64,000 nt of DNA from Pararhizobium sp. IMCC21322 (lineage in GTDB: Bacteria; Pseudomonadota; Alphaproteobacteria; Rhizobiales; GCA-2746425), in NCBI RefSeq assembly GCF_030758295.1, contig NZ_CP132335.1, positions 1,898,412 through 1,962,411 on the forward strand, written 5' to 3'. Below, one piece after another: positions 1 through 64,000 of this stretch. Positions within the stretch are counted from its first letter, which is position 1. Each line of letters starts with the position of its first letter. The notes below the pieces were generated by a model. The model was not told the origin of the DNA. It saw only the letters and a program-made list of their open reading frames with translations, and made no database searches. The position numbers and the translations under genes are program-made.

Positions 1-164
1 TGGACGCTCACATTGGCGATGCGGAACCAGCCGTGATGCGTGTGCTCCCGGACCTTGACCCCCTCACGTTTCCCATTTGGCTCGTCGCCCATCGGGAAAT
101 AAGTACCAGCCTCAGGATCAGAACAGTGTTTGATCTTCTGGCGTGCGAATTGGCGTTGCCATAA
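1..164 (+). CDS. LysR-family transcriptional regulator, C-terminal end (partial)
   Basis: The frame starting at base 3 is open to a TAA at 162-164 and encodes 53 residues. It contains a stretch of the form PxWLVAHREIxTSxRIRxVFDxL, which is how the effector-binding domain of many LysR-type regulators ends. The gene enters from outside the window, so the DNA-binding half and the targets are not visible. It runs convergently towards the ABC operon at 214-3319 and a shared terminator lies between them, so it is probably not cotranscribed with that operon. Whether it regulates the operon cannot be judged. The call rests on the terminal motif only. Confidence 0.72.
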   Translation, partial: DAHIGDAEPAVMRVLPDLDPLTFPIWLVAHREISTSLRIRTVFDLLACELALP

Positions 165-167
165 AAT

Positions 168-197
168 AAAGGATGGGACCGAAGCCCCATCCTTTTT
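168..197. terminator. bidirectional intrinsic terminator
   Basis: AAAGGATGGG (168-177) pairs perfectly with CCCATCCTTT (186-195) across an 8-nt loop. T residues follow on the plus strand, and an A-rich stretch upstream supplies a U-run on the minus strand. It can end both the LysR gene and the convergent ABC operon. Confidence 0.85.
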
Positions 198-213
198 CTG
201 ATCAGCTCACTGT

Positions 214-1356
214 TTAGCGTTCCAGAGCACCGATGCCGGAGAAGCGGAAAGCTTCTTTTTCCAGAGCGTCGATTTCTTCAACGCTCATTTGATCATGGGC
301 AATCGTGATGCGCCCAAGAAAGACAAGTGGAAGCTCTGCCTCTCGACCTTCCAGATGGGCTTTGATGGCTTCCGCTGTCGCAGCACCTACATCATCGCCC
401 ATGCGCATGGGTGTTGCGTCCAGTTCACCACGGCGAATGGCATCCAGTTCCAAGCCGGTGCCACCCCAACCAGTTGAAAAGATTTCCTTTTCCTTGCCGA
501 TTGCCAATTGTGCTTCAACCGACCCCATGGACATGGCTGTATTCGCGTTGTGAATGACTTTTGCTTCCGGATAGGCCTGAAGGATCAATTGGGTACCTTC
601 AAAACCGCCTTCGCGCTGATACTCGCCATAATGCTCATAAACCACATTCCAGTTGGCTTTTTCCTTAACACAATCCTTGAAATCACCGGACCGCTGATTG
701 TCCGTAATGCCCGGAATACCGCGGTTCATGGCATAGGTCACATCTTTGCCAAGCCGATCAACCATGTAGTCACAGATCTTGAGTGCACCATAGGCTGATG
801 AAAAATCGAACCAGGCAGCTGGTTGTTGTTTCAGATATTTCAGCGGCGTGTGGAAAGCCCAGACAAAGGTAGTCAGATCCGGGTTTTGCGCCAGCTTGTC
901 GATGTTATCGGCCTGTGTGGCCAGTTCAGAAGGGCCGAAAATCACGAAATCATAGAGATCTGCATCCTGGTCCACTTGTGCAGCATAAGTTGCCTGAAGC
1001 GAATGCTCGACCTGCCGCGAAGCAAATTCGCGTGTTTCATACTCTATGCCCAACTGATCCAGCCGTTTTGTGAGTGCCAGATAGTTGCGTGCCCAGAAAT
1101 CCGAAACATCTGCTGATGGATAGATCAGGGCGATCTGCAGGGGCTTGTCCTGAGTGCCGGTATATTTGGTGGCTTCCAGTCCCGTCGCATTTTGCAGGGC
1201 TTCCAGTGCGCCATCCTGATTGACTTCACCTGGCAGATAATGCTCCCGGTCTGCAAAGCCTTCCATTTCCTTCAATGGCAGTTCTGCTGCCATTGCCGTT
1301 GAGGTCAGCAAAGCTGCCGCAAGACCCATTTTTAGTCCCAGTTTCCAGTTTTTCAT
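214..1356 (-). CDS. LuxP-like periplasmic binding protein of a CUT2-type ABC transporter
   Basis: A 380-residue periplasmic binding protein. It has a Sec signal peptide (basic start, hydrophobic core, cleavage probably after AMA near residue 23) and is preceded by GGGAGGG as ribosome binding site. The fold family is the two-lobed ribose/galactose type. The closest resemblance I recognise is LuxP, the autoinducer-2 receptor: IYPSADVSDFWARN at 78-91, GWGG at 296-299, then EL-DAI, G-LD, MRM-DD and AEAI between 303 and 331. In LuxP numbering, S79, W82, R215, W289 and R310 have counterparts here (S85, W88, R222, W297, R318). Q77, N159, S265 and D267 do not, so the ligand is probably a related but different sugar. 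It is the last gene of the operon, behind ATPase and permease; no LuxQ-like kinase is nearby. Confidence 0.85.
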   Translation of the reverse strand: MKNWKLGLKMGLAAALLTSTAMAAELPLKEMEGFADREHYLPGEVNQDGALEALQNATGLEATKYTGTQDKPLQIALIYPSADVSDFWARNYLALTKRLDQLGIEYETREFASRQVEHSLQATYAAQVDQDADLYDFVIFGPSELATQADNIDKLAQNPDLTTFVWAFHTPLKYLKQQPAAWFDFSSAYGALKICDYMVDRLGKDVTYAMNRGIPGITDNQRSGDFKDCVKEKANWNVVYEHYGEYQREGGFEGTQLILQAYPEAKVIHNANTAMSMGSVEAQLAIGKEKEIFSTGWGGTGLELDAIRRGELDATPMRMGDDVGAATAEAIKAHLEGREAELPLVFLGRITIAHDQMSVEEIDALEKEAFRFSGIGALER

Positions 1357-1417
1357 TTTTTTCCCTCCCGGAATTTGCAGTCATTTTAAAATTTTGACTG
1401 CGATGAACTTGTTGTTT

Positions 1418-2551
1418 TTAGCCGCTTGGGTTTGGTGACCCGCCAAGCATAAGGCTGACAATGCTCAGGATGATCGCTGCGCCAACGATGTAGCCCGTCA
1501 GCCTGAGAAGTTTTCGATTGTCGGGATTGCCCATTGCGGCCCTGATGCCACCAGACCCGTCGCGGTCTTTCTTTTGCAGCCATGTGTAAAGGGCCACCGA
1601 GAAAATGATCACCACACCTGAGGCGACAGATTGCCAGAAGAACTCGATGCGCAGTGTCACAAGTGCATTGATCATCATCGACAACAGCAGCACACCCGCC
1701 AGTGAACCGACGATGGAGGCGCGACCGCCAAACAGCGATGTTCCACCCACAACGACCGCCGCAATGACATGCAGATTGAAATAGGGCGCGGAGGTTGCCT
1801 GAATGGCGTTCAGCTTGCCCGTCAGCATAATGCCGGCAAGGGCGGCCATGGTTCCCATCAGCACATAGGCGTAGACCCGGTGCCGGTCGACAGCGATGCC
1901 GGTCATATCGGATGCTTCCGGATTTGAGCCAATGGCAATCGTGTAGCGCCCGAAATGGGTAGATTTCAGCAGTACATAACCGGCAATGAAAGTCAGCACA
2001 CCAATCACGACGGGCGTGGGCAGAAATATCAAAGACTGACCCCGACCAATTTCGGTGATCATGTCCGGAAAGCGTGCAAGCACAAGCCCTTTGGCAATGA
2101 CCAGGGCAAAGCCGCGATAGACAAGGTCCATCGCCAGAGTGCCGATCAAATCCGGCACTTTGAACTTGGTGATGACGAGGCCGTTGATCAGCCCCATCAT
2201 GGCGCCAAGGCACAAGGCAATGAGAGCCGCTGACCAGGCCGGAAAACCATATTGTTTGATCAGAAATGCCATGATGATCGACGACAGGGCAGCAACTGAG
2301 CCGATAGACAAATCAATGCCGCGCTGGGTGATGACAAATGTCATCGCCATAGCCATTGGCATATAGAGCGCTGCATCGAGCAGAATTTGATTGAGGTTGG
2401 AAAGCCGGAAGTAACGCGCAGGCTCCACAACGCCCATGAACACAATGATCATCAGAATCATCGCCATCGGGCCAAGAAAGCTGACATAAGGGGCCAGACG
2501 TTCTGACAGGGTTTGCGGGCCGCTTTCGGCGGATGAATCAGATTGTTTCAT
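1418..2551 (-). CDS. sugar ABC transporter permease, RbsC/CUT2 type
   Basis: A 377-residue polytopic inner-membrane protein with about 9-10 hydrophobic segments. The RITQRGIDLSIGSV-type block near residues 74-87 and the GGTSLFGG block near 272-279 are hallmarks of the BPD_transp_2 permeases that serve ribose, xylose and similar sugars. It would form the membrane channel, probably as a homodimer, with the ATPase encoded 6 nt upstream and the binding protein encoded downstream. The tight spacing implies translation from one mRNA. The substrate is unknown; the LuxP-like binding protein suggests a small furanosyl or pentose-like ligand, which is inference. Confidence 0.9.
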   Translation of the reverse strand: MKQSDSSAESGPQTLSERLAPYVSFLGPMAMILMIIVFMGVVEPARYFRLSNLNQILLDAALYMPMAMAMTFVITQRGIDLSIGSVAALSSIIMAFLIKQYGFPAWSAALIALCLGAMMGLINGLVITKFKVPDLIGTLAMDLVYRGFALVIAKGLVLARFPDMITEIGRGQSLIFLPTPVVIGVLTFIAGYVLLKSTHFGRYTIAIGSNPEASDMTGIAVDRHRVYAYVLMGTMAALAGIMLTGKLNAIQATSAPYFNLHVIAAVVVGGTSLFGGRASIVGSLAGVLLLSMMINALVTLRIEFFWQSVASGVVIIFSVALYTWLQKKDRDGSGGIRAAMGNPDNRKLLRLTGYIVGAAIILSIVSLMLGGSPNPSG

Positions 2552-2557
2552 GGGTCT

Positions 2558-3319
2558 CTAAGCCGCCGTTCTTGTGCCGACGATCAGGCCAAGCACTTCT
2601 TCATTTGTTGTGTCCGCAGTCTTCACGACACCGGCACACTGGCCACGACGCTGCACATGAATGCGGTCCGAAATTTCGAACACATCATCAAGTGAATGGG
2701 AGATGACGATAATGGCCAGGCCCTGCTGCTTCAGCACTTTGATCAACTCAAGGGTCCGGGCCGTCTCCTGAGGCCCCAGCGCTGCTGTCGGTTCGTCCAT
2801 GACCAAAACGCGCAGATCATCGTGACGGACAGCACGGGCAATTGCGACAGCCTGTCGTTGACCGCCGGACAGGCTCTCCGTCGCAACATCCATGCTTTTC
2901 AACTGAACACCCAGCCGGTCTTTCAGGACGCGGGTGGCTTCAGATTTCATCAGTTTGTTGTCGAGGGCTTCGAACCCGAGAACTTTTTTCGTCAACTCGG
3001 CACCGAGAAACAGATTTTCCGCTGGTGTCAGATGATCGGCAATTGCCAGGTTCTGATAGACCGCATCAATGCCATTCTCGATGGCATCGGAATGGCTGGC
3101 CATTGAAAAGGGCTTGCCATCAAGTTCAATCGACCCTTCAGTCGGCTGATACACACCTGTCAGGATTTTGATGAGCGTCGATTTGCCGGCGCCATTGTCA
3201 CCGACGATTGCCAGCACTTCGCCTGCATAGGCCGTAAGATCGACATGGCTTAAAGCGACGACGCCGCCAAACCGTTTGCTGATGCCGCGCATGGCAACGA
3301 TAGGCTGATTCTCAACCAT
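2558..3319 (-). CDS. sugar ABC transporter ATP-binding protein, single-domain CUT2 type
   Basis: A 253-residue ATPase subunit. It shows Walker A GDNGAGKST, the signature LSGGQRQAVAIARA, Walker B LVMDEPTAALG and the switch histidine in ISHS. It has one nucleotide-binding domain, like FrcA and unlike the double-domain RbsA. The open frame extends 7 codons further, but those codons contain the GGGAGG ribosome binding site, so I place the start at the internal ATG 3319 (MVENQP). It is the first gene of a three-gene minus-strand operon (ATPase, permease, binding protein), an order in which the binding protein comes last. Two perfect palindromes upstream suggest local repressor control. Confidence 0.9.
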   Translation of the reverse strand: MVENQPIVAMRGISKRFGGVVALSHVDLTAYAGEVLAIVGDNGAGKSTLIKILTGVYQPTEGSIELDGKPFSMASHSDAIENGIDAVYQNLAIADHLTPAENLFLGAELTKKVLGFEALDNKLMKSEATRVLKDRLGVQLKSMDVATESLSGGQRQAVAIARAVRHDDLRVLVMDEPTAALGPQETARTLELIKVLKQQGLAIIVISHSLDDVFEISDRIHVQRRGQCAGVVKTADTTNEEVLGLIVGTRTAA

Positions 3320-3466
3320 TCTTATCCTCCCAAAAGGCAAAGGGTATCCGTGTCCGAAAGCGACGAGCGCTTGCAGATTTCAGCTTTTTGCTGGCTTTAA
3401 AGAATCCCTGTTCAAGCACAATTGACTGGCAATCGGACCTGATACCTCCACCTCAGAGTCCTATAC

Positions 3467-3478
3467 GTTACCGGTAAC
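3467..3478. promoter_or_regulatory. palindromic operator candidate upstream of CUT2 operon
   Basis: GTTACCGGTAAC is a perfect 12-bp palindrome 148 bp upstream of the ATPase start. The central CG and flanking GTTA/TAAC arms are typical of LacI/GalR-family operators. The cognate regulator is not obvious in the window. Confidence 0.55.
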
Positions 3479-3489
3479 TTGCGTCAAGT

Positions 3490-3501
3490 GTTATCGATAA
3501 C
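3490..3501. promoter_or_regulatory. second palindromic operator candidate
   Basis: GTTATCGATAAC is a perfect 12-bp palindrome, centre to centre 23 bp from the one at 3467-3478. The two share the outer GTTA/TAAC arms. A pair at about two helical turns fits two repressor dimers on one face of the DNA. Confidence 0.55.
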
Positions 3502-3880
3502 TTTTTCTGGATGCTCTGATGGCCCCAGGCTGGTTAAACCTGAATCAGAACAGCAGGAAAGCCTCGTAAACACCTGATTTGAATCTTCTAATCAGCCTTC
3601 TGGAAAGACATTGTTTTCCGTTTCGATTGTCTTGAAGCCAGCGCGCTCGCGGCCACTGCTCGGGCGCATGATACGCTGCATCCTGCCCAATCGAAGGTGG
3701 CTAAACATGGCCTGGTGAACTCAGATCAAAGGAGCTTTAAGGTTTGACATGCGCAAAAGTGACGTGTTTGGCAGCAAAAGCTTTATTCTGCAGCGAAGCG
3801 CTGTTAAAAGCCCCCACAGATAGACAACCGGCATTGGTATCGATGATACATTTATCAAGACGAACCATACGAATTACTGG

Positions 3881-3928
3881 CCCGGCCTCCCTTTGAGGCG
3901 CGGGCAGGTTTGCGCGCGGGGAGCCGGG
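3881..3928 (+). promoter_or_regulatory. nested GC-rich hairpin in the ileS 5' region
   Basis: CCCGGC (3881-3886) pairs with GCCGGG (3923-3928), continued by TCCC (3888-3891) with GGGA (3919-3922) around one bulged C. An inner GCGCG/CGCGC pair completes the stem. There is no T-run, so it is not a simple terminator. It may be a leader structure, or the end of a transcript arriving from elsewhere. Confidence 0.4.
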
Positions 3929-4013
3929 TTCCACACACAACTGCAGCGTAGAGCAACAAGTGGTCACTGGCCCTTTTACGCTCTGACACTTTCTCCTGAC
4001 TTTAGAGTTGATA

Positions 4014-7000
4014 ATGGCTGAAAATACCAATGCGCCAGCGCGCGACTATTCCAAAACACTGTTTTTGCCGAAGACCGATTTTCCAATGCGGGCGGGTTTG
4101 CCCAAGAAGGAACCTGAAATCCTGTCCTTCTGGGACCGGACGTCTTTGCAGAAACAAATCCTGAGCAACACCATGCTGAACGGTGCCAGCGCTCAAGAGC
4201 GCCCCAAATTCGTGCTTCATGATGGCCCGCCTTATGCGAATGGCAATCTGCATATCGGACATGCGTTGAATAAGGTTCTGAAGGACATCATTTGCCGGTC
4301 CAAGCAGATGCAGGGCTTCCACGCGCCTTATGTGCCGGGTTGGGATTGCCACGGCCTACCGATTGAATGGAAGATCGAGGAACAATATCGCGCCAAGGGC
4401 AAAAACAAGGACGATGTTCCCATCAACGAATTCCGTAAGGAATGTCGCGAATTTGCCGAGCATTGGATTGGTGAGCAATCGAAGGAATTTCTGCGGCTGG
4501 GCGTGCAGGGGGACTTTGACGATCCTTACAAAACCATGGCTTTTCACGCTGAGGCGCGGATTGCCGGTGAGTTGATGAAATTCGCCAACACGGGTCAATT
4601 GTACCGCGGCTCCAAACCCATCATGTGGTCGGTGGTCGAGCGGACGGCTCTGGCCGAAGCCGAAGTCGAATACCATACTTACGAAAGTGATACGATCTGG
4701 GTAAAATTCCCGGTCATCAAAGGGCCCGATGCATTGCAGGGGGCCAGCGTGGTGATCTGGACAACCACACCCTGGACGATCCCGGGTAGTCGCAGTGTGT
4801 GTTTCTCGGGAACTGTGTCCTACGGCCTTTATGAAGTTTCCGCTGCAGAGAATGATTTTGGTCCGCAGCCCGGAGACAAGCTGATCTTTGCCGATGCTTT
4901 GGCAGAAGAATGCGGATCAAAAGCAAAAGTTCAGCTGTCGCGGATTTCTAACGTGTCGGCAGATGATCTGACCGGCATGGTCCTGCATCATCCACTGCAA
5001 GGTATGGGCGTTGAGGGCTATCAGTTTCAGATCCCGATGCTGGAAGGCGATCATGTAACCGCTGAAACCGGTACAGGCTTCGTACACACAGCACCTGGCC
5101 ATGGCCGTGATGACTTTGAAATCTGGGTTGCCAAACGCCGCGACATAGCTGCGCTCGGCATTGATACCTCCATCCCCTTCACGGTGGATGATGCCGGGTT
5201 CTTCACTGAAGATGCGCCCGGCTTTGGCCCGGCTGCAGAAGGTGGTGCTGCCCGTGTTATTGACGACAAGGGCAAGAAGGGCGACGCCAACCAGCGTGTC
5301 ATCACAGCGCTTATCGGCCAGAGCAAGCTGTTTGCGCGCGGCCGCCTGAAGCATGATTACCCGCATTCCTGGCGCTCCAAGAAACCGGTTATCTTCCGTA
5401 ACACCCCGCAATGGTTCGTCTATATGGACGAAGATATTGAAGGGCAGGCGGACGATACGCTGCGTCGCCGTGCCTTGAACGCCATTGATGCCACACGTTT
5501 CTATCCCGATGCCGGACAGAAACGATTGCGCTCGATGATCGAAAACCGCCCCGATTGGGTGCTGTCCCGCCAGCGTGCCTGGGGTGTCCCGATTGCAGTC
5601 TTTGCAGATGAGGACGGCAATTTGCTCGTCGATGACGCGGTTAATCAGCGCATTCTGGATGCATTTGAGACCGAAGGCGCAGATGCCTGGTTTGAAGCAG
5701 GTGCCAAGGAACGTTTCCTCGGCAATGATCATGATCCCGACAAGTGGGAACCCGTGACAGACATTCTGGATGTCTGGTTCGACAGTGGATCGACGCATTC
5801 CTATGTTCTGGAAGATCGGCCTGAATTGAAATGGCCGGCAGATCTGTATCTGGAAGGCTCTGACCAACATCGTGGCTGGTTCCATTCATCGCTTCTGGAA
5901 AGCTGCGGCACACGAGGGCGCGCGCCTTATGAAGCTGTGCTGACCCATGGCTTTACGATGGATCAGGATGGCCGGAAAATGTCGAAATCTCTCGGTAATA
6001 CCGTCGCGCCCCAGGATATCATCAAACAATATGGTGCCGATATTCTGCGTCTTTGGGTGGCATCGGTTGATTATTCCGAGGATCAGCGTCTGGGACCGGA
6101 AATCATCAAGACGAATGTCGAATCCTATCGCAAACTGCGCAATTCAATCCGCTGGATGCTGGGTGCCTTGACCCACTTCAATGCGGAAACGGATCGGGTG
6201 TCCTATTCTGAATTGCCAGAGCTGGAGCGCTATATGCTGCATCAGCTCTCCACTTTGGAAGACACCGTCAATGAGGGCTATGACGCCTATGATTTCAAAA
6301 AGGTGTTCAGTGCGCTGTCGCGTTTCATGAACCTTGATTTGTCGGCGTTCTATTTTGATGTGCGTAAAGACACATTGTATTGCGATCCCATCTCCAGCCT
6401 TACCCGCAAGGCCGCGCTGACGGTGATTGACCAGATCTTCGACAATCTGGTGCGCTGGCTTGCCCCGATCATTCCGTTTACCAGCGAAGAAACCTGGTTG
6501 TCGCGCCATGACAGGCTGGATGTATTGGGTGCAGAAGAGGGCCAGACAGGTTCGGACAGTGCAACACCATCTATCCATCTTCAGGATTTCAACAAACTTC
6601 CCGAAGAATGGCTGAATGATGATTTGTCTCACAAATGGGGCAAGATTCGCGCTGTGCGGATGGTTGTCACCGGTGCCTTGGAAATCGAGCGACGTGAAAA
6701 ACGCATTGGCTCGTCTCTGGAAGCAGCGCCACATGTCTATCTCGAAGGCGACGCGTATAGTGGTGTGGAAGAACAGGCTGATTTCGCGGATATCTGCATC
6801 ACCAGTGGCATTGATGTCAAAACCGGTGAGGCCCCGTCGGACGCGTTTCGTCTGGACGAAGTGCCGGGTGTTGCCGTGGTCTTTGCCGCAGCTGATGGGC
6901 AGAAATGCGCACGCTCCTGGAAGTTTTCCACTGAAATTGGGCAGGACCCGGATTATCCGGAGGTCACGCTGCGCGATGCGCAGGCACTGCGCGAACTGGC

Positions 7001-7025
7001 CGCTGCCGGTCTTTTGGAGGCATAG
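4014..7025 (+). CDS. ileS: isoleucyl-tRNA synthetase
   Basis: A 1003-residue class I aminoacyl-tRNA synthetase that charges tRNA-Ile and edits valine. The HIGH signature is at 80-83 in [12 protein letters not shown] and KMSKS at 655-659. The editing domain contains the TTTPWTIP motif, and the C-terminal part carries the anticodon-binding domain. I prefer ATG 4014 over the TTG two codons upstream. The usual C-terminal zinc finger is degenerate: one cysteine remains in GQKCARSW and no second CxxC follows, so this copy probably does not bind the second zinc. It is followed after 3 nt by lspA, the common proteobacterial pairing. Confidence 0.98.
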
Positions 7026-7028
7026 CTT

Positions 7029-7562
7029 GTGAAGACTGGTCCCCAGTGGCCCCAAAGTCTGGCCTTGTGGAGCCCCAGCGCAGCTTTTGTTTTGCGCTGG
7101 GCCGCCATTCTTTTGATTCTGGATCAGGCATCAAAATACGGAATTCTGTATGGGCTTGGGCTTCGGCAAGGGCAGAAGATTGTTCTGAACCCGTATATGG
7201 ACCTGTTGATGGTGTGGAATCGGGGGATCAGTTACGGCCTGTTTCAACAGAACAGTGACATTGGACGGTGGCTCCTGGTCGGTGTGGGTCTGGCCGCATG
7301 TGTGGCCATCTGGATCTGGGCGAACCGTGTCCAGACAAAATGGTTCCGCATAGGCGCAGCGCTCGTGATCGGCGGTGGGCTTGGAAACACCGTTGACCGG
7401 GTGATCTATGGCGCGGTCGCGGATTTTGTTTCGCTGCACGCGTTTGATTTTTATTGGTATGTCTTCAACGTCGCTGATGTTGCAATCGTTGCAGGATTCG
7501 TGCTGCTCCTGTATGACATGATCTGGTCGGGATCGGCCCCTGAGAAGCCGGACGGGTCTTAA
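7029..7562 (+). CDS. lspA: lipoprotein signal peptidase (signal peptidase II)
   Basis: A 177-residue inner-membrane aspartyl protease that removes signal peptides from prolipoproteins after diacylglycerol attachment. There are four hydrophobic segments. The catalytic aspartates are D123 in GNTVDRVIYG and D150 in FNVADVAI; the N-terminal LDQASK block is also typical. Translation starts at GTG 7029, 3 nt behind ileS, so the two are very likely cotranscribed. The next gene encodes a lipoprotein that would be a substrate. Confidence 0.97.
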   Translation: MKTGPQWPQSLALWSPSAAFVLRWAAILLILDQASKYGILYGLGLRQGQKIVLNPYMDLLMVWNRGISYGLFQQNSDIGRWLLVGVGLAACVAIWIWANRVQTKWFRIGAALVIGGGLGNTVDRVIYGAVADFVSLHAFDFYWYVFNVADVAIVAGFVLLLYDMIWSGSAPEKPDGS

Positions 7563-7652
7563 TTGCGCCATTTTGGTTGCACAAAAGCGTCCGGTAGTGA
7601 AAGTTTGTTTAAGGTTTTCTGTCAAAAGCGCATTTGCAGAATGGCCATATGA

Positions 7653-8297
7653 GTGAGAACGGGTGTTGCATTGACCGTCACGAAGTCCTTAAAACGTGCC
7701 CTTAAGGCAACGGCAGCTTTTGGCATCTTGGCCGCGCTTCTGGCGTTGGCTGGGTGCAATACACCGACTTATGGCACCGGTAAATCGCCTGAAATGTCCA
7801 TGATTCAGGAATTGACCGGAAATCTTGGTGCCGGGCCGAAGAAAAAAGAGCCGATTGAATATCAGGCCCGTTCAGAACTGGTGATTCCGCCATCTTCGCA
7901 ATTGCCGGCTCCAGAAGAAAAGACGGCTTTGTCACAGTCAGCTGCATGGCCGAATGATCCCGACCGAAACAAGCCGGCTGCAAATACTTCGGGTGAAATT
8001 CCAGAGGAGTTTCGTCGCGGACGTCTGGCCCGAGGCTCAACCCATGCTGCGGACCCGAATGTCAGCCCTATCGATGTAACCGAAATGAACACGGCACAGC
8101 GTCTGGAAGCCCAGCGTAAGTTCCGTGAGCAGCGCGCGTCGATGAACAGCTTGAACCCGACAGAGCGTAAATATCTGACTGATCCACCGGTCGAGTATCG
8201 CGTGCCATCAGCCAATGCACCTCAGCCGGATGATTTTGAAGAAAGTACCGAAGCCAGAACCCTGTTCGGGTCTCTCTGGAAACGCTGGCGCGACTGA
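7653..8297 (+). CDS. putative lipoprotein of unknown function
   Basis: A 214-residue secreted protein. A basic start and hydrophobic core lead to the lipobox LALAGC near residues 29-34, so the cysteine is probably lipidated by the pathway that includes the upstream LspA. The mature part is proline-rich and hydrophilic, predicted mostly disordered (IPPSSQLPAPEE, WPNDPDRNKP). I recall similar lipoproteins behind lspA in other alphaproteobacteria, but I cannot assign a function. The start is GTG 7653; a later TTG at 7671 would still keep the signal sequence. Confidence 0.75.
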   Translation: MRTGVALTVTKSLKRALKATAAFGILAALLALAGCNTPTYGTGKSPEMSMIQELTGNLGAGPKKKEPIEYQARSELVIPPSSQLPAPEEKTALSQSAAWPNDPDRNKPAANTSGEIPEEFRRGRLARGSTHAADPNVSPIDVTEMNTAQRLEAQRKFREQRASMNSLNPTERKYLTDPPVEYRVPSANAPQPDDFEESTEARTLFGSLWKRWRD

Positions 8298-8374
8298 CCT
8301 GCATAAAATCTATAATGTGACGACCGAATCACCGGGGTGAAGATACCTCGGCATTTGTGCTGGGAGTTCATGCA

Positions 8375-10225
8375 ATGATCATCCGACAATTGACGGAAGG
8401 CACCATAAACCGCATTGCCGCTGGCGAAGTGGTGGAGCGGCCTGCCAGTGTGGTCAAGGAACTGGTCGAAAACGCGATTGACGCTGAAGCGACCCGAATT
8501 GACATCGTCACCGCAAGCGGCGGCAAGACCATGCTCAGGGTTACCGATAATGGCGTTGGCATGAACGCGGATGACCTTGCACTGGCGGTTGAACGCCACT
8601 GCACCAGCAAGCTCAATGAAAATGATCTGTTCGATATTCAAAGCCTCGGCTTTCGTGGTGAGGCATTGCCGTCAATCGGCTCGGTCGCAGAATTATCCAT
8701 CAAGACCAGACAGCAAGGTGCAGACACTGGCTGGGCATTGACAATCGATGGTGGGCAGAAATCGGCTGTCAGCCCGACGGCACTGAATACGGGCACCCAG
8801 ATTGAAGCGCGGAACCTGTTTTTCACCACGCCAGCGCGCCTCAAGTTTCTGAAGAGCGATCGCGCTGAAACTTCAGCCATTACCGACGTGGTAAAGCGCC
8901 TGGCGCTGGCGCATCCCAACATCCGGTTTTCCCTGGCAGGACCAGACCGCACAGCACTCGATTATGGCGCAGCCAGTGGAGATGAGGCGCTCCTGTCGCG
9001 CATTACCCAGGTTATGGGAAAAGAGTTTCGTGACAATGCGGTTGCCATTGATGCGGTGCGCGAAGGTGTTCGACTTACCGGCTTTGCAGCCCTGCCAACC
9101 TTTAATCGCGCCAACACGCTTCAGCAGTTCTTCTTCGTCAACGGACGCCCTGTCCGGGACCGGCAATTGCTGGGTGCCTTGCGCGCAGCCTATTCCGATT
9201 TCCAGTCAAAACACCGCCATCCCGTGGCGGTTCTGTTTGTCGACATCGACCCACATCAGGTGGATGTCAATGTGCAACCCACCAAAGCCGATGTCCGCTT
9301 TCGGGATGCAGCGCTGGTGCGCGGCCTGATCATTGGCGCAATCCGCGAAGCGATGGCGGCAACCGGCCACCGCTCGGCCACCACAGGCGGCGCAGAGGCG
9401 CTGGCGCTGCTTCAGCGGCGTCACATTCCATCAACACGACCATCAGACTGGCAACAATCGGCTTTCAGGCCCGACTTTCAGGCTGCACCAGACGCGCGAG
9501 ACGCCATGCAGGGCGACAGGTTTGCTGAGCCCTCACAGGCTGCTTACGAGGCGTTTGGTGCCAATGCCGGCTTCGAGGGCTTTCAAAACCCGTCAGCCGA
9601 CACCAGGCCTATGCAGGCGGCGCAGTATGAACCAGAGGCGGCTCATCTGCCGCTGGGCGCAGCACGAGCGCAACTCCATGAAAATTATATTGTCGCCCAG
9701 ACCGAAGATGGTCTGGTTATCGTTGATCAGCATGCGGCCCATGAAAGGCTGGTCTATGAACGGCTGAAGGCCGCACTGGCAAAGAAAGAAGTCGCGACCC
9801 AGATGCTGTTGATACCTGATATCATTGATCTGCCGGAAGATGATGTGGATCGTCTGGAAGCACGTGCTGAAGAACTCAACCATCTGGGCCTGCATCTGGA
9901 ACGTTTCGGGCCAGGGGCCATCTGCGTGCGTGAAACACCCGCTCTGCTGGGCGACACGGATGTGGGCGGTCTGGTGCGCGATATTGCCGATGATCTAGCC
10001 GAACTGGACGCGTCCACACGGCTTGAGGAACGGCTGCATTTTGTGGCTGCAACCATGGCCTGCCATGGCTCTGTGCGCTCTGGCCGACGATTGAGAGCGG
10101 AAGAAATGAACGCTCTTTTGCGCGACATGGAGGCAACGCCAAACTCGGGGCAATGCAACCATGGGCGTCCGACCTATGTGGAGCTGAAACTGGCTGACAT
10201 AGAAAAACTGTTTGGGCGTCGCTGA
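8375..10225 (+). CDS. mutL: DNA mismatch repair protein MutL, endonuclease type
   Basis: A 616-residue GHKL ATPase that links mismatch recognition by MutS to strand removal. The N-terminal ATPase has the VENAIDA helix (31-37), DNGVGM (58-63), TSKL and GFRGEAL. The C-terminal dimerisation domain carries [12 protein letters not shown] (451-462), which fits the DQHA-x2-E-x4-E endonuclease motif. It also carries ACHGSVR (562-568) and CNHGRP (594-599), the zinc-site motifs of nicking MutL proteins. This is expected where MutH and Dam are absent. I place the start at ATG 8375 behind GGGAG rather than the in-frame GTG 8357, which lies just before that site. Confidence 0.97.
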
Positions 10226-10294
10226 TTGTAGTTTGGCCGGCTTGCCACGCGGCACTCCCTTCCGCTAAACCGCTTCACATAAGGGAGATATTTC

Positions 10295-11047
10295 ATGACA
10301 CAGAAAACAGCACTTGTAACAGGCGGCAGCTCAGGCATTGGCCGGGCCACCGCATTAAAGCTTGCAGGCGCAGGATACACAGTTGCTGTCTGTGGGCGGC
10401 GGATGGACGCACTGGAAGAGACAATTGCGCAAGGCAAAGACTTGCCGGGAACCATTATCGCCTCTGCCGCAGACGTGTCCGATGCGGCCTCGGTGGAAGC
10501 CCTGTTTACTGATTTGAAGGAACGCCTGCCACGGCTGGATGTCCTGTTCAACAATGCCGGGGTTTCCAGTCCCTCCACAAATTTTGGCGACGTCACATTC
10601 GACGATTGGCGCCGGGTTATGGGCATTAATCTCGATGGTATGTTTCTGGTTGCCAACAATGCTTATCGCTGGATGCGCGATCAGGAACCGCAAGGCGGAC
10701 GGATCGTCAATAATGGCTCCATTTCAGCCTATGTCCCGCGTCCGGGCTCGGTCTGTTATACCGCTTCCAAACATGCTGTTACCGGCCTGACGCGCACCAT
10801 TTCGCTGGACGGCCGCATCCATAATATTGCTTGTGGACAAATTGATATCGGCAATGCAGCGTCCGATATGACAGCTCATTTTGACAAGGGTCTTCCCCAG
10901 GCCGATGGCTCGGTAAAGCCAGAGCCGACCATGGATGTGGACCATGTGGCCAATGCGGTGCTGCAGATGGCAGAACTGCCCTTGAACGCCAATGTTCAAT
11001 TCATGAATATCATGGCCCGCGACATGCCATTCATCGGTCGCGGATAG
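10295..11047 (+). CDS. short-chain dehydrogenase/reductase, substrate unknown
   Basis: A 250-residue Rossmann-fold oxidoreductase of the classical SDR family. The cofactor motif TGGSSGIG is near residue 9, NNAG follows in the middle and the catalytic YTASK sits near 152. The arginine pair after the second strand (CGRRMD) suggests NADP preference, which is inference. It stands alone between mutL and the convergent ubiA, whose 3' end is 7 bp away. A GGGAGAT sequence before ATG 10295 provides the ribosome binding site. No neighbour reveals its substrate. Confidence 0.9.
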
Positions 11048-11054
11048 ATAAAAC

Positions 11055-11993
11055 CTAAAACAGGGTTTCCAGCACCAGGCCTGCGAACAACAGCAGGCCT
11101 GCATTGCGGTTGGAGCGGAACTGCATCAGGCAGCGCTCGGAATTATCCGGCTGAAGGGTGGCAATCTGCCAGCCCAGATGCACGCTGAAACCTGTCAGGC
11201 CCAGGGCTGCATAAGTGCCGCCACCGGAAGCGAAGATTGCGATGGCAGCAAACAAAATGGCGCTACCAAAGAAAATTCCGATGATCATTTGAGAATTGTC
11301 ACCAAAGGTGCGGGCCGTTGAGCGCACACCGATCAAAGCGTCATCTTCCTGATCTTGATGCGCATAAATTGTGTCATAGCCGATGGTCCACATAATGGCT
11401 GCGACATAAAGGCTATAAGGTGCCAGTTGGTTCAACTCACCATAGCGTGCGGCAAAGCCCATCAGCGCGCCCCAGGAAAACGCCAAGCCCAGAACGATCT
11501 GGGGCCAGTTGGTAATGCGTTTCATAAACGGATAGATGGCGATGATCGGCAGCGACGCGAGCCCAAGATAAATCGCAAACTGGTTGAATTGCAGCAACAC
11601 CAGAAAACCGGCAAGCGCCTGCAAAACCAGAAAAATAACGGCCTGCTTGACCGTCACTTGCCCTGATGGCAAGGGCCGGGAACGGGTGCGGGCCACCTTC
11701 GCATCGATATTGCGGTCCACCAGATCATTAAACGTGCACCCGGCACCACGCATGGCAATTGCGCCAATGAAAAACAGCACAAGATGCCACACATTTAAAT
11801 GCGTATTGGCGGCATTGGCGGCCAGCGCAACGGACCACCAGCAGGGCAGCAGCAGCAGCCACCAGCCAATAGGGCGGTCCCATCGGGCCAGGCGCGCATA
11901 GGGGCGCAGCCACTCTGGAGCAGTGGTATCAACCCAATGGCCGCTAACCGCGTCAGCAACGCTTTCCTGCAGATGATCTGTTGTCTCATTCAT
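11055..11993 (-). CDS. ubiA: 4-hydroxybenzoate polyprenyltransferase
   Basis: A 312-residue integral membrane prenyltransferase that attaches the polyprenyl tail to 4-hydroxybenzoate in ubiquinone synthesis. The first aspartate-rich motif is NDLVDRNID (89-97) and the second is YDTIYAHQDQEDD near 205-217. Both bind the Mg-diphosphate of the prenyl donor. Eight to nine hydrophobic segments are visible. It is divergent from purD, with about 140 bp between the starts, and convergent with the SDR gene downstream. Confidence 0.96.
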   Translation of the reverse strand: MNETTDHLQESVADAVSGHWVDTTAPEWLRPYARLARWDRPIGWWLLLLPCWWSVALAANAANTHLNVWHLVLFFIGAIAMRGAGCTFNDLVDRNIDAKVARTRSRPLPSGQVTVKQAVIFLVLQALAGFLVLLQFNQFAIYLGLASLPIIAIYPFMKRITNWPQIVLGLAFSWGALMGFAARYGELNQLAPYSLYVAAIMWTIGYDTIYAHQDQEDDALIGVRSTARTFGDNSQMIIGIFFGSAILFAAIAIFASGGGTYAALGLTGFSVHLGWQIATLQPDNSERCLMQFRSNRNAGLLLFAGLVLETLF

Positions 11994-12135
11994 GGGGCGG
12001 ACAAATGGCTTGCAATCGCCAATCCGTCAAGCATTTAACGTGGTTCATCCTGGCTTTACCCATAGGTATCGGCGTGTTAACCGCACACATGAAGCCGGAT
12101 TCGAGACCGGAGAGTGCAGGCGAAAGATTGCTATT

Positions 12136-13398
12136 ATGAATGTTTTTCTCATCGGACATGGTGGACGCGAGCATGCTCTGGGCTGGAAACTGGCTCAATC
12201 CCCCTCGTTGACGCAGCTCTGGTCCACCGGCGCAAATCCCGGCCTTTTGGCGCTGAGCCAGCCAAGCCATGTTGATATGGCGGATCATGATGCAATTGTC
12301 GCCTTCTGCAAGGCCAATAGTATTGATCTTGTGGTTGTTGGCCCGGAAGTTCCGCTGGTGGCAGGCCTTGTAGATGATCTGGCCGCTGCCGGTATTGCAG
12401 CTTTTGGTCCGGGGCGGGAAGCCGCGCAGTTGGAAGGCTCCAAACATTTTACCAAAGCCTTGTGTGACGAAGCCAATATTCCAACGGCTGGCTTTGGGCA
12501 TTTTTCCAATCTGGAAGACGCCAGAGCCTATGTCGCAGAGCAGGGCGCACCGATTGTCATAAAAGCCGATGGTCTGGCTGCCGGAAAGGGCGTGACCGTT
12601 GCCATGACGGACGACGAGGCAGACGTTGCCCTTCGGGACTGTTTCGATGGACAGTTTGGTGACGCAGGTGCAAGCGTGGTGATTGAGGAGTTCCTGGAAG
12701 GCGAAGAAGCCAGCATCTTCATTCTGTGCGATGGGGAAAATATGGTGCCGATGGCCAGTGCGCAGGACCACAAACGTGTTGGCGAGGGTGACACCGGCCC
12801 AAATACAGGTGGGATGGGCGCTTATTCACCGGCTCCAGTCGTAAGCGACGCCGTTCTGGAACAGACTTTGCAAACGATTATTGCGCCAACATTGAAAACA
12901 CTGGCTGCCCGTGGCACGCCCTACCGAGGCGTGTTGTATGCAGGGCTGATGATCAACGAGAATGGTCCGAAACTGATTGAATATAATTGCCGGTTCGGCG
13001 ATCCTGAATGTCAGGTACTGATGATGCGTATGCAAAGCGATCTGTTGCCATTGTTGAGCGCCAGCGCAACTGGCAGTCTCAAAGATGCCGCCATTGACTG
13101 GCATGATGATCCGGCAATGACGGTCGTCATGGCATCCAACGGCTATCCCGGTTCCTACGGCAAGGGCAGCATCATCTCAGGCCTTGAGGCTTTGACGGAT
13201 CAGGAAAATGTGGTGGTGTTTCATGCCGGGACCAAAGAAGTGAATGACCAGATCCTGGCTGATGGCGGCCGTGTTCTGACCGTAACCGCCCGTGCGGACA
13301 CGATCAAAGCGGCACAGCAACGAGCCTATGAGGCCGTTGACAGGATTGACTGGCCGGAAGGGTTCTGCCGCCGTGATATTGGCTGGCGTGCCGTGTGA
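12136..13398 (+). CDS. purD: phosphoribosylamine-glycine ligase
   Basis: A 420-residue ATP-grasp enzyme of purine synthesis that joins glycine to 5-phosphoribosylamine. The N-terminal [19 protein letters not shown] block and the ATP-grasp motifs ([42 protein letters not shown]) are complete. The open frame runs further upstream, but homology begins at ATG 12136, so I use that start. The patatin-like gene follows in the same direction after 24 nt. Confidence 0.97.
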
Positions 13399-13422
13399 TG
13401 GCAATTGTGAGGCTTTAGAGAC

Positions 13423-14265
13423 ATGCGTCAGACAGTCCCTGTTTCACTTGCTCTTGGCGGTGGTGGCGCTCGTGGATTGGCGCACATTGTCGTTCTGGAA
13501 GCCCTGGATGATCTGGGCATCCAGCCAAGAGAGATTTCCGGGGCATCAATCGGGGCCATTGTGGGTGCCGGATATGCCAGCGGTCTGAGCGGAAAAGATA
13601 TTCGCGAAGCTGTGCTGGCCCTGTTCTCAAACCGTGGAAAAACCATTCAGCTGTTGTGGCAAATGCGCGGCAAACGCGTTTTGCCCAAAATGTCTTTGAC
13701 TGATGTTGATCCATTGCTGGTTCTGAATACCTTTGTCGGCAATCTGATCCCACAAGATTTTGACCAGCTGAAAATTCCGTTGACCGTCGTCGCCACGGAT
13801 TTTTATGGCTGGAGCGAAAAGGTATTTAAAACCGGCGATTTGCGGCAGGCTGTTGCTGCTTCCATTGCCATTCCGGTGCTGTTTTCCCCGGTCAGGATTG
13901 ACGGCCGTATTCTTGTTGATGGCGGATTCGTCAATCCTTTGCCGTTTGATCATCTGCCCCCGGAGGATCTGTGTATCGCCGTGGACGTCGTCGGGGGCCC
14001 AAAAGCACCATCCGTTAAAGATGCCGGGCAACAGCCCCCAATGCCGGCAATGAAAGAAATGATTTTCGGCAGCACCCAGCTTCTGATGCAATCCATCGTT
14101 TCGGAAAAACTGAAAAGCCGACGTCCGGCCATTCTGTTTCACCCGCAGATCGAGGAATTCGGTGTACTTGATTTTCTGGATGCCAACAAAATCCTGGAGG
14201 CAGCAGAGCGCGATCGTGACACTATCAAACGCACCATTGTGGAAAAGCTGGAAAGTTATCTCTAA
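13423..14265 (+). CDS. patatin-like phospholipase family protein
   Basis: A 280-residue serine hydrolase of the patatin/RssA type. It has the oxyanion-hole motif GGGGAR (12-17), the nucleophile elbow GASIG with S42, and the catalytic aspartate in DGG near 166. No signal peptide is seen, so it should act in the cytoplasm or at the inner membrane face on acyl esters; the lipid substrate is not known. It follows purD by 24 nt and its last 4 bases overlap the convergent tadA. Confidence 0.92.
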   Translation: MRQTVPVSLALGGGGARGLAHIVVLEALDDLGIQPREISGASIGAIVGAGYASGLSGKDIREAVLALFSNRGKTIQLLWQMRGKRVLPKMSLTDVDPLLVLNTFVGNLIPQDFDQLKIPLTVVATDFYGWSEKVFKTGDLRQAVAASIAIPVLFSPVRIDGRILVDGGFVNPLPFDHLPPEDLCIAVDVVGGPKAPSVKDAGQQPPMPAMKEMIFGSTQLLMQSIVSEKLKSRRPAILFHPQIEEFGVLDFLDANKILEAAERDRDTIKRTIVEKLESYL

Positions 14266-14720
14266 CGTTTTTGGCTGAAAAAAACCTTCAACAGATCAGC
14301 AGCTTTGGCCGCGCCAATGCCACCATAAATTTCAGGTACATGGTGGCAGGTCGGATGTGAAAAATAGCGAATGCCGCTTTCCGCTCCGCCGGATTTTTCA
14401 TCCTGAGCGCCGTAATAAAGCCGCCCGATGCGGGCAAATGAAATGGCCGCAGCGCACATGGGGCAGGGCTCCAGCGTGACATAGAGATCGCACCCGGTCA
14501 GTCTTTGGCTGCCAAGTTCCGCCCCTCCGGCGCGAATGGTCAGCAATTCTGCGTGGGCGGTCGGGTCATTCAGTTCCAATGTTCGGTTTCCAGCGCGGGC
14601 GATAATCTGATTATCCTTGACAAGAACCGCGCCGACCGGCACTTCCCCGCGATCAGCAGCGCTCTGTGCTTCCTCGAAAGCCAAATCCATGTAACTGTTG
14701 AACATCTTCGTTCTCATCAT
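14262..14720 (-). CDS. tadA: tRNA-specific adenosine deaminase (A34 to inosine)
   Basis: A 152-residue zinc deaminase that converts the wobble adenosine of tRNA-Arg(ACG) to inosine. The zinc/catalytic motif HAE is at 56-58 and PCPMC at 85-89, as in cytidine-deaminase-fold enzymes. A start five codons later (MFNSYM, 14705) is also possible; neither has a strong ribosome binding site. It is divergent from rluB with only 16 bp between the longest starts, so their promoters must overlap, and convergent with the patatin-like gene. Confidence 0.95.
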   Translation of the reverse strand: MMRTKMFNSYMDLAFEEAQSAADRGEVPVGAVLVKDNQIIARAGNRTLELNDPTAHAELLTIRAGGAELGSQRLTGCDLYVTLEPCPMCAAAISFARIGRLYYGAQDEKSGGAESGIRYFSHPTCHHVPEIYGGIGAAKAADLLKVFFSQKR

Positions 14721-14736
14721 TTAACACCGGACACTT

Positions 14737-15813
14737 ATGACATCTGATCAGGAAAAAGGCGACCGCATTGCAAAGGTCATGGCCCGTGCAGGATTATGCT
14801 CCCGCCGTGATGCCGAGCGCTGGATTGCCGATGGACGGGTGTCGGTAAATGGCACCAAGCTGACCAGCCCTGCTGTGGTGGTCGGGCCAAAGGATACCAT
14901 TCTCGTCGATGATACTCCGCTGCCGCTGAAAGACCGCACTCGGCTTTGGCTTTATCACAAGCCGAAGGGTCTGGTCAGTTCAAACAAGGATTCAGAAGGC
15001 CGTCCCACAGTTTTTGCGAATTTGCCCAAGGGAATGCCAAGGGTCATCAGCATCGGACGCCTTGATATCAATACCGAAGGCCTGCTGCTACTGACCAATG
15101 ATGGTGCATTGGCGCGGCATCTGGAATTGCCCAGCACCGGGTGGCTGCGACGCTATCGCGTGCGCGCCTTCGGCAGAATTACCCAGGCTGAATTGGACAA
15201 GCTGGCAGACGGTATTGCCATTGAAGGCATTCTCTATGGGGGCATTGAAGCCCAGTTGGAGCGGGAGCAGGGGTCGAATATATGGCTGACCCTGGGGCTG
15301 CGCGAGGGTAAGAACCGGGAAGTCAAAAAAATCCTCGAGCATCTTGGCCTTGTCGTGAACCGCCTTATCAGGATTTCATATGGTCCCTTTCAATTGGGTG
15401 ATCTGGAAACTGGTCTGACGCGGGAGATTAAAAGCCGCATGTTGCGTGATCAGTTAAGTGAGGGATTGGTTGCCGAATTGGGATTGAGCTTTCACGGCCC
15501 GGACAATGTGGAAGAAGAAGCAAGTTCTGCTCCCAAACGCCTGAAACCAAACGCGGCAAAACCTGATCAGAGATCCGGTGCCAATGCCCGCACCGAGCAG
15601 AAAAGAAAACCCAAGAAGCGCGATCGGAAAGCCGAGGCTCTGGAGCATATGAGCACCTCGAAGCCACCCATATCCAGCGGAAAAAAGTCAGGTTCCGGAC
15701 AACCTTCGCAAAATAGGCCTTCGCAAAACCGGCCATCGCAAGACAAACCATCCCAGAACAGGCGCCCCGGTGGCAAACCTGCAGGAGGGCCGCGTGCGGA
15801 TCGTCGCCGGTAA
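14737..15813 (+). CDS. rluB: RluB/RsuA-type 23S rRNA pseudouridine synthase
   Basis: A 358-residue pseudouridine synthase. An N-terminal S4 RNA-binding domain (about 8-60) is followed by the catalytic domain with GRLDINTEGLLLLTNDG, which holds the catalytic aspartate. RluB makes pseudouridine 2605 (E. coli numbering) in 23S rRNA. Beyond residue ~250 the protein has a basic disordered tail rich in K, R, P, Q and N. That tail ends in short repeats of the form SQNRP/SQDKP and would be expected to bind RNA nonspecifically. The last 20 bases overlap the start of rsmD. Confidence 0.93.
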   Translation: MTSDQEKGDRIAKVMARAGLCSRRDAERWIADGRVSVNGTKLTSPAVVVGPKDTILVDDTPLPLKDRTRLWLYHKPKGLVSSNKDSEGRPTVFANLPKGMPRVISIGRLDINTEGLLLLTNDGALARHLELPSTGWLRRYRVRAFGRITQAELDKLADGIAIEGILYGGIEAQLEREQGSNIWLTLGLREGKNREVKKILEHLGLVVNRLIRISYGPFQLGDLETGLTREIKSRMLRDQLSEGLVAELGLSFHGPDNVEEEASSAPKRLKPNAAKPDQRSGANARTEQKRKPKKRDRKAEALEHMSTSKPPISSGKKSGSGQPSQNRPSQNRPSQDKPSQNRRPGGKPAGGPRADRRR

Positions 15814-16363
15814 GTTCAAGGGACGGCGGCTGACTGAGCCAAAATCCGATGCCATTCGCCCAACCAGCGATCGGGCGCGGGAGACCATGTTCAACATTCT
15901 CCAGCATGGCTGCAATGTGACGTTTGACGGGGCTCGTATTCTGGATCTGTTTGCAGGAACCGGCGCGCTTGGCCTTGAAGCCCTGTCACGCGGCGCGGCA
16001 TTCTGCCTGTTCGTTGAAGAGGCGGCTGAAGCGCGGGCGCTCATCCGCACCAATGTCGAGACGTTCGGGCAAATGGGCCACACCAAGATATACCGGCGCG
16101 ATGCCACCAGTCTTGGGGCCTCCGAGGGGCTTGGGAAATTTGATCTGGCGTTGCTTGACCCGCCCTATGACAAGGGATTGGGTGAAGCTGCCTTGCAAGC
16201 CCTGGCACAAGGGGGCTGGCTCCGCGCCGATGCAATTGTTGTTCTTGAGGAGCGCCGGGGCAATACGATAGCTACCCCGGCGGAATTTGAAACACTTGAT
16301 CAGCGCGAGCTTGCTGACACGCAAATGCTGTTTTTGCAGTATACCGGATCTGCCGCTGCGTAG
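15794..16363 (+). CDS. rsmD: 16S rRNA (guanine966-N2)-methyltransferase
   Basis: A 189-residue SAM-dependent methyltransferase. The start of homology is MRIVAGKFKGRRL, which corresponds to GTG 15794 preceded by AGGAGG at 15783-15788; the frame opens 8 codons earlier without such a site. Visible motifs are RPTSDRARETMFNIL, the SAM-binding DLFAGTGALGLEALSRGA, and the catalytic DPPY near residue 122. It overlaps rluB by 20 bases, so the two rRNA-modification enzymes are probably translationally coupled. Confidence 0.95.
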   Translation: MRIVAGKFKGRRLTEPKSDAIRPTSDRARETMFNILQHGCNVTFDGARILDLFAGTGALGLEALSRGAAFCLFVEEAAEARALIRTNVETFGQMGHTKIYRRDATSLGASEGLGKFDLALLDPPYDKGLGEAALQALAQGGWLRADAIVVLEERRGNTIATPAEFETLDQRELADTQMLFLQYTGSAAA

Positions 16364-16366
16364 CCT

Positions 16367-17002
16367 TTAATGCCTGGCGATGATTTCCGAAGCTGGCGAG
16401 AACATCACGACATTAGATCCTTGTATGCCGATTTGACGCTTGGTATGAAACCGCGTGCGGCGTTTTGCTAGCGAATTCCCGAAGCGGCGCGGCAAGGGTT
16501 CGGATTTTGAAACATCCAAAGCGCCCGGTGGAACGACAATGTTTCCTTCAAGGTCGATCAACCTCAATGGCAGGTTCAGCATCTGGCTCCATGCCGCCCA
16601 GTCGACCGCAAGGTGTTCCGGACACTCAGCCTCTGCCAGCACAATGTTCAAATCTGCATCATTATGAACCAGTTCCAGCCGCGCAAATATGCGGTGGTCG
16701 CCCTCATAGGAGGACAGAATTCTGACAGCCACCATTTCGTAATTTTTGATGTTGGCTTTTACGTTAAGTTCCAGGCCGCAACTCAGGCGGTGACGAATAA
16801 CAACCCGCTCTGCATCCAGATGAACCAGGCCCAGCGCATCAGTCGGGCCGCTATAGGGAACATTCCTTGGATCAATCCGGTTACGCAAGGTATAGAGCGG
16901 CTTTTGTTTGGGGCAGTCCGGCTCCTGATGACCTTCACAAATGTTGTCATTTGCGTAAGCCTTGTCCGCTGCAACGATGCCAATGAAATTTCTTACGTTC
17001 AC
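16367..17002 (-). CDS. DUF6101-like protein of unknown function
   Basis: A 211-residue soluble protein without signal peptide or membrane segment. Its middle part reads like a beta-rich domain (RVVIRHRLSCGLEL, VAVRILS, FARLELVHND) and the C-terminus is basic (RRFGNSLAKRRTRFHTKRQ). I associate it with the alphaproteobacterial DUF6101 family from memory of that pattern, with moderate confidence. Its 3' end is 4 bp from the convergent rsmD. It faces pmbA across a 298-bp intergenic region. Confidence 0.65.
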   Translation of the reverse strand: MNVRNFIGIVAADKAYANDNICEGHQEPDCPKQKPLYTLRNRIDPRNVPYSGPTDALGLVHLDAERVVIRHRLSCGLELNVKANIKNYEMVAVRILSSYEGDHRIFARLELVHNDADLNIVLAEAECPEHLAVDWAAWSQMLNLPLRLIDLEGNIVVPPGALDVSKSEPLPRRFGNSLAKRRTRFHTKRQIGIQGSNVVMFSPASEIIARH

Positions 17003-17300
17003 AGTTGACCCTCAAATGAGTTTGTGATGATTTTTGTGAGGGGAGAATTGCGCCAAATCCGTTCAGGTGTTCCTAAGTTTTCTGGTTAAAAAATTGTTGT
17101 TTTACAGTAGGTTACTTGATGGTGTATGGAGCTTGTAAAAATGTATGTGTTTTGGTTCCATGTCCTAAACGCTGGGCGGCATCAGGACGCGGTCTTGCGG
17201 ACGCTGAACTGAGTCCCTAAACACATTCTATTGAGTCCCTGATGACAAGCTGGGACACACGCCCTTTTAGCCAACACAGCCAGAGAACTGCTTTTTGCAC
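17003..17300. other. intergenic region between DUF6101 gene and pmbA
   Basis: This 298-bp gap holds the divergent promoters. The left two thirds are AT-rich. The right part has a direct repeat of TGAGTCCCT at 17210-17218 and 17232-17240, spaced by two helical turns. No RNA gene or small reading frame stands out. Confidence 0.5.
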
Positions 17301-18665
17301 ATGAGCGAAACCGAACCGGTCGAACCGGACCTTCAGCAACTGACCGATGATGCAAATATGCTTATCACCAAGGCGTTGGCAGCAGGTGCGGATGCTGCAG
17401 ATATTGTAATTTCCAAATCCGGATCGCTGAGCGTTTCCGCGCGTCTCGGCAAAGTGGAAAACACGGATCAGTCAGAAAATGATGGCCTGTCTCTACGGGT
17501 TTTTCGTGGAAAACGTGTTGCCTCTGTGGCAGCCAAGGCCGGTCTTATCCGACAGGAAGGCGATGCCCTGATTGAGCGCGCGCTTGCCATGGCTGGCTCG
17601 TCCCCCGAAGACCCCCATGCGCAACTGATGGATGCAGATCAAATTGCAACTTCCTGGCTGGATCTGGACATGTACGATCATGAGATCGTGTCGGCCGACG
17701 AACTGGCCGAGGCGGCTCTTGCATTGGAGCAGATTGCCCTTGATGTGGATGGCATTGCCAATTCCATTGGCGCATCAGCCGCCTGCGGCGTTGGTGGCAT
17801 GGTGCTGGCAACCTCAAATGGTTTTTCTGGTGCCTATCTGGGAACACGGCATTCACGTTCAGTCTCTGTTGTGGCGGGATACGGCACAGCCATGGAGCGC
17901 GATTATGATTATGACAGCCGCACCCATTTGGCGGATATGCGCACGCTGGAAGATATCGGTCAGACCGCAGCGAAGCACACTCTGGAACGGCTGAATCCTC
18001 GGAAAGTCGAAACCCAGACTGTTCCAGTTCTGTTTGACAAACGCGTTTCCGCGAGCTTTTTGGGGCATCTCTCGGGTGCCATCAACGGAGCCGGGATTGC
18101 ACGTGGCTCCAGCTTTCTGAAAGACCGGCTTGGTGAGCAGATATTTCGCTCTGAAGTGACCATTCGTGACAATCCGCTTTTATCCCGGCGGGCCGGATCA
18201 AGGCCCTTTGACGCTGACGGCCTTTCGCAAGGTCCGTTGGATCTGGTGGAAGACGGCGTGTTGAAAACCTGGCTTCTGGATGGCTATAGCGCGCGGGAAC
18301 TGGATCTTTCATCCAATGGACGTGCGTCCTTTGCCGGTAGCGGCACGCGGCCATCAGCGACAAATCTGTGGATGGAACCCGGTCAAGATGCACCGGAAGA
18401 CATGATCAAAGCCATGGAAAAAGGGCTGATTGTGACGGATTTCATCGGCCATGGCGCAAATCTCGTCACAGGTGATTACAGCCGTGGCGTGTCCGGTTTT
18501 TGGGTGGAAAATGGAGAAATTGCATTTCCGGTCAGCGAATTGACCTTGGCAGGTTCTCTGCCATCAATCTTTGCAGAACTGGTGCCTGCTGATGATCTGG
18601 AAATCCGCGGCGCAACAAATGCGCCATCCCTTTATGTAGAAGGTTTGACCCTTGCCGGACGCTAA
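17301..18665 (+). CDS. pmbA: TldD/PmbA family metalloprotease-like protein
   Basis: A 454-residue protein of the PmbA (TldE) family. With TldD it forms a heterodimer that degrades small modified peptides; in E. coli it matures microcin B17. PmbA itself lacks the zinc site. Family features seen are the early RLGKVEN and SLRVFRGKRVASVA segments, ATSNGFSG in the middle and LPSIFAEL near the end. I use ATG 17301, two codons after the first possible start. It heads a plus-strand run that leads through the phosphatase and DUF4170 genes into lipid A functions; the order is typical of Hyphomicrobiales. Confidence 0.93.
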   Translation: MSETEPVEPDLQQLTDDANMLITKALAAGADAADIVISKSGSLSVSARLGKVENTDQSENDGLSLRVFRGKRVASVAAKAGLIRQEGDALIERALAMAGSSPEDPHAQLMDADQIATSWLDLDMYDHEIVSADELAEAALALEQIALDVDGIANSIGASAACGVGGMVLATSNGFSGAYLGTRHSRSVSVVAGYGTAMERDYDYDSRTHLADMRTLEDIGQTAAKHTLERLNPRKVETQTVPVLFDKRVSASFLGHLSGAINGAGIARGSSFLKDRLGEQIFRSEVTIRDNPLLSRRAGSRPFDADGLSQGPLDLVEDGVLKTWLLDGYSARELDLSSNGRASFAGSGTRPSATNLWMEPGQDAPEDMIKAMEKGLIVTDFIGHGANLVTGDYSRGVSGFWVENGEIAFPVSELTLAGSLPSIFAELVPADDLEIRGATNAPSLYVEGLTLAGR

Positions 18666-19491
18666 GCACCAAACGCAAATTCGGCTGGATCGGGATTTAC
18701 TGGAAGCGACAGCCAGAACGGCTGGCGCGGTCGCCATGCAGTACTTTGGCAAAGATCCACAGGTCTGGATGAAAGAAGGGGATTCTCCGGTCACCGAAGC
18801 TGATCTGGCTGTGAACACACACCTTCTTGACGTGCTCACAAGCGCCCGCCCGGACTATGGCTGGCTTTCTGAAGAAAGCGAGGACAATGAAGGGCGTTTG
18901 GCCACTGACCGCCTGTTTGTCGTTGATCCCATCGACGGCACGAGAGGGTTTATGAACGGGTCCGAAGACTGGACCATCAGCGTGGCTGTTGTCGAGCGCC
19001 AGAGCGGGGCAAGTGCCGAAACTGCTGGTCAATCACAGTGGCGACCAACCAGTGCCGCGCTTTACAATCCCTGTCGGGACGAGATGTATATTGCAGAGCA
19101 GGGCAGCGGCGCTTTTCTGAATGGCAAAAAAATGACGGCATCGAACGAAAGTGGACTTGCCGGGTCGCAGATATCGGTATCGAAACCGATCTATCGCGCG
19201 CTTGATCTTGAAACATTGGGCGCGGCAAAGACCCGATATATCCCCTCATTGGCCTATCGACTGGCGCTTGTCGCTTCGGGTGCGATTTCCGCAACGATCG
19301 CCAGACCAAATGCCCATGACTGGGACCTTGCCGCTGCCGACCTTCTGGTGCATGAAGCAGGCGGACTGCTTTGGGGCGAAACAGGCGGCCCAATCAGCTA
19401 TAATTCACAGATACCCAGACATGGGGTTCTGTTCGCGTCTGGTGAGTTGCTTGGCAAGCCATTATTGGATCTGGTTCGCAACTGGCGATAA
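18652..19491 (+). CDS. inositol monophosphatase / CysQ-like phosphatase
   Basis: A 279-residue Mg-dependent phosphatase. Metal and substrate motifs are WLSEES (the catalytic glutamates), DPIDGTRGF, and WDLAAADLLVHEAGG near the end. The family hydrolyses inositol phosphates or 3'(2'),5'-adenosine bisphosphate; the sequence alone does not separate the two. The likely start is TTG 18652, which overlaps the pmbA 3' end by 14 bases and suggests translational coupling. DUF4170 follows after 78 nt. Confidence 0.9.
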   Translation: MPDAKHQTQIRLDRDLLEATARTAGAVAMQYFGKDPQVWMKEGDSPVTEADLAVNTHLLDVLTSARPDYGWLSEESEDNEGRLATDRLFVVDPIDGTRGFMNGSEDWTISVAVVERQSGASAETAGQSQWRPTSAALYNPCRDEMYIAEQGSGAFLNGKKMTASNESGLAGSQISVSKPIYRALDLETLGAAKTRYIPSLAYRLALVASGAISATIARPNAHDWDLAAADLLVHEAGGLLWGETGGPISYNSQIPRHGVLFASGELLGKPLLDLVRNWR

Positions 19492-19569
19492 CCGCACAAA
19501 ACAGAGTATACGCCTGAAGTACAAGCCGTAATATGGGCAGTGCTAAAAGCCGGAAGGGATTGAGAGAAC

Positions 19570-19800
19570 ATGAGTGACCAGGACGAACAATTACTGCACC
19601 TCGTTTTCGGTGGTGAACTGGAAGATATCAGTGATATTGAGTTCAAGGATCTGGAAAAACTGGATGTCGTCGGCATCTTTCCGAGCTACGCGACGGCCTA
19701 TAACGCCTGGAAGACCAAGGCCCAAATGACCGTAGACAATGCACAGATGCGCTATTTTATTGTACACTTGCATCGTCTGATGGATCCGGATGCCGCTTAA
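19570..19800 (+). CDS. DUF4170 family small protein
   Basis: A 76-residue acidic soluble protein. The pattern LHLVFGGEL, then VGIFPSYATAYNAWKTKAQMTVDNAQMRYFIVHLHRL (given here only by its key residues W42, N50, Y55 and H60), matches DUF4170. This family commonly lies between a phosphatase gene and an MsbA-like exporter in rhizobia. Function is unknown. GGGATTGAGAGAAC precedes the ATG. Confidence 0.88.
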   Translation: MSDQDEQLLHLVFGGELEDISDIEFKDLEKLDVVGIFPSYATAYNAWKTKAQMTVDNAQMRYFIVHLHRLMDPDAA

Positions 19801-19837
19801 GGGCTAGCCGGTTCCAGGACTGAAAACAGGTGTAGAT

Positions 19838-21778
19838 TTGGCAAAATCAAAAAGTAAAAAGGCAAAAACCAAAGCAGAGGCCCAGGTTGATTTGCTGGCG
19901 CCTGCCCGATTTTCTCGTGGTGCGGACGCGCTTGATGCTGTCGAATTCACCATAAAAGAGCTGATACACCGCATTGCCAAAGTGTATCTGAAGCCGCTCT
20001 GGAAATATCTCGCAGTTGCATTGATCGCCATGGTGTTCATGGCCGCAACCACTGGCGCGCTGCCATTCATGATGCAACAGGTCATCGACAAGGTGTTTGT
20101 CGCAAAAGATGAGGGACTCCTGTTCGTTCTGCCGATTGTGGTGATGGGCATAATGATCCTGCGCGCTGGCGGTGAATATGTCAGCCGCATTTCAATGGCA
20201 AAGATTTCAAATGAGGTGGTAGGCGCTCTGCGCATGGATATGTTCCAGAGCCTCACCCGTGCGGATATCGGCTATCTGGAGGCCATGCATAGCGGCCGTT
20301 TCGTCTCCGCATTCATGACAGATGTTGGCATGGTCAATCAAGCTGCGGCTGGTACCCTGACATCATTGGTCAAGAATGGATTGACTGCCCTGTTTCTGGT
20401 TGGCGCAATGTTCGTTATGGACTGGTTCCTGGCACTTCTGGTGCTGGTCGGGGCGCCCTTTGCGATTTATTTCATGGGACGGCAGCGCAAAAAAATCCGC
20501 AAGTCTACGCGCGGAATGCTGCGTGAGACCGGCGATTTGTCGTCCATCATCGGGCAGATGTTGCGGGGGGTTCGGATCATCAAGGCCTATGGTCAGGAAG
20601 ATCTGGAGGAAGCCCGTTTTTCTCACTCCATTCGCCGCATCATCACCCACCTGATGCACAAGGCGCGGGCGCAATCTGCCATGGGCCCCGTGACTGAAGC
20701 ACTGACCGGCGTCGGTTTTGCCGCTGCAATCCTGTATGGCGGTTGGCAGGGTATCAATGGCAATTTGAGCCTCGGCAGCTTTTCCGGGTTTATGACGGCC
20801 GCCATGTTGGCCTATCAACCCCTGAAAGCATTGGCGGCGCTGCAGGGCCAGTTGACGCAGGGAACTGAAGCCGCCAAGCGGATTTTCACGCTGATCGATC
20901 ACGCGCCGAAAATCAATGATGACAAAAGTGCCGGTCCTTTGACAATCAACAAAGGTGAGATCACCTTTGAGGATGTCAGCTATGCGTATGACGACGAAAA
21001 TCTTGTTCTTCAGGATTTCTCCCTGATTATTCCTGCCGGAAAGAAGGTTGCTCTTGTTGGTCCCAGCGGATCCGGCAAAACCACTTTGATGAACCTGACA
21101 ATGCGCTTCTTTGATCCCACCAAGGGCCGGGTTCTGGTCGATGGACAGGATATTGCGACGAAAAGCATTTCAAGCGTTCGGGCAGCAACCGCGCTTTTGA
21201 CCCAGGACCCGATCCTGTTCGATGATACGGTTCGGGCAAACATCGAATATGGCATGTCAGATGTTACGCAAGAGCAGCTTCATAGTGCAGCGAAAGCGGC
21301 TGCAGCTCACGATTTTATCGAAGAACTGCCTGAAGGCTACGATACAAATGTCGGAGAGGCAGGCTCGCTGCTATCTGGCGGCCAGCGTCAGCGGATTGCC
21401 ATTGCCAGAGCTTTGTTGAAATCAGCCCCGATTTTGCTGTTGGATGAGCCAACCAGTGCTCTTGATCCGGCCAGTGAGGTGAAAATTCAAAAGGCATTGG
21501 AATCCCTTTTTGTTGGCCGGACCGTGTTGATGATCGCACACAGATTGACCACTGTCCGGGATGCCGACCTGATTTGTGTCCTGGATAAGGGGCGCCTGGT
21601 TGAAAGCGGCACTCATGATGAACTGATTGACAGGGACGGGCTTTATTCTGCGTTTTGCAAAAGTCAATTTGATGACGGCTCGTCCGAATCATCCGCTGAC
21701 CAAGTGTCGCCAAAGACTGCATTGGATAAGTCTGATCCGGCGGAATCCGTCGGTAAAAAAGAACAGATTGTCTCCTGA
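19838..21778 (+). CDS. MsbA-type ABC exporter (fused permease and ATPase)
   Basis: A 646-residue half-transporter that should work as a homodimer. The first ~330 residues form a six-helix exporter membrane domain. The ATPase follows with Walker A GPSGSGKTT (~407-415), signature LLSGGQRQRIA (~510-520), Walker B ILLLDEP and the H-loop AHR. Placement directly before a DUF374 acyltransferase, waaA and lpxK points to lipid A/core flipping, as for MsbA. Alternative substrates for this alphaproteobacterial branch cannot be excluded. Translation appears to start at TTG 19838; the N-terminus is strongly lysine-rich and the C-terminal 30 residues are serine/acid-rich. Confidence 0.92.
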   Translation: MAKSKSKKAKTKAEAQVDLLAPARFSRGADALDAVEFTIKELIHRIAKVYLKPLWKYLAVALIAMVFMAATTGALPFMMQQVIDKVFVAKDEGLLFVLPIVVMGIMILRAGGEYVSRISMAKISNEVVGALRMDMFQSLTRADIGYLEAMHSGRFVSAFMTDVGMVNQAAAGTLTSLVKNGLTALFLVGAMFVMDWFLALLVLVGAPFAIYFMGRQRKKIRKSTRGMLRETGDLSSIIGQMLRGVRIIKAYGQEDLEEARFSHSIRRIITHLMHKARAQSAMGPVTEALTGVGFAAAILYGGWQGINGNLSLGSFSGFMTAAMLAYQPLKALAALQGQLTQGTEAAKRIFTLIDHAPKINDDKSAGPLTINKGEITFEDVSYAYDDENLVLQDFSLIIPAGKKVALVGPSGSGKTTLMNLTMRFFDPTKGRVLVDGQDIATKSISSVRAATALLTQDPILFDDTVRANIEYGMSDVTQEQLHSAAKAAAAHDFIEELPEGYDTNVGEAGSLLSGGQRQRIAIARALLKSAPILLLDEPTSALDPASEVKIQKALESLFVGRTVLMIAHRLTTVRDADLICVLDKGRLVESGTHDELIDRDGLYSAFCKSQFDDGSSESSADQVSPKTALDKSDPAESVGKKEQIVS

Positions 21779-21781
21779 GCA

Positions 21782-22489
21782 ATGCGCAAACGCATAAAGC
21801 GACTGATGAGTTCAAAGATCGTCCAGATTTTGCTGGGACGCTGTGCGGGAACGTATCTGTTGTTCGTTGGCTGGACAAACCGCATCAGGTCCAAACCTGA
21901 AAATATCTATGCCCTGATTGATCATGATATGCCGGTTATTGTGACCATGTGGCACGGTGAACATTTCATGCTGCCATTTGCCCGGCGCAAGGATCACCGG
22001 GTTCAGGTTCTGATCTCCAATGCCCGCGATGGAGAAATTAATTCCATTGCCGCAAAAATGCTCGGAATGGAGGTTATCCGCGGCTCAGGTGGGAGACAAC
22101 GGGACCGCAGAACCGGCGGCAAAGGTGGCGCAAAAGGGCTCCTTGCAATGGTTCGGTCCCTAAGCGAAGGCATCAGCGTCAGCATGACGGCGGATATTCC
22201 AAGGGGAACATCACGAGAGGCAAGCCCAGGTATCATCACGCTTGCGCGTCTGTCTGGGCGACCCATTCTGCCTGTGGCATTTGCATCGACACGCTTCAAG
22301 CGGCTGGATACCTGGGACAAATCCGTCATTACACTTCCGTTCGGTCGTGGCATGTTTGTCGCTGGAGATCTGGTGCGGGTTGCAGCAGATGCGGATGAGG
22401 AAAGGCAGGAAACAGCGAGATTGGAATTGGAAACCTCGCTCAATCAGGCCTATGCTGAGGCGTACCAGATTGTAGGAAGAAATCCTTGA
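21782..22489 (+). CDS. DUF374 lysophospholipid acyltransferase family protein
   Basis: A 235-residue protein of the DUF374 branch of the LPLAT superfamily. MWHGEHFMLPFA provides the HG(E/D)-type acyltransferase box; the later blocks SNARDGEI and TADIPRGTSREASPGIITLARLSG are also family features. It has a single N-terminal hydrophobic stretch. Position between the MsbA-type exporter (3 nt upstream) and waaA (overlapping start) implies a role in acylating a lipid A or core precursor. The exact acyl acceptor is unknown. Confidence 0.88.
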   Translation: MRKRIKRLMSSKIVQILLGRCAGTYLLFVGWTNRIRSKPENIYALIDHDMPVIVTMWHGEHFMLPFARRKDHRVQVLISNARDGEINSIAAKMLGMEVIRGSGGRQRDRRTGGKGGAKGLLAMVRSLSEGISVSMTADIPRGTSREASPGIITLARLSGRPILPVAFASTRFKRLDTWDKSVITLPFGRGMFVAGDLVRVAADADEERQETARLELETSLNQAYAEAYQIVGRNP

Positions 22490-23820
22490 TGCGAATGCTT
22501 GGTGACCTGGCGCTTCAGACCTATTGGCTTGCAACTCAGGCTGCGCGGCCATTTCTGCCGTTTTTCATAGCCAGGCGCAAGCGCGCGGGCAAAGAAGAAG
22601 GCCAACGGCATCAGGAACGGCTCGCACACATAGATTGTCCAAGGCCTGACGGCCCGCTTGCCTGGGTCCATGCGGCCAGTGTTGGCGAGACGAATGCGGT
22701 TTTGCCACTTTGTGTCGCACTTACCGAACGTGGATTTACGGTGCTCCTCACGACGGTGACAACGACAGCCGCGCAAACACTGGCCGAAAGAGCATCAGAA
22801 AATCCACGCATTCTACATCAATATGCACCGTTTGATGTGCCCTCAATCATTCAAAAATTTCTGGATCACTGGCAACCCAGCATGGCCATATTTGCCGAAT
22901 CTGAAATCTGGCCGATGACCATCAAAGCTCTTTCAGTTCGTGAAATTCCGTCGGCCATCGTTAACGGGCGCATGTCAGACAGGTCCTTTCGGCGCTGGCG
23001 AAAGTTCAAATCCGCCACACCGTCCCTATTTGGGAAAATTGATCAGGTTCTGGTGCGTGGCGAGGAAGACATGCTGCGGTTCCAGGAACTGGGCTCTGAA
23101 AGGGTCACCATCACGGGTAATCTGAAATATGATTCACCGGTGCCCAACATTGATCCTGCTGAGCGCGCAAGATTGCAGCACGACATCGCAGGACGTCCGG
23201 TCTTTCTGGCGACCAGCACCCACAATGGCGAAGATGAGATTGTTCTCAAGGCGCATCAAATTCTAAGGCAATCTTTCCCTGAATTGCTGACCTGTATAGT
23301 CCCGCGCCATCCAAGGCGTGGCAAAACGATTGTCGAGCTTGCGGGCACATTGGGCATCAAGGCTGAATTGCGGACGGCATCCGGGAATCCCTCTGCAGCC
23401 TGTGAAGCCTATGTGGCAGATACAATGGGCGAGCTTGCTCTGTTCTATTCAGCTGCGCCCGCAGCTTTGGTTGGTGGATCGCTGGAGCCGATTGGCGGTC
23501 ACAATCCCATCGAGGCAGTCCAACAGGGTTGCGCTGTTCTCAGCGGGCCGCATGTATCCAACTTTCGCGAAGTGTTTGGCGTGCTGGAAGGCGCAGAGGC
23601 CTGTCTTACGGTGCGCAATCCTGAAGAGATTGCCACCGCTGTGGCGCGTTGCCTGTCTGATCCGCTTTACACCAAGGCGCTTGCAGCCAATGCCACCCAG
23701 TCGCTTGAAAATGTCGGAGGTGCCGTCGCACGCAGTCTGACCGCGTTGGAGCCAACGCTCTTGCGAGCGGTCAGGCAAAGTGCTGACCTGATCAAACATC
23801 CCCGCAATACGGCTGCATGA
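22489..23820 (+). CDS. waaA: 3-deoxy-D-manno-octulosonic acid (Kdo) transferase
   Basis: A 443-residue GT-B glycosyltransferase that adds Kdo to lipid IVA at the inner membrane. Family blocks are WVHAASVGE near residue 60, FAESEIWP near 132 and GGSLEPIGGHNPIEA near 329. ATG 22489 overlaps the last base of the upstream stop codon (TGATG), and its own stop overlaps the ATG of lpxK. This indicates a translationally coupled acyltransferase-waaA-lpxK set. Confidence 0.96.
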   Translation: MRMLGDLALQTYWLATQAARPFLPFFIARRKRAGKEEGQRHQERLAHIDCPRPDGPLAWVHAASVGETNAVLPLCVALTERGFTVLLTTVTTTAAQTLAERASENPRILHQYAPFDVPSIIQKFLDHWQPSMAIFAESEIWPMTIKALSVREIPSAIVNGRMSDRSFRRWRKFKSATPSLFGKIDQVLVRGEEDMLRFQELGSERVTITGNLKYDSPVPNIDPAERARLQHDIAGRPVFLATSTHNGEDEIVLKAHQILRQSFPELLTCIVPRHPRRGKTIVELAGTLGIKAELRTASGNPSAACEAYVADTMGELALFYSAAPAALVGGSLEPIGGHNPIEAVQQGCAVLSGPHVSNFREVFGVLEGAEACLTVRNPEEIATAVARCLSDPLYTKALAANATQSLENVGGAVARSLTALEPTLLRAVRQSADLIKHPRNTAA

Positions 23821-24860
23821 TGTTCGGTGTGGACCTGACGGCACCAGAGTTCTGGTGGCAGAGAACACCGACACGATCGGCCAGAGTGTTATCTCCCGCT
23901 GGAGCAATTTACGGCTGGCTGACAGCGCGCCGCATGTCTCGGGCGCCAAGGGGAAAAGCCGATATCCCGGTTTTGTGTGTTGGCAATCTTGTCGTGGGTG
24001 GGGCCGGTAAAACACCCACCACCCTTTCGTTGGTGAGCGACCTTATAAAGCTGGGGCATAAGCCCGGAATCCTGCTTCGCGGATATGGCGGAACGGAAAA
24101 GGGGCCGCTTTTGGTCAAAAGCGCTCACAATGCGGGACAGGTTGGCGACGAAGCATTGCTCTACGCCAATGTGGTTCCCACAGTCGTTTGTGCAGACAGA
24201 GTTGCCGGGGCAAGGCTGCTGGGCAAGACCGATGTCGACGTCATTTTGATGGATGACGGGTTTCAGAACCCGTCGCTGCACAAAGATGTATCACTCATTG
24301 TGGTGGATACACAGACGGCCTGGGGCAATGGGTTATCTTGCCCCGCAGGACCGTTACGCGCGCCCGTAAACAGCCAGTTGAAAACAGCCTCCGCGATCAT
24401 TGCCCTTGGGGATGGCGCGCGAAGGGGAGAAATTGAGGACGCCGCAAATCGTCACGACCTGCCGATTTATCGTGGTGAGATTGTTCCTGTCCATATTTCA
24501 GAAGATATGGTCGGCCGACGGTTCATCGCTTACTCCGGTATTGGCCGACCGGACAAATTCTTTGAGTCTCTGACAAACGCCAATCTGGAAGCGGTGGAGC
24601 GTTTTTCCTTTCCTGATCACCATGCGTTTACGGAACAGGATGCAGAAAAAATTCTGTCCAGATGTCGCTCTCTGGATGCCATGCCGATCACAACCGAGAA
24701 GGATTTCGTCAGGTTGTTGTCAGCGCCGGAGCACACATTTGCTGCTGAATTACGTCAGGTGACAAAGGTTCTGAAAATTCAAATCGAATGGCAGAACCCG
24801 GACAGCATTGTTGAGATGCTCGGTGGTCTGATGGCCGGTTCAAATGGGATGGGCTCGTAA
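23817..24860 (+). CDS. lpxK: tetraacyldisaccharide 4'-kinase
   Basis: A 347-residue P-loop kinase that phosphorylates the lipid A precursor disaccharide to give lipid IVA. The Walker A motif is GGAGKTP near 62-68, preceded by CVGNLVVG; MDDGFQN is the conserved active-site block and TEKDFVRL lies near the C-terminus. The N-terminal segment that contacts the membrane (APEFWWQR) is present. The ATG overlaps the waaA stop as ATGA. It closes the lipid A/Kdo run; the convergent DUF2093 gene ends 13 bp away. Confidence 0.97.
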   Translation: MMFGVDLTAPEFWWQRTPTRSARVLSPAGAIYGWLTARRMSRAPRGKADIPVLCVGNLVVGGAGKTPTTLSLVSDLIKLGHKPGILLRGYGGTEKGPLLVKSAHNAGQVGDEALLYANVVPTVVCADRVAGARLLGKTDVDVILMDDGFQNPSLHKDVSLIVVDTQTAWGNGLSCPAGPLRAPVNSQLKTASAIIALGDGARRGEIEDAANRHDLPIYRGEIVPVHISEDMVGRRFIAYSGIGRPDKFFESLTNANLEAVERFSFPDHHAFTEQDAEKILSRCRSLDAMPITTEKDFVRLLSAPEHTFAAELRQVTKVLKIQIEWQNPDSIVEMLGGLMAGSNGMGS

Positions 24861-24873
24861 TTCAAGCCTGCGT

Positions 24874-25101
24874 CTATCTCTGCCGGTGGTGCCGACTGGC
24901 AAGCTCAGCTTTAAGTGATGCTTCAATTGTTGCATAGGCCTCCTGCCGAGCCACGCTCCAGTATTTCAGCTCTTCAAGCTCTATCAGCGCGGCAGTTATG
25001 GCGCATTTTACGTGGCTACCCGGGCGGACGACCTGAAAATCATTGTCCAGATAACGCAGCTCCGCGAGTGAGCCACCCATAGGGGTCAACTGATCAAGCA
25101 T
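24874..25101 (-). CDS. DUF2093 family small protein
   Basis: A 75-residue soluble protein. The pattern AELRYLDNDFQVVRPGSHVKCA followed by I-LEELKYWSVARQEAYA identifies DUF2093, a family of unknown function found next to lpxK in many rhizobia. Key residues are W48, R52 and Y56. AAGGAG precedes the ATG by a suitable distance. Confidence 0.9.
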   Translation of the reverse strand: MLDQLTPMGGSLAELRYLDNDFQVVRPGSHVKCAITAALIELEELKYWSVARQEAYATIEASLKAELASRHHRQR

Positions 25102-25145
25102 ACAAAAAACTCCTTAAATCCCATTCCTAAATAGTACCTCACGGC

Positions 25146-26639
25146 TCAATTGTGAAGAGTAGCGCTCTTGGCGCTGGAGAAGGCGGAGGCACCGCTGCGC
25201 CACAAGGGTGGCTTGCGCTCGTCCGGGTCCCGTGTATCCAGTGTCCGCAACACCCGGAAACAGACAATTATCGATGCAAGGCCAAACAATAGCGCGCCCA
25301 CAGCCTGACCCAAAAGCACGCCTGTTGCCCCCATCCATGCAGATCCTGCCCAAACAAACGGAATGGTACCGATGGTTGCCTTGCCCCAATTGAACAGGGT
25401 CGACAGCGTTGGAAATCCAAGATTATTGAAAGCCGCATTAGCCACAAACAAGCCGCCATTGAACAGAAAGCCGAAAGCGGCCACAGTGCAGAAAAAGCTG
25501 ATCAATTCTGCTGCATGTTCAGTTGCATCGAATATGGAGATCACAAATCCTTGCAGCAGGAACAGGATGGCCCAGACGACAAGGCAGTAGCCGATCATCA
25601 AAATCAGCGCGTCGCGCATGGCTTGGCGGACGCGGTCAAATTTCCGGGCTCCGAAATTCTGACCAAGGATTGGGCCAATAGCGCCTGACAGGGCAAATAT
25701 GGCCCCGAACGCGACGGGAATAATGCGGCCAATCACTGCCCAGCCGGCAACAGCATCATCGCCATAGGGCGCGATTGCGCCTGTGATGTAGGCATTGCCA
25801 ACAGGGGTTGCGATATTGGTCAACACGGCGGGCAGGGCGATGCCTGCCAGTGCGCTGGCGTCTGCCGTCATGCCACTGAGAGAGGGCATCCCGACCAGAT
25901 CATGTATTTTCACGGCGCCATAAAGGCCAATCATGACCATCACGACCCGAGAGCAAACCGTCGCAATGGCAGCACCGGTAACGCCCAGATCAAACCCGAA
26001 AATAAACAACGGGTCGAGCAAAGCTGCGGCAAAGCCTGCACCCAGTGTCACATACATCGCGCGTTTTGCGTCGCCCTGAGCACGCAGCAGGCCACTCAGG
26101 CACATGCCAAAACCCATAATCGGCATGGACGGCAGGACAATCATCAAAAAGCCCTTCGCAATCGCTTTGGTTTCGCCGGTAGCCCCCAGCAGAGACAGCG
26201 ACGAATCGGCAAATGCAATCATCAGCGCGGCCACGACAATGGTCACCAGCACGATAAAGGCGAGTGCTGAGCCTGCCATGTGGCGGGCGCGGTCACGCTC
26301 TCCCTGCCCGATATAGCGTGAGACCAAGGCGGTCGCAGCAATGGTGATGCCGATACAAATGGACACATTAAAAAACAGAATGGTTCCGGCATAGCCAATG
26401 GCCGCAGCCAGATTTTGTTGGCCCAGTTGCGCGATGTAAAACAGATTTGCGAAATCAACGAGAAACACCGCCATCAGCCCAACAGATCCGGTCGAGGTCA
26501 TCACGAACACATGGCGCATGGTCGAGCCTTCGACAAAGCGCGCCTTGGGAGGCATGTTTACAGTCGCTTCCGCAATGGTCCCGGTTCCAGGCCCTGCTGA
26601 TTCAGGCACTTCTGATTCAGGCTTGTCTTTGGCAGTCAT
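25146..26639 (-). CDS. MATE family efflux transporter
   Basis: A 497-residue polytopic membrane protein with about 12 hydrophobic segments in two similar halves. This is the NorM/MATE arrangement for Na+- or H+-driven export of cationic compounds. The first ~35 residues are hydrophilic and probably cytoplasmic. Internal blocks such as FLVDFANLFYIAQLGQ and GPILGQNFGAR are typical. It lies 44 nt behind the DUF2093 start on the same strand; cotranscription is uncertain. The substrate cannot be told from sequence. Confidence 0.93.
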   Translation of the reverse strand: MTAKDKPESEVPESAGPGTGTIAEATVNMPPKARFVEGSTMRHVFVMTSTGSVGLMAVFLVDFANLFYIAQLGQQNLAAAIGYAGTILFFNVSICIGITIAATALVSRYIGQGERDRARHMAGSALAFIVLVTIVVAALMIAFADSSLSLLGATGETKAIAKGFLMIVLPSMPIMGFGMCLSGLLRAQGDAKRAMYVTLGAGFAAALLDPLFIFGFDLGVTGAAIATVCSRVVMVMIGLYGAVKIHDLVGMPSLSGMTADASALAGIALPAVLTNIATPVGNAYITGAIAPYGDDAVAGWAVIGRIIPVAFGAIFALSGAIGPILGQNFGARKFDRVRQAMRDALILMIGYCLVVWAILFLLQGFVISIFDATEHAAELISFFCTVAAFGFLFNGGLFVANAAFNNLGFPTLSTLFNWGKATIGTIPFVWAGSAWMGATGVLLGQAVGALLFGLASIIVCFRVLRTLDTRDPDERKPPLWRSGASAFSSAKSATLHN

Positions 26640-26670
26640 TCACAATCCAGTCTTCGGGGTATTCGCACAA

Positions 26671-28548
26671 CTAAACATGAGGCTTTGTATCCGAAAGCTC
26701 GTCGGATTGAGCGCCTTCCTTCTCGTCCACCAGTTCCCCGGTTTCCTTGGTAAGAGGTGTTGCCGAACGGACGGGTGCCAGAAGGGGTTCCGGTTTGACC
26801 GTATTGATATGCAAGGTATGCCGTGCAGCATCCGGGTCGCCATCGGCCTGCATCTGAAGGCGCAACTCATCGCGTTTTCTAACATCATCAGTAATTTCTT
26901 CAATGCGCTCCGGTGGCACACCCAGGCCTTTCAGGGCTTCGTTTCCCATGCGCATGGCCGATTCAACGGATTCTCGAATTTCGTAATCCACATCCGCCTG
27001 CCGCAGAGCAATGGAATGCGACCGGTCATTGCTGCGTGCATAGACCTTTGCCTGCGGTGCATTTTTTTGCACCATGCGAACGACCTGCGATGTCTGGGCT
27101 GCACCATCGGTACAAACAATCACCATTCTGGCGCGTTCCAGCCCGGCGGCGCGCAACACATCCAGTCGTCGTCCGTCACCATAATATATCTTGAAGCCGA
27201 ATTTGGCGGCGCTGCGGATACGTTCCGCATTGTTGTCGATAATGGTCACATCAATACGCTCCGCCAGCAGAAGCTGGGATACCACCTGTCCAAACCGCCC
27301 GAAACTGATAAGGATTACATTGCCGGTAACCTCGGAAAAATCCTCTTCAATTTCTTCGCCTGGAACTGCTGGAATGAGCTTCGGTGCAAGGCTCATGGCC
27401 AGCGGCGACAGGGCCATTGTGATGGTCGCAACGGCAGTTAGTATGGAGGCATTCGTTGTGTTCATCAGGCCGGCTGCGACCGCTGCCGTGAACAGCACAA
27501 AGGCAAATTCACCATGTTGCGGCAGCAGCAGGGCTGTGCGAACCGCAACCGCATGCCCCAATCGAAACAGCCGTCCCAGACCATATAGAATGGCGGCTTT
27601 CAGGCTAATGAACAACAGGGCCGTAATGGCGATTAATGCCCAGTTCTCGGAGATGATGGCAAGATCAAGCGTCATGCCCACCGCCATGAAGAACAGGCCC
27701 ATCAACAACCCTCTGAAGGGTTCGATATTGGCTTCCAACTCATGTCTGAATGACGAATCCGCCAGCATGACACCTGCCAGAAAGGCCCCCATGGCGCTGG
27801 ACATGCCGGCAAATTCAAGCAGGGCAGCGGCCCCGAACACCACCAAAAGTGCTGCGACTGTCATGATTTCATGGGCTTTGGAATTCGCCAGAATGCGGAA
27901 CATGGGGTTCAGCAGATAGCGGCCAATCACCACCAGCAACACAACACTGCCTGCAATCAGGCCGAGTTCCAGAAAGGCGGTTGATAAGCCGACGGGTTCA
28001 CTGTCACCTCCCGTGCGCGGAGCAAGCGCTGCCACCATTGCCAGCAGCGGCACGATGGCCAGATCCTGAAGCAACAGGATTGAAAAACTCTTTTGTCCAT
28101 AGGGCGTTGATAACTCGCCGCGTTCATTGAGGGTCTGTATGCCGATGGCGGTGGAAGACAGGGCCATCCCCATTCCCACAACCACCGAGACCTGCCAGCT
28201 GAGGCCAAACAGATAGACAATGGCGGTAAGCGCCGCGCCTGTCACAAGAAGCTGCGCGCTGCCCAGCCCGAAAATGTCTCGCCGCATGCTCCAAAGTCTG
28301 GATGGCTTCAATTCAAGCCCAATGACAAACAGCAGCAGAACCACGCCCAGCTCTGCCACTTTCAGAATGGATTCGCTTTCCGTGATCAGTCGTAGAAGCG
28401 GACCAATCACCACCCCGGCGGCCAGATAGCCCAGAATTGAACCAAATCCCAACCGCTTGCATATGGGCACTGCCAGCGCAGCTGCGCCCAACAGGATCAG
28501 CGGTTCGGTAAAAAGGGATTCGCTTCCCGGAAGTGAAGCCATCAGCAT
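26671..28548 (-). CDS. CPA2 (KefB/KefC-type) monovalent cation:proton antiporter with RCK domain
   Basis: A 625-residue transporter. About 12 membrane segments make up residues 10-390, with GYLAAGVVIGPL near the start as in Kef proteins. A TrkA-N (RCK) NAD-binding domain follows, with VILISFGRFGQV and IDNNAERI. The last ~90 residues are charged and disordered. It should exchange K+ or Na+ for H+ under ligand control. It lies 59 nt downstream of the sbtA-sbtB pair on the same strand, so bicarbonate uptake and cation/proton exchange may be coexpressed. A KefF-like ancillary flavoprotein is not adjacent, although a broken relative lies at 32902-33521. Confidence 0.92.
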   Translation of the reverse strand: MLMASLPGSESLFTEPLILLGAAALAVPICKRLGFGSILGYLAAGVVIGPLLRLITESESILKVAELGVVLLLFVIGLELKPSRLWSMRRDIFGLGSAQLLVTGAALTAIVYLFGLSWQVSVVVGMGMALSSTAIGIQTLNERGELSTPYGQKSFSILLLQDLAIVPLLAMVAALAPRTGGDSEPVGLSTAFLELGLIAGSVVLLVVIGRYLLNPMFRILANSKAHEIMTVAALLVVFGAAALLEFAGMSSAMGAFLAGVMLADSSFRHELEANIEPFRGLLMGLFFMAVGMTLDLAIISENWALIAITALLFISLKAAILYGLGRLFRLGHAVAVRTALLLPQHGEFAFVLFTAAVAAGLMNTTNASILTAVATITMALSPLAMSLAPKLIPAVPGEEIEEDFSEVTGNVILISFGRFGQVVSQLLLAERIDVTIIDNNAERIRSAAKFGFKIYYGDGRRLDVLRAAGLERARMVIVCTDGAAQTSQVVRMVQKNAPQAKVYARSNDRSHSIALRQADVDYEIRESVESAMRMGNEALKGLGVPPERIEEITDDVRKRDELRLQMQADGDPDAARHTLHINTVKPEPLLAPVRSATPLTKETGELVDEKEGAQSDELSDTKPHV

Positions 28549-28607
28549 TCTCCAGATCAGCGCCCAAACCGGTGCAATTTAGACGAATCGGCATGTTCAG
28601 TCTTATG

Positions 28608-28922
28608 TTAAAACAGTTCCGGGCGCACCACTTCTACATCCGACAGGGTGACAATACCAATCTGCCTTGAGACGATCGCATAGGCTGCGCTCAGCACTTC
28701 ATCTACGCGGCTTTCATCCAGAATGCACACCAGTACGACCATATGACCTGCCCGTGATAACGCATTCTCGCGATGCCATTGCCCGTCGGACCCGTAGCCG
28801 CCAAGGGCGGGCAGAATAGTGTAGCCGGTTACTTTTTCTTTGATCAACGCATCGGTAAGCCGGCTCAAAATGGGTTCTTCAACGATGATTTCCAGCCGTT
28901 TTTTGCGAAATGTCTGTGTCAT
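28608..28922 (-). CDS. SbtB-like PII-type regulatory protein
   Basis: A 104-residue protein with the PII-like fold pattern: RLEIIVEEP, LTDALIKEKVTGYTILPALGGYG and a final strand SDVEVVRPE. The frame opens earlier, but ATG 28922 gives the expected N-terminus (MTQTFRKKRLEI). SbtB proteins bind adenyl nucleotides and control the bicarbonate transporter SbtA; the gene starts 5 bp after the sbtA coding region ends, as in that system. The cyanobacterial C-terminal cysteine loop is absent, since the protein ends in RPELF. Confidence 0.85.
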   Translation of the reverse strand: MTQTFRKKRLEIIVEEPILSRLTDALIKEKVTGYTILPALGGYGSDGQWHRENALSRAGHMVVLVCILDESRVDEVLSAAYAIVSRQIGIVTLSDVEVVRPELF

Positions 28923-28926
28923 GTTG

Positions 28927-29916
28927 TCATCCCGCAATCCATGTGCCGATAAGATTATAGACCGGTATACCAATTACCAGATTAAATGGAAATGTAACGC
29001 CCAGCGACAGGGTCAGGTAAATGCTCGGCCGCGCTTCCGGCAAGGCAACGCGCATGGCTGCGGGCACCGCAATGTAAGACGCAGATGCAGCCAGTGTGCA
29101 CAACAGTGCCACACCACCTGCAGACAGGCCAATCAACCAGCCGAAAGGCGCAGCTATCAAAGCGCCGATCAGCGGCATGGTCATGGCAAAAAACACCACC
29201 GGCAAGGTCAGGACCTTGCGGCTTTGACGCAGCCCGCGCCCGGCAATGATCCCCATATCCAGCAAAAACAGACACAGCACACCCTGAAACGGGCTGACGA
29301 TAAAACTTTCAATCTTGCTGAGGCCGTCTTCGCCGGTAATCCAGCCAATCACAAAAGCCCCGATCAGCATCACAATGGAGCCGTTCAGTAGAATTTCCCG
29401 GAACGGCACTGCTTGAGCCGGGCCGCTGTTTTTATCGGTGCTATCAATGGTCTTCTTGGCCAGAAACAGGCCCACCAGAATGGCCGGTGCTTCCATGGCT
29501 GCAGCAACCGCAACCATATAGCCTTCCGAACTCATCTGCAGTGTTTTCAGTGCTTCGGTTGCAGCCACGAATGTGACAATGGAAATGGAGCCGTAATGCG
29601 CCGCAACCGCCGCTGCATCCACACGCGGCAGGCGGCTGATGGCTGACAGATACACAAAGGCCACAACAGGAATGAGTGCGGACAGCACAATGCCTGAAAT
29701 CAGCGCCCCGACCAGCCGCGCATCCATACCGTGCGCTGCCATGCCCGCGCCGCCTTTGAAGCCGATGGCGAACATCAGATAAAGCGCAATGGTCTTGGCG
29801 ACTTGCTCCGGAATGGCCAGATCAGATTTCGCCAGAGCCGCAGCAAGGCCCAGCACAAAAAACAGCACAACTGGAGACAGCAGGTTCTGCCCTGCCAGTG
29901 CAAACATATCGGCCAT
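28927..29916 (-). CDS. SbtA-type sodium-dependent bicarbonate transporter
   Basis: A 329-residue membrane protein with about 10 hydrophobic segments in two repeats of five. Family features are FKGGAGMA near residue 55, AAHYGSISIVTFVAA near 110 and the C-terminal half with ASASYIAVPAAMR. I use ATG 29916; GTG 29928 is an alternative, and neither has a strong ribosome binding site. With SbtB next door this is a recognisable inorganic-carbon uptake pair. In a heterotroph it may supply carboxylases or support pH homeostasis, which is inference. Confidence 0.9.
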   Translation of the reverse strand: MADMFALAGQNLLSPVVLFFVLGLAAALAKSDLAIPEQVAKTIALYLMFAIGFKGGAGMAAHGMDARLVGALISGIVLSALIPVVAFVYLSAISRLPRVDAAAVAAHYGSISIVTFVAATEALKTLQMSSEGYMVAVAAAMEAPAILVGLFLAKKTIDSTDKNSGPAQAVPFREILLNGSIVMLIGAFVIGWITGEDGLSKIESFIVSPFQGVLCLFLLDMGIIAGRGLRQSRKVLTLPVVFFAMTMPLIGALIAAPFGWLIGLSAGGVALLCTLAASASYIAVPAAMRVALPEARPSIYLTLSLGVTFPFNLVIGIPVYNLIGTWIAG

Positions 29917-29924
29917 GTGGAGTA

Positions 29925-29948
29925 ACACCAGAGATTTGGGAGTGGTGT
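29925..29948. promoter_or_regulatory. inverted repeat upstream of sbtA
   Basis: ACACCA (29925-29930) and TGGTGT (29943-29948) form a 6-bp inverted repeat with a 12-bp spacer immediately upstream of the sbtA start. It could be a regulator site; the evidence is only the symmetry. Confidence 0.3.
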
Positions 29949-30034
29949 CTTTCTATAGCAGTTTTTGCGCGATACCAAAGCGATATGCGGCTGCGGCGGC
30001 GCAGGTTTTCGGCGTGGCTCCTCTATCCACACGA

Positions 30035-30060
30035 CATGCTGACAACATGCTGTCAGCATG
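30035..30060. promoter_or_regulatory. perfect 10-bp inverted repeat between sbtA and uvrB
   Basis: CATGCTGACA (30035-30044) and TGTCAGCATG (30051-30060) are perfect reverse complements around ACATGC. There is no T-run. It lies in the divergent promoter region, 70 bp before uvrB, so a repressor site or a 5' hairpin are both possible. No alphaproteobacterial LexA box (GTTC-N7-GTTC) was found nearby. Confidence 0.5.
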
Positions 30061-30129
30061 GGTGACAAAGTTGCGCCAAAAGTAATCTGAGACCTTCACA
30101 TCAGACCGCAGGCGCGCCATATTCCGAAC

Positions 30130-32760
30130 ATGACCAATGACTCCAAAAAGACCAGCGGATTTGAAGAGGCTCCCCAGAAGGAACTGACCGGCGCACCTTT
30201 GTCCGGTTCTGTATCGGACTGGGCTGATGAGATCAGCCGCGAAGCGGATACGCCATCCAAAACGGTGCCGGCCAAACCGGCTCCAGCTAAAACCAAACCG
30301 CCTAAAACCGCATCTGCCAAACCGGCACCGGCAAAAGCCAAAAAGAAGCCTGCCAAAAAAGCCGGTCTTAAAACAGCGCGTGGCACGTCTATGGGCGGCC
30401 CTGCCTCGGCGAAGGATCGCGCCGCAGGTGGCCTCAATCCGGTTGCCGGGTTGGATATCTCGCTGGAAGATGCAGACAAGGTCGACAATTCCGGCGTCAC
30501 CGCCACCGTCGCTGCGCTCTCTCGTCTCATTGAGACGGGCCGCAAGGAAATGGATGATGTCTGGGTGCCCCACCGCCCGGAACGTCCTTCCAAATCCGAG
30601 GGCGGTATTTCCTTTGATCTTGAGTCGGAATTTGAGCCGAAGGGCGATCAGCCCACAGCCATTACCGAACTGGTATCTGGCCTGGTCGATGGAGAGCGTG
30701 ATCAGGTGCTGCTGGGTGTCACCGGCTCCGGAAAAACCTATACCGTTGCCAACATCATTGCCGAAACCAACCGGCCTGCATTGATCCTGGCGCCGAATAA
30801 AACACTCGCCGCCCAGCTTTATGGAGAGTTCAAAAGCTTCTTTCCGAACAATTCGGTCGAGTATTTCGTTTCCTATTACGATTACTATCAGCCGGAAGCC
30901 TATGTGCCGCGCTCCGACACCTATATCGAGAAAGAATCGTCGGTTAACGAGCAGATCGACCGCATGCGCCACTCCGCCACCCGCGCCTTGCTGGAGCGGG
31001 ATGATGTGATCATCGTCGCCTCCGTATCCTGTATTTATGGTATCGGATCCGTGGAAACCTATACGGCCATGACTTTTGAAATGAAGGTCGGTCAGAACAT
31101 CGATCAGCGCCAGATCATGGCTGATCTCGTGGCCCTGCAATACAAGCGCAACGATCAGGCCTTTCAGCGCGGCACATTCCGTGTGCGCGGTGACACGCTG
31201 GAAATCTTCCCGGCCCACTATGAAGACCGCGCCTGGCGTCTGTCCATGTTTGGCGATGAGATTGAATCCATTACCGAATTTGATCCACTGACTGGCCAGA
31301 AAAGCCAGGATCTGAACTCGATCAAAGTCTACGCCAACTCGCATTACGTAACGCCCAAACCAACCCTGCAGCAGGCCGTCAAAAGCATTCGCGCAGAGCT
31401 GGTCCTGCGGCTGGCAGAGCTGAACCAGGCCGGGCGTCTTCTGGAAGCGCAGCGCCTGGAGCAGCGCACAAATTTCGACATTGAAATGATTGAGGCGACT
31501 GGTGCATGCGCCGGTATTGAAAACTATTCGCGCTATCTGACAGGCCGTGCACCCGGCGAACCGCCGCCCACATTGTTTGAATATTTGCCCGACAATGCAC
31601 TGGTTTTCGTCGATGAAAGCCACGTTACCGTGCCTCAAATCGGGGCCATGTATCGCGGCGATTTCCGCCGCAAGGCAACGCTGGCCGAATATGGCTTCCG
31701 CTTGCCATCCTGCATGGACAACCGTCCGCTGCGCTTTGAGGAATGGGACGCCATGCGCCCGCCTTCCGTCTATGTCTCGGCCACACCCGGCGGCTGGGAG
31801 CTGGAGCAGACCGGCGGTGTCTTCTCAGAGCAGGTCATCCGGCCTACGGGCCTGATTGATCCACCTGTTGAAATCCGCCCGGCCACCTCACAGGTCGATG
31901 ATTTGCTGGGTGCCATCCGTGAAACCACAGCGCAGGGTTACCGCACGCTGGTGACGACACTCACAAAACGCATGTCGGAAGATCTGACCGAATATCTCCA
32001 CGAAAACGGTGTCAGAGTGCGCTACATGCACTCCGATATTGAAACGCTGGAACGCATCGAAATCCTGCGCGATTTGCGTTTGGGAGCCTTTGACGTGCTG
32101 GTCGGCATCAATTTGCTGCGCGAGGGACTGGACATTCCCGAATGCGCCCTGGTGGCCATTCTGGATGCGGACAAGGAAGGTTTTTTGCGCTCCGAAACCA
32201 GCCTGGTGCAGACCATTGGCCGCGCGGCGCGAAATGTCGATGGCAAGGTCATCCTCTATGCCGACCGCATTACCGGCTCCATGGAACGCGCCATGGCCGA
32301 AACAGAACGCCGCCGCGAAAAACAGACGGCCTATAATGTCGAAAACAACATCACTCCTGCATCAATCAAGAAGAACATCGGAGACATTCTCTCCAGCGTC
32401 TATGAGGGTGATCACGTCACCGTCGATGCCGGCATGGCCGAAACACCACTGGTGGGGCACAACCTCAAAGCCCACATTCAGGATATGGAAAAACGCATGC
32501 GCGATGCCGCAGCCGACCTCGACTTTGAGGAAGCGGCGCGTCTGCGCGATGAAATCAAACGTCTTCAGGAAACCGAACTTGCCATCGGCGACGACCCGCT
32601 CGCCCGCCAGCAAGCCATCGATGATCGCACTGGCGGCTACAAGGGACCGCGCGGAGCCACGGCGGACATTACCCCAAGAGGGCGCGGCGCTGGCGGACGA
32701 TCATCCGGCGGCAGACCTGGGCAACGCGGCGGGGTCCGGGCGAACAAAGGAAAGCGCTGA
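30130..32760 (+). CDS. uvrB: excinuclease ABC subunit B with long basic N-terminal extension
   Basis: An 876-residue UvrB, about 200 longer than the E. coli protein. The helicase core begins near residue 160 ([14 protein letters not shown]); Walker A is GVTGSGKT (196-203). The beta-hairpin region ([12 protein letters not shown]), Walker B FVDESH and the later helicase motifs ([33 protein letters not shown]) are intact, with a UvrC-binding coiled segment ([19 protein letters not shown]) near 790. Residues ~40-85 are a low-complexity run of KPAPAK-like repeats and residues 85-158 link it to the core. Such extensions occur in rhizobial UvrB. UvrB loads at DNA damage for UvrC incision. Confidence 0.96.
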
Positions 32761-32901
32761 GAGGTCGCTTCTTTATGTTGAGTGATGAACGTCAGGGACG
32801 TTCGTTCCAAACGAATTTGTCACATCGGAATTCTTCAAACCAGACATCTAGGCTCTTGATGAGCCCAAAGTCCCTCGAAGTCGCTAATGCGGACGAAACC
32901 G

Positions 32902-33521
32902 TCAATTATGATCAGTCCCGAAATCGGCATCACACTGAACCCTTACATCCTCCAACCACGATTTCCGGATTTCAGATGAACTTCCTGCCACGGGTCTAAA
33001 AATCAGTCGTTTGTAATCTTCGACACCGCAGTAAGGCAGAACGCATCGCCCCCAAATCAACTCAAGCGATCACCAAGGTCTTTCGCCTCACGTTCGGCAT
33101 CTGTGTCCGAAGTGTTTATTATCAAAGCCGTTTTCATCGACAACAGGCCTTCAGGTAGACCATCGGAGGTCGCGAGACGATAAGCAACGCCAGGAACTAA
33201 AATACGGTCCATCCACCCTGCTAGGATAGCTGGCGGCTTTCCCCACCAGTTGGGATGCACTACGAGAAGTCCTTGAGCATTTCCAACATCTTCACGATGT
33301 TGTTGCAACACAGGATCGACGGCACGAGCTAATGTTCCCTCAAAAGTGTCGCCGACCGTGTAAGCCTCATCAGCAGTGAGGAGTGGATCGAAATTTTCTT
33401 CATATAGGTCATGATGTTCGATTGTATGGCCCACCGCTGCCAATGAAGATCGGGCGGTTTCTGAGATTGCATGACAAAAGCTGTTTGGCCGTGGATGTGC
33501 AACAATGGAAAAAATGTGCAT
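32902..33521 (-). pseudogene. flavodoxin-fold NAD(P)H oxidoreductase (NQO/KefF-like), frameshifted
   Basis: The intact 5' part starts at ATG 33521 behind AAAGAGG and reads MHIFSIVAHPRPNSF, later VVHPNWWGKPPAILAGWMDR and NTSDTDAERE, as in quinone reductase/Kef-ancillary flavoproteins. It stops early at 33057. From base ~33063 the -1 frame continues the family sequence with ELIWGRCVLPYCGVEDY and later SWLEDV, ending at TGA 32902-32904. Restoring one G in the CTTGAG at that point (CTTGGAG) would join the two parts in one frame. So this is either a real single-base deletion or a sequencing error. Repaired, it would have about 206 residues and reduce quinones with NAD(P)H. Confidence 0.85.
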
Positions 33522-33674
33522 AGAGGCCTCTTTAGTAGCACGGTTAGGCCGCGAACAAGTGAAAAGCACTTTCGGTTGCACGTTGAAACTATTGTGTTTC
33601 GAGCCCAGCAACGACCGCTTGGATTGGCAATTCGCATCAGGTTGGACACCCTCACTTTTAAAAATTGCCTTGCG

Positions 33675-33704
33675 TTGACTGTATGCCAGTATTAACGATA
33701 ATAC
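33675..33704 (+). promoter_or_regulatory. promoter with LacI-type operator upstream of the PD40 gene
   Basis: TTGACT (33675-33680) and TAATAC (33699-33704) make a plausible sigma-70 promoter with an 18-bp spacer. The -10 element is part of the inverted repeat GTATTAACGATAATAC (33689-33704). The same 17 bp, AGTATTAACGATAATAC, recur at 39884-39900 in front of the sugar ABC operon. A repressor bound here would block the -10 region. Confidence 0.7.
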
Positions 33705-33746
33705 GCAGAAGTCAGGATGAGACTAAGAGACGAGGGGCAACGCAAC

Positions 33747-34664
33747 ATGCGGCCAAATAATTTTCGCAGGCTCAATGAACGCCAGGTGAGTGAACTCGTG
33801 GTCGCCAGTCGTGACGGCTCGGACATCTCAGCGGTTTTTCAAACCGGCGAGCTGATTGAAGCACCCAATTGGACGCCTGATGGAAAATGGCTGATCTACA
33901 ATGCAGACGGTCGTCTGTTTCGAATTTCGCCCGATGGCTCAGACGGCCCCCACCGCATCAACACAGCGCCGGTTGAAAATCTGAACAATGATCACGTCAT
34001 CGCCCCCGATGGCAAAAGCATTTACGTCTCTTCAAACGACAGTCATCTGTATCGATGCCCTATTGAAGGCGGAGTGCCGGTCAAAGTCTCCAACGACCAG
34101 GACCCCGCGCGCCTCTTTACTTATTATCTGCACGGCATCTCGCCCGATGGCGAAACGCTGGCCTATGTGGGTTACGAACGCGGTGGTGGCAAAACGGTCA
34201 CCCGTATTTGCACAATCCCCTCATCAGGTGGCGCAGACATTGAGCTGTCGGATGGAAGCTGTGCAGTAGACGGTCCTGAATATTCCGCTGACGGAAAATG
34301 GATCTATTTCAACTCCGAAGCTGCAGCGACCGAGCCAGGCCATGCGCAGATTTTTCGGATGCTGAATGATGGTTCCGGCGTCGAGCAATTGACCCATGAC
34401 GAACGCGTTAACTGGTTTCCCCATGCGGCACCAGATGGCACAATTTTTGTCTATATCTCTTTCCCAGCCGGGACACTGGGTCACCCGGCTGACAAGGAAG
34501 TCATCATCCGGACCATGAATCCTGATGGGTCGAACAAGCGCGATATTGACAGTTTCAATGGAGGGCAGGGCACCATCAACGTGACATCCTGGTCACCCGA
34601 TAGCAGACGTTTTGCCTATGTTCGCTACCCCATGCTGGACTTAGGCTCAGGACTCATTGATTAA
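33747..34664 (+). CDS. PD40/TolB-like beta-propeller protein, C-terminus altered by an IS
   Basis: A 305-residue soluble protein made of about six PD40 repeats, each with a core like W-PDGKWL-Y (PNWTPDGKWLIY, SPDGETLAYVG, YSADGKWIYFNS, APDGTIFVYIS, WSPDSRRFAYV). No signal peptide is seen. I choose ATG 33747 (GAGGGG 9 nt upstream) over ATG 33717, because the predicted transcript starts near 33711. Relatives sit in sugar-uptake loci and resemble the propeller of oligogalacturonide lyases; the activity here is unknown. An insertion sequence begins at 34644, so the last six residues (GSGLID) are IS-encoded. Removing it would extend the frame by about 20 different residues. Confidence 0.8.
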   Translation: MRPNNFRRLNERQVSELVVASRDGSDISAVFQTGELIEAPNWTPDGKWLIYNADGRLFRISPDGSDGPHRINTAPVENLNNDHVIAPDGKSIYVSSNDSHLYRCPIEGGVPVKVSNDQDPARLFTYYLHGISPDGETLAYVGYERGGGKTVTRICTIPSSGGADIELSDGSCAVDGPEYSADGKWIYFNSEAAATEPGHAQIFRMLNDGSGVEQLTHDERVNWFPHAAPDGTIFVYISFPAGTLGHPADKEVIIRTMNPDGSNKRDIDSFNGGQGTINVTSWSPDSRRFAYVRYPMLDLGSGLID

Positions 34665-35484
34665 TCCAGAAGAAGACGATTACAGCGATTGCGATGGCTG
34701 ACATGAAGGCGTGGGCGCAACGGTCGTATCGCGTGTGGATGCGTTGCCAGTCTTTGATTTTCCCAAACATGTTCTCGATCTTGTGCCGGTTTTTATAGAG
34801 CGTCTTGTCGAACGGTTTTCGGTTTTTCGATTAGATTTCGGCGGAATGCAGGGCTCTATTCCGCGTGCCTTAAGCGCATGGCGAAACCAATCTGCATCGT
34901 AGCCCTTGTCTCCGAGCAGTGCTTTTGCGCCCGAAATGGCGTCAAACATCAGCGCCGCGCCCTTGAAATCCATCATTTGTCCCTCCGAGAGCAATAGAAC
35001 TAGCGGACGTCCCACACCATCGCAAACCGCATGCAGCTTGGAATTCAAGCCGCCTTTGGTGCATCCGATAGGTCGGGGAACAGGCCCTTTTCTAAAAGGC
35101 TCGCAGCAGTGCGATGGGCTTTGAGATGGGTTGCGTCAATCATCACCTGATCGGACGTCCCCGCCATGCCGACAAGCTCGGCGAGTATCCTGTTGAACAC
35201 GCCAAGTCGGCTCCAGCGGATGAACCGGTTGTAGATCGTCTTATGAGGGCCGTAGTCCGATGGCGCATCGCGCCAGCGCAATCCGTTACGGATCACAAAG
35301 ATGATGCCACTGAGAACCCGCCGGTCATCAACCCGCGGAATCCCATGAGAAAGCGGGAAATACGGTTCAATCCGCTTCATCTGCCTGTCAGTAAGCCAAA
35401 TTAAATCACTCATGCCAGTATCCTCCTGGCGCCAGTGAATCAGTCCGCAATCCGTCCCGCAAGCAATTTAACGGGTCCTGAGCC
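34644..35484. mobile_element. IS5-family insertion sequence, IS427-like (copy 1)
   Basis: The element is 841 bp. Its ends are imperfect inverted repeats that both begin GGCTCAGGAC: the left continues TCATTGA and the right, read inwards, CCGTTAA. It is flanked by TA on each side (34642-34643 and 35485-35486), matching the 2-bp target duplication of this group. One minus-strand transposase gene, split by frameshifts, fills it. It is inserted in the last codons of the PD40 gene. Confidence 0.85.
34654..35413 (-). pseudogene. IS5-family transposase, split into frames
   Basis: The first frame (35045-35413, 122 residues) has the N-terminal transposase pattern LTDRQMKRIEPYFP, DDRRVLSGI and LRWRDAPSDYGP, with the first catalytic aspartate in MIDATH. 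At a CCCCG run near 35065 the family sequence continues in another frame (CTKGGLNSKLHAV, LLGDKGYDADWF). A second shift near 34820 puts the C-terminus (KIENMFGKIKDW, RYDRCAHAF) in a third position, ending at 34654. The first shift could be programmed, as in many two-ORF IS elements. The second looks like loss of one base in an A-run, so this copy is probably dead. Confidence 0.85.
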
Positions 35485-35560
35485 TAAGCAAGCATCCAAC
35501 ACATCGAGCGTCGCCTAAGGGCGACTCTCTTAGTTTGGGATGGCAGTCTACCTTTTGCTG

Positions 35561-35770
35561 CTAACCTAAGGGGTCATCAATTTGATCGTCGATAGACATT
35601 GTCACTTGATCGGCTACGCCTTTGACGGTCTGGTGATCGCCATTTGTGAATACAATCCTTGTCGCATCATCCGGGTGTTCAGGACAGCGCAGAATCATTC
35701 TCACGTTGTCGGGATTGACGAAGATGTATTCTTCGGTTTTCCAATCGAGGACTCCGCAAAATTTGGTCAC
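35561..35770 (-). CDS. small FlbD-like protein of unknown function
   Basis: A 69-residue acidic protein. I choose the GTG at 35770 because GGAG lies 5 nt before it; the frame itself opens at 35821. The core reads VNPDNVRMI, then TRIVFTNGDHQTVKGVADQV. This matches the layout of FlbD-type proteins (a VNPDLI-like turn, then a strand, NG, and a VKE-like strand). FlbD is a flagellar-cluster protein in other bacteria; no flagellar gene is near, so only the fold is suggested. It is divergent from the 79-residue gene at 35803 and lies in the pocket between two insertion sequences. Confidence 0.55.
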   Translation of the reverse strand: MTKFCGVLDWKTEEYIFVNPDNVRMILRCPEHPDDATRIVFTNGDHQTVKGVADQVTMSIDDQIDDPLG

Positions 35771-35802
35771 TTGCACTCCATTCTTAAATTTAAGGAACTC
35801 AG

Positions 35803-36042
35803 ATGTCAGGTGTTGATTCAATTGACGTTGATCTTATTCAGATATCCAAACAAATGAGGCAATGTAACGATTATCCTGACTACAGTTCTTTTGTCGTCTG
35901 CAAGGGCGCACTATTAGAACCCCTCAAAGACGAGATAGCCGGTGACACTGTTGGCTGTGTGATCGCTTCTTTGGCGAAGTTACAATATCGGAGCCAGGGA
36001 GAACCTCTTACAAACCTCCCTGTTGAACAGAATTTCAATTAA
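35803..36042 (+). CDS. hypothetical 79-residue protein
   Basis: An open frame starting at ATG 35803 with AAGGAA 7 nt upstream. The product is acidic and soluble, with YPDYSSFVVCKGALLEPLKDEIAGDTVGCVIASLAKL giving two probable helices (key residues C33, C48); I do not recognise a family. It is divergent from the FlbD-like gene, and its 3' end overlaps the convergent 36486 gene by 63 bp. That overlap makes it less certain that both are real. Confidence 0.4.
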   Translation: MSGVDSIDVDLIQISKQMRQCNDYPDYSSFVVCKGALLEPLKDEIAGDTVGCVIASLAKLQYRSQGEPLTNLPVEQNFN

Positions 36043-36486
36043 GTACACTAGGACCATTTCGGCTTGAGCGCCCACGCCGTCTGCCTCTGCTTTGGCCGCC
36101 GCCACTCTGTAGAACGGAATGGCCGCTTTGGGAGCTTTGGGTTGATTTAACATAACGCAGAAAAAAGCATGGTCAGTGCCCTTTTCAAACGCTTCAATTC
36201 TCGGGTTGGATGAAGCCAGTCTTAGATACTCTTGGCTCACTCCCGAAAGTGAGTGAGAAAGCGTATTTAACGCGGCGTCAAGGACGTAACCTTTATCGGA
36301 TCGGGATAGTTTAATGCCAGCGGTTTCAGTCGTATGAAAGCTGATTAAAAACCCGATAAAACCAAGTACGTAGGGATCATGCCAGAAGCCCGGTGGAGTC
36401 CCGTAATAATTCTGAAATTGCGCAACGATGGGTTGCGAGGTTTTGATTGCGAATTCTGTTGCCTTACGTCGCTTGATCCCAAACAT
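35980..36486 (-). CDS. hypothetical 168-residue protein
   Basis: ATG 36486 has GGGAG at a good distance and gives MFGIKRRKATEFA; the frame opens 9 codons earlier without a site. The protein looks mostly helical, with an aromatic central part (NYYGTPPGFWHDPYVLGFIGFLISFH) and a C-terminal helix rich in A and E. No signal peptide or clear membrane helix is present. I do not recognise the family. It is one of three small genes trapped between the two insertion sequences, in a stretch that looks more AT-rich than its surroundings. Confidence 0.55.
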   Translation of the reverse strand: MFGIKRRKATEFAIKTSQPIVAQFQNYYGTPPGFWHDPYVLGFIGFLISFHTTETAGIKLSRSDKGYVLDAALNTLSHSLSGVSQEYLRLASSNPRIEAFEKGTDHAFFCVMLNQPKAPKAAIPFYRVAAAKAEADGVGAQAEMVLVYLIEILFNREVCKRFSLAPIL

Positions 36487-36591
36487 TTTGCACTCCCATA
36501 GACTGAATAACAAAGGTAGTGAAACTATCGGTCAGCGCAAGAGGGTTGAGGTGCCAGTTGCAGTACAGCGGACAGGAAAGCAAAAGACCGC

Positions 36592-37397
36592 CTAGGCCAC
36601 CGGCTCATTAAATCTCAACCAAATACGAATTGAAGCGAGTTTGACGCCAGCAAGGTAGTTTTCGGGATCTTTGTCGTATCGGGTTGCGACGGCGCGGAAG
36701 TGTTTGAGTTTGTTGAAGAAACGCTCGCCAAGATTACGCTTCTTATAGAGTTTCTTTGAAAAGACTGGTTAGAAGCGCCGCTGAAGCATGGGTGGAATGT
36801 TGGCCCAAGCATTTTGTTCGGCGATGAGCTTTCGGATCGCGTCAGCATCATATGCTCGGTCAGCCAACACCATGGCCTTGGGTGGCAGGTCATTCAAAAG
36901 CGATTTCGCGTAATGACCATCATATGCCTGCCCTTCGCTCAGGGCCAGTTTAATGGGTAATCCACACGCATCGACAACGGCATGGATCTTGGTTGTCAGG
37001 CCGCCCCGCGAGCGACCCAGGTCTTACCCGGCAAGCGATTGCTGGCAATCGCTGAGAGGGCAACCGGATCGCCCCCTTTTTTACCGTTCGCACCATGCTG
37101 GTGAACGCGAATGGATGAGGAGTCGATCATTTGGATGCCGCCATCATAAGCCTCTGAAACAGCTTGTAGTATCCTGTCCCAAACACCTTTCTTGCGCCAT
37201 CGTACAAAGCGGTTATAGCAGGTCATGTGCGACCCATAGCGTGCGGGAATATCGGCCCAAGGCGCTCCGGTCCGCAAACGCCAAAGGATGCCATTGATGA
37301 CACGACGGTCGTCAACACGGGCAACACCGCGAACCTTGGTGGGCAAGAGCGGCTCGATAACCGCCCATTCAAAATCGGAAAGATCAAAACGTGCCAT
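36592..37397 (-). pseudogene. IS5-family transposase with premature stop
   Basis: The first frame (36996-37397, 133 residues) has LSDFEWAVIEPLLP, DDRRVINGILWRLRTGAPW and the catalytic MIDSSSIRVHQHG. The family sequence then continues in the -1 frame (RGGLTTKIHAVVDACGLP, LADRAYDAD) to an in-frame TAA at 36769-36771. After that it resumes with FSKKLYKKRNLGERFFNKLKHFR and RIWLRF. The final TAG at 36592-36594 uses the TA target-site bases plus the preceding flank. The -1 shift may be programmed; the internal stop is not expected, so the copy is probably inactive. Confidence 0.8.
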
Positions 37398-37466
37398 CGC
37401 AAACTCCTTTTGGAGTTTGAATCACAATTTAAATTCAAAAGGAATCCCGTTTATGAGAACGTGACC
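36595..37466. mobile_element. IS5-family insertion sequence, IS427-like (copy 2)
   Basis: The element is 872 bp. The left end GGCCACCGGCTCATTAAA and the inverted right end GGTCACGTTCTCATAAAC are imperfect inverted repeats. TA flanks both sides (36593-36594 and 37467-37468). The transposase differs clearly from copy 1, so the two are different IS types of the same group rather than duplicates. It sits directly downstream of lacI. Confidence 0.8.
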
Positions 37467-37500
37467 TAGAGTAATTTGCAGGTTTGCGTATTGGTGCCAA

Positions 37501-38511
37501 TCATAGCGTGCTTTCACGGATCATCAGGTCTGGCTCGACTTGCGTGATCTGGGGCGGGGGCAAGAGGCCTTTCGCGTTAATCAGGCTGATGACCCGCTCG
37601 ATGGCCATTTTGGAAATCGATTCGATATCGTAATCCACAGAGGAGAGTGAGATGACCGCGTGTTCGGCAAACTCGATGTTGTCGAATCCAAAAATCGCCA
37701 TGTCATCAGGCACTTTGATTCCACTCTTGATACAATAGCGCAGCGCTCCAAGCGCCAGGGAATCCGTCGCTGCAAGCAGGGCGGTCGCGCCAGTGTTGTT
37801 TTGTACAAGGGTTTCCATCGCGAGATAGCCGCCGGCGACATCGCTGCCTTCCGGGGTGATAATCAGGGTCGGATCAACGCTCAGCCCGACAGCCGCCATG
37901 GCCGAGGTGTAGCCTTCGCTTTTTTCGTAGTTGCCCTTGTCAGACGCGCTGTCCAGGAAAGCGATCCGTCGGTGACCATTGTCGAGCAAATGTGCAACAG
38001 CCTTATGCGCGCCGGCACGCTCGTCCATGCACACTGCATCAACGCCTGCGTCCGCGTCTCCAACCAGCAAAACAACGGGAAAATTACGCGCGCGCAGATC
38101 GCGAATATGTTCCAGTTCCCCGTGTTGGCACGGGAAGATCAGCATCCCGTCCACGCGCCTGGCCCAAAACGTTTCGATCAAACTGCGCTCCAGATCAAGC
38201 TTGTTGTTTGATGTTGCAAACAGGGTCGTATAACCCCGGTTGGTCAGTTCAAGTTCAACCGCCTGTGCCATCGCAGTCAGCACCGGGTTCGTCAAATCCG
38301 TAAGGATCAACCCTATGGACCGGGTCTCCCTCATAACAAGCGATTTAGCGACCTGGTTGGGCAGATAATTGAGCTTGGCTGCTGCCTCGGCAATCTGGCG
38401 GCGGGTCTCGTCAGGGATGCGGGGACTGTTGCGCAAAGCCAGTGAAACGGTGTTCACCGAGAAGCCGGTCTGTTTAGCAATATCCTTTAGGCGCGACGCC
38501 GACCCTGCCAT
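37501..38511 (-). CDS. LacI-family transcriptional regulator of the sugar locus
   Basis: A 336-residue regulator. The N-terminal helix-turn-helix is RLKDIAKQTGFSVNTVSLALRN, followed by the hinge YLPNQVAKSL. The effector domain then starts with SIGLILTDLTNPVL and ends with VPDDMAIFGFDNIEFAEH. It is the last gene of a minus-strand set (aldo/keto reductase, VOC protein, lacI), 11 nt behind the VOC gene. The identical operators at 39885-39900 and 33689-33704 are the natural targets, which would make the locus autoregulated through the divergent promoter region; this is inference. The inducer is presumably the transported sugar or a metabolite of it. Confidence 0.93.
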   Translation of the reverse strand: MAGSASRLKDIAKQTGFSVNTVSLALRNSPRIPDETRRQIAEAAAKLNYLPNQVAKSLVMRETRSIGLILTDLTNPVLTAMAQAVELELTNRGYTTLFATSNNKLDLERSLIETFWARRVDGMLIFPCQHGELEHIRDLRARNFPVVLLVGDADAGVDAVCMDERAGAHKAVAHLLDNGHRRIAFLDSASDKGNYEKSEGYTSAMAAVGLSVDPTLIITPEGSDVAGGYLAMETLVQNNTGATALLAATDSLALGALRYCIKSGIKVPDDMAIFGFDNIEFAEHAVISLSSVDYDIESISKMAIERVISLINAKGLLPPPQITQVEPDLMIRESTL

Positions 38512-38522
38512 TTTATGTGCCT

Positions 38523-38960
38523 TTAGTTCCCGACTTTGAGGGCCCTGATCGCCTTATATTGCAGGCAGTCGGGATTCATTTCCATGAGTTCTATCCGATT
38601 TCCATCAGGATCTTCAATCCAGGCGCCGCGATTGCCGTCTTCTCCCAGTTTAATCTGCGAGGTCAGCTTGATCCCGTTTGTGGTAAGGCGGGCCGCTTCC
38701 ACATCCAGATCATCGATTGCAAAGCAAAAATGTGTGGTGCCGGTGGCTCCATCGGCGGGCGCGGGATCGGGGCTGTCGCTGATCATCAATTCAAGAAACT
38801 GAGTGTCGGTGATGCGCAGGTAGATCAACCAGGTGTTGCCATTGTCGTGCTTGAGGCGGTCCATCTCGGCAAACCCCACCTGATCGCGATAGAATTTGGC
38901 AGAGGCCTCCAGATCGCGGACCTTGAGAGCAAGGTGCCCCAATGCATTGATTCCATTCAT
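38523..38960 (-). CDS. VOC family (glyoxalase-fold) protein
   Basis: A 145-residue protein with two beta-alpha-beta-beta-beta modules of the vicinal oxygen chelate fold: GHLALKVRDLEASAKFYRD in the first and THFCFAIDDLD plus WIEDPDGNRIELME in the second. Metal-ligand positions are H9 and the E in IELME. I use ATG 38960 behind AGGAG; the frame opens 35 codons earlier. It lies between the aldo/keto reductase gene and lacI. VOC enzymes epimerise, isomerise or cleave small carbonyl compounds; the reaction here is unknown. Confidence 0.88.
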   Translation of the reverse strand: MNGINALGHLALKVRDLEASAKFYRDQVGFAEMDRLKHDNGNTWLIYLRITDTQFLELMISDSPDPAPADGATGTTHFCFAIDDLDVEAARLTTNGIKLTSQIKLGEDGNRGAWIEDPDGNRIELMEMNPDCLQYKAIRALKVGN

Positions 38961-39000
38961 GTCGAATCTCCTATGAGAATTAGTCGGAAAATTGATGTGA

Positions 39001-39804
39001 TTAGTCGTCCCAGGCGGGGCCCCAGTCTGGATCGATTGAGCGAGGGGCTTGTTGGATGGCGCCAATGGTTTCCATCTCAGCGTCGGTGAGTTGGAGCGTC
39101 AACGCGTCAAAATTTGAGCGAGTTCTTGCTTCCTTTGATGACGTTGGAATCGCCGAATAACCCTTTGCCAACTCCCAGGCGAGTGCGACTTGTGAGGGTG
39201 TCGCATCATGATGTGTGGCGATTGCCTGCATGTCGGGGTTCGACCCTAAACGCCCTTGAGCTATCGGCTGATAGCAGGTGACGAGAATTCCCGACGCCTG
39301 GCAGAAATCCGCAAGGGTCTTATTCTGAAAGCCCGGATTAAGTTCAAACTGGTTTGTCAGGATTTCTCCTTTCCCCAGAATATTTTCTGCCTGTTTCAGC
39401 ATTGCAATCGGAAAATTGGAAACGCCAATGTTGCGGGTCAGCCCCTGGGATTTCGCGTCGTGTATCTGTTCAAGATAGACTTCCAGCGCGATTTCATTGT
39501 TGGGTGACGGCCAGTGAATCAGGGCAAGGTCAACGGGTCCACCGAGCTTTTCAAGGCTGATTTCAAGTGATGGGATCAGCCTGCCGATTCCAAAGTTCGC
39601 CATATCGACCTTGGTCGTGACCCAAATATCCTCACGGTCAATCGTGCTTTGAGCGAGCGCCGCACCAACCTCTTTTTCATTGTTGTAGGACTGTGCGGTG
39701 TCAAGATGCCGATAACCGGTTTCGAGCGCAAAACCAATGGCTTCCACGCCATTTTGGTTGGTGCGTCCGTAAGTGCCAAACCCCAGTCGTGGTATGTGAT
39801 CCAT
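39001..39804 (-). CDS. aldo/keto reductase
   Basis: A 267-residue TIM-barrel NADPH reductase. The catalytic tetrad is visible as D and Y in HLDTAQSYNNE, K in TTKVDM and H in LIHWPS; IPTSSKEART near the end binds the cofactor phosphate. ATG 39804 gives the usual N-terminus (MDHIPRLGFGTYGR). It is the first gene of the minus-strand set with VOC and lacI, divergent from the ABC transporter genes. It probably reduces a sugar-derived aldehyde or ketone in the pathway served by the transporter. Confidence 0.93.
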   Translation of the reverse strand: MDHIPRLGFGTYGRTNQNGVEAIGFALETGYRHLDTAQSYNNEKEVGAALAQSTIDREDIWVTTKVDMANFGIGRLIPSLEISLEKLGGPVDLALIHWPSPNNEIALEVYLEQIHDAKSQGLTRNIGVSNFPIAMLKQAENILGKGEILTNQFELNPGFQNKTLADFCQASGILVTCYQPIAQGRLGSNPDMQAIATHHDATPSQVALAWELAKGYSAIPTSSKEARTRSNFDALTLQLTDAEMETIGAIQQAPRSIDPDWGPAWDD

Positions 39805-39860
39805 TTTAAAAACCGTCCCTGATTGTGCACCGCAGAACAAAACACGACACCGAAAATTTC

Positions 39861-39900
39861 TTGACAGCCTGTTTGTTCGTCGTAGTATTAACGATAATAC
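39861..39900. promoter_or_regulatory. LacI-type operator and promoter between AKR and ABC operon
   Basis: GTATTAACGATAATAC (39885-39900) is an inverted repeat with arms GTATTA/TAATAC. On the plus strand TTGACA (39861-39866) and TAGTAT (39883-39888, 16-bp spacing) form a promoter that the operator overlaps, 91 bp before the first permease gene. Because the region is divergent, one repressor dimer could control both operons. Confidence 0.75.
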
Positions 39901-39990
39901 AGATCGACGAAAAAGTGCAATAGCTGTTGCGAAAAGGGCAAGCCCTGCTCTGACAAAGAGGGGCGTCCTGTTACCAAAAAAGGGAAGAAC

Positions 39991-40887
39991 ATGAGACTGA
40001 GATGGAGCCGACTATCGCCCCAGCTTGCCATGCTTCCGGCAGTCAGCATTACGCTGATCGCATTCCTGGGATCGATTGGCTGGACCATCCTGATGTCCTT
40101 CACGCGGTCCCGCCGCCTTCCAGAATATGCGGTTGATTGGGACCGGCCATTTCGCCAATATAATCGCCTGTTTGCTGATGCAGGTTGGCAAATTTCGCTG
40201 ACGAACCTGATTGTGCTGGCCCTTGGCAGCGCTATGGCAATCGTCTTTGGGTTCATCCTCGCGGCGTTGATCGAACGAGAGCGCCGCGGCGAAGATTTCT
40301 TTCGCACCGTGTTCCTTTACCCGCTTGCGGTCTCGCTGATCGTGACCGGCGTCGCGTGGCGATGGATTTTCAACCCGCAATACGGCATCCAGCATGTCCT
40401 GCAATCAATGGGTTGGGAAACTGCGGCTTTCAACTGGCTCAATGATCCGACCACAGCGATGTATGCCATCATCATAGCCTCGGTCTGGCAAAGTTCGGGC
40501 TTTTACATGGCACTGATGCTTGCAGGTCTTAAGGGCATCAACACTGAAATCTGGAGTGCGGCGCGCCTTGATGGTGTTGGCCTGTTTCGCGTCTACTTCG
40601 AGATCATCATTCCAATGATGAAATTCACGTTTTTAACCTGCGCCATCCTGTTGTCATTGGGCGTGATCAAGGCCTTTGACATCATCCTTGCCATGACAAA
40701 TGGCGGGCCCGGTCAATCAACCTGGGTGCCTGCTTATTTCACCATCAACGCGATGGCGAACAAAGGCAATTTGGGCTACGCGTCCGCCGCTGCGACCATG
40801 ATGCTGGCGATCACGCTTGTGATCTTCCTGCCCCTTGTCTTGCTAACGGTCTGGCAGCAGCGCGCCGCGAAAAAAGGGGCGAATTGA
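39991..40887 (+). CDS. sugar ABC transporter permease, MalF-like CUT1
   Basis: A 298-residue inner-membrane subunit with six hydrophobic segments. The cytoplasmic EAA loop that docks the ATPase is present as EIWSAARLDGVGLFRVYFEIIIPMM (key residues: A, D, G, then I-P). A GGGAAG sequence precedes the ATG. It is the first gene of the plus-strand operon permease-permease-ATPase-binding protein-VOC-isomerase, downstream of the LacI operator. Its stop overlaps the start of the second permease. Confidence 0.93.
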   Translation: MRLRWSRLSPQLAMLPAVSITLIAFLGSIGWTILMSFTRSRRLPEYAVDWDRPFRQYNRLFADAGWQISLTNLIVLALGSAMAIVFGFILAALIERERRGEDFFRTVFLYPLAVSLIVTGVAWRWIFNPQYGIQHVLQSMGWETAAFNWLNDPTTAMYAIIIASVWQSSGFYMALMLAGLKGINTEIWSAARLDGVGLFRVYFEIIIPMMKFTFLTCAILLSLGVIKAFDIILAMTNGGPGQSTWVPAYFTINAMANKGNLGYASAAATMMLAITLVIFLPLVLLTVWQQRAAKKGAN

Positions 40888-41774
40888 TGAGTGATGCAGG
40901 TGTCATGTTCCCGCGCAAACCCCGTCGTATCAGGGGGCGGTCCATTGCAGTCATCGTTTTCCTTGCCATGGCCGCGATGTTCTTTTGTGTCCCTCTCTAT
41001 GTATTGATTGTGACGTCTTTCAAAGACATGGACCAGATCCGCGAAGGCGCCATTTTCTCGCTGCCGATCCGGTGGACGTGGGAAGCGTGGCGGTTTGCAT
41101 GGTTCGACGCCTGCTCGGGTCTGTCCTGTGAGGGATTGCAGCAGGGTTTCTGGAATTCAGTTGTCATACTGGTGCCATCACTCATTGCGTCCATCGCCGT
41201 CTCGATGATTACGGGTTATGCGCTTGCAATATGGGACATCAAGTGGGCCGGACCGTTCCTTTTTCTTCTGTTTCTCACCGCTTTCGTGCCGTTCCAAATC
41301 ATCATGTATCCGCTGATCCGGCTAACGGTCATGATGGGGATTTACGGTTCAACCACGGCGATTGCATTTGTGCATACGGTTCTGGCAATGCCTGTGCTGA
41401 CGTTGATATTCCGGAATTTTTACAAAGATATTCCCTCCGATATCATAAAAGCGGCCATCATGGACTCAGGTTCATTTTGGCGGATATTTGTCGAAATCAT
41501 CCTGCCGCTTTCCGGCAACATCCTCATCGTTGTGTTGATCCTGCAGATCACATCGATCTGGAATGACTATCTGGTTGGCGTCACATTTGGCGGGTTGGGC
41601 ACCAAGCCGATGACCGTGCACCTTGCCAATATGGTCACCGTTTCAACCGGAACCGTTTCCTACAATGTCAACATGGCCGCGGCCTTGCTGACCGCAATTC
41701 CCCCACTGGTGATCTACTTCGTTCTGGGCAAGTTTTTTGTCCAGGGCATCGCCGCTGGCGCAATCAAAGGGTAA
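40887..41774 (+). CDS. sugar ABC transporter permease, MalG-like CUT1
   Basis: A 295-residue inner-membrane subunit, six hydrophobic segments. The EAA loop is IIKAAIMDSGSFWRIFVEIILPL. The start ATG 40887 overlaps the last base of the previous stop (TGATG), so the two permeases are translationally coupled, as expected for a heterodimeric channel. The ATPase gene follows after 6 nt. Confidence 0.93.
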   Translation: MSDAGVMFPRKPRRIRGRSIAVIVFLAMAAMFFCVPLYVLIVTSFKDMDQIREGAIFSLPIRWTWEAWRFAWFDACSGLSCEGLQQGFWNSVVILVPSLIASIAVSMITGYALAIWDIKWAGPFLFLLFLTAFVPFQIIMYPLIRLTVMMGIYGSTTAIAFVHTVLAMPVLTLIFRNFYKDIPSDIIKAAIMDSGSFWRIFVEIILPLSGNILIVVLILQITSIWNDYLVGVTFGGLGTKPMTVHLANMVTVSTGTVSYNVNMAAALLTAIPPLVIYFVLGKFFVQGIAAGAIKG

Positions 41775-41780
41775 GTTCTT

Positions 41781-42881
41781 ATGCCGCGTGTTTCATTTGA
41801 ACACATCGTCAAGCGCTATGGTGCGGTTACTGTCCTTGATGGGTTGAACCTTGATGTGGAAGATGGCGACTTCCTTGTTCTGCTGGGACCTTCTGGCTGC
41901 GGCAAATCCACTTTATTGAACTTGATAGCAGGTCTGCAGGATGTCTCCTCTGGCCGCATCACGATCGGCGAGAGGGACGTAACAGAGCTGGATCCAAAGG
42001 ACAGGGGCCTGTCGATGGTGTTCCAGTCCTATGCGCTTTATCCCACCAAAAGCGTCGAGGGAAATCTGCGGTTCGGGCTCGCCGCCCGAAAATTGCCCAA
42101 ACAAGAAGCCGACAAACGAATCCAGTGGGCGGCCGATCTGTTGCAGCTTCAACCTTTGATGCGGCGTAAACCTTCAGAGCTTTCAGGCGGCCAACGCCAA
42201 CGCGTTGCCATTGGGCGGGCCTTGGTAAAGCACGCCGATGTCCTGTTGTTTGATGAGCCATTGTCCAATCTTGATGCGAAACTGCGCACTGAGATGCGCC
42301 TTGAGATCAAGAAGCTGCACGACACACTGAACCCAACCATCATCTATGTAACTCACGATCAGATCGAAGCCATGACGATGGCCACCAAAATCGCGATCAT
42401 GCAGGATGGCGAGATACAACAATTTGGCACGCCCGATGACGTTTACGAGAACCCCGCGAACCTTTTCGTAGCAAGTTTCATCGGGTCACCGGCAATGAAC
42501 CTTTCGCCAGCAAGACTGGAATTGAGGGCCGATAACGCAACTGCGATCTTTAGCGATGGCACCCGGCTTTCACTTGTCGGCGCAACCTTTGATCATGAAG
42601 TGCAGGCGGGGCGAGACATCATGGTTGGCATGCGCCCCGAGCACTTCATAATGGACGCCACTGAAGCCGCTGACGGCCACTCAATGCTGAAGCTGCCCGT
42701 TATCATGGTTGAACGCACGGGATCTGATGCGCTGATCTCACTTGATTTCGTTGGCGAACATCTGTTCGTCCGCGCCGAGCCCGACAGGGCCGCAAGAACG
42801 AAGACCGGTGAAACGGTCTCTGTCCACTACCCAACAGCCAAACTGAACTTGTTCGATGCCCAAACCGGGCTGAGACTTTGA
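41781..42881 (+). CDS. sugar ABC transporter ATP-binding protein, MsmK/UgpC type
   Basis: A 366-residue ATPase. Walker A GPSGCGKST, Q-loop VFQSYALYP, signature LSGGQRQRVAIGRA, Walker B LLFDEPLSNLDAKLR and H-loop THDQ lie in the first 235 residues. The C-terminal ~120 residues are the regulatory TOBE/OB domain (VGMRPEHF). It energises the two permeases encoded just upstream. The downstream binding-protein gene begins within 24 nt. Confidence 0.95.
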   Translation: MPRVSFEHIVKRYGAVTVLDGLNLDVEDGDFLVLLGPSGCGKSTLLNLIAGLQDVSSGRITIGERDVTELDPKDRGLSMVFQSYALYPTKSVEGNLRFGLAARKLPKQEADKRIQWAADLLQLQPLMRRKPSELSGGQRQRVAIGRALVKHADVLLFDEPLSNLDAKLRTEMRLEIKKLHDTLNPTIIYVTHDQIEAMTMATKIAIMQDGEIQQFGTPDDVYENPANLFVASFIGSPAMNLSPARLELRADNATAIFSDGTRLSLVGATFDHEVQAGRDIMVGMRPEHFIMDATEAADGHSMLKLPVIMVERTGSDALISLDFVGEHLFVRAEPDRAARTKTGETVSVHYPTAKLNLFDAQTGLRL

Positions 42882-42904
42882 ACAGACATCTGGGAAGGAA
42901 TATC

Positions 42905-44149
42905 ATGAAACATGTAACAAATTATCTAAGTGCCGCGCTCATACTCGGCGTGTCAACAATGGCCGTGGAGGCTGAGGATCTCGTCGTCTTTCAGCAGTGG
43001 TCATCACCAGCTGAAGTTGCAGCGCTGAAAGTTCTGCACGAAGCAGTGTCTGCCAAGGGCATCAACTGGATTGATATTACGATCCCGCATGACACAGGTT
43101 CCAGCGTTAGTTTGCTGAACCTTGTCATTGGCGGCCAGCCACCAAACATCTTTTCGGAAAATAACACCGGCGTGTACCGCGATTTGACCGGAATGGGGCT
43201 TGGGCGCGATCTGAGAGAAGCATTTGTCGAGTCTGGTGCGCTTGAGCATTTTTCAGAAGCGGTAACGAAAGCAATCACCATTGATGGTGAGATCCGTAAA
43301 ATGCCGCTTGGCGTGCATATTGACGGGATGCTTTATTATAATGTGGAAGTCGCTGCTGCTGCTGACATTGATCCCAAGAGTTGGTCGTCGCTTGACGAGA
43401 TGTACGCAGATTTCGACAAAATCCGTGTAGCCGGTTACACGCCTCTGGCAGTTGGCGCGCAGCAATGGCAGATCGGTTATCTGATGCATGCCATGATGGC
43501 GACCCTCGCAGGGCCGGAAATCTATAATAAAGTCTACGGCAGAGAGCCCGATCCTGCAGCACTATCAAGCGCGGAAGTTCGCAACGTTTTTGAATGGCTG
43601 CGTAAATTTCAACAAGCCGCAGATGAAGGATCGGTGAACCGCGATTGGAACCAGACAACCAACGAGGTCATCACTGGCAAGGCTCTCATGCAAATACATG
43701 GTGACTGGATGAAAGGGGAGTGGCGCGCTGCCGGAAAAGAAGCAGGCACCGACTTTGGGTGTATCCCAATTCCCGGATATAAGGCTGTTGCTGTGACCGT
43801 TGATGGATGGGGCGCTTTGGGTGGGCAATCACCTGAAAAAGACGCCGCCCAAATCCTGTTTGCTCAAACGGTCACCGATGCAGATGTCAATGCCGCTTTC
43901 GCCAATGTCAAAGGCGCAACGCCTGTGCGAAATGATGTGCCGGTTGAAGGGCTTGATGCCTGCGCGAAGCGGGTTATCGCTTTGCTCGACGACAATGACC
44001 GTCAGGTCAACAACCCATCCGTTACCGTGGACTCCGATTGGTCCAATGCGATCTGGGAAGTTGCTTTCAACTATTGGTCCGATCCAGCGATGTCAGTTGA
44101 TGATGCGGTCGCTGCATTGGAGGCACAATACGACGTGATCCTAGACTAA
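42905..44149 (+). CDS. extracellular solute-binding protein, family 1 (sugar)
   Basis: A 414-residue periplasmic protein with a signal peptide cut probably after VEA (residue ~22). ATG 42905 has GGAAGGA at the right distance; earlier in-frame codons lie within that region. The HGDWMKGEWRAAGKEAGTDFGC block and FSENNTGVYRDLTGMGL suggest relationship to the glucose/mannose binding proteins of GtsA type. That is a resemblance, not proof of substrate. It is followed by a stable hairpin at 44169-44194 before the enzyme genes. Confidence 0.92.
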   Translation: MKHVTNYLSAALILGVSTMAVEAEDLVVFQQWSSPAEVAALKVLHEAVSAKGINWIDITIPHDTGSSVSLLNLVIGGQPPNIFSENNTGVYRDLTGMGLGRDLREAFVESGALEHFSEAVTKAITIDGEIRKMPLGVHIDGMLYYNVEVAAAADIDPKSWSSLDEMYADFDKIRVAGYTPLAVGAQQWQIGYLMHAMMATLAGPEIYNKVYGREPDPAALSSAEVRNVFEWLRKFQQAADEGSVNRDWNQTTNEVITGKALMQIHGDWMKGEWRAAGKEAGTDFGCIPIPGYKAVAVTVDGWGALGGQSPEKDAAQILFAQTVTDADVNAAFANVKGATPVRNDVPVEGLDACAKRVIALLDDNDRQVNNPSVTVDSDWSNAIWEVAFNYWSDPAMSVDDAVAALEAQYDVILD

Positions 44150-44168
44150 TCTTCTCCCCCAAGATGCT

Positions 44169-44194
44169 GGTCCGCCCTTTTTAAGGGGCGGGCC
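44169..44194 (+). promoter_or_regulatory. hairpin behind the binding-protein gene
   Basis: GGTCCGCCC (44169-44177) pairs with GGGCGGGCC (44186-44194), one G-U pair included, around an 8-nt loop. No T-run follows. Such structures behind binding-protein genes often stabilise the upstream mRNA and reduce read-through into later genes. Confidence 0.5.
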
Positions 44195-44226
44195 AGACCC
44201 CACAAAATTCTGAAAAGGCAGTTGAT

Positions 44227-44706
44227 ATGGATTCCCGGCTTCTGGACGAAGACGCAGTGATGCAAATCTGTTTTGTCACACATGATGCACTTGCCTCGGC
44301 CAGGTGGTTCTCGGACCTGACAGGAAAACCGATCCCCTCCGAAGGCGGTGCCGCTGATCCCAAGGAAGCAAAGGCAATATACAACGGCAAACCGGCCGCT
44401 GTTGGCTGCAAAATCCGTATGTTCGCTTTTGGCAATATCGATGTTGAATTCCTTGAACCAGGTCCGGAAAAAAGCGCATGGCGCGACCTGTTGGAAGAAA
44501 AAGGCCCCGGTTGTCACCACATTGCTTTCCGGACCCGCAACCTTACCAAACGCAACGACTATCTCGAAGGCAAGGGCCACGCATTGTTGCAACGTGGAGA
44601 GTTTGACGGTGGACATGGCCGGTATGCTTATTATGACACGGTCAAAGAGCTTGGTGTCATGGTTGAGCTTTTGGAATTCAATAAAAATATGGAGGTGCAG
44701 CCATGA
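44227..44706 (+). CDS. VOC family protein (epimerase/glyoxalase-like)
   Basis: A 159-residue VOC-fold protein: ICFVTHDALASARWFSDLTG in the first module, HHIAFRTRNL and MVELLEFN in the second. The pair HH near residue 98 and E in VELLEF are the likely metal ligands. The layout is closer to methylmalonyl-CoA epimerase-like proteins than to the other VOC protein in this locus. Its last four bases overlap the start of the isomerase-like gene, so the two are coupled. Confidence 0.85.
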   Translation: MDSRLLDEDAVMQICFVTHDALASARWFSDLTGKPIPSEGGAADPKEAKAIYNGKPAAVGCKIRMFAFGNIDVEFLEPGPEKSAWRDLLEEKGPGCHHIAFRTRNLTKRNDYLEGKGHALLQRGEFDGGHGRYAYYDTVKELGVMVELLEFNKNMEVQP

Positions 44707-45464
44707 CCGGCGCGCGGTACCCGATTGCCTATCAGCTTTACTCGTCACGCAATTTTCCACCACTTGAAGCGCAACTGCCACATCTCAAAGCGATGGGATA
44801 TGATGCCATCGAACCGTGGTTGCCTGCCTATGAAGAAAACCCGGCCCGTTTCCGAAAGGCATTGGATGACAATGGTTTGGATTGTTATGGCTTCCACATG
44901 CCATTGACCGGCCTGACAGATGAAACACAAAAATATATCGACATCGCGCTAACGCTTGGTGCGCGTTATCTCATCCCGCCCTTTGTGGCAAAGGAAGACC
45001 GCGTCAACACGCCGGATTTCTGGAAATCAATTGGAGAAAAATTGGCGGCGGGTGCCGAAATCGTGGCAGAGCAGAGGCTAAAGGTCCTTTGGCACAATCA
45101 TGATTTTGAGTATGCCGCCTTGCCAGACGGGACGCGCCCGATCGACCATATCCTGTCGGCTCCAAACGTATATTTCGAAATCGACTGTGGCTGGATTGTG
45201 CGCGCTGGCGCTGATCCGAGTGCCGAGTTAACGCGGTTCAAAGACCGCATTCTGGCAATCCAGACCAAAGATACAGCCCCCATCGGGACAGATTTCGACG
45301 ACGGTTGGACGGCCACAGGAGACGGGATTATTGACTGGGCCAAATTGGCCCCACTCTTCAGAGAAACGAAGGCCGATCATCTCGTCGCCGAGCACGACAA
45401 TCCTTCGGATTGGAAGAAATTCGCAAAAAACACGATCGAGCATTTGCGCAGTCTAGGCCTCTAG
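44703..45464 (+). CDS. sugar phosphate isomerase/epimerase-like TIM-barrel protein
   Basis: A 253-residue member of the AP-endonuclease-2/xylose-isomerase-like barrel family. Metal-ligand candidates are in LWHNHDFEY, FEIDCGWIVRAG and AEHDNPSDW. It overlaps the VOC gene by 4 bases and is the last gene of the sugar operon. The family includes inositol and sugar isomerases and epimerases; the specific reaction is not deducible. It presumably acts on the imported sugar or its oxidised derivative. Confidence 0.88.
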   Translation: MTGARYPIAYQLYSSRNFPPLEAQLPHLKAMGYDAIEPWLPAYEENPARFRKALDDNGLDCYGFHMPLTGLTDETQKYIDIALTLGARYLIPPFVAKEDRVNTPDFWKSIGEKLAAGAEIVAEQRLKVLWHNHDFEYAALPDGTRPIDHILSAPNVYFEIDCGWIVRAGADPSAELTRFKDRILAIQTKDTAPIGTDFDDGWTATGDGIIDWAKLAPLFRETKADHLVAEHDNPSDWKKFAKNTIEHLRSLGL

Positions 45465-45590
45465 CTCAAAACGGTACGCGTTGCTGAGCGCAGCGCGCAG
45501 CATTGGATTGAGCTGTGACCCGAAGAAACCGAGCGCTCGACAATCCCTGCCAACCCCAAAAATTTGAGCCGTGAATACATCCCAGGTCGC

Positions 45591-46847
45591 CTAATCAGGC
45601 ATGGGCAACCCCGGCGCGCGTCCAACCCGCTCGGCCAACCGGGTCACGGTCAGCCCCTGCACAATGATCGAAAAAATCACGACAATATAAGTTGCAGTCA
45701 GGATCACAGGCTTCCATTCGCCGTCCGGCAATGAAAGCGCCAACGCCACAGAAATGCCCCCCTTCAGGCCCCCCCATGTCATGATCGGAATTACGCCATC
45801 GCTGAACTCCCGAAACGGTTTTAGCATCAGAACCGGCACTGAAACGGCGATCAGCCGTGCCAGCAACGATAGGAAAATGGCCATGAAGCCCGCAATCAGA
45901 AAATCAGTTTCGAATGCGACCGCAAAAACTTCGAAGCCAATCATCAAAAACAGCACTGCATTCAGGATTTCATCAATCATCTTCCAGAAAGCGTCGACGT
46001 ATTGGCGGGTTTCCTCGGACATGCCATGTTTCGTCCCGATATCGCCGATCAAAAGCCCGGCGCAAACCGCCATGATGGGCGCTGAAACATGTAGCCACAC
46101 AGCCAACTCATAGCCCCCGAAGGCGAGGCCAAGGGTGATCAGCACTTCTAGTGAATAGTCGTCGATCAGACGCATTACCCTGAAGGTGAGCCAGCCAAGG
46201 ACAAGTCCTAATACCGCCCCGCCCAGTGCTTCTTGCACAAACAACTTGGCTGCATCTGCAAGCCCCGAACCCTGGCTGTCGCCCGTGGGAAAAGCGAGCC
46301 CGATAAGGACAAGGAAAACCACGTAGCCGACACCGTCATTAAAGAGGCTTTCGCCGGCAATTTTGGTTTCCAGAGATTTCGGCAACTCCGCCTCACGCAA
46401 CACGCCCAACACCGCAACCGGGTCGGTGGGCGAAATCAAAGCGCCGAAGACCAATGCGATCATCAGTGGCATGCCGGTGAACCAGCTGAAGCCAAAGCCC
46501 ACGATGGCGGTCGAAAGGCCGATGCCGACAGTCGCCATCAGTGAAATCACCGGCCAGGCCTTACGCAGGTCCGAAAGCTTGACATGCAAGGCTCCGGCAA
46601 ACAGCAACAGGCCCAGCATGCCTTCCAGCAACGCATCGGAGAAATCCACTTCCAGCACCTGCGCACGGATTTGTTCTTCGACCGTCAGCGCAGGAAACAG
46701 CGCATCTGAGGCAATCACTGCGAGCGAGGCAAAAAGCGCTACAACAAGAATGCCAATGGTCGATGGTAGCTTCAGAAACAGATAGTTTATGGCCCCAAAG
46801 GCCCCGGCCAGCACAATCAAAAGCGATGCAATTTGAAGAAGTGACAT
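45591..46847 (-). CDS. NhaP-type (CPA1) sodium:proton antiporter
   Basis: A 418-residue membrane protein with about 12 hydrophobic segments. The transport motifs ISPTDPVAVLG and ESLFNDGVGYVVF are the CPA1 hallmarks, carrying the ion-binding aspartates; GGLKGGISVALALSLP follows near the C-terminus. It has no large cytoplasmic C-terminal domain. It is convergent with the sugar operon and divergent from the small gene at 46894. A role in Na+ extrusion and pH balance is likely. Confidence 0.94.
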   Translation of the reverse strand: MSLLQIASLLIVLAGAFGAINYLFLKLPSTIGILVVALFASLAVIASDALFPALTVEEQIRAQVLEVDFSDALLEGMLGLLLFAGALHVKLSDLRKAWPVISLMATVGIGLSTAIVGFGFSWFTGMPLMIALVFGALISPTDPVAVLGVLREAELPKSLETKIAGESLFNDGVGYVVFLVLIGLAFPTGDSQGSGLADAAKLFVQEALGGAVLGLVLGWLTFRVMRLIDDYSLEVLITLGLAFGGYELAVWLHVSAPIMAVCAGLLIGDIGTKHGMSEETRQYVDAFWKMIDEILNAVLFLMIGFEVFAVAFETDFLIAGFMAIFLSLLARLIAVSVPVLMLKPFREFSDGVIPIMTWGGLKGGISVALALSLPDGEWKPVILTATYIVVIFSIIVQGLTVTRLAERVGRAPGLPMPD

Positions 46848-46893
46848 GTTCGTCCTTTTTGCTCAGTTTAACAGGACAAGCCTATAAGTCGAA

Positions 46894-47169
46894 ATGTCCA
46901 ACGAAAAGACAAACTCCGTGCACAGGATCACAGCGGAAGTTGACAGGAGTGACAGTGCGTTAAAGGTCTTAGAAGAGGTCATTGCCGACCTTCATGCGCC
47001 GCCATATTCTACGAGACAATCAGAATTGCCTGATCACTCTCGGCCCGTAAAGAACTACTTAGGCGGAAGTATTTTCGAAGTTTTAGAAGACCTGTGCGGG
47101 CTTGATGCCGAAGGCATCCCTGACCCCATCATAGACATCCAAATAGACATCCAAAAACGGCTTGGTTAG
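46894..47169 (+). CDS. hypothetical 91-residue protein
   Basis: An acidic soluble protein with EVDRSDSALKVLEEVIADLHAPP near the start and GSIFEVLEDLCGLDAEGIPDPIIDIQ later; I know no family for it. No ribosome binding site is visible before the ATG. It lies 9 nt before the kinase-like gene in the same direction, which favours a real gene in a two-gene unit. Key residues for a search are W-less, with D83, I84 and two IQ pairs near the end. Confidence 0.45.
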   Translation: MSNEKTNSVHRITAEVDRSDSALKVLEEVIADLHAPPYSTRQSELPDHSRPVKNYLGGSIFEVLEDLCGLDAEGIPDPIIDIQIDIQKRLG

Positions 47170-47178
47170 TGTTAAAAC

Positions 47179-48012
47179 ATGAAGCCACCAATTGCTGTAC
47201 TTGCAGAATTTGCCGTCCATTCTCCTCAACACATCACCGATACGCCAATTGCTTCTGTTTGGCGTGTCAGGCGAGGTGATGGGACTTTTGCGGCTCTCAA
47301 AATCTATAAAGACGACAATTTTCAGGATGAAGCCCCCGGGTTCGATTTGCTGGCGGCGCAAGAGGGGCGGGGTGCAGCCTACCTTTATGCGCGCGCGCGA
47401 TCTGCCGTGTTGATGGAGTGGCTCGATGGCCCGTTGCTGGGCGATTTGACGCGGTCCGGTGATGATGCATCAGCTACTCTGGTGCTTATGGAGACGGGAA
47501 ACCGCCTGCACCAAATGCCGGTTAAAACAATAGAGAGCCTGGATCCGCTGGATAACCGGTTTCGCGCATTGTTTGATGCGACCTTTTCCGATGATTGCCC
47601 ATCCGGGGCCGAGGCAACAATTCGAAAGGCCTGCGGCCTTGCGAAAGTTTTGCTGGCAAACCAGACGAACATCCGCCCCCTTCATGGTGATTTTCATCAT
47701 GACAATGTGAAAGGAAGCGAGCGTGGTTATCTCGCATTCGATGCCAAAGGCGTTTTGGGTGAGCGTACCTTTGAATTTGCCAATGCTTTTCGCAATCCTT
47801 TGGGGGTTGAAGAATTCAGCGGTCGCCCTGAGATAATTCTGAAACGCGCGGAGATATGGTCGGCAGGACTTGATGTTTCCCAGGATCACCTCTTGTCCTG
47901 GGCTGCGGCCTACAGCGCATTGTCGCTGTCCTGGACGCACAAAAGTTCGTTTGACGCCGGGATATCGAAAGACGTTGAACTCATCGATACATTTCTATCG
48001 TTGATGGGCTGA
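47179..48012 (+). CDS. aminoglycoside phosphotransferase-like kinase (APH(6)/hydroxyurea-kinase group)
   Basis: A 277-residue protein-kinase-fold phosphotransferase. The catalytic loop is PLHGDFHHDNV and the metal-binding motif is LAFDAKGVLGERTFEFAN, the pattern of the streptomycin 6-kinase/hydroxyurea group. The N-terminal ATP-binding lysine is in FAALKIYKDD. Chromosomal members often act on unknown small molecules, so antibiotic resistance should not be assumed. It is preceded by a small unknown gene and convergent with phzF-like 48086. Confidence 0.82.
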   Translation: MKPPIAVLAEFAVHSPQHITDTPIASVWRVRRGDGTFAALKIYKDDNFQDEAPGFDLLAAQEGRGAAYLYARARSAVLMEWLDGPLLGDLTRSGDDASATLVLMETGNRLHQMPVKTIESLDPLDNRFRALFDATFSDDCPSGAEATIRKACGLAKVLLANQTNIRPLHGDFHHDNVKGSERGYLAFDAKGVLGERTFEFANAFRNPLGVEEFSGRPEIILKRAEIWSAGLDVSQDHLLSWAAAYSALSLSWTHKSSFDAGISKDVELIDTFLSLMG

Positions 48013-48085
48013 GCCACGATCCTTCAGTTCTCGTCCTGTAAAGGCCAAGCCTGTCTGTTTGGTATCAATCGCCGAATCCTCCGTC

Positions 48086-48904
48086 TCACTTCGAGACCCG
48101 AATTCGCGCCTCCATAAACGTCACAGCATGGCCGGAGATCAAAACCCGATCTCCCGCCAAGTCGCAAACCAGCAATCCACCGCGCACCGACGCCTGAAAG
48201 GCGCGGAGCTGTGTCTTGCCAAGCTTTTCCGCCCAATATGGCACCAGAGTTGCGTGGGTGGAGCCGGTGACCGGATCTTCCGGGATTCCTGCGCCCGGTA
48301 CGAAATAGCGCGAGACGAAATCATGTTCAGCGCCATCTTCAGCGCCGGGGGCGGTGATCACAAGGCCGGTTATGCCCAGTTGGGTGATGGCGTGGAGGTC
48401 GGGGATGAAATTTCTGACAGCATGTTCACTCGGTAGTTCGGCGAAAATGTTTTCAAAGTTTTTGAATGGTCTTGCGGGCGTTGCACCGAAGATTTCTGAG
48501 ATTTCGGCGGGAAAAGAATCCAGCTGTTCCGGCTGGAAGGCGGGGACGTCGAGTTGATAGCCATCTGCGCTTTGTCTCACATGCAATGTTCCGACACGTG
48601 TTTCAAACAGCATATCGGATTGTATGCCGTGCTCGGTTGCCAGAATATGGGCGGTGGCCAGAGTGGCGTGGCCGCAAAAGTTGACTTCGTGGGTTGGGGT
48701 GAACCAGCGCAAATCCCAACTGGAATTTTTACCCGGTTCACTGGCGGATGGGTTGGGGCAGGCGAAAGCCGTTTCTGCCAGATTGTTCTCGCTGGCGATG
48801 GATTGCATCAGTTGGTCCGGCAGCCAGTCATCGAGGATCAGCACGGCGGCGGGATTTCCGGCAAACAGCCGGTCCGTGAAGGCATCCACTTGAAACATCT
48901 GCAT
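48086..48904 (-). CDS. PhzF family isomerase-like protein
   Basis: A 272-residue protein of the PhzF/diaminopimelate-epimerase fold. Typical features are FQVDAFTDRLFAGNPAAV at the start, the catalytic glutamate E44 in ENNLAETAF, and FCGHATLATAH near 95. The C-terminal half has GAGIPEDPVTGSTHATLVPYW. In phenazine producers PhzF isomerises dihydro-3-hydroxyanthranilate; lone genomic copies have unknown substrates. No phenazine genes are near. Confidence 0.93.
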   Translation of the reverse strand: MQMFQVDAFTDRLFAGNPAAVLILDDWLPDQLMQSIASENNLAETAFACPNPSASEPGKNSSWDLRWFTPTHEVNFCGHATLATAHILATEHGIQSDMLFETRVGTLHVRQSADGYQLDVPAFQPEQLDSFPAEISEIFGATPARPFKNFENIFAELPSEHAVRNFIPDLHAITQLGITGLVITAPGAEDGAEHDFVSRYFVPGAGIPEDPVTGSTHATLVPYWAEKLGKTQLRAFQASVRGGLLVCDLAGDRVLISGHAVTFMEARIRVSK

Positions 48905-49042
48905 GGTTGTTGTCCTGTTCTGTCCTCTGAATTCTGAGTGCTTTTGCCAGCTCTACTGAATAGGTCTGCATCCGACAAACCAATTTTTCTCATGGGTCTG
49001 AAAACATGGCATTGAAATCGAGATCGGACAATTTATGTTAGA

Positions 49043-49058
49043 TAATGAATATTCATTA
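49043..49058. promoter_or_regulatory. palindromic operator of the TetR gene
   Basis: TAATGAATATTCATTA is a perfect 16-bp palindrome 17 bp before the TetR start codon. TGAAT/ATTCA arms are common in TetR-family operators. Its position predicts autoregulation of the TetR-SDR pair. Confidence 0.65.
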
Positions 49059-49075
49059 CTGAATTGAAGAAATTG

Positions 49076-49648
49076 ATGCCAAGACCAACAGCAGATCAAA
49101 TCCGGGCGAAAATCCGGGCGGCCCTTGTGCAAGAGGTGGCAGAAAAGGGGATCGGGTCCGTCGCCATGGGGTCGGTTGCCAAACGTGCGGGCGTTTCGCC
49201 CGGTACGATCTATCTCCATTTTGAAAACAAGGATGATCTGCTTCAAAAAATCTATCTGAAGCTGAAGGCCGAATTCCACGCCACGATCGTGGCACCGAAA
49301 GATGAAACGGATTCAGCTGTGATGATCCGTCAAATGTGGAACAACATGTTTGATTTTGTCGCCAAAGACCCGTTCGGGTTTTTGTTTTTGGAAGCTGGCA
49401 GCCTCTCTCAAATCCTGACCGAGGAACAGTCCCGCCAGATCGCTCACATGCCGCTTGAGATAGCAGCTCTGCTGCAGCGCGTCATTGATGACGGGACACT
49501 GGCAGACCTTCCAGTATCAACTGTCATCGTGATGTTGGTGGCCCCGGCCATGCATCTGGCACGTCACCGGCTTTTGCAGGGAAACACCATCACGCAGGAC
49601 GAACTTGATCGCACCTTTGAACGTGTCTGGTTGTCCATTACCGCCTGA
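49076..49648 (+). CDS. TetR-family transcriptional regulator
   Basis: A 190-residue regulator. The N-terminal helix-turn-helix is GSVAMGSVAKRAGVSPGTIYLHFENKDDLL; the rest is the helical ligand-binding domain. I take ATG 49076 (MPRPTADQ) over a TTG 12 bases earlier. A perfect palindrome precedes the start. The SDR gene follows 27 nt downstream and is the likely partner; the ligand is unknown. Confidence 0.93.
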   Translation: MPRPTADQIRAKIRAALVQEVAEKGIGSVAMGSVAKRAGVSPGTIYLHFENKDDLLQKIYLKLKAEFHATIVAPKDETDSAVMIRQMWNNMFDFVAKDPFGFLFLEAGSLSQILTEEQSRQIAHMPLEIAALLQRVIDDGTLADLPVSTVIVMLVAPAMHLARHRLLQGNTITQDELDRTFERVWLSITA

Positions 49649-49675
49649 ATGAAAAATCCTGAAAGGATAAACCCC

Positions 49676-50533
49676 ATGTCAAAAGTTATTCTCATCACCG
49701 GCACCTCCACTGGCCTTGGCATCAGCATTGCGGTGCAGGCAGCAGAGGCCGGACACAAGGTCTATGCAACCATGCGCAATCTGAGCAAACGCGATGCGCT
49801 GGACGCAGCCGCCGCGAAAGCGGGCGTGACGCTTGAGGTTCTGCCGCTGGACGTGCAGAAAACCGCAACCATTAACGCCGCCGTTGAGACAATCATCAGG
49901 AATGAGGGCCGCATTGATGTGCTGATCAACAATGCCGGTGTTGGCTATGTCCGTTCGACCGAGCAGGCCAGCGAAGAAGATAGTGAATGGGTCATGGATG
50001 TGAACTTTCTGGGCGTGGTTCGCTGCACCAAAGCCGTCATGCCTCATATGCGCAAACAACGCAGCGGCCATGTATTGACCGTCTCATCTGTTGGCGGCCT
50101 GGTTGGACAGCCCTTTAACGAGATTTACTGCGCGGCAAAATTTGCGGTGGAAGGCTTTACCGAGTCGCTGGCCACATATGTCACACCGAATTTCGGTATT
50201 CATTTCACAGCGGTGGAACCCGGTGGCATCGCATCGGAATTTGCGACAAATGTGCTGAAACAGGTCGGCGAAACCGGCGGCATGCTGGATGATGAATATC
50301 TGCCAATCCTGCAGAAATACATTGGCGGTGCAGAAGACCGTCAGGGCGGGTCTGATATCTACCAGACCGCTGATGAAGTTGCCGCGATCATCATGGAATG
50401 CGTTGCTGCCGAAGTGCCGCCAATCCGCCGCCGCACCTCAAAATGGGCCGAAGAGTTCACAAGCCTGAAGACAGGCCTTGATCCGGACGGCACAAAACAG
50501 CGCGACCGCGTGTTTGAGCAGTTTCTCAGCTAA
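49676..50533 (+). CDS. short-chain dehydrogenase/reductase controlled with TetR
   Basis: A 285-residue classical SDR. It shows TGTSTGLG at the cofactor site, NNAG in the middle and the catalytic YCAAK. I use ATG 49676 with AAAGGAT upstream. After the core the protein has an extra ~45-residue C-terminal segment rich in charged residues. Being 27 nt behind the TetR gene with its own operator, it is probably induced by its own substrate. It is convergent with the HupE cluster. Confidence 0.9.
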   Translation: MSKVILITGTSTGLGISIAVQAAEAGHKVYATMRNLSKRDALDAAAAKAGVTLEVLPLDVQKTATINAAVETIIRNEGRIDVLINNAGVGYVRSTEQASEEDSEWVMDVNFLGVVRCTKAVMPHMRKQRSGHVLTVSSVGGLVGQPFNEIYCAAKFAVEGFTESLATYVTPNFGIHFTAVEPGGIASEFATNVLKQVGETGGMLDDEYLPILQKYIGGAEDRQGGSDIYQTADEVAAIIMECVAAEVPPIRRRTSKWAEEFTSLKTGLDPDGTKQRDRVFEQFLS

Positions 50534-50545
50534 GCCGGAAACGTC

Positions 50546-51220
50546 CTAGAATTCGACATTGTTGATCACCTTGCCATCGACGGCCCGGTACATTTCCTTA
50601 TGTTCCGCATAATATCCGCTTACGGTCAATTCGATCTGGATCGGGCCTTCTTCCAAATTCATGAAGTACCAGCCGTGATAACCGGGGAAGGGCGCAATGA
50701 ATGATCCACTCTGACCAGTGCCTTCGCCTTTGCTGTAGGCCTGCTCAAAACCTTCAGGGTAATTGGGTGCGTCTGCGCTGGACGGGTGGCCATGGAATTC
50801 GTAATAGACGCCGTCGCCCTTGGCATTCAGGATTTTCCAGGAATAGAGCAGCGCCGTGTCTTGCGGCAGAATGAATTTATGCTCCATTTCACCCAGATCC
50901 TCCAACTCCAGAACAATGGTTTCGGACTTGAAGGGGGCGTCTTCCAGATGCAGCAATCCGCGAATGGAGCGGTTGATGTGTTCAGCCGTCAGGTCATATT
51001 CTTCCACATTGAAGTTTAATGACTGACCAAAATCTTTGGAGGTCGCGGGCACAGGCGTATCCTGAGCCAGAGCGGAAACACCGGTCAGCTTGCCGATACC
51101 CGTCGGGTCGATGCCGTATTCGGCTGGCAATATGAATGCAACCAGAAGCGCCACCGCGACAAATGCAGAGATCAGGAGCCGAATGCCGATGGAACGTGCA
51201 GTGTGTGATGTGTCAGTCAT
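50546..51220 (-). CDS. membrane-anchored periplasmic protein of the HupE cluster
   Basis: A 224-residue protein with one N-terminal membrane helix (residues ~12-32) and the sequence LPAEYGIDPTGIGKLTGVSALAQ straight after it. I know that block from proteins annotated as transmembrane anchor proteins near HupE genes. The rest is periplasmic: a beta-rich domain with DTALLYSWKI, GVYYEFHGHPS and FPGYHGWYFMN. Its histidines and aromatic residues could bind a ligand or metal. It is the last gene of the five-gene minus-strand cluster, 8 nt behind hupE. Confidence 0.78.
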   Translation of the reverse strand: MTDTSHTARSIGIRLLISAFVAVALLVAFILPAEYGIDPTGIGKLTGVSALAQDTPVPATSKDFGQSLNFNVEEYDLTAEHINRSIRGLLHLEDAPFKSETIVLELEDLGEMEHKFILPQDTALLYSWKILNAKGDGVYYEFHGHPSSADAPNYPEGFEQAYSKGEGTGQSGSFIAPFPGYHGWYFMNLEEGPIQIELTVSGYYAEHKEMYRAVDGKVINNVEF

Positions 51221-51228
51221 AACTCACC

Positions 51229-51930
51229 TCAAATAATGATGAAGCCAACAATTTGCAGGCCGAAAAGCAGCAGACCTGCGCCGAAGAGAACGATGTTTGC
51301 GTTGCGGGCCACCAGCGGAAAATTATGCAGGCTGCGCAGCCATGAGAATAAAACCAGCAGAAAAGTCAGGGCAATGATCTGGCCAATTTCAACACCGATG
51401 TTGAAATAGATCATATTGGCGACCAGCCCATCCTGTGACAAAGACAGGTCCTGCAATTTGGTCGACAGGCCGAAGCCGTGAACGAGACCAAACCCGAATA
51501 CGGCAATGCGGGGATCGAGAAAGCGGATTGTCCCGAGATTTTCCAGCGCCTTGTAGCACACGGACAAACCGATAATGGCATCCACCAGATAGGCATTGAT
51601 TTGAATGCCGGACAGCACCCCAAACAAAAGCGTGATGGAATGGCCGACGGCAAACAGGCTGACGAATTTCACAACATCTTTCAGCTCGCGCAAGAAAAAG
51701 ATGACGCCGGCCAGATACAGCAGATGATCATATCCGGTGACCATGTGCTTGGCGCCCAGATACAGGAAGGGAAACGGGTGAACGCCCTCAATATTCATGA
51801 GGTAAGTTTGGTCGCCTCTGGCAACGCCATGGCCAAACGCCTGAGAGCTGACAAGGATCAGGGCGCAGGCAAGCCAGGTAAGCCAAAGCGCCTGGCCTGT
51901 AGAATTACGTTGGGCGGACCGCGATACCAC
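51229..51930 (-). CDS. HupE/UreJ family membrane protein
   Basis: A 233-residue protein with about six hydrophobic segments and a signal-like N-terminus ending near HGVARG. Family signatures are HMVTGYDHLLYLAGVIFFL, FAVGHSITLL and FGFGLVHGFGLS, whose histidines and aspartate are the expected metal ligands. The frame opens at 51993, but I place the start at GTG 51930, 2 nt after the upstream stop. HupE/UreJ proteins import nickel or cobalt, and some relatives have been linked to copper. Neither hydrogenase nor urease genes are present here. Confidence 0.85.
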   Translation of the reverse strand: MVSRSAQRNSTGQALWLTWLACALILVSSQAFGHGVARGDQTYLMNIEGVHPFPFLYLGAKHMVTGYDHLLYLAGVIFFLRELKDVVKFVSLFAVGHSITLLFGVLSGIQINAYLVDAIIGLSVCYKALENLGTIRFLDPRIAVFGFGLVHGFGLSTKLQDLSLSQDGLVANMIYFNIGVEIGQIIALTFLLVLFSWLRSLHNFPLVARNANIVLFGAGLLLFGLQIVGFIII

Positions 51931-51932
51931 GT

Positions 51933-52418
51933 CTACAAATCTTCGACGTAAGGGATAATCCGGCCCAGAACGATAATGCTTGTCCACAAGCATAGCGAAA
52001 ATCCCGCCACAAACTTTGCATCGGCAGACAGTGTGGATGAATCGGCCCCTGCCTGTATCTGCGGCCTGATCCGGACCGTGAAATACAGGGCGTTCAGCCC
52101 GGCAATCACAATCAGTACCATTTTCAGCCTGAACGCGATGTTGACGAAGTAGCGCCCGGGATCGCCCACAACAAACAAAGCGCCTGTCAGTGCGTTGAGG
52201 CCAAAGCCGATCAGCGTGACAATGATAAATGTGTCGACCAGTTTCAGCGGCACTTTACGCGCCACGCCGATGACACGAAGATCGACAAACAAAAGCGAGC
52301 CGAACAACAGGCAGAGCCCAAGGAAATGTGCCATTTCCATGGATGGCCAGACCCAGCTATTGCCGGTGATAAAAGCGTGGAGGTCAGTGGCTCTGAGCCA
52401 GATTATTGCATCATTCAT
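51933..52418 (-). CDS. DUF6644-like membrane protein, paralogue 1
   Basis: A 161-residue protein with four hydrophobic segments. The start HAFITGNSWVWPSMEMAHFLGLCLLFGSLLFVDLR contains the conserved W-P-x3-H pattern seen also in its neighbour. I assign it to DUF6644 from memory. Four helices with paired histidines resemble small cytochrome-b-like or copper-resistance-D-like proteins, so heme or metal binding is possible but unproven. The hupE gene follows without a gap; the second paralogue lies 12 nt upstream. Confidence 0.72.
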   Translation of the reverse strand: MNDAIIWLRATDLHAFITGNSWVWPSMEMAHFLGLCLLFGSLLFVDLRVIGVARKVPLKLVDTFIIVTLIGFGLNALTGALFVVGDPGRYFVNIAFRLKMVLIVIAGLNALYFTVRIRPQIQAGADSSTLSADAKFVAGFSLCLWTSIIVLGRIIPYVEDL

Positions 52419-52430
52419 CTGCTGATCTCC

Positions 52431-52889
52431 CTAAAACACATAGCCGATGAGACGGCCCACAATCAGTGCACCAACCCAGATCAGAACCGCGATAGCGGCC
52501 AGTGTGCGGTGTCCGGAGGTCACCAGCCCATCGCCCTTGATGCAGGTTTTGACGAGATGTCGGGTCAGCAGCAGGCCGATAATGACCATGACAATCTTGA
52601 TACGAAACGGCCAGTTGAAGGCCAGCGACGATGCGCTGCCAAAGAACAGGGCGGTGCCGGACAGCAGGTTGACCACAAAGCCAGCCTGAGCGATGTGCCA
52701 ATAGGATGCGAGCGAGGTGACGGGTATTCCCGACGCAAACCCGAGAGTGCGAAAACTCAACATCAGCGAAATGCCAACCAGCGTTGCCATGCCCAGCGCA
52801 TGAAGTGACAGCACGATCGGGTACCCCCAGATGGAGCTTGAGACCATGGTCCCAAGCGCCGAATCCTCGAGCATGAACAGAAAATCCAT
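52431..52889 (-). CDS. DUF6644-like membrane protein, paralogue 2
   Basis: A 152-residue protein with four hydrophobic segments, similar in layout to the next gene: SSIWGYPIVLSLHALGMATLVGISLMLSFRTLG, then YWHIAQAGFVVNLLSGTALFF and FRIKIVMVIIGLLL. H31 and H66 are in helices and could be heme or metal ligands. The two paralogues are 12 nt apart and probably form a heterodimer. This is inference from gene pairing. Confidence 0.72.
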   Translation of the reverse strand: MDFLFMLEDSALGTMVSSSIWGYPIVLSLHALGMATLVGISLMLSFRTLGFASGIPVTSLASYWHIAQAGFVVNLLSGTALFFGSASSLAFNWPFRIKIVMVIIGLLLTRHLVKTCIKGDGLVTSGHRTLAAIAVLIWVGALIVGRLIGYVF

Positions 52890-53029
52890 TGATACCTCTT
52901 GTCTTTTCTAGCGGATGCAGACGACCTGATGCAGGCGACCTGTCTCAGACACGATCTTTTTGGACTGTGCCGACCAGGAGTGTTCGTTTCATCCTGATCG
53001 GCATTTTTACAGCGTCTGTTCAGCGCAAA

Positions 53030-54115
53030 TCAGTTGTTGCTGAACGCTTCTTCAACAGTCAAATCATCACAGTTGAAGGGTTCAAATGCATCGTCTGTCT
53101 TAACGGACTTTTGAAGATGCGAATGCGGCTCGGCCAGATATACCGGGTCGGTGATTGTGTACTCATGCACCAGTTCACCGGCATCATCGACATAGAAGGT
53201 TTCAGCGATTTCCATCTGGTCGCTGTGAGGAATCGAGCGCGTGGACCGCCCACCAATGGCTTCAAGAAAGCCCGGTGCAAAGCCCTTCGTCATGACTTCC
53301 AGCTTGTTGCCATCCCATTTTCCAACAGAATAGCCGGTTACACTTGGCTCGATGGTGCCGGGAAACGCGCCGTCAATATGGATGGTGCGCTCGACATCCA
53401 TGAAGCCATAAGTCAGCTTCACTTCGCTTGCAGATTGCTCGATCTTGTTGATCATCTGGTCAAAGCGATAGTCAAGAATGATGTTGGTTGGCTTGCAGCT
53501 GAAGCGCGGATTGTCTTCTGCAACCCAATTATTGGCAGCATCCATGGCAGCCTGCGTCAGGACATAGGCCGGAGCGCGTCCGGCATAGGGCAGAGGGGGG
53601 CCATTTGCGATCGGCTCTGACCAGTTGCCTGACAGGTCCGGCGTATCACTTGCAGGTTCCTGACCGGCAGCGTTCTGGGCAGCGTCGGTGCCCTTTTCTG
53701 GGTTGATGAAATTTCCATCATCATCAATTTCGCCATAACGGATCAGCGATCTGCCGTCGGCAAAAGTGATGGTTTCCGTGTAACAGGTGGTCGGCTCTGT
53801 GCGTGCAGGTGATCCGGAAATTGTGATTTCCGAACCAATTGCGAACATGTCGGTGGTCCAGCCTTTGCGTTTCAAAAGGCTGCCGGAGCGCAGCTCACAG
53901 CGCCACTGTTCCACCGCGCCAGCGTTATTTGTGACATCGAAATAAACATAGGAATGCGGGTTCACAAAGCGCACCCGGGTGACGATGCCCGTTTTGTCCA
54001 ATGTCTTGGACAGGTCAAACTGCCCGTTGACGCCGTGATGCGCGACGCTGGCCGTGGTGATAAATGCACCGCTGCAAAGCGCGACCATGCAGCCAATAAG
54101 AATTTTTTTACGCAT
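53030..54115 (-). CDS. DUF6152-domain secreted protein
   Basis: A 361-residue exported protein. The signal peptide ends near SVAHHG, where the mature N-terminus begins with two histidines. The first ~100 residues match the DUF6152 pattern: a short beta domain with GIVTRVRFVNPHSYVYFDV and WRCELRS. The remainder has a second beta-rich domain with VGKWDGNKLEVMTKGF and FYVDDAGELVHEYTITDP. ATG 54115 has GGAGG upstream; the frame opens 25 codons earlier. It is the first gene of the minus-strand cluster and is divergent from the PepSY-type gene. Function is unknown; exposed histidines invite a metal-binding role. Confidence 0.75.
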   Translation of the reverse strand: MRKKILIGCMVALCSGAFITTASVAHHGVNGQFDLSKTLDKTGIVTRVRFVNPHSYVYFDVTNNAGAVEQWRCELRSGSLLKRKGWTTDMFAIGSEITISGSPARTEPTTCYTETITFADGRSLIRYGEIDDDGNFINPEKGTDAAQNAAGQEPASDTPDLSGNWSEPIANGPPLPYAGRAPAYVLTQAAMDAANNWVAEDNPRFSCKPTNIILDYRFDQMINKIEQSASEVKLTYGFMDVERTIHIDGAFPGTIEPSVTGYSVGKWDGNKLEVMTKGFAPGFLEAIGGRSTRSIPHSDQMEIAETFYVDDAGELVHEYTITDPVYLAEPHSHLQKSVKTDDAFEPFNCDDLTVEEAFSNN

Positions 54116-54412
54116 TGATAGTTCCTCCAAATTTCGCCGGAGATCCGGCAGATGTTCAGCCCCTTGATTGAAAATCAGCATTGCGTTCAAGCTGGCAGAA
54201 AATTCAATCTCAAATTGTTTATGCGTTTCCCATCCTCAGGAGCGTATTCAGTTTTTTGCAGTTAGATCTCGATATAAAACGATTTTTTTGATAATATAAA
54301 TTAATTATCGGTAGAAATTCATTAATATAGGACTAAAGTAAGGGAGTAGGCGACAACCGGAGGGTGCGCCTTAATGTTAGTATGCTAACTTAAAAAACAG
54401 ACTTAAGATACC
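54116..54412. other. divergent promoter region of DUF6152 cluster and PepSY gene
   Basis: About 300 bp, strongly AT-rich in its middle (54260-54340). It contains the inverted repeat GTTAG-TATG-CTAAC at 54376-54389, 24 bp before the PepSY gene start. I see no cobalamin-riboswitch-like conserved blocks and no small gene. A single site here could regulate both directions. Confidence 0.5.
54376..54389. promoter_or_regulatory. inverted repeat upstream of PepSY gene
   Basis: GTTAG and CTAAC are perfect reverse complements with a 4-bp spacer. The position near the expected -10/+1 of the PepSY gene suits a repressor site. The cognate regulator is unknown. Confidence 0.4.
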
Positions 54413-55522
54413 ATGTTTTTGAAAAAAATTATGAAGACGGCGCGTATCATCCACCGCTGGGTAGGCGCGTCTCTGGCAGTATTGCTCATTCTTGTCAGCG
54501 CAACGGGAACGTTGCTGATCTGGAAAAATACATATCTGGGCTTTGTGTTTCCTCAAAGTGCATTGGCGTTCGAACGCAGCATTGAGCCCATGGCAACAAT
54601 CGCCTTATCGGCTGATGCGGCCTTTGGGGAAGCAGCCATAAGTCGGATCGAGTTTGGTGATCAAAGCTTTGGCCTCAGCAAAGTCTATCTGGTGGATAAA
54701 CGCTCTGCCTTTATCGCACCTGATGGACAAATTCTTGCCGTTTGGGAGCCTAATGGGCGGTTTGAAGATTGGTTGCTCGACCTGCATCATCGCTTGCTGA
54801 CGGGAACCATTGGGCTTTACATCATCGGCTTTACAGGCATTGCTGCACTTGTGTTGATAGGTGCAGGTTTGATCGCCTATTGGCCGGCCCGGCGCACCTG
54901 GAGATCGGGTCTGGCGCTACGTAGTCTCAAGCGTGCTGAGCTCTTGCGCCTGCACCGCAACACCGGGATATTGCTGGCGCTGCCGATTGCTGCTGTGATC
55001 CTTGCAGGTGTCGTTCTGACGTTCCCCGAAACATCACGCGCGGCATTCTTCTGGCCCTATGAAAATGATGACAGCTATGGTCAGAATTTTGGCGATGGTG
55101 TTGACGCTGTAAGCGGCAGCAGCGAAACCTCATGGCCAAAAGTTCTGGCGCGGGCCGCATCCGTTTTCCCCGGTGCCGAGATCACCGGTCTCGCCTGGCC
55201 CCAAGGAACCGGTGTGAAGCGCGTCTTAATCCGTGAGAGCGGCGAGTGGGCCGAGCACGGCAACAGCTCCGTCCACATCACGGATTATGACGGCTATATG
55301 GATTTACGCATTGATGCGCGCACCTTGCCGATTGGCGAAAAATCATACAATTTTTTGGGGGATCTGCACCGCTCTCACTTGGGAGGTTGGGTATATAATA
55401 TCATCCAAACACTCATCGGTCTGGGCCTGATCTGTCTCGGTGTTATTGGTCTGATATCATTTATAGGCGCGCGTTTTTCATTTTCTTCGCCGCAGCGATC
55501 TACATACAAAAAAGCGCGGTAG
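54413..55522 (+). CDS. PepSY-associated TM helix protein (putative membrane reductase)
   Basis: A 369-residue membrane protein. It begins IIHRWVGASLAVLLILVSATGTLLIWK, the first helix of PepSY-TM proteins, and has further helices near 145, 195 and 340. The paired histidines in DLHHRL, LHRNTG and DLHRSHLGGW are typical of heme- or iron-linked members such as ferric-siderophore reductases. A later start at 54431 is possible. It is divergent from the DUF6152-HupE cluster, which suggests a common role in metal reduction and uptake; that is inference. A terminator overlaps its stop codon. Confidence 0.85.
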   Translation: MFLKKIMKTARIIHRWVGASLAVLLILVSATGTLLIWKNTYLGFVFPQSALAFERSIEPMATIALSADAAFGEAAISRIEFGDQSFGLSKVYLVDKRSAFIAPDGQILAVWEPNGRFEDWLLDLHHRLLTGTIGLYIIGFTGIAALVLIGAGLIAYWPARRTWRSGLALRSLKRAELLRLHRNTGILLALPIAAVILAGVVLTFPETSRAAFFWPYENDDSYGQNFGDGVDAVSGSSETSWPKVLARAASVFPGAEITGLAWPQGTGVKRVLIRESGEWAEHGNSSVHITDYDGYMDLRIDARTLPIGEKSYNFLGDLHRSHLGGWVYNIIQTLIGLGLICLGVIGLISFIGARFSFSSPQRSTYKKAR

Positions 55523-55540
55523 CCGAGGCTCCGCGCTTTT
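55510..55540. terminator. bidirectional intrinsic terminator between PepSY gene and leuC
   Basis: AAAAGCGCGG (55510-55519) pairs perfectly with CCGCGCTTTT (55531-55540) across an 11-nt loop. The hairpin includes the end of the PepSY gene (stop 55520-55522) and provides U-runs in both directions, so it also ends the convergent leuC. Confidence 0.85.
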
Positions 55541-55563
55541 CCGTTATTTAAGTGATTGAAGAA

Positions 55564-56970
55564 TTATTTCCACTCACGAATGTCAACAAAATGCCCGGCA
55601 ATCGCGGCCGCTGCGGCCATCGTCGGGGACACGAGATGCGTGCGGCCCTTGAAGCCCTGACGGCCTTCAAAATTGCGGTTTGACGTTGACGCGCAGCGCT
55701 CTTCCGGCTTCAGTTTGTCGGCATTCATGGCCAGACACATGGAGCAGCCAGGCTCGCGCCAGTCAAATCCAGCATCCTTGAATATCTTGTCGAGGCCTTC
55801 CGCTTCCGCCTGTTCCTTCACGAGGCCGGAACCCGGTACGATCATGGCATCGACGGTGGCTGCAACCTTGCGACCACCAATAACGGAGGCGGCGGCGCGC
55901 AGATCTTCAATGCGGCCATTGGTGCAGGAGCCAATGAACACCCGATCCAAGGTGATATCCGTCATTTTGGTACCCGGTGTCAGACCCATATAGGCCAGTG
56001 CCCGTTCCTTGGAGGAACGTTTGTTGTCGTCTTCGATCTCTGCCGGGTTCGGCACAATGCCGGTAATGGAAACAACATCTTCAGGGGAAGAGCCCCAGGA
56101 CACGATCGGTGGCAGCTTGGCAGCATCCAGTTTGATGATTTTGTCGAAATGTGCGCCTTCGTCGGTTATGAGTGTGTTCCAATAAGCAACAGCTGCATCC
56201 CATTCCGCGTCTTTTGGCGCGCGTGGACGACCTTTCAGATATTTGTAGGTTTTCTCATCTGGTGCGATGAGCCCAGCGCGGGCACCACCTTCAATGGTCA
56301 TGTTGCAGACCGTCATACGGCCTTCCATGGACAATGCGCGAATGGCTTCGCCAGCGAATTCAATCACGTGTCCAGTGCCACCAGCGGTGCCGATTTCACC
56401 GATGATTGCCAGAATGATATCTTTTGCTGTTACCCCTTCGGGCAGTTCGCCATCCACCTGAACCAGCATGTTCTTGGCTTTTTTCTGGATCAGTGTCTGT
56501 GTTGCCAGCACATGCTCAACTTCGGAGGTACCGATGCCGTGGGCCAAAGCGCCAAAAGCACCATGTGTGGAGGTGTGGCTATCTCCGCACACAATGGTCG
56601 TGCCGGGCAGGGTAAAACCCTGCTCAGGTCCAATGATGTGGACAATGCCCTGACGGATATCGCGTTCGGAGTAATAATCGATCTCGAACTCGGCTGCGTT
56701 TTGGGCCAGCGTGTCCACCTGCAACTTGCTTTCCGGATCGTCAATGCCTTTGGACCGGTCAGTGGTTGGTACATTGTGATCAACCACGGCCAGTGTTTTC
56801 TGCGGCGCGCGGACCTTGCGGTTGGTCATGCGCAGGCCTTCAAAAGCCTGAGGACTTGTCACTTCATGCACAAGGTGGCGGTCAATATACAAAAGGCAGG
56901 TACCGTCATCCTGCTCATGCACCAGATGGTCATTCCAGATCTTGTCGTAAAGTGTTGTAGGCGCGCTCAT
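55564..56970 (-). CDS. leuC: 3-isopropylmalate dehydratase large subunit
   Basis: A 468-residue aconitase-type iron-sulfur enzyme of leucine synthesis; with LeuD it isomerises 2-isopropylmalate to 3-isopropylmalate. The cluster cysteines are in IGSCTNGR and [10 protein letters not shown]. The active-site motifs [32 protein letters not shown] are intact. leuD is not in the window. leuC stands alone here between the PepSY gene and rplS, with the rplS terminator upstream, so it needs its own promoter. Confidence 0.98.
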
Positions 56971-57069
56971 ATCGTGTGTCTCCGAATGCGGAATTTCATA
57001 TCTATATGTGGTTTGGACCCAGTGCCCGTCAAGTTGTTCCCATCGGTCCTTGTGAACAAATTGCCGAAC

Positions 57070-57095
57070 AAAAAAGGCGGCTTGTAAGCCGCCTT
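57070..57095 (-). terminator. intrinsic terminator of rplS
   Basis: AAGGCGGCTT (57074-57083) and AAGCCGCCTT (57086-57095) are a perfect 10-bp stem. On the minus strand the hairpin is followed by TTTTTT, so it ends the rplS transcript. Confidence 0.85.
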
Positions 57096-57142
57096 CGTCT
57101 GTCTGTCAGCAGCCAGCCATATCGGCGAGCAATCCAACAGGC

Positions 57143-57634
57143 CTATTCTGCGGCGGCTTCCGTTGCAGCAGCCTCGGATGCGGCAGCTTCCTTGGCAGCA
57201 GCTTTTTCAGCTGCAACAACGGCCTTGGCAGCTGAAACAACATTGCGCTGTTCCTCATTGAGGTTTTTGGCGCGGGCATTGCTGGCCTCAACGATACGGG
57301 CAGATTTACCGCGACGATCACGCAGATAGTAAAGCTTTGCACGGCGCACCTTACCACGGCGGATGACCTCAACACCCTCAACGAGTGGAGAATAAACCGG
57401 GAATACACGTTCCACACCTTCACCGTAGGAAATCTTACGCACAGTGAACGTTTCGTTGACGCCACCACCCTTGCGAGCAATACAAACGCCTTCATAGGCT
57501 TGTACACGGGTCCGTGTACCTTCGGTCACACGTACATTCACTTTGACAGTGTCACCGGGGGAAAATGTTGGCAACTTGCGCTGCGCTTCAATAGCATCAG
57601 CCTGCTCTTTTTCGAGCTGTTCAATAATATTCAC
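57143..57634 (-). CDS. rplS: 50S ribosomal protein L19
   Basis: A 163-residue ribosomal protein. The family core is complete: [73 protein letters not shown]. Translation probably starts at GTG 57634 ([13 protein letters not shown]) after AAGGTG; the frame opens 16 codons earlier. Beyond residue ~125 there is an alanine/glutamate-rich tail not present in E. coli L19. The gene is about 3 kb from trmD, with three other genes between, unlike the usual rpsP-rimM-trmD-rplS order. Confidence 0.97.
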
Positions 57635-57910
57635 GAGAGCACCTTCTTGATTGCATCTTGTTTTGGTTTGTCTCTTGTCCACACCCAGAGCGCCCGGCTG
57701 ATCCCAAAACCTTCACGGTTCAGGCCAGCTCACTTGCAATGATTTTGTAAAATCCACAAGCTTGTCGGGCGAATACGCCACGAACTGGTTTCTTTGCATT
57801 GATCAAAGATGCGCGCGATGTACACCAGCTCTGCGGTTTTGTCGAGCCTAAACGGGTGGATTTCACCGCTGATTGTGCCGAAGAGATATTGTCCGCTTTG
57901 CAATGCGGGA

Positions 57911-58726
57911 TCAAATAAAGTCTGAAAATGCCTTTAAAGCTGTCTGCGGGCTTTCCAACTGTGGCAAATGCCCGACCCGGCTCATGGTTTCAAACCGATT
58001 TTGGCCAATCAGTCTATGAAGCTCTTTGCCGCGTTCAATTGGAATCCAGGGGTCGTCTTCACCCCAAACGATTTTGACCGGGCATCGAATATCGCCAAAC
58101 AGCGGTTCGACCTCCGCTGTGTATTTCTCATCGGCCAGAGCGAACTGTCGGTAAAAACTGCTGGCACCTTCATTTGTTAGCCATGGTGCGGCAAGATTTT
58201 CAAAGTCAATTCGCGGAATCTCGTTGACAAGCGCACCCTGAATATAGGCTTCGACAATTGCTTTATGAATGTGAGATGGCAAACCTTCAAACGCATCAAC
58301 ATGTTTGCCAACGTGATCAAAGAATTCCGAGCCCCAGGGGCGCATGGCAACGACGTTCATAAGGACATAGCGTTCAAAATCGCATCCATGAAGAAGATGC
58401 GCCCGTAGGGTTGTCGCGCCTCCAAAATCATGGGCAATCACCGTTGGACGATTTATGCCCCAATGCGCAAGCATCTCGACAAATATTTCACCCTGAACGT
58501 CCAGAGAGGTGCGTTGGTCGCTCTTTTTTTCTGATTGCCCGTAACCCGGCATATCATACCAATGCACCTTGTAAGTCTTGGCGAGTTGCGGAATGAGGCG
58601 ATGCCAGGAATAGGATGACCAGGGCCATCCATGAGCCAGAATTAAATCAGGCCCCTCTCCACAACGACCGGCAGAGACCCGACCAGCAGATGTTTGATAT
58701 TCCTCTGTCAATTTCCATTCCAACAT
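57911..58726 (-). CDS. alpha/beta hydrolase, epoxide-hydrolase/dehalogenase-like
   Basis: A 271-residue alpha/beta-hydrolase. The oxyanion loop is HGWP (32-35), and the nucleophile position is aspartate D100 in VIAHDFGG, as in epoxide hydrolases and haloalkane dehalogenases rather than serine esterases. The acid is in WGEDDPW and the catalytic histidine in RVGHLPQ. ATG 58726 has AGAGG upstream; TTG two codons earlier is less likely. It is divergent from the dehydrogenase gene at 58943. The substrate is unknown. Confidence 0.9.
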   Translation of the reverse strand: MLEWKLTEEYQTSAGRVSAGRCGEGPDLILAHGWPWSSYSWHRLIPQLAKTYKVHWYDMPGYGQSEKKSDQRTSLDVQGEIFVEMLAHWGINRPTVIAHDFGGATTLRAHLLHGCDFERYVLMNVVAMRPWGSEFFDHVGKHVDAFEGLPSHIHKAIVEAYIQGALVNEIPRIDFENLAAPWLTNEGASSFYRQFALADEKYTAEVEPLFGDIRCPVKIVWGEDDPWIPIERGKELHRLIGQNRFETMSRVGHLPQLESPQTALKAFSDFI

Positions 58727-58890
58727 ATTCAATCCTCTGGCCAGGCGGTCCGATCTTAAGCTACGTGATCAATTGACTTTGTGGTAGCCGAGAATTCTGC
58801 AACTCTGAAGGCCACGACCTGGCTTTCAAAGCTGAGCAGTATTACGGTCAGGCGGTCAGCAATCGCACGCACACATCGCCCAGATATTTA

Positions 58891-58930
58891 TTGATATCTA
58901 TTGAGATCTTTTGAGACTTTTTGAGACCTG
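58891..58930 (+). repeat. four tandem 10-bp repeats before the dehydrogenase gene
   Basis: TTGATATCTA, TTGAGATCTT, TTGAGACTTT and TTGAGACCTG follow each other without gaps at 58891, 58901, 58911 and 58921. The last runs into the ribosome binding site (GGAGGG) of the gene at 58943. A 10-bp period places all copies on one face of the helix. Confidence 0.85.
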
Positions 58931-58942
58931 GAGGGTCCGATC

Positions 58943-59953
58943 ATGAAAGCCGTTGCACTGAAACACTATCTTCCCATTGATGATCCCAATGCGTTTCTGG
59001 ATGTGGAATTGCCCACGCCTGAAGCCACCGGTCGTGACCTTCTGGTTTCCATCAAGGCCGTGTCCATCAATCCGGTTGATACAAAAGTCCGCAAGCCGAA
59101 GGATGGTGTGGAAGACCCGCCCCGAATTCTTGGCTGGGATGCCAGCGGTATTGTCGAAGCTGTCGGGGATGGTGTGACGTTATTTAAGCCGGGCGATGAG
59201 GTTTATTATGCCGGGGATATCACCCGGTCCGGCTCCAACGCCGAGTATCAATTGGTTGATGAGCGTATCGTTGGCAAGAAACCAAAAAGTCTCAATTTTG
59301 CGGAAGCTGCAGCGTTGCCGCTGACAACGATTACCGCTTACGAATCGTTTTTTGACCGTCTTGGTATTGATCGCGATGGCGCGGATAAAGGGCAGTCGGT
59401 TCTGATTATCGGCGCCGGTGGCGGTGTTGGTTCAATCGGTATCCAACTCGCCAAGGCTGCAGGACTTATTGTTATCGCCACAGCCTCTCGCCAAGAGACG
59501 TCAAATTGGGTGAAAGAGCTTGGCGCGGACCATGTGGTCAATCACCGCGAGCCAATGGTTGAACAAGTCCGCGCGCTCGGGTTCCAGCATGTTGATCACA
59601 TCGCAATTTTCAACGATATGCGCCATTGGGAGACCGCAGTGGAACTGATCCGCCCGCAAGGTGGCATTGTGACAATCGATGATACTGATCTACCCATGCC
59701 AATGGCCGGAATGAAGTTGAAAGCTGCCAGCCTGCATTGGGAACTCATGTTCTCGCGCGCTATGTTTGAAACACCGGATATGATCGAGCAGCATAATCTG
59801 CTGAATTATGTGGCTGATGAAATTGACGCCGGGCGCATTCGCACAACGCTGAACGAAGTTTTGACACCTATGAATGCTGAAAACATCCGCACAGCTCATG
59901 CGCTGATTGAGACCGGCCAAGCCAAAGGCAAGATCGTCGTTCAGGCGTCATAA
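58943..59953 (+). CDS. zinc-type alcohol dehydrogenase-like / quinone oxidoreductase (MDR superfamily)
   Basis: A 336-residue medium-chain dehydrogenase. The N-terminal catalytic domain has SINPVDTKVRKP and LGWDASGIVEAVGDGVTLFKPGDEVYYAG. The Rossmann domain follows with GAGGGVGSIGIQLAKA near 155. The structural and catalytic zinc cysteines are missing, so it is of the zinc-independent NADPH:quinone oxidoreductase type despite common zinc-binding labels. Four 10-bp repeats lie in its promoter region. Divergent alpha/beta hydrolase upstream may share regulation. Confidence 0.92.
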   Translation: MKAVALKHYLPIDDPNAFLDVELPTPEATGRDLLVSIKAVSINPVDTKVRKPKDGVEDPPRILGWDASGIVEAVGDGVTLFKPGDEVYYAGDITRSGSNAEYQLVDERIVGKKPKSLNFAEAAALPLTTITAYESFFDRLGIDRDGADKGQSVLIIGAGGGVGSIGIQLAKAAGLIVIATASRQETSNWVKELGADHVVNHREPMVEQVRALGFQHVDHIAIFNDMRHWETAVELIRPQGGIVTIDDTDLPMPMAGMKLKAASLHWELMFSRAMFETPDMIEQHNLLNYVADEIDAGRIRTTLNEVLTPMNAENIRTAHALIETGQAKGKIVVQAS

Positions 59954-59993
59954 CCGCAAAGCGGTCAACGATCAGGCATCGCTAAAAAATACG

Positions 59994-60440
59994 CTAAGAG
60001 AGAGTTTTCTCAAAATAGACACGGTTGAAACCGGCCTCCTTGCGACGGCCGGTTTCAACATAACCAAGATGTTGATAGATGGAGAGATTATCCGCCATTT
60101 TCTCATTTGTATAAAGTTCAACAGCTCCAAGCCCCAAGCGGCGCGCTGTCTGCTCACACAGGCTGATCAAGGCGCTGCCAATCCCTTTGCCTGCGGCACC
60201 AGGATGAACGGCTACATTTTCCAAAAACATATTGTTCTGGCGCTGGTAAAACACGATGAAACCTTCGACCACCCCGGTTTCGTTGTCTGCAACATGAACC
60301 CAGCCATTTGAAATCTGTGATCGAAAATCAGCGAACATTGGCGCTGGGGCTTTGCCGATCAGGGCGACGTATTGTCGGTAGGCTGCCTCGGCACAAAGCC
60401 GAATTGCTGTCTCATCCGTGGCAATAGCCTTGCGCAGCAT
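59994..60440 (-). CDS. GNAT family N-acetyltransferase
   Basis: A 148-residue acetyltransferase. The acetyl-CoA loop is VAVHPGAAGKGIGSALI, preceded by NNMFLENV; the C-terminal YQHLGYVETGRRKEAGFNRVYFEKTL is also typical. I choose ATG 60440 with TGAGG upstream, 8 nt after the trmD stop; ATG 60473 inside trmD is an alternative. It is the last gene of the ffh-to-trmD minus-strand run. The acceptor is unknown and may be a small molecule or a protein N-terminus. Confidence 0.9.
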   Translation of the reverse strand: MLRKAIATDETAIRLCAEAAYRQYVALIGKAPAPMFADFRSQISNGWVHVADNETGVVEGFIVFYQRQNNMFLENVAVHPGAAGKGIGSALISLCEQTARRLGLGAVELYTNEKMADNLSIYQHLGYVETGRRKEAGFNRVYFEKTLS

Positions 60441-60447
60441 GTGGGCC

Positions 60448-61158
60448 TCAGGGGCCTTTGTCAGGCGCGTCATCATCCGACAACAAATCGGGTCGTCTTT
60501 CACGGGTTAGCTGGATCGCCTGATCACGCCGCCAACGCGCAACAGCGCCGTGATCACCGGATGTCAATACATCGGGAATGGATGCGCCTTCCCAGTCGGC
60601 TGGCCGCGTGTAATGCGGATATTCCAGCAAGCCATGTTCAAAGCTCTCATCCTCCCCGGAAGCCTTAGCGCCCATCACACCCGGTATGAGACGGATACAG
60701 GCATCCAGCAGGGCAATGGCTGCCACTTCACCGCCGGACAAAATGTAATCGCCGATGGAGATCTCTTCCAGATTACGTCCATCGATGACCCGTTGATCAA
60801 CACCCTCAAATCGGCCACAGACAATAACAACGCCAAGACCTGAAACAAGGTCGCGAACCCGGCGCTGCGTCAGTGGTTTGCCGCGCGGGCTCATCATCAG
60901 GCGCGGTCGGGTATCTTCGGCGTCAGCGGTGGAATCAATCGCCTTGCCCAGAACATCGGCTCGCAAAACCATACCGGCACCACCGCCGGCAGGTGTGTCA
61001 TCAACGGTGCGGTGCTTGTCGGTTGCAAAATCTCGTATGTTGACGGTCTCGCAGTCCCACAGACCCTTTTCAAGAGCGCGGCCCGAGAGGCTGGCCCCTA
61101 ATGGGCCTGGAAACATGTCCGGGTAGAGTGTCAGGATTGAAGCGCGCCAGCCGGCCAC
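60448..61158 (-). CDS. trmD: tRNA (guanine37-N1)-methyltransferase
   Basis: A 236-residue SPOUT methyltransferase that makes m1G37 in tRNAs and prevents frameshifting. The knot region shows [12 protein letters not shown] and [34 protein letters not shown] lies in the N-terminal half. The start is GTG 61158, 3 bases after the rimM stop. A downstream GNAT gene may be cotranscribed. Confidence 0.97.
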
Positions 61159-61160
61159 AG

Positions 61161-61724
61161 CTAAATATCCTTTTTCGCGGCTGGATCGTCCTCTGACGGA
61201 TCCTCGTCCAAAAGACCTGGCAGGTCCGCCAATTTTACGAATCCACCGGCGATATCGACAATTGGAACAGCAGCCAGACTGAAGGGGATCATGAGTGTTT
61301 CTCCCTCAGAAGGCGCAATTTCAAGTATGTCCCCGGCACCGAAATCATGGACTGCCGAAACAGTCCCAAACACAGTTCCATCGGCTTGCTGAACATCAAG
61401 TCCTTCAAGGTCAATGTGGTAGAACTCGTCAGCATCAGGCTCGGGAAGTTTGTCGCGGCTGATATAGAGCCGTGTATTTTTCAGCGCTTCTGCCGCGCTA
61501 CGGTCATGCACACCATCAAGGGTGCAGACGAAAACCGTTTTGGCCGGTCGCGACTTACTGATTGTGTAGGAATGTCCGGCAGCACTCTGCAACGCGCCAT
61601 AGGCGGTCAGGGCTGCCGGATCATCAGAATGCAGCTTGATGCGCACTTCGCCTTTAACGCCGCTGGCGGCCCCGATCTCGGCGATCAGGACCATACCATC
61701 TGGCGTTTTTGGCTGAATGCGCAT
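61161..61724 (-). CDS. rimM: 16S rRNA processing protein
   Basis: A 187-residue ribosome maturation factor for the 30S head. The N-terminal barrel has [22 protein letters not shown] and the C-terminal PRC-barrel has [12 protein letters not shown] and [14 protein letters not shown]. Six bases separate it from rpsP. The last ~20 residues are acidic ([14 protein letters not shown]). Confidence 0.96.
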
Positions 61725-61730
61725 TTTGCG

Positions 61731-62147
61731 TTATTCAGCAGCGGCTTCTTCAGCCGCTGGCTCTTCGGCAGGTGCTTCTTCAGCAGGCGCAGCAGCAGCA
61801 GCGGCAGCTTCTTCAGCAGCGGCAGCTTTTTCAGACGCACGCTCTTCAGCTTTTTTGCCAGGCTTGGCTTTATTCGGGTTGTTACGCGCTTCGCGTTTGG
61901 CGATACCCGCTGCGTCCAGAAAGCGCAGAACGCGATCTGTTGGCTGGGCACCATGATCAAGCCAATGCTTGGCGCGGTCAGCGTCCAAAACGATGCGGTT
62001 TTCATCGTCCTTGGCCAGAAGCGGGTTGAACGTGCCGATTTTTTCAATGAAACGGCCATCGCGCGGCGCACGAATGTCGGCAATTACGATTGAATAAAAA
62101 GGACGTTTCTTAGAGCCAGCACGGGCCAGACGAATTTTAACAGACAT
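61731..62147 (-). CDS. rpsP: 30S ribosomal protein S16
   Basis: A 138-residue protein with the S16 core in the first ~80 residues ([47 protein letters not shown]). A long tail follows, starting with basic residues ([10 protein letters not shown]) and ending in alanine/glutamate runs. E. coli S16 has 82 residues, so the tail nearly doubles the protein. It leads the rpsP-rimM-trmD set. Confidence 0.97.
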
Positions 62148-62223
62148 TTTAGTTTCCTTAGGTGTTTTGGGTGTGTTTTAAATTATGAGTTCAGAGTTCT
62201 TCTGAAATCTTTTGGAGATCGGA

Positions 62224-62239
62224 GCCGATAAATATCGGC
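62224..62239. promoter_or_regulatory. palindrome/hairpin upstream of rpsP
   Basis: GCCGATA (62224-62230) and TATCGGC (62233-62239) are perfect reverse complements around AA. It lies 77 nt before rpsP and 51 nt after the chorismate mutase stop. Without a T-run it could be a leader hairpin or an operator. Confidence 0.4.
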
Positions 62240-62289
62240 GGTGAAAATCAACCGTTCTGTCTCAAGGCGAGGGATCGTCTGCATCACAG

Positions 62290-62609
62290 TCACGTCCTCA
62301 ACGCCATATGGTTCTGGATGACTTCGCGAATGATGAAGTTCAAAAATTTCTCGGCAAATTCGGCATCAAGGTCTGCATCCAGCGCCAGCTTGCGCAACCG
62401 CTCAATCTGTCGCTGTTCCCGGTCAACATCGGACGGTGGCAAATCATTTTTCGCTTTCAAAATACCGACCCGCTTTGTGCATTTAAAGCGCTCGGCCAGC
62501 ATGTTGATCACCGCTGCATCAATATTGTCTATGGAACCGCGAATGGAATTCAGCTCTTCAAGAGCTGCAGCATTTTCAGCCTCAAGGGTCGGATCGGATG
62601 CCTGGGTCA

Positions 62610-62613
<4 letters not shown>
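62290..62613 (-). CDS. chorismate mutase (AroQ type)
   Basis: A 107-residue all-helical monofunctional chorismate mutase that converts chorismate to prephenate for phenylalanine and tyrosine. The first helix has LNSIRGSIDNIDAAVINMLAERF and the second ILKAKNDLPPSDVDREQRQIERL, with the conserved R, K and D/E-R positions. The ATG overlaps the ffh stop (ATGA), so it is translated with ffh, an order known from rhizobia. Confidence 0.93.

Positions 62614-64000
<1,387 letters not shown>

Follow-up and report, generated by a model that had tools for sequence, protein, structure and literature searches.

Five adjacent genes on the minus strand of the window, the whole 64,000-nucleotide stretch of DNA analysed here, form a set that is kept in marine bacteria of two classes and seems to be undescribed, though one half of it also occurs in known metal-resistance gene groups. 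The five genes are tentatively read as one transition-metal module of the periplasm and inner membrane, which would most likely serve Ni2+/Co2+ uptake through the permease hup. The observed basis for a metal module consists of conserved linkage, gene fusions, a shared candidate operator, and the metal-gene company of the hup-anc pair; the metal, the direction of transport, the ligand sites, and the order of steps are what we infer. Through this linkage, four function-less protein groups (DUF6152, its calycin-like half, DUF6644, and the "transmembrane anchor protein") become connected with metals and with a single permease family, so that they can be tested jointly. The genes and their divergent neighbour are laid out as follows (positions within the window):

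d6152, 53030..54115, minus strand: exported protein with a DUF6152 (OB-like) domain and an FABP/calycin-like barrel; predicted mature start HHG
m1, 52431..52889, minus strand: DUF6644-like four-helix membrane protein
m2, 51933..52418, minus strand: DUF6644-like four-helix membrane protein, a paralogue of m1 (23% identical)
hup, 51229..51930, minus strand: short HupE_UreJ_2 permease with a probable GTG start; His opens the predicted mature end
anc, 50546..51220, minus strand: one membrane helix and a GOLD-like periplasmic jelly roll
pepsy, 54413..55522, plus strand: PepSY_TM membrane protein, divergent, present with some cluster versions only
intergenic region shared by d6152 and pepsy, 54116..54412, no strand: A+T-rich (62% A+T)
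candidate operator, 54376..54389, no strand: palindrome GTTAGTATGCTAAC, 23 bases before pepsy

All six open reading frames, described in the earlier note as five minus-strand genes opposite a PepSY gene, were confirmed to be present, and comparison with the congener G002 showed purifying selection on each of them (dN/dS: d6152 0.037, m1 0.091, m2 0.055, hup 0.179, anc 0.064, pepsy 0.097). The most likely start of d6152 is the ATG at 54115, which is preceded by GGAGG, and the TTG at 54190 is disfavoured. For hup, the sequence points to the GTG at 51930, immediately behind m2, as the most likely start, because the upstream part of the ORF overlaps m2 and contains a TGA in G002, where the codon matching this GTG is ATG.

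Of 13 named loci from Alpha- and Gammaproteobacteria, 11 share all five genes with this gene order, and the hup-anc pair is present in all 13; these loci, including one from the congener and two from a single isolate, are biased to close relatives because they were found by exact peptide words. The linkage on which the earlier note had staked its reading is thus conserved. The cluster is a union of two halves, hup-anc and d6152-DUF6644, each of which is also found apart. In class-wide stretches, hup and anc are together in 17 of 18, and they are fused in two genomes (L039, L040), while d6152 and m1 form one ORF in L049 and L138. The d6152-DUF6644 half without hup-anc was seen in G605 and G683, a point counted against the uptake reading; the 20 genome stretches inspected were taken from the best rows and represent 17 genomes. 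Plasmids gave seven partial matches to d6152, and no hup relatives were found in phages.

The permease itself is assigned securely, since hup matches HupE_UreJ_2 (PF13795) at 165.6 bits against a cut-off of 24.5. Six residues are invariant in its 16-row alignment (H35, H63, D69, H70, H98, and H152), and an H-x5-D-H motif lies within the first conserved membrane stretch. The invariant H35 stands behind A-H in the 16 rows, and the predicted mature end starts with His. About 15 residues separate this His from the first conserved stretch, so that hup is a short form with no N-terminal Ang domain in the same chain; a long HupE form is encoded elsewhere in the same genome (L042). HupE of R. leguminosarum, a nickel permease of PF04955, is of the same permease type and presumably shares the H-x5-D-H stretch, but hup belongs to PF13795 and this genome has no hydrogenase that could be found.

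Its partner anc has no family match at E ≤ 0.1 in Pfam or NCBIfam, and the naming of anc and its relatives through Pfam was dropped, as it returned scattered weak names only. The structure model of anc (pLDDT 80.9) gave a GOLD-like match to 5azw with a Z score of 11.6. In plasmid records this protein type is named "transmembrane anchor protein", and relatives occur in 401 such records, Klebsiella accounting for 148 and Enterobacter for 55. The cluster suggests that HupE/UreJ-2 permeases are often paired with a separate anchored periplasmic subunit. The anglerases Ang-1 and Ang-2 likewise combine a HupE/UreJ-2 permease (PF13795) with a periplasmic domain and have a mature N-terminal histidine, which is predicted here (PMC12537917). 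Unlike in anglerases, the periplasmic parts are separate proteins of other predicted folds (GOLD-like anc, OB and calycin-like d6152), the permease is short and has no Ang domain in its own chain, and two DUF6644 proteins are added.

A role in metal handling is supported by the company of hup-anc elsewhere and by the mature-end histidines predicted for hup and d6152. Published studies of HupE/UreJ-2 proteins support it too (PMC12537917, PMC5557971); those that have a His1 domain bind both Cu and Ni (PMC12537917). Elsewhere the pair adjoins metal-sensing repressors, exporters, and CzcA pumps; clusters of metal-sensing repressors and of MFS proteins are found next to it in 7 of 37 loci each. NicO was also found beside it, as were small His-rich proteins, at 11 loci judged by eye. 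On plasmids, RND, DmeF, or repressor-MFS genes accompany hup-anc in 8 of 8 regions inspected, which were chosen from the top rows.

Import is not the sole reading, because hup-anc relatives sit in metal-resistance operons, and this was counted against uptake. The module might instead retain or buffer surplus Ni/Co (or Cu) within the periplasm, partnering efflux and not feeding the cell, which we consider somewhat unlikely. Such a stress role would agree with the plasmid relatives that accompany CzcA, DmeF, NreB-type MFS proteins, and metal-sensing repressors, and with the Sphingobium operon containing the HupE/UreJ gene IL54_0275, which is not expressed in LB and is switched on by Ni (PMC5557971). 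The HupE/UreJ gene of that resistance operon was the most nickel-induced gene of the strain, which was also counted against uptake; the likeness of operon 63 of Sphingobium ba1 to the window is known for the permease only (PMC5557971). In Ni/Co resistance operons on plasmids and in class-wide loci, the same permease type is followed by the same anchored protein type, but the window has d6152, m1, and m2 instead of relatives of CzcA, DmeF, NreB, or repressors. None of nine exporter and repressor proteins gave a tblastn match in the 64-kb window, although the hup and anc controls did, and hup-anc therefore has no exporter or metal-sensing repressor near it there, as a Ni/Co resistance operon would. 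In 12 other loci (the 11 five-gene loci and L054), the sole match was one RND protein at the edge of L052. The lack of exporter and repressor relatives in the window was counted for uptake, together with urease and CobN in the genome. UreC, at C1:1480081, and the cobaltochelatase CobN both lie outside the window, so that the earlier statement that no hydrogenase or urease gene is present is true at most of the window; no NiFe hydrogenase large subunit was found in the genome.

The other half of the cluster begins with d6152, in which DUF6152 (PF19649) matches residues 44-131 of the 386-aa ORF at 76 bits against a cut-off of 27. Behind the signal peptide, 14 of 15 rows of the untrimmed alignment show HHG, which forms the predicted mature end, which agrees with the earlier description of a secreted, histidine-fronted protein; the invariance of H1-H2-G3 in the trimmed alignment is by construction, because the rows were trimmed to begin at HHG. 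The barrel in its structure model (pLDDT 73.5) matches 5h9a with a Z score of 10.4, a fold like that of retinol- and fatty-acid-binding proteins. The VIA-align list covers mainly residues 131-317, and the OB-like assignment is therefore based on weak Foldseek rows. Profile sequence searches of solved structures with d6152, anc, hup, and m1/m2 gave no match up to E 1.

For m2 and m1, the DUF6644 (PF20349) scores of 23 and 14.3 bits fall below the cut-off of 27. They are named DUF6644-like because, although they themselves stay below the cut-off, DUF6644 is matched at E ≤ 0.5 by 15 of the 22 members of their joint alignment, the best at 2.8e-10. The earlier DUF6644 label is thus weaker than the other family labels, and in place of the several helix histidines proposed, the alignment keeps one invariant histidine, H31. 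A CopC/CopD filing was dropped, with one weak CopD graze among the 22 members.

The barrel fold raises the very unlikely alternative that d6152 uses its calycin-like half to carry a ligand, lipophilic or a metallophore, and that the module imports a metal-ligand complex or the ligand, with metal release as a side step. Its resemblance to retinol- and fatty-acid-binding proteins (Z about 10) fits this, as do TonB receptor and PepSY_TM genes next to DUF6644 genes in L140, L143, and L149. However, a common fold proves no ligand, the window has no relative of those TonB receptors, and HupE proteins are recognised as ion permeases. The missing TonB receptor relative was counted against the uptake reading as well. 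One locus unites a TonB receptor, PepSY_TM, a long HupE, and two DUF6644 genes, which was counted for uptake.

The divergent gene is a clear PepSY_TM member (PF03929; 108.7 bits, cut-off 28.8), with H14, H181, and H319 invariant in seven sequences. It shares its Pfam family with the PepSY_TM reductases FoxB (PDB 7abw) and CrpH (PMC13038864); H14, H125/126, and H181 align with histidines of 7abw, whereas overall similarity is weak (E 0.0072) and H319 falls outside the aligned stretches. PepSY_TM genes are commoner than chance near DUF6152-DUF6644 genes (5 of 45 sites against 0.63 expected, in hand-compiled counts of DUF6644 sites that treat tandem genes as a single site), which was counted for uptake. 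A relative of the window protein, which was the sole query (the PepSY of L054 came from Pfam), is present in just 2 of the 11 five-gene loci, and the PepSY_TM-bearing versions are those of the window, the congener, and one Rhodobacteraceae. In Yoonia maricola and Jannaschia donghaensis, two culturable species with the five genes, no window-type PepSY was found.

In a further reading, which is improbable, the module provides periplasmic enzymes or respiratory oxidases with copper, and PepSY reduces copper, the role proposed for CrpH. In its favour, Ang-1 and Ang-2 bind Cu with a Kd of about 60-75 nM (PMC12537917), PepSY_TM proteins and TonB receptors are linked to copper through CrpH and CrtA (PMC13038864, PMC12914433), and copper genes are found close to hup-anc in L168 and close to the anchor gene in L101. 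Nevertheless, Ni/Co exporters (DmeF) and RND pumps are the neighbours best attested for hup-anc, and PepSY_TM is no constant member of the cluster. The reported preference of N-terminal domains for copper over nickel was counted against nickel or cobalt uptake (PMC12537917).

For Ni2+/Co2+ uptake, exported d6152 would pick up the metal or a metal complex, possibly at its predicted His-His-Gly mature end, and the m1/m2 pair would be its membrane partner. The permease would be hup, using the His/Asp of its first conserved membrane stretch and the predicted mature-end His, and anc, an anchored subunit on the periplasmic side, would assist uptake next to it. Ni2+ or Co2+ is the most likely cargo, which would move inward and supply urease and cobalamin synthesis; where present, the PepSY_TM protein probably reduces the metal to release it. 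The earlier proposal of capture, reduction, and import thus remains plausible for capture and import, but reduction fits PepSY-bearing versions only and is placed outside the core because so few five-gene loci have a relative of the window protein. Import of heme is unsupported, as nothing observed points to a heme cargo.

The intergenic region is A+T-rich compared to the window (46%), as had been noted. Neither a riboswitch nor a known metal-regulator site could be recognised in the window and seven loci, which was counted against uptake; Rfam at gathering cut-offs gave nothing in the window and two tRNAs only in the seven loci, and a promoter/terminator scan gave about as many matches as shuffled sequence. 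The Ferric_reduct protein adjoining the G002 palindrome had no match in the genome of the window at E ≤ 1e-10, in a search without a positive control. One further genome copy of the palindrome precedes a second d6152 gene. A degenerate pattern finds two sites in the whole genome (5.25 Mb), each ahead of a d6152 gene, and none with a reversed control, compared to an expectation of about 0.2 from base composition (worked out by hand) and 0.009 from a third-order model with a training set of about 93 kb; this count is no independent test, because the pattern was written after three sites had been seen. In an elaborate and unlikely form of the importer, a carrier with an OB-like HHG metal site and a calycin-like ligand barrel would dock on an m1/m2 heterodimer, a PepSY reductase would free the metal in some versions, HupE and the GOLD-like anchored subunit would import it, and one dedicated regulator would control the cluster and the second d6152 gene through the palindrome. 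Position alone makes the TetR gene at 49064-49648 a candidate for the regulator that binds the palindrome.

The stretch 50546-55522 lies in a genome of a single 5.25-Mb contig and holds six genes, five on the minus strand and one on the plus strand, in agreement with the earlier note:

Minus strand, start corrected to ATG 54115: d6152, exported DUF6152 protein
Minus strand, following d6152: m1 and m2, DUF6644-like four-helix membrane paralogues
Minus strand, start corrected to GTG 51930: hup, short HupE_UreJ_2 permease
Minus strand, following hup: anc, membrane-anchored periplasmic protein
54376-54389, intergenic, 23 bases ahead of pepsy: palindrome GTTAGTATGCTAAC, candidate operator
54413-55522, plus strand: pepsy, PepSY_TM protein

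The HupE_UreJ_2, DUF6152 and PepSY_TM assignments of that note were confirmed above the Pfam cut-offs. Its DUF6644 label for m1 and m2 is weaker: both fall below the cut-off, and 15 of 22 aligned members match DUF6644 at E ≤ 0.5. No family was assigned to anc by Pfam or another family search. Comparison with the congener G002 shows purifying selection on each of the six (dN/dS 0.037 to 0.179), and thus they are not chance ORFs.

A scan of the hup protein against one genome per species, which is biased to close relatives, gave 13 named loci, including the congener (L044) and two from the same isolate (L046 and L053); the nearest named relative among them is an alphaproteobacterial MAG. In tblastn searches, d6152-m1-m2-hup-anc keep order and strand in 11 of the 13 and hup-anc occur in all 13, showing that the linkage of these families is real and conserved. 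Carriers include the alphaproteobacteria Yoonia, Jannaschia, Loktanella, Pacificibacter and Harenicola and the gammaproteobacteria Leucothrix arctica and Paraglaciecola marina; this distribution, together with the 81% identity of the L. arctica hup, suggests that the cluster spread by horizontal transfer. A relative of the window's PepSY protein adjoins the cluster in two of the 11 five-gene loci (L044 and L046). In the hup tree, the five-gene hups and L054, a sister locus with a PepSY_TM gene upstream of hup-anc, form one clade (support 100/99), and the five-gene group alone is poorly resolved (90/37). The congener also carries a decayed second copy (L034, G002:C4:265000-282000, 7338-9682), in which the m1 match ends at residue 72, the hup match starts at residue 141, m2 is absent and d6152 and anc are still present. 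An uncultured Rhodobacteraceae has two differing tandem d6152 genes ahead of its cluster (L051, 6527-8975).

The cluster is a probable HupE/UreJ-2 metal module, assembled from two halves that also exist separately. The hup profile matches in 22 of 289 class genomes, and in 18 stretches fetched for full-strength short-form matches, own genome excluded, anc directly follows hup in all except L099, with m1 and m2 absent by tblastn; in G303, a DUF6644 profile did detect two such genes, roughly 10 kb away from hup-anc. That genome brings together DUF6152, calycin-like, DUF6644, hup-anc and PQQ-dehydrogenase-type genes within about 25 kb (L098 and L142, G303:C1:804000-833000), one PQQ protein being confirmed by Pfam. 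Outside the genus, anc stands beside hup in six of seven same-order genomes, the exception having a partial hup (G023), and hup and anc are a single protein in G037 and G012. Among 37 compared loci, seven have a repressor cluster as neighbour and seven an MFS cluster; Pfam names two members of the former Trns_repr_metal and two of the latter MFS_1, and one locus also has NicO. In 11 loci, a small exported protein rich in His is encoded close to hup (called by eye, 6 to 11% His).

The other half is rare in its full form: full-length d6152 was found in 1/289 class genomes and 3/398 phylum genomes, whereas DUF6644-type proteins occur in 41/398. In two genomes (G605 and G683), d6152 is accompanied by two DUF6644 genes or domains, but about 16 kb of sequence there contains no hup-anc. 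In 20 DUF6644 stretches taken from the best-scoring rows, a DUF6152 domain shares the stretch in 12 and lies no more than 20 bases away in seven. G670 (L149) has the OB-like and calycin-like parts as individual genes ahead of two DUF6644 genes, in the same order as in the window's fused version, although an additional gene intervenes. PepSY_TM is present no more than 10 kb from 5/45 DUF6644 sites versus 0.63 expected (Poisson P ~5e-4), or 4/44 with the own genome removed (P ~0.004), and a TonB receptor adjoins it in L140, L143 and L149. The most telling locus, L143 (G562:C1:618500-635000, 926-8687), is an independent gathering of the same families: TonB receptor, PepSY_TM, cytochrome-c-like and PPIase-like ORFs (called by eye) and a long HupE whose predicted mature end has a His, all pointing away from two DUF6644 genes.

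The mature d6152 model (pLDDT 73.5, pTM 0.71) has two beta domains, of which the first is predicted to be OB-fold-like from weak Foldseek rows, and residues 133-321 resemble retinol-/fatty-acid-binding proteins (5h9a, Z 10.4, 2.6 Å over 115 residues). Directly after the signal peptide, 14 of 15 aligned rows have an HHG motif, and H29 does not vary in 14. In the anc model (pLDDT 80.9, pTM 0.58), a single membrane helix is joined to a jelly roll that resembles GOLD domains (5azw, Z 11.6, 1.8 Å over 90); across 21 rows, H143 is invariant and H182 almost so. H35, H63, D69, H70, H98 and H152 of hup are conserved in 16 rows. H14, H125/126 and H181 of pepsy align to histidines of 7abw, which we take to be FoxB, at a weak E of 0.0072, and H319 lies outside the alignment.

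The pattern GTTARYATRYTAAC has two sites in the whole own genome, the palindrome and a site 106 bases ahead of the likely ATG of a second, solitary d6152 gene; reversed as a control, the pattern has none there. The chance of a one-mismatch copy of the first two sites in a given 300 bp is about 7e-6 under a third-order model. G002 has three palindrome sites, at the cluster, a Ferric_reduct and FAD-oxidoreductase pair and a putative outer-membrane lipoprotein gene; congeners G001, G003 and G004 and the remaining five-gene loci have none. The palindrome is a candidate control site shared by the cluster and the second d6152 gene; this is suggestive, as the pattern was partly derived from these same sites. 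At the G002 pair (L163, G002:C12:84000-98000, 7076-9840), it lies about 300 bases before the Ferric_reduct membrane protein, followed by the FAD oxidoreductase; the own genome has no match to that Ferric_reduct protein at E ≤ 1e-10.

Since urease and cobaltochelatase genes are present, the own genome needs both Ni and Co; no NiFe hydrogenase was found in it. The observation of the earlier note, five linked minus-strand genes facing a PepSY_TM gene, proved right. The most likely function is transition-metal uptake, Ni or Co first. Histidine-fronted proteins would capture the metal in the periplasm, and it would enter via hup, with anc assisting. According to PMC12537917, the N-terminal His domain of HupE/UreJ-2 proteins binds Cu and Ni and is proposed to feed the permease; the word 'anglerase' occurs only there within the literature searched. 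General HupE statements appear in PMC10142276 and PMC8487243, and PMC4771312 reports that 90% of the Roseobacter genomes it covered carry homologues of hupE/ureJ. No paper naming DUF6152 or DUF6644 was found in the literature searched, where the set appears undescribed.

The chief rival is protection from metal stress, because hup-anc relatives reside in resistance operons. Of 72,556 plasmid records, 455 contain a relative of hup and 401 one of anc. Each of the eight plasmid regions examined encodes CzcA, DmeF or the combination of an MFS transporter and a metal-sensing repressor; a HupE gene precedes an anchor-type or hypothetical protein in seven, and DmeF adjoins the anchor gene in the eighth, pSinB. 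Records of 'transmembrane anchor protein' relatives include 148 Klebsiella and 55 Enterobacter plasmids. PMC5557971 reports that the gene most strongly induced by Ni in Sphingobium ba1 is a HupE/UreJ gene, which shares its operon with RND and NreB genes. Against stress protection, 12 exporter, repressor and receptor proteins match nothing in the 64-kb window, where hup and anc controls match, and the 12 other loci yield a single RND match, at the L052 edge. Their sole receptor match lies about 8 kb from hup in L054.

Less probable readings are copper supply, for which PMC13038864 and PMC12914433 connect both PepSY_TM and TonB receptors with copper, and the uptake of a metallophore.
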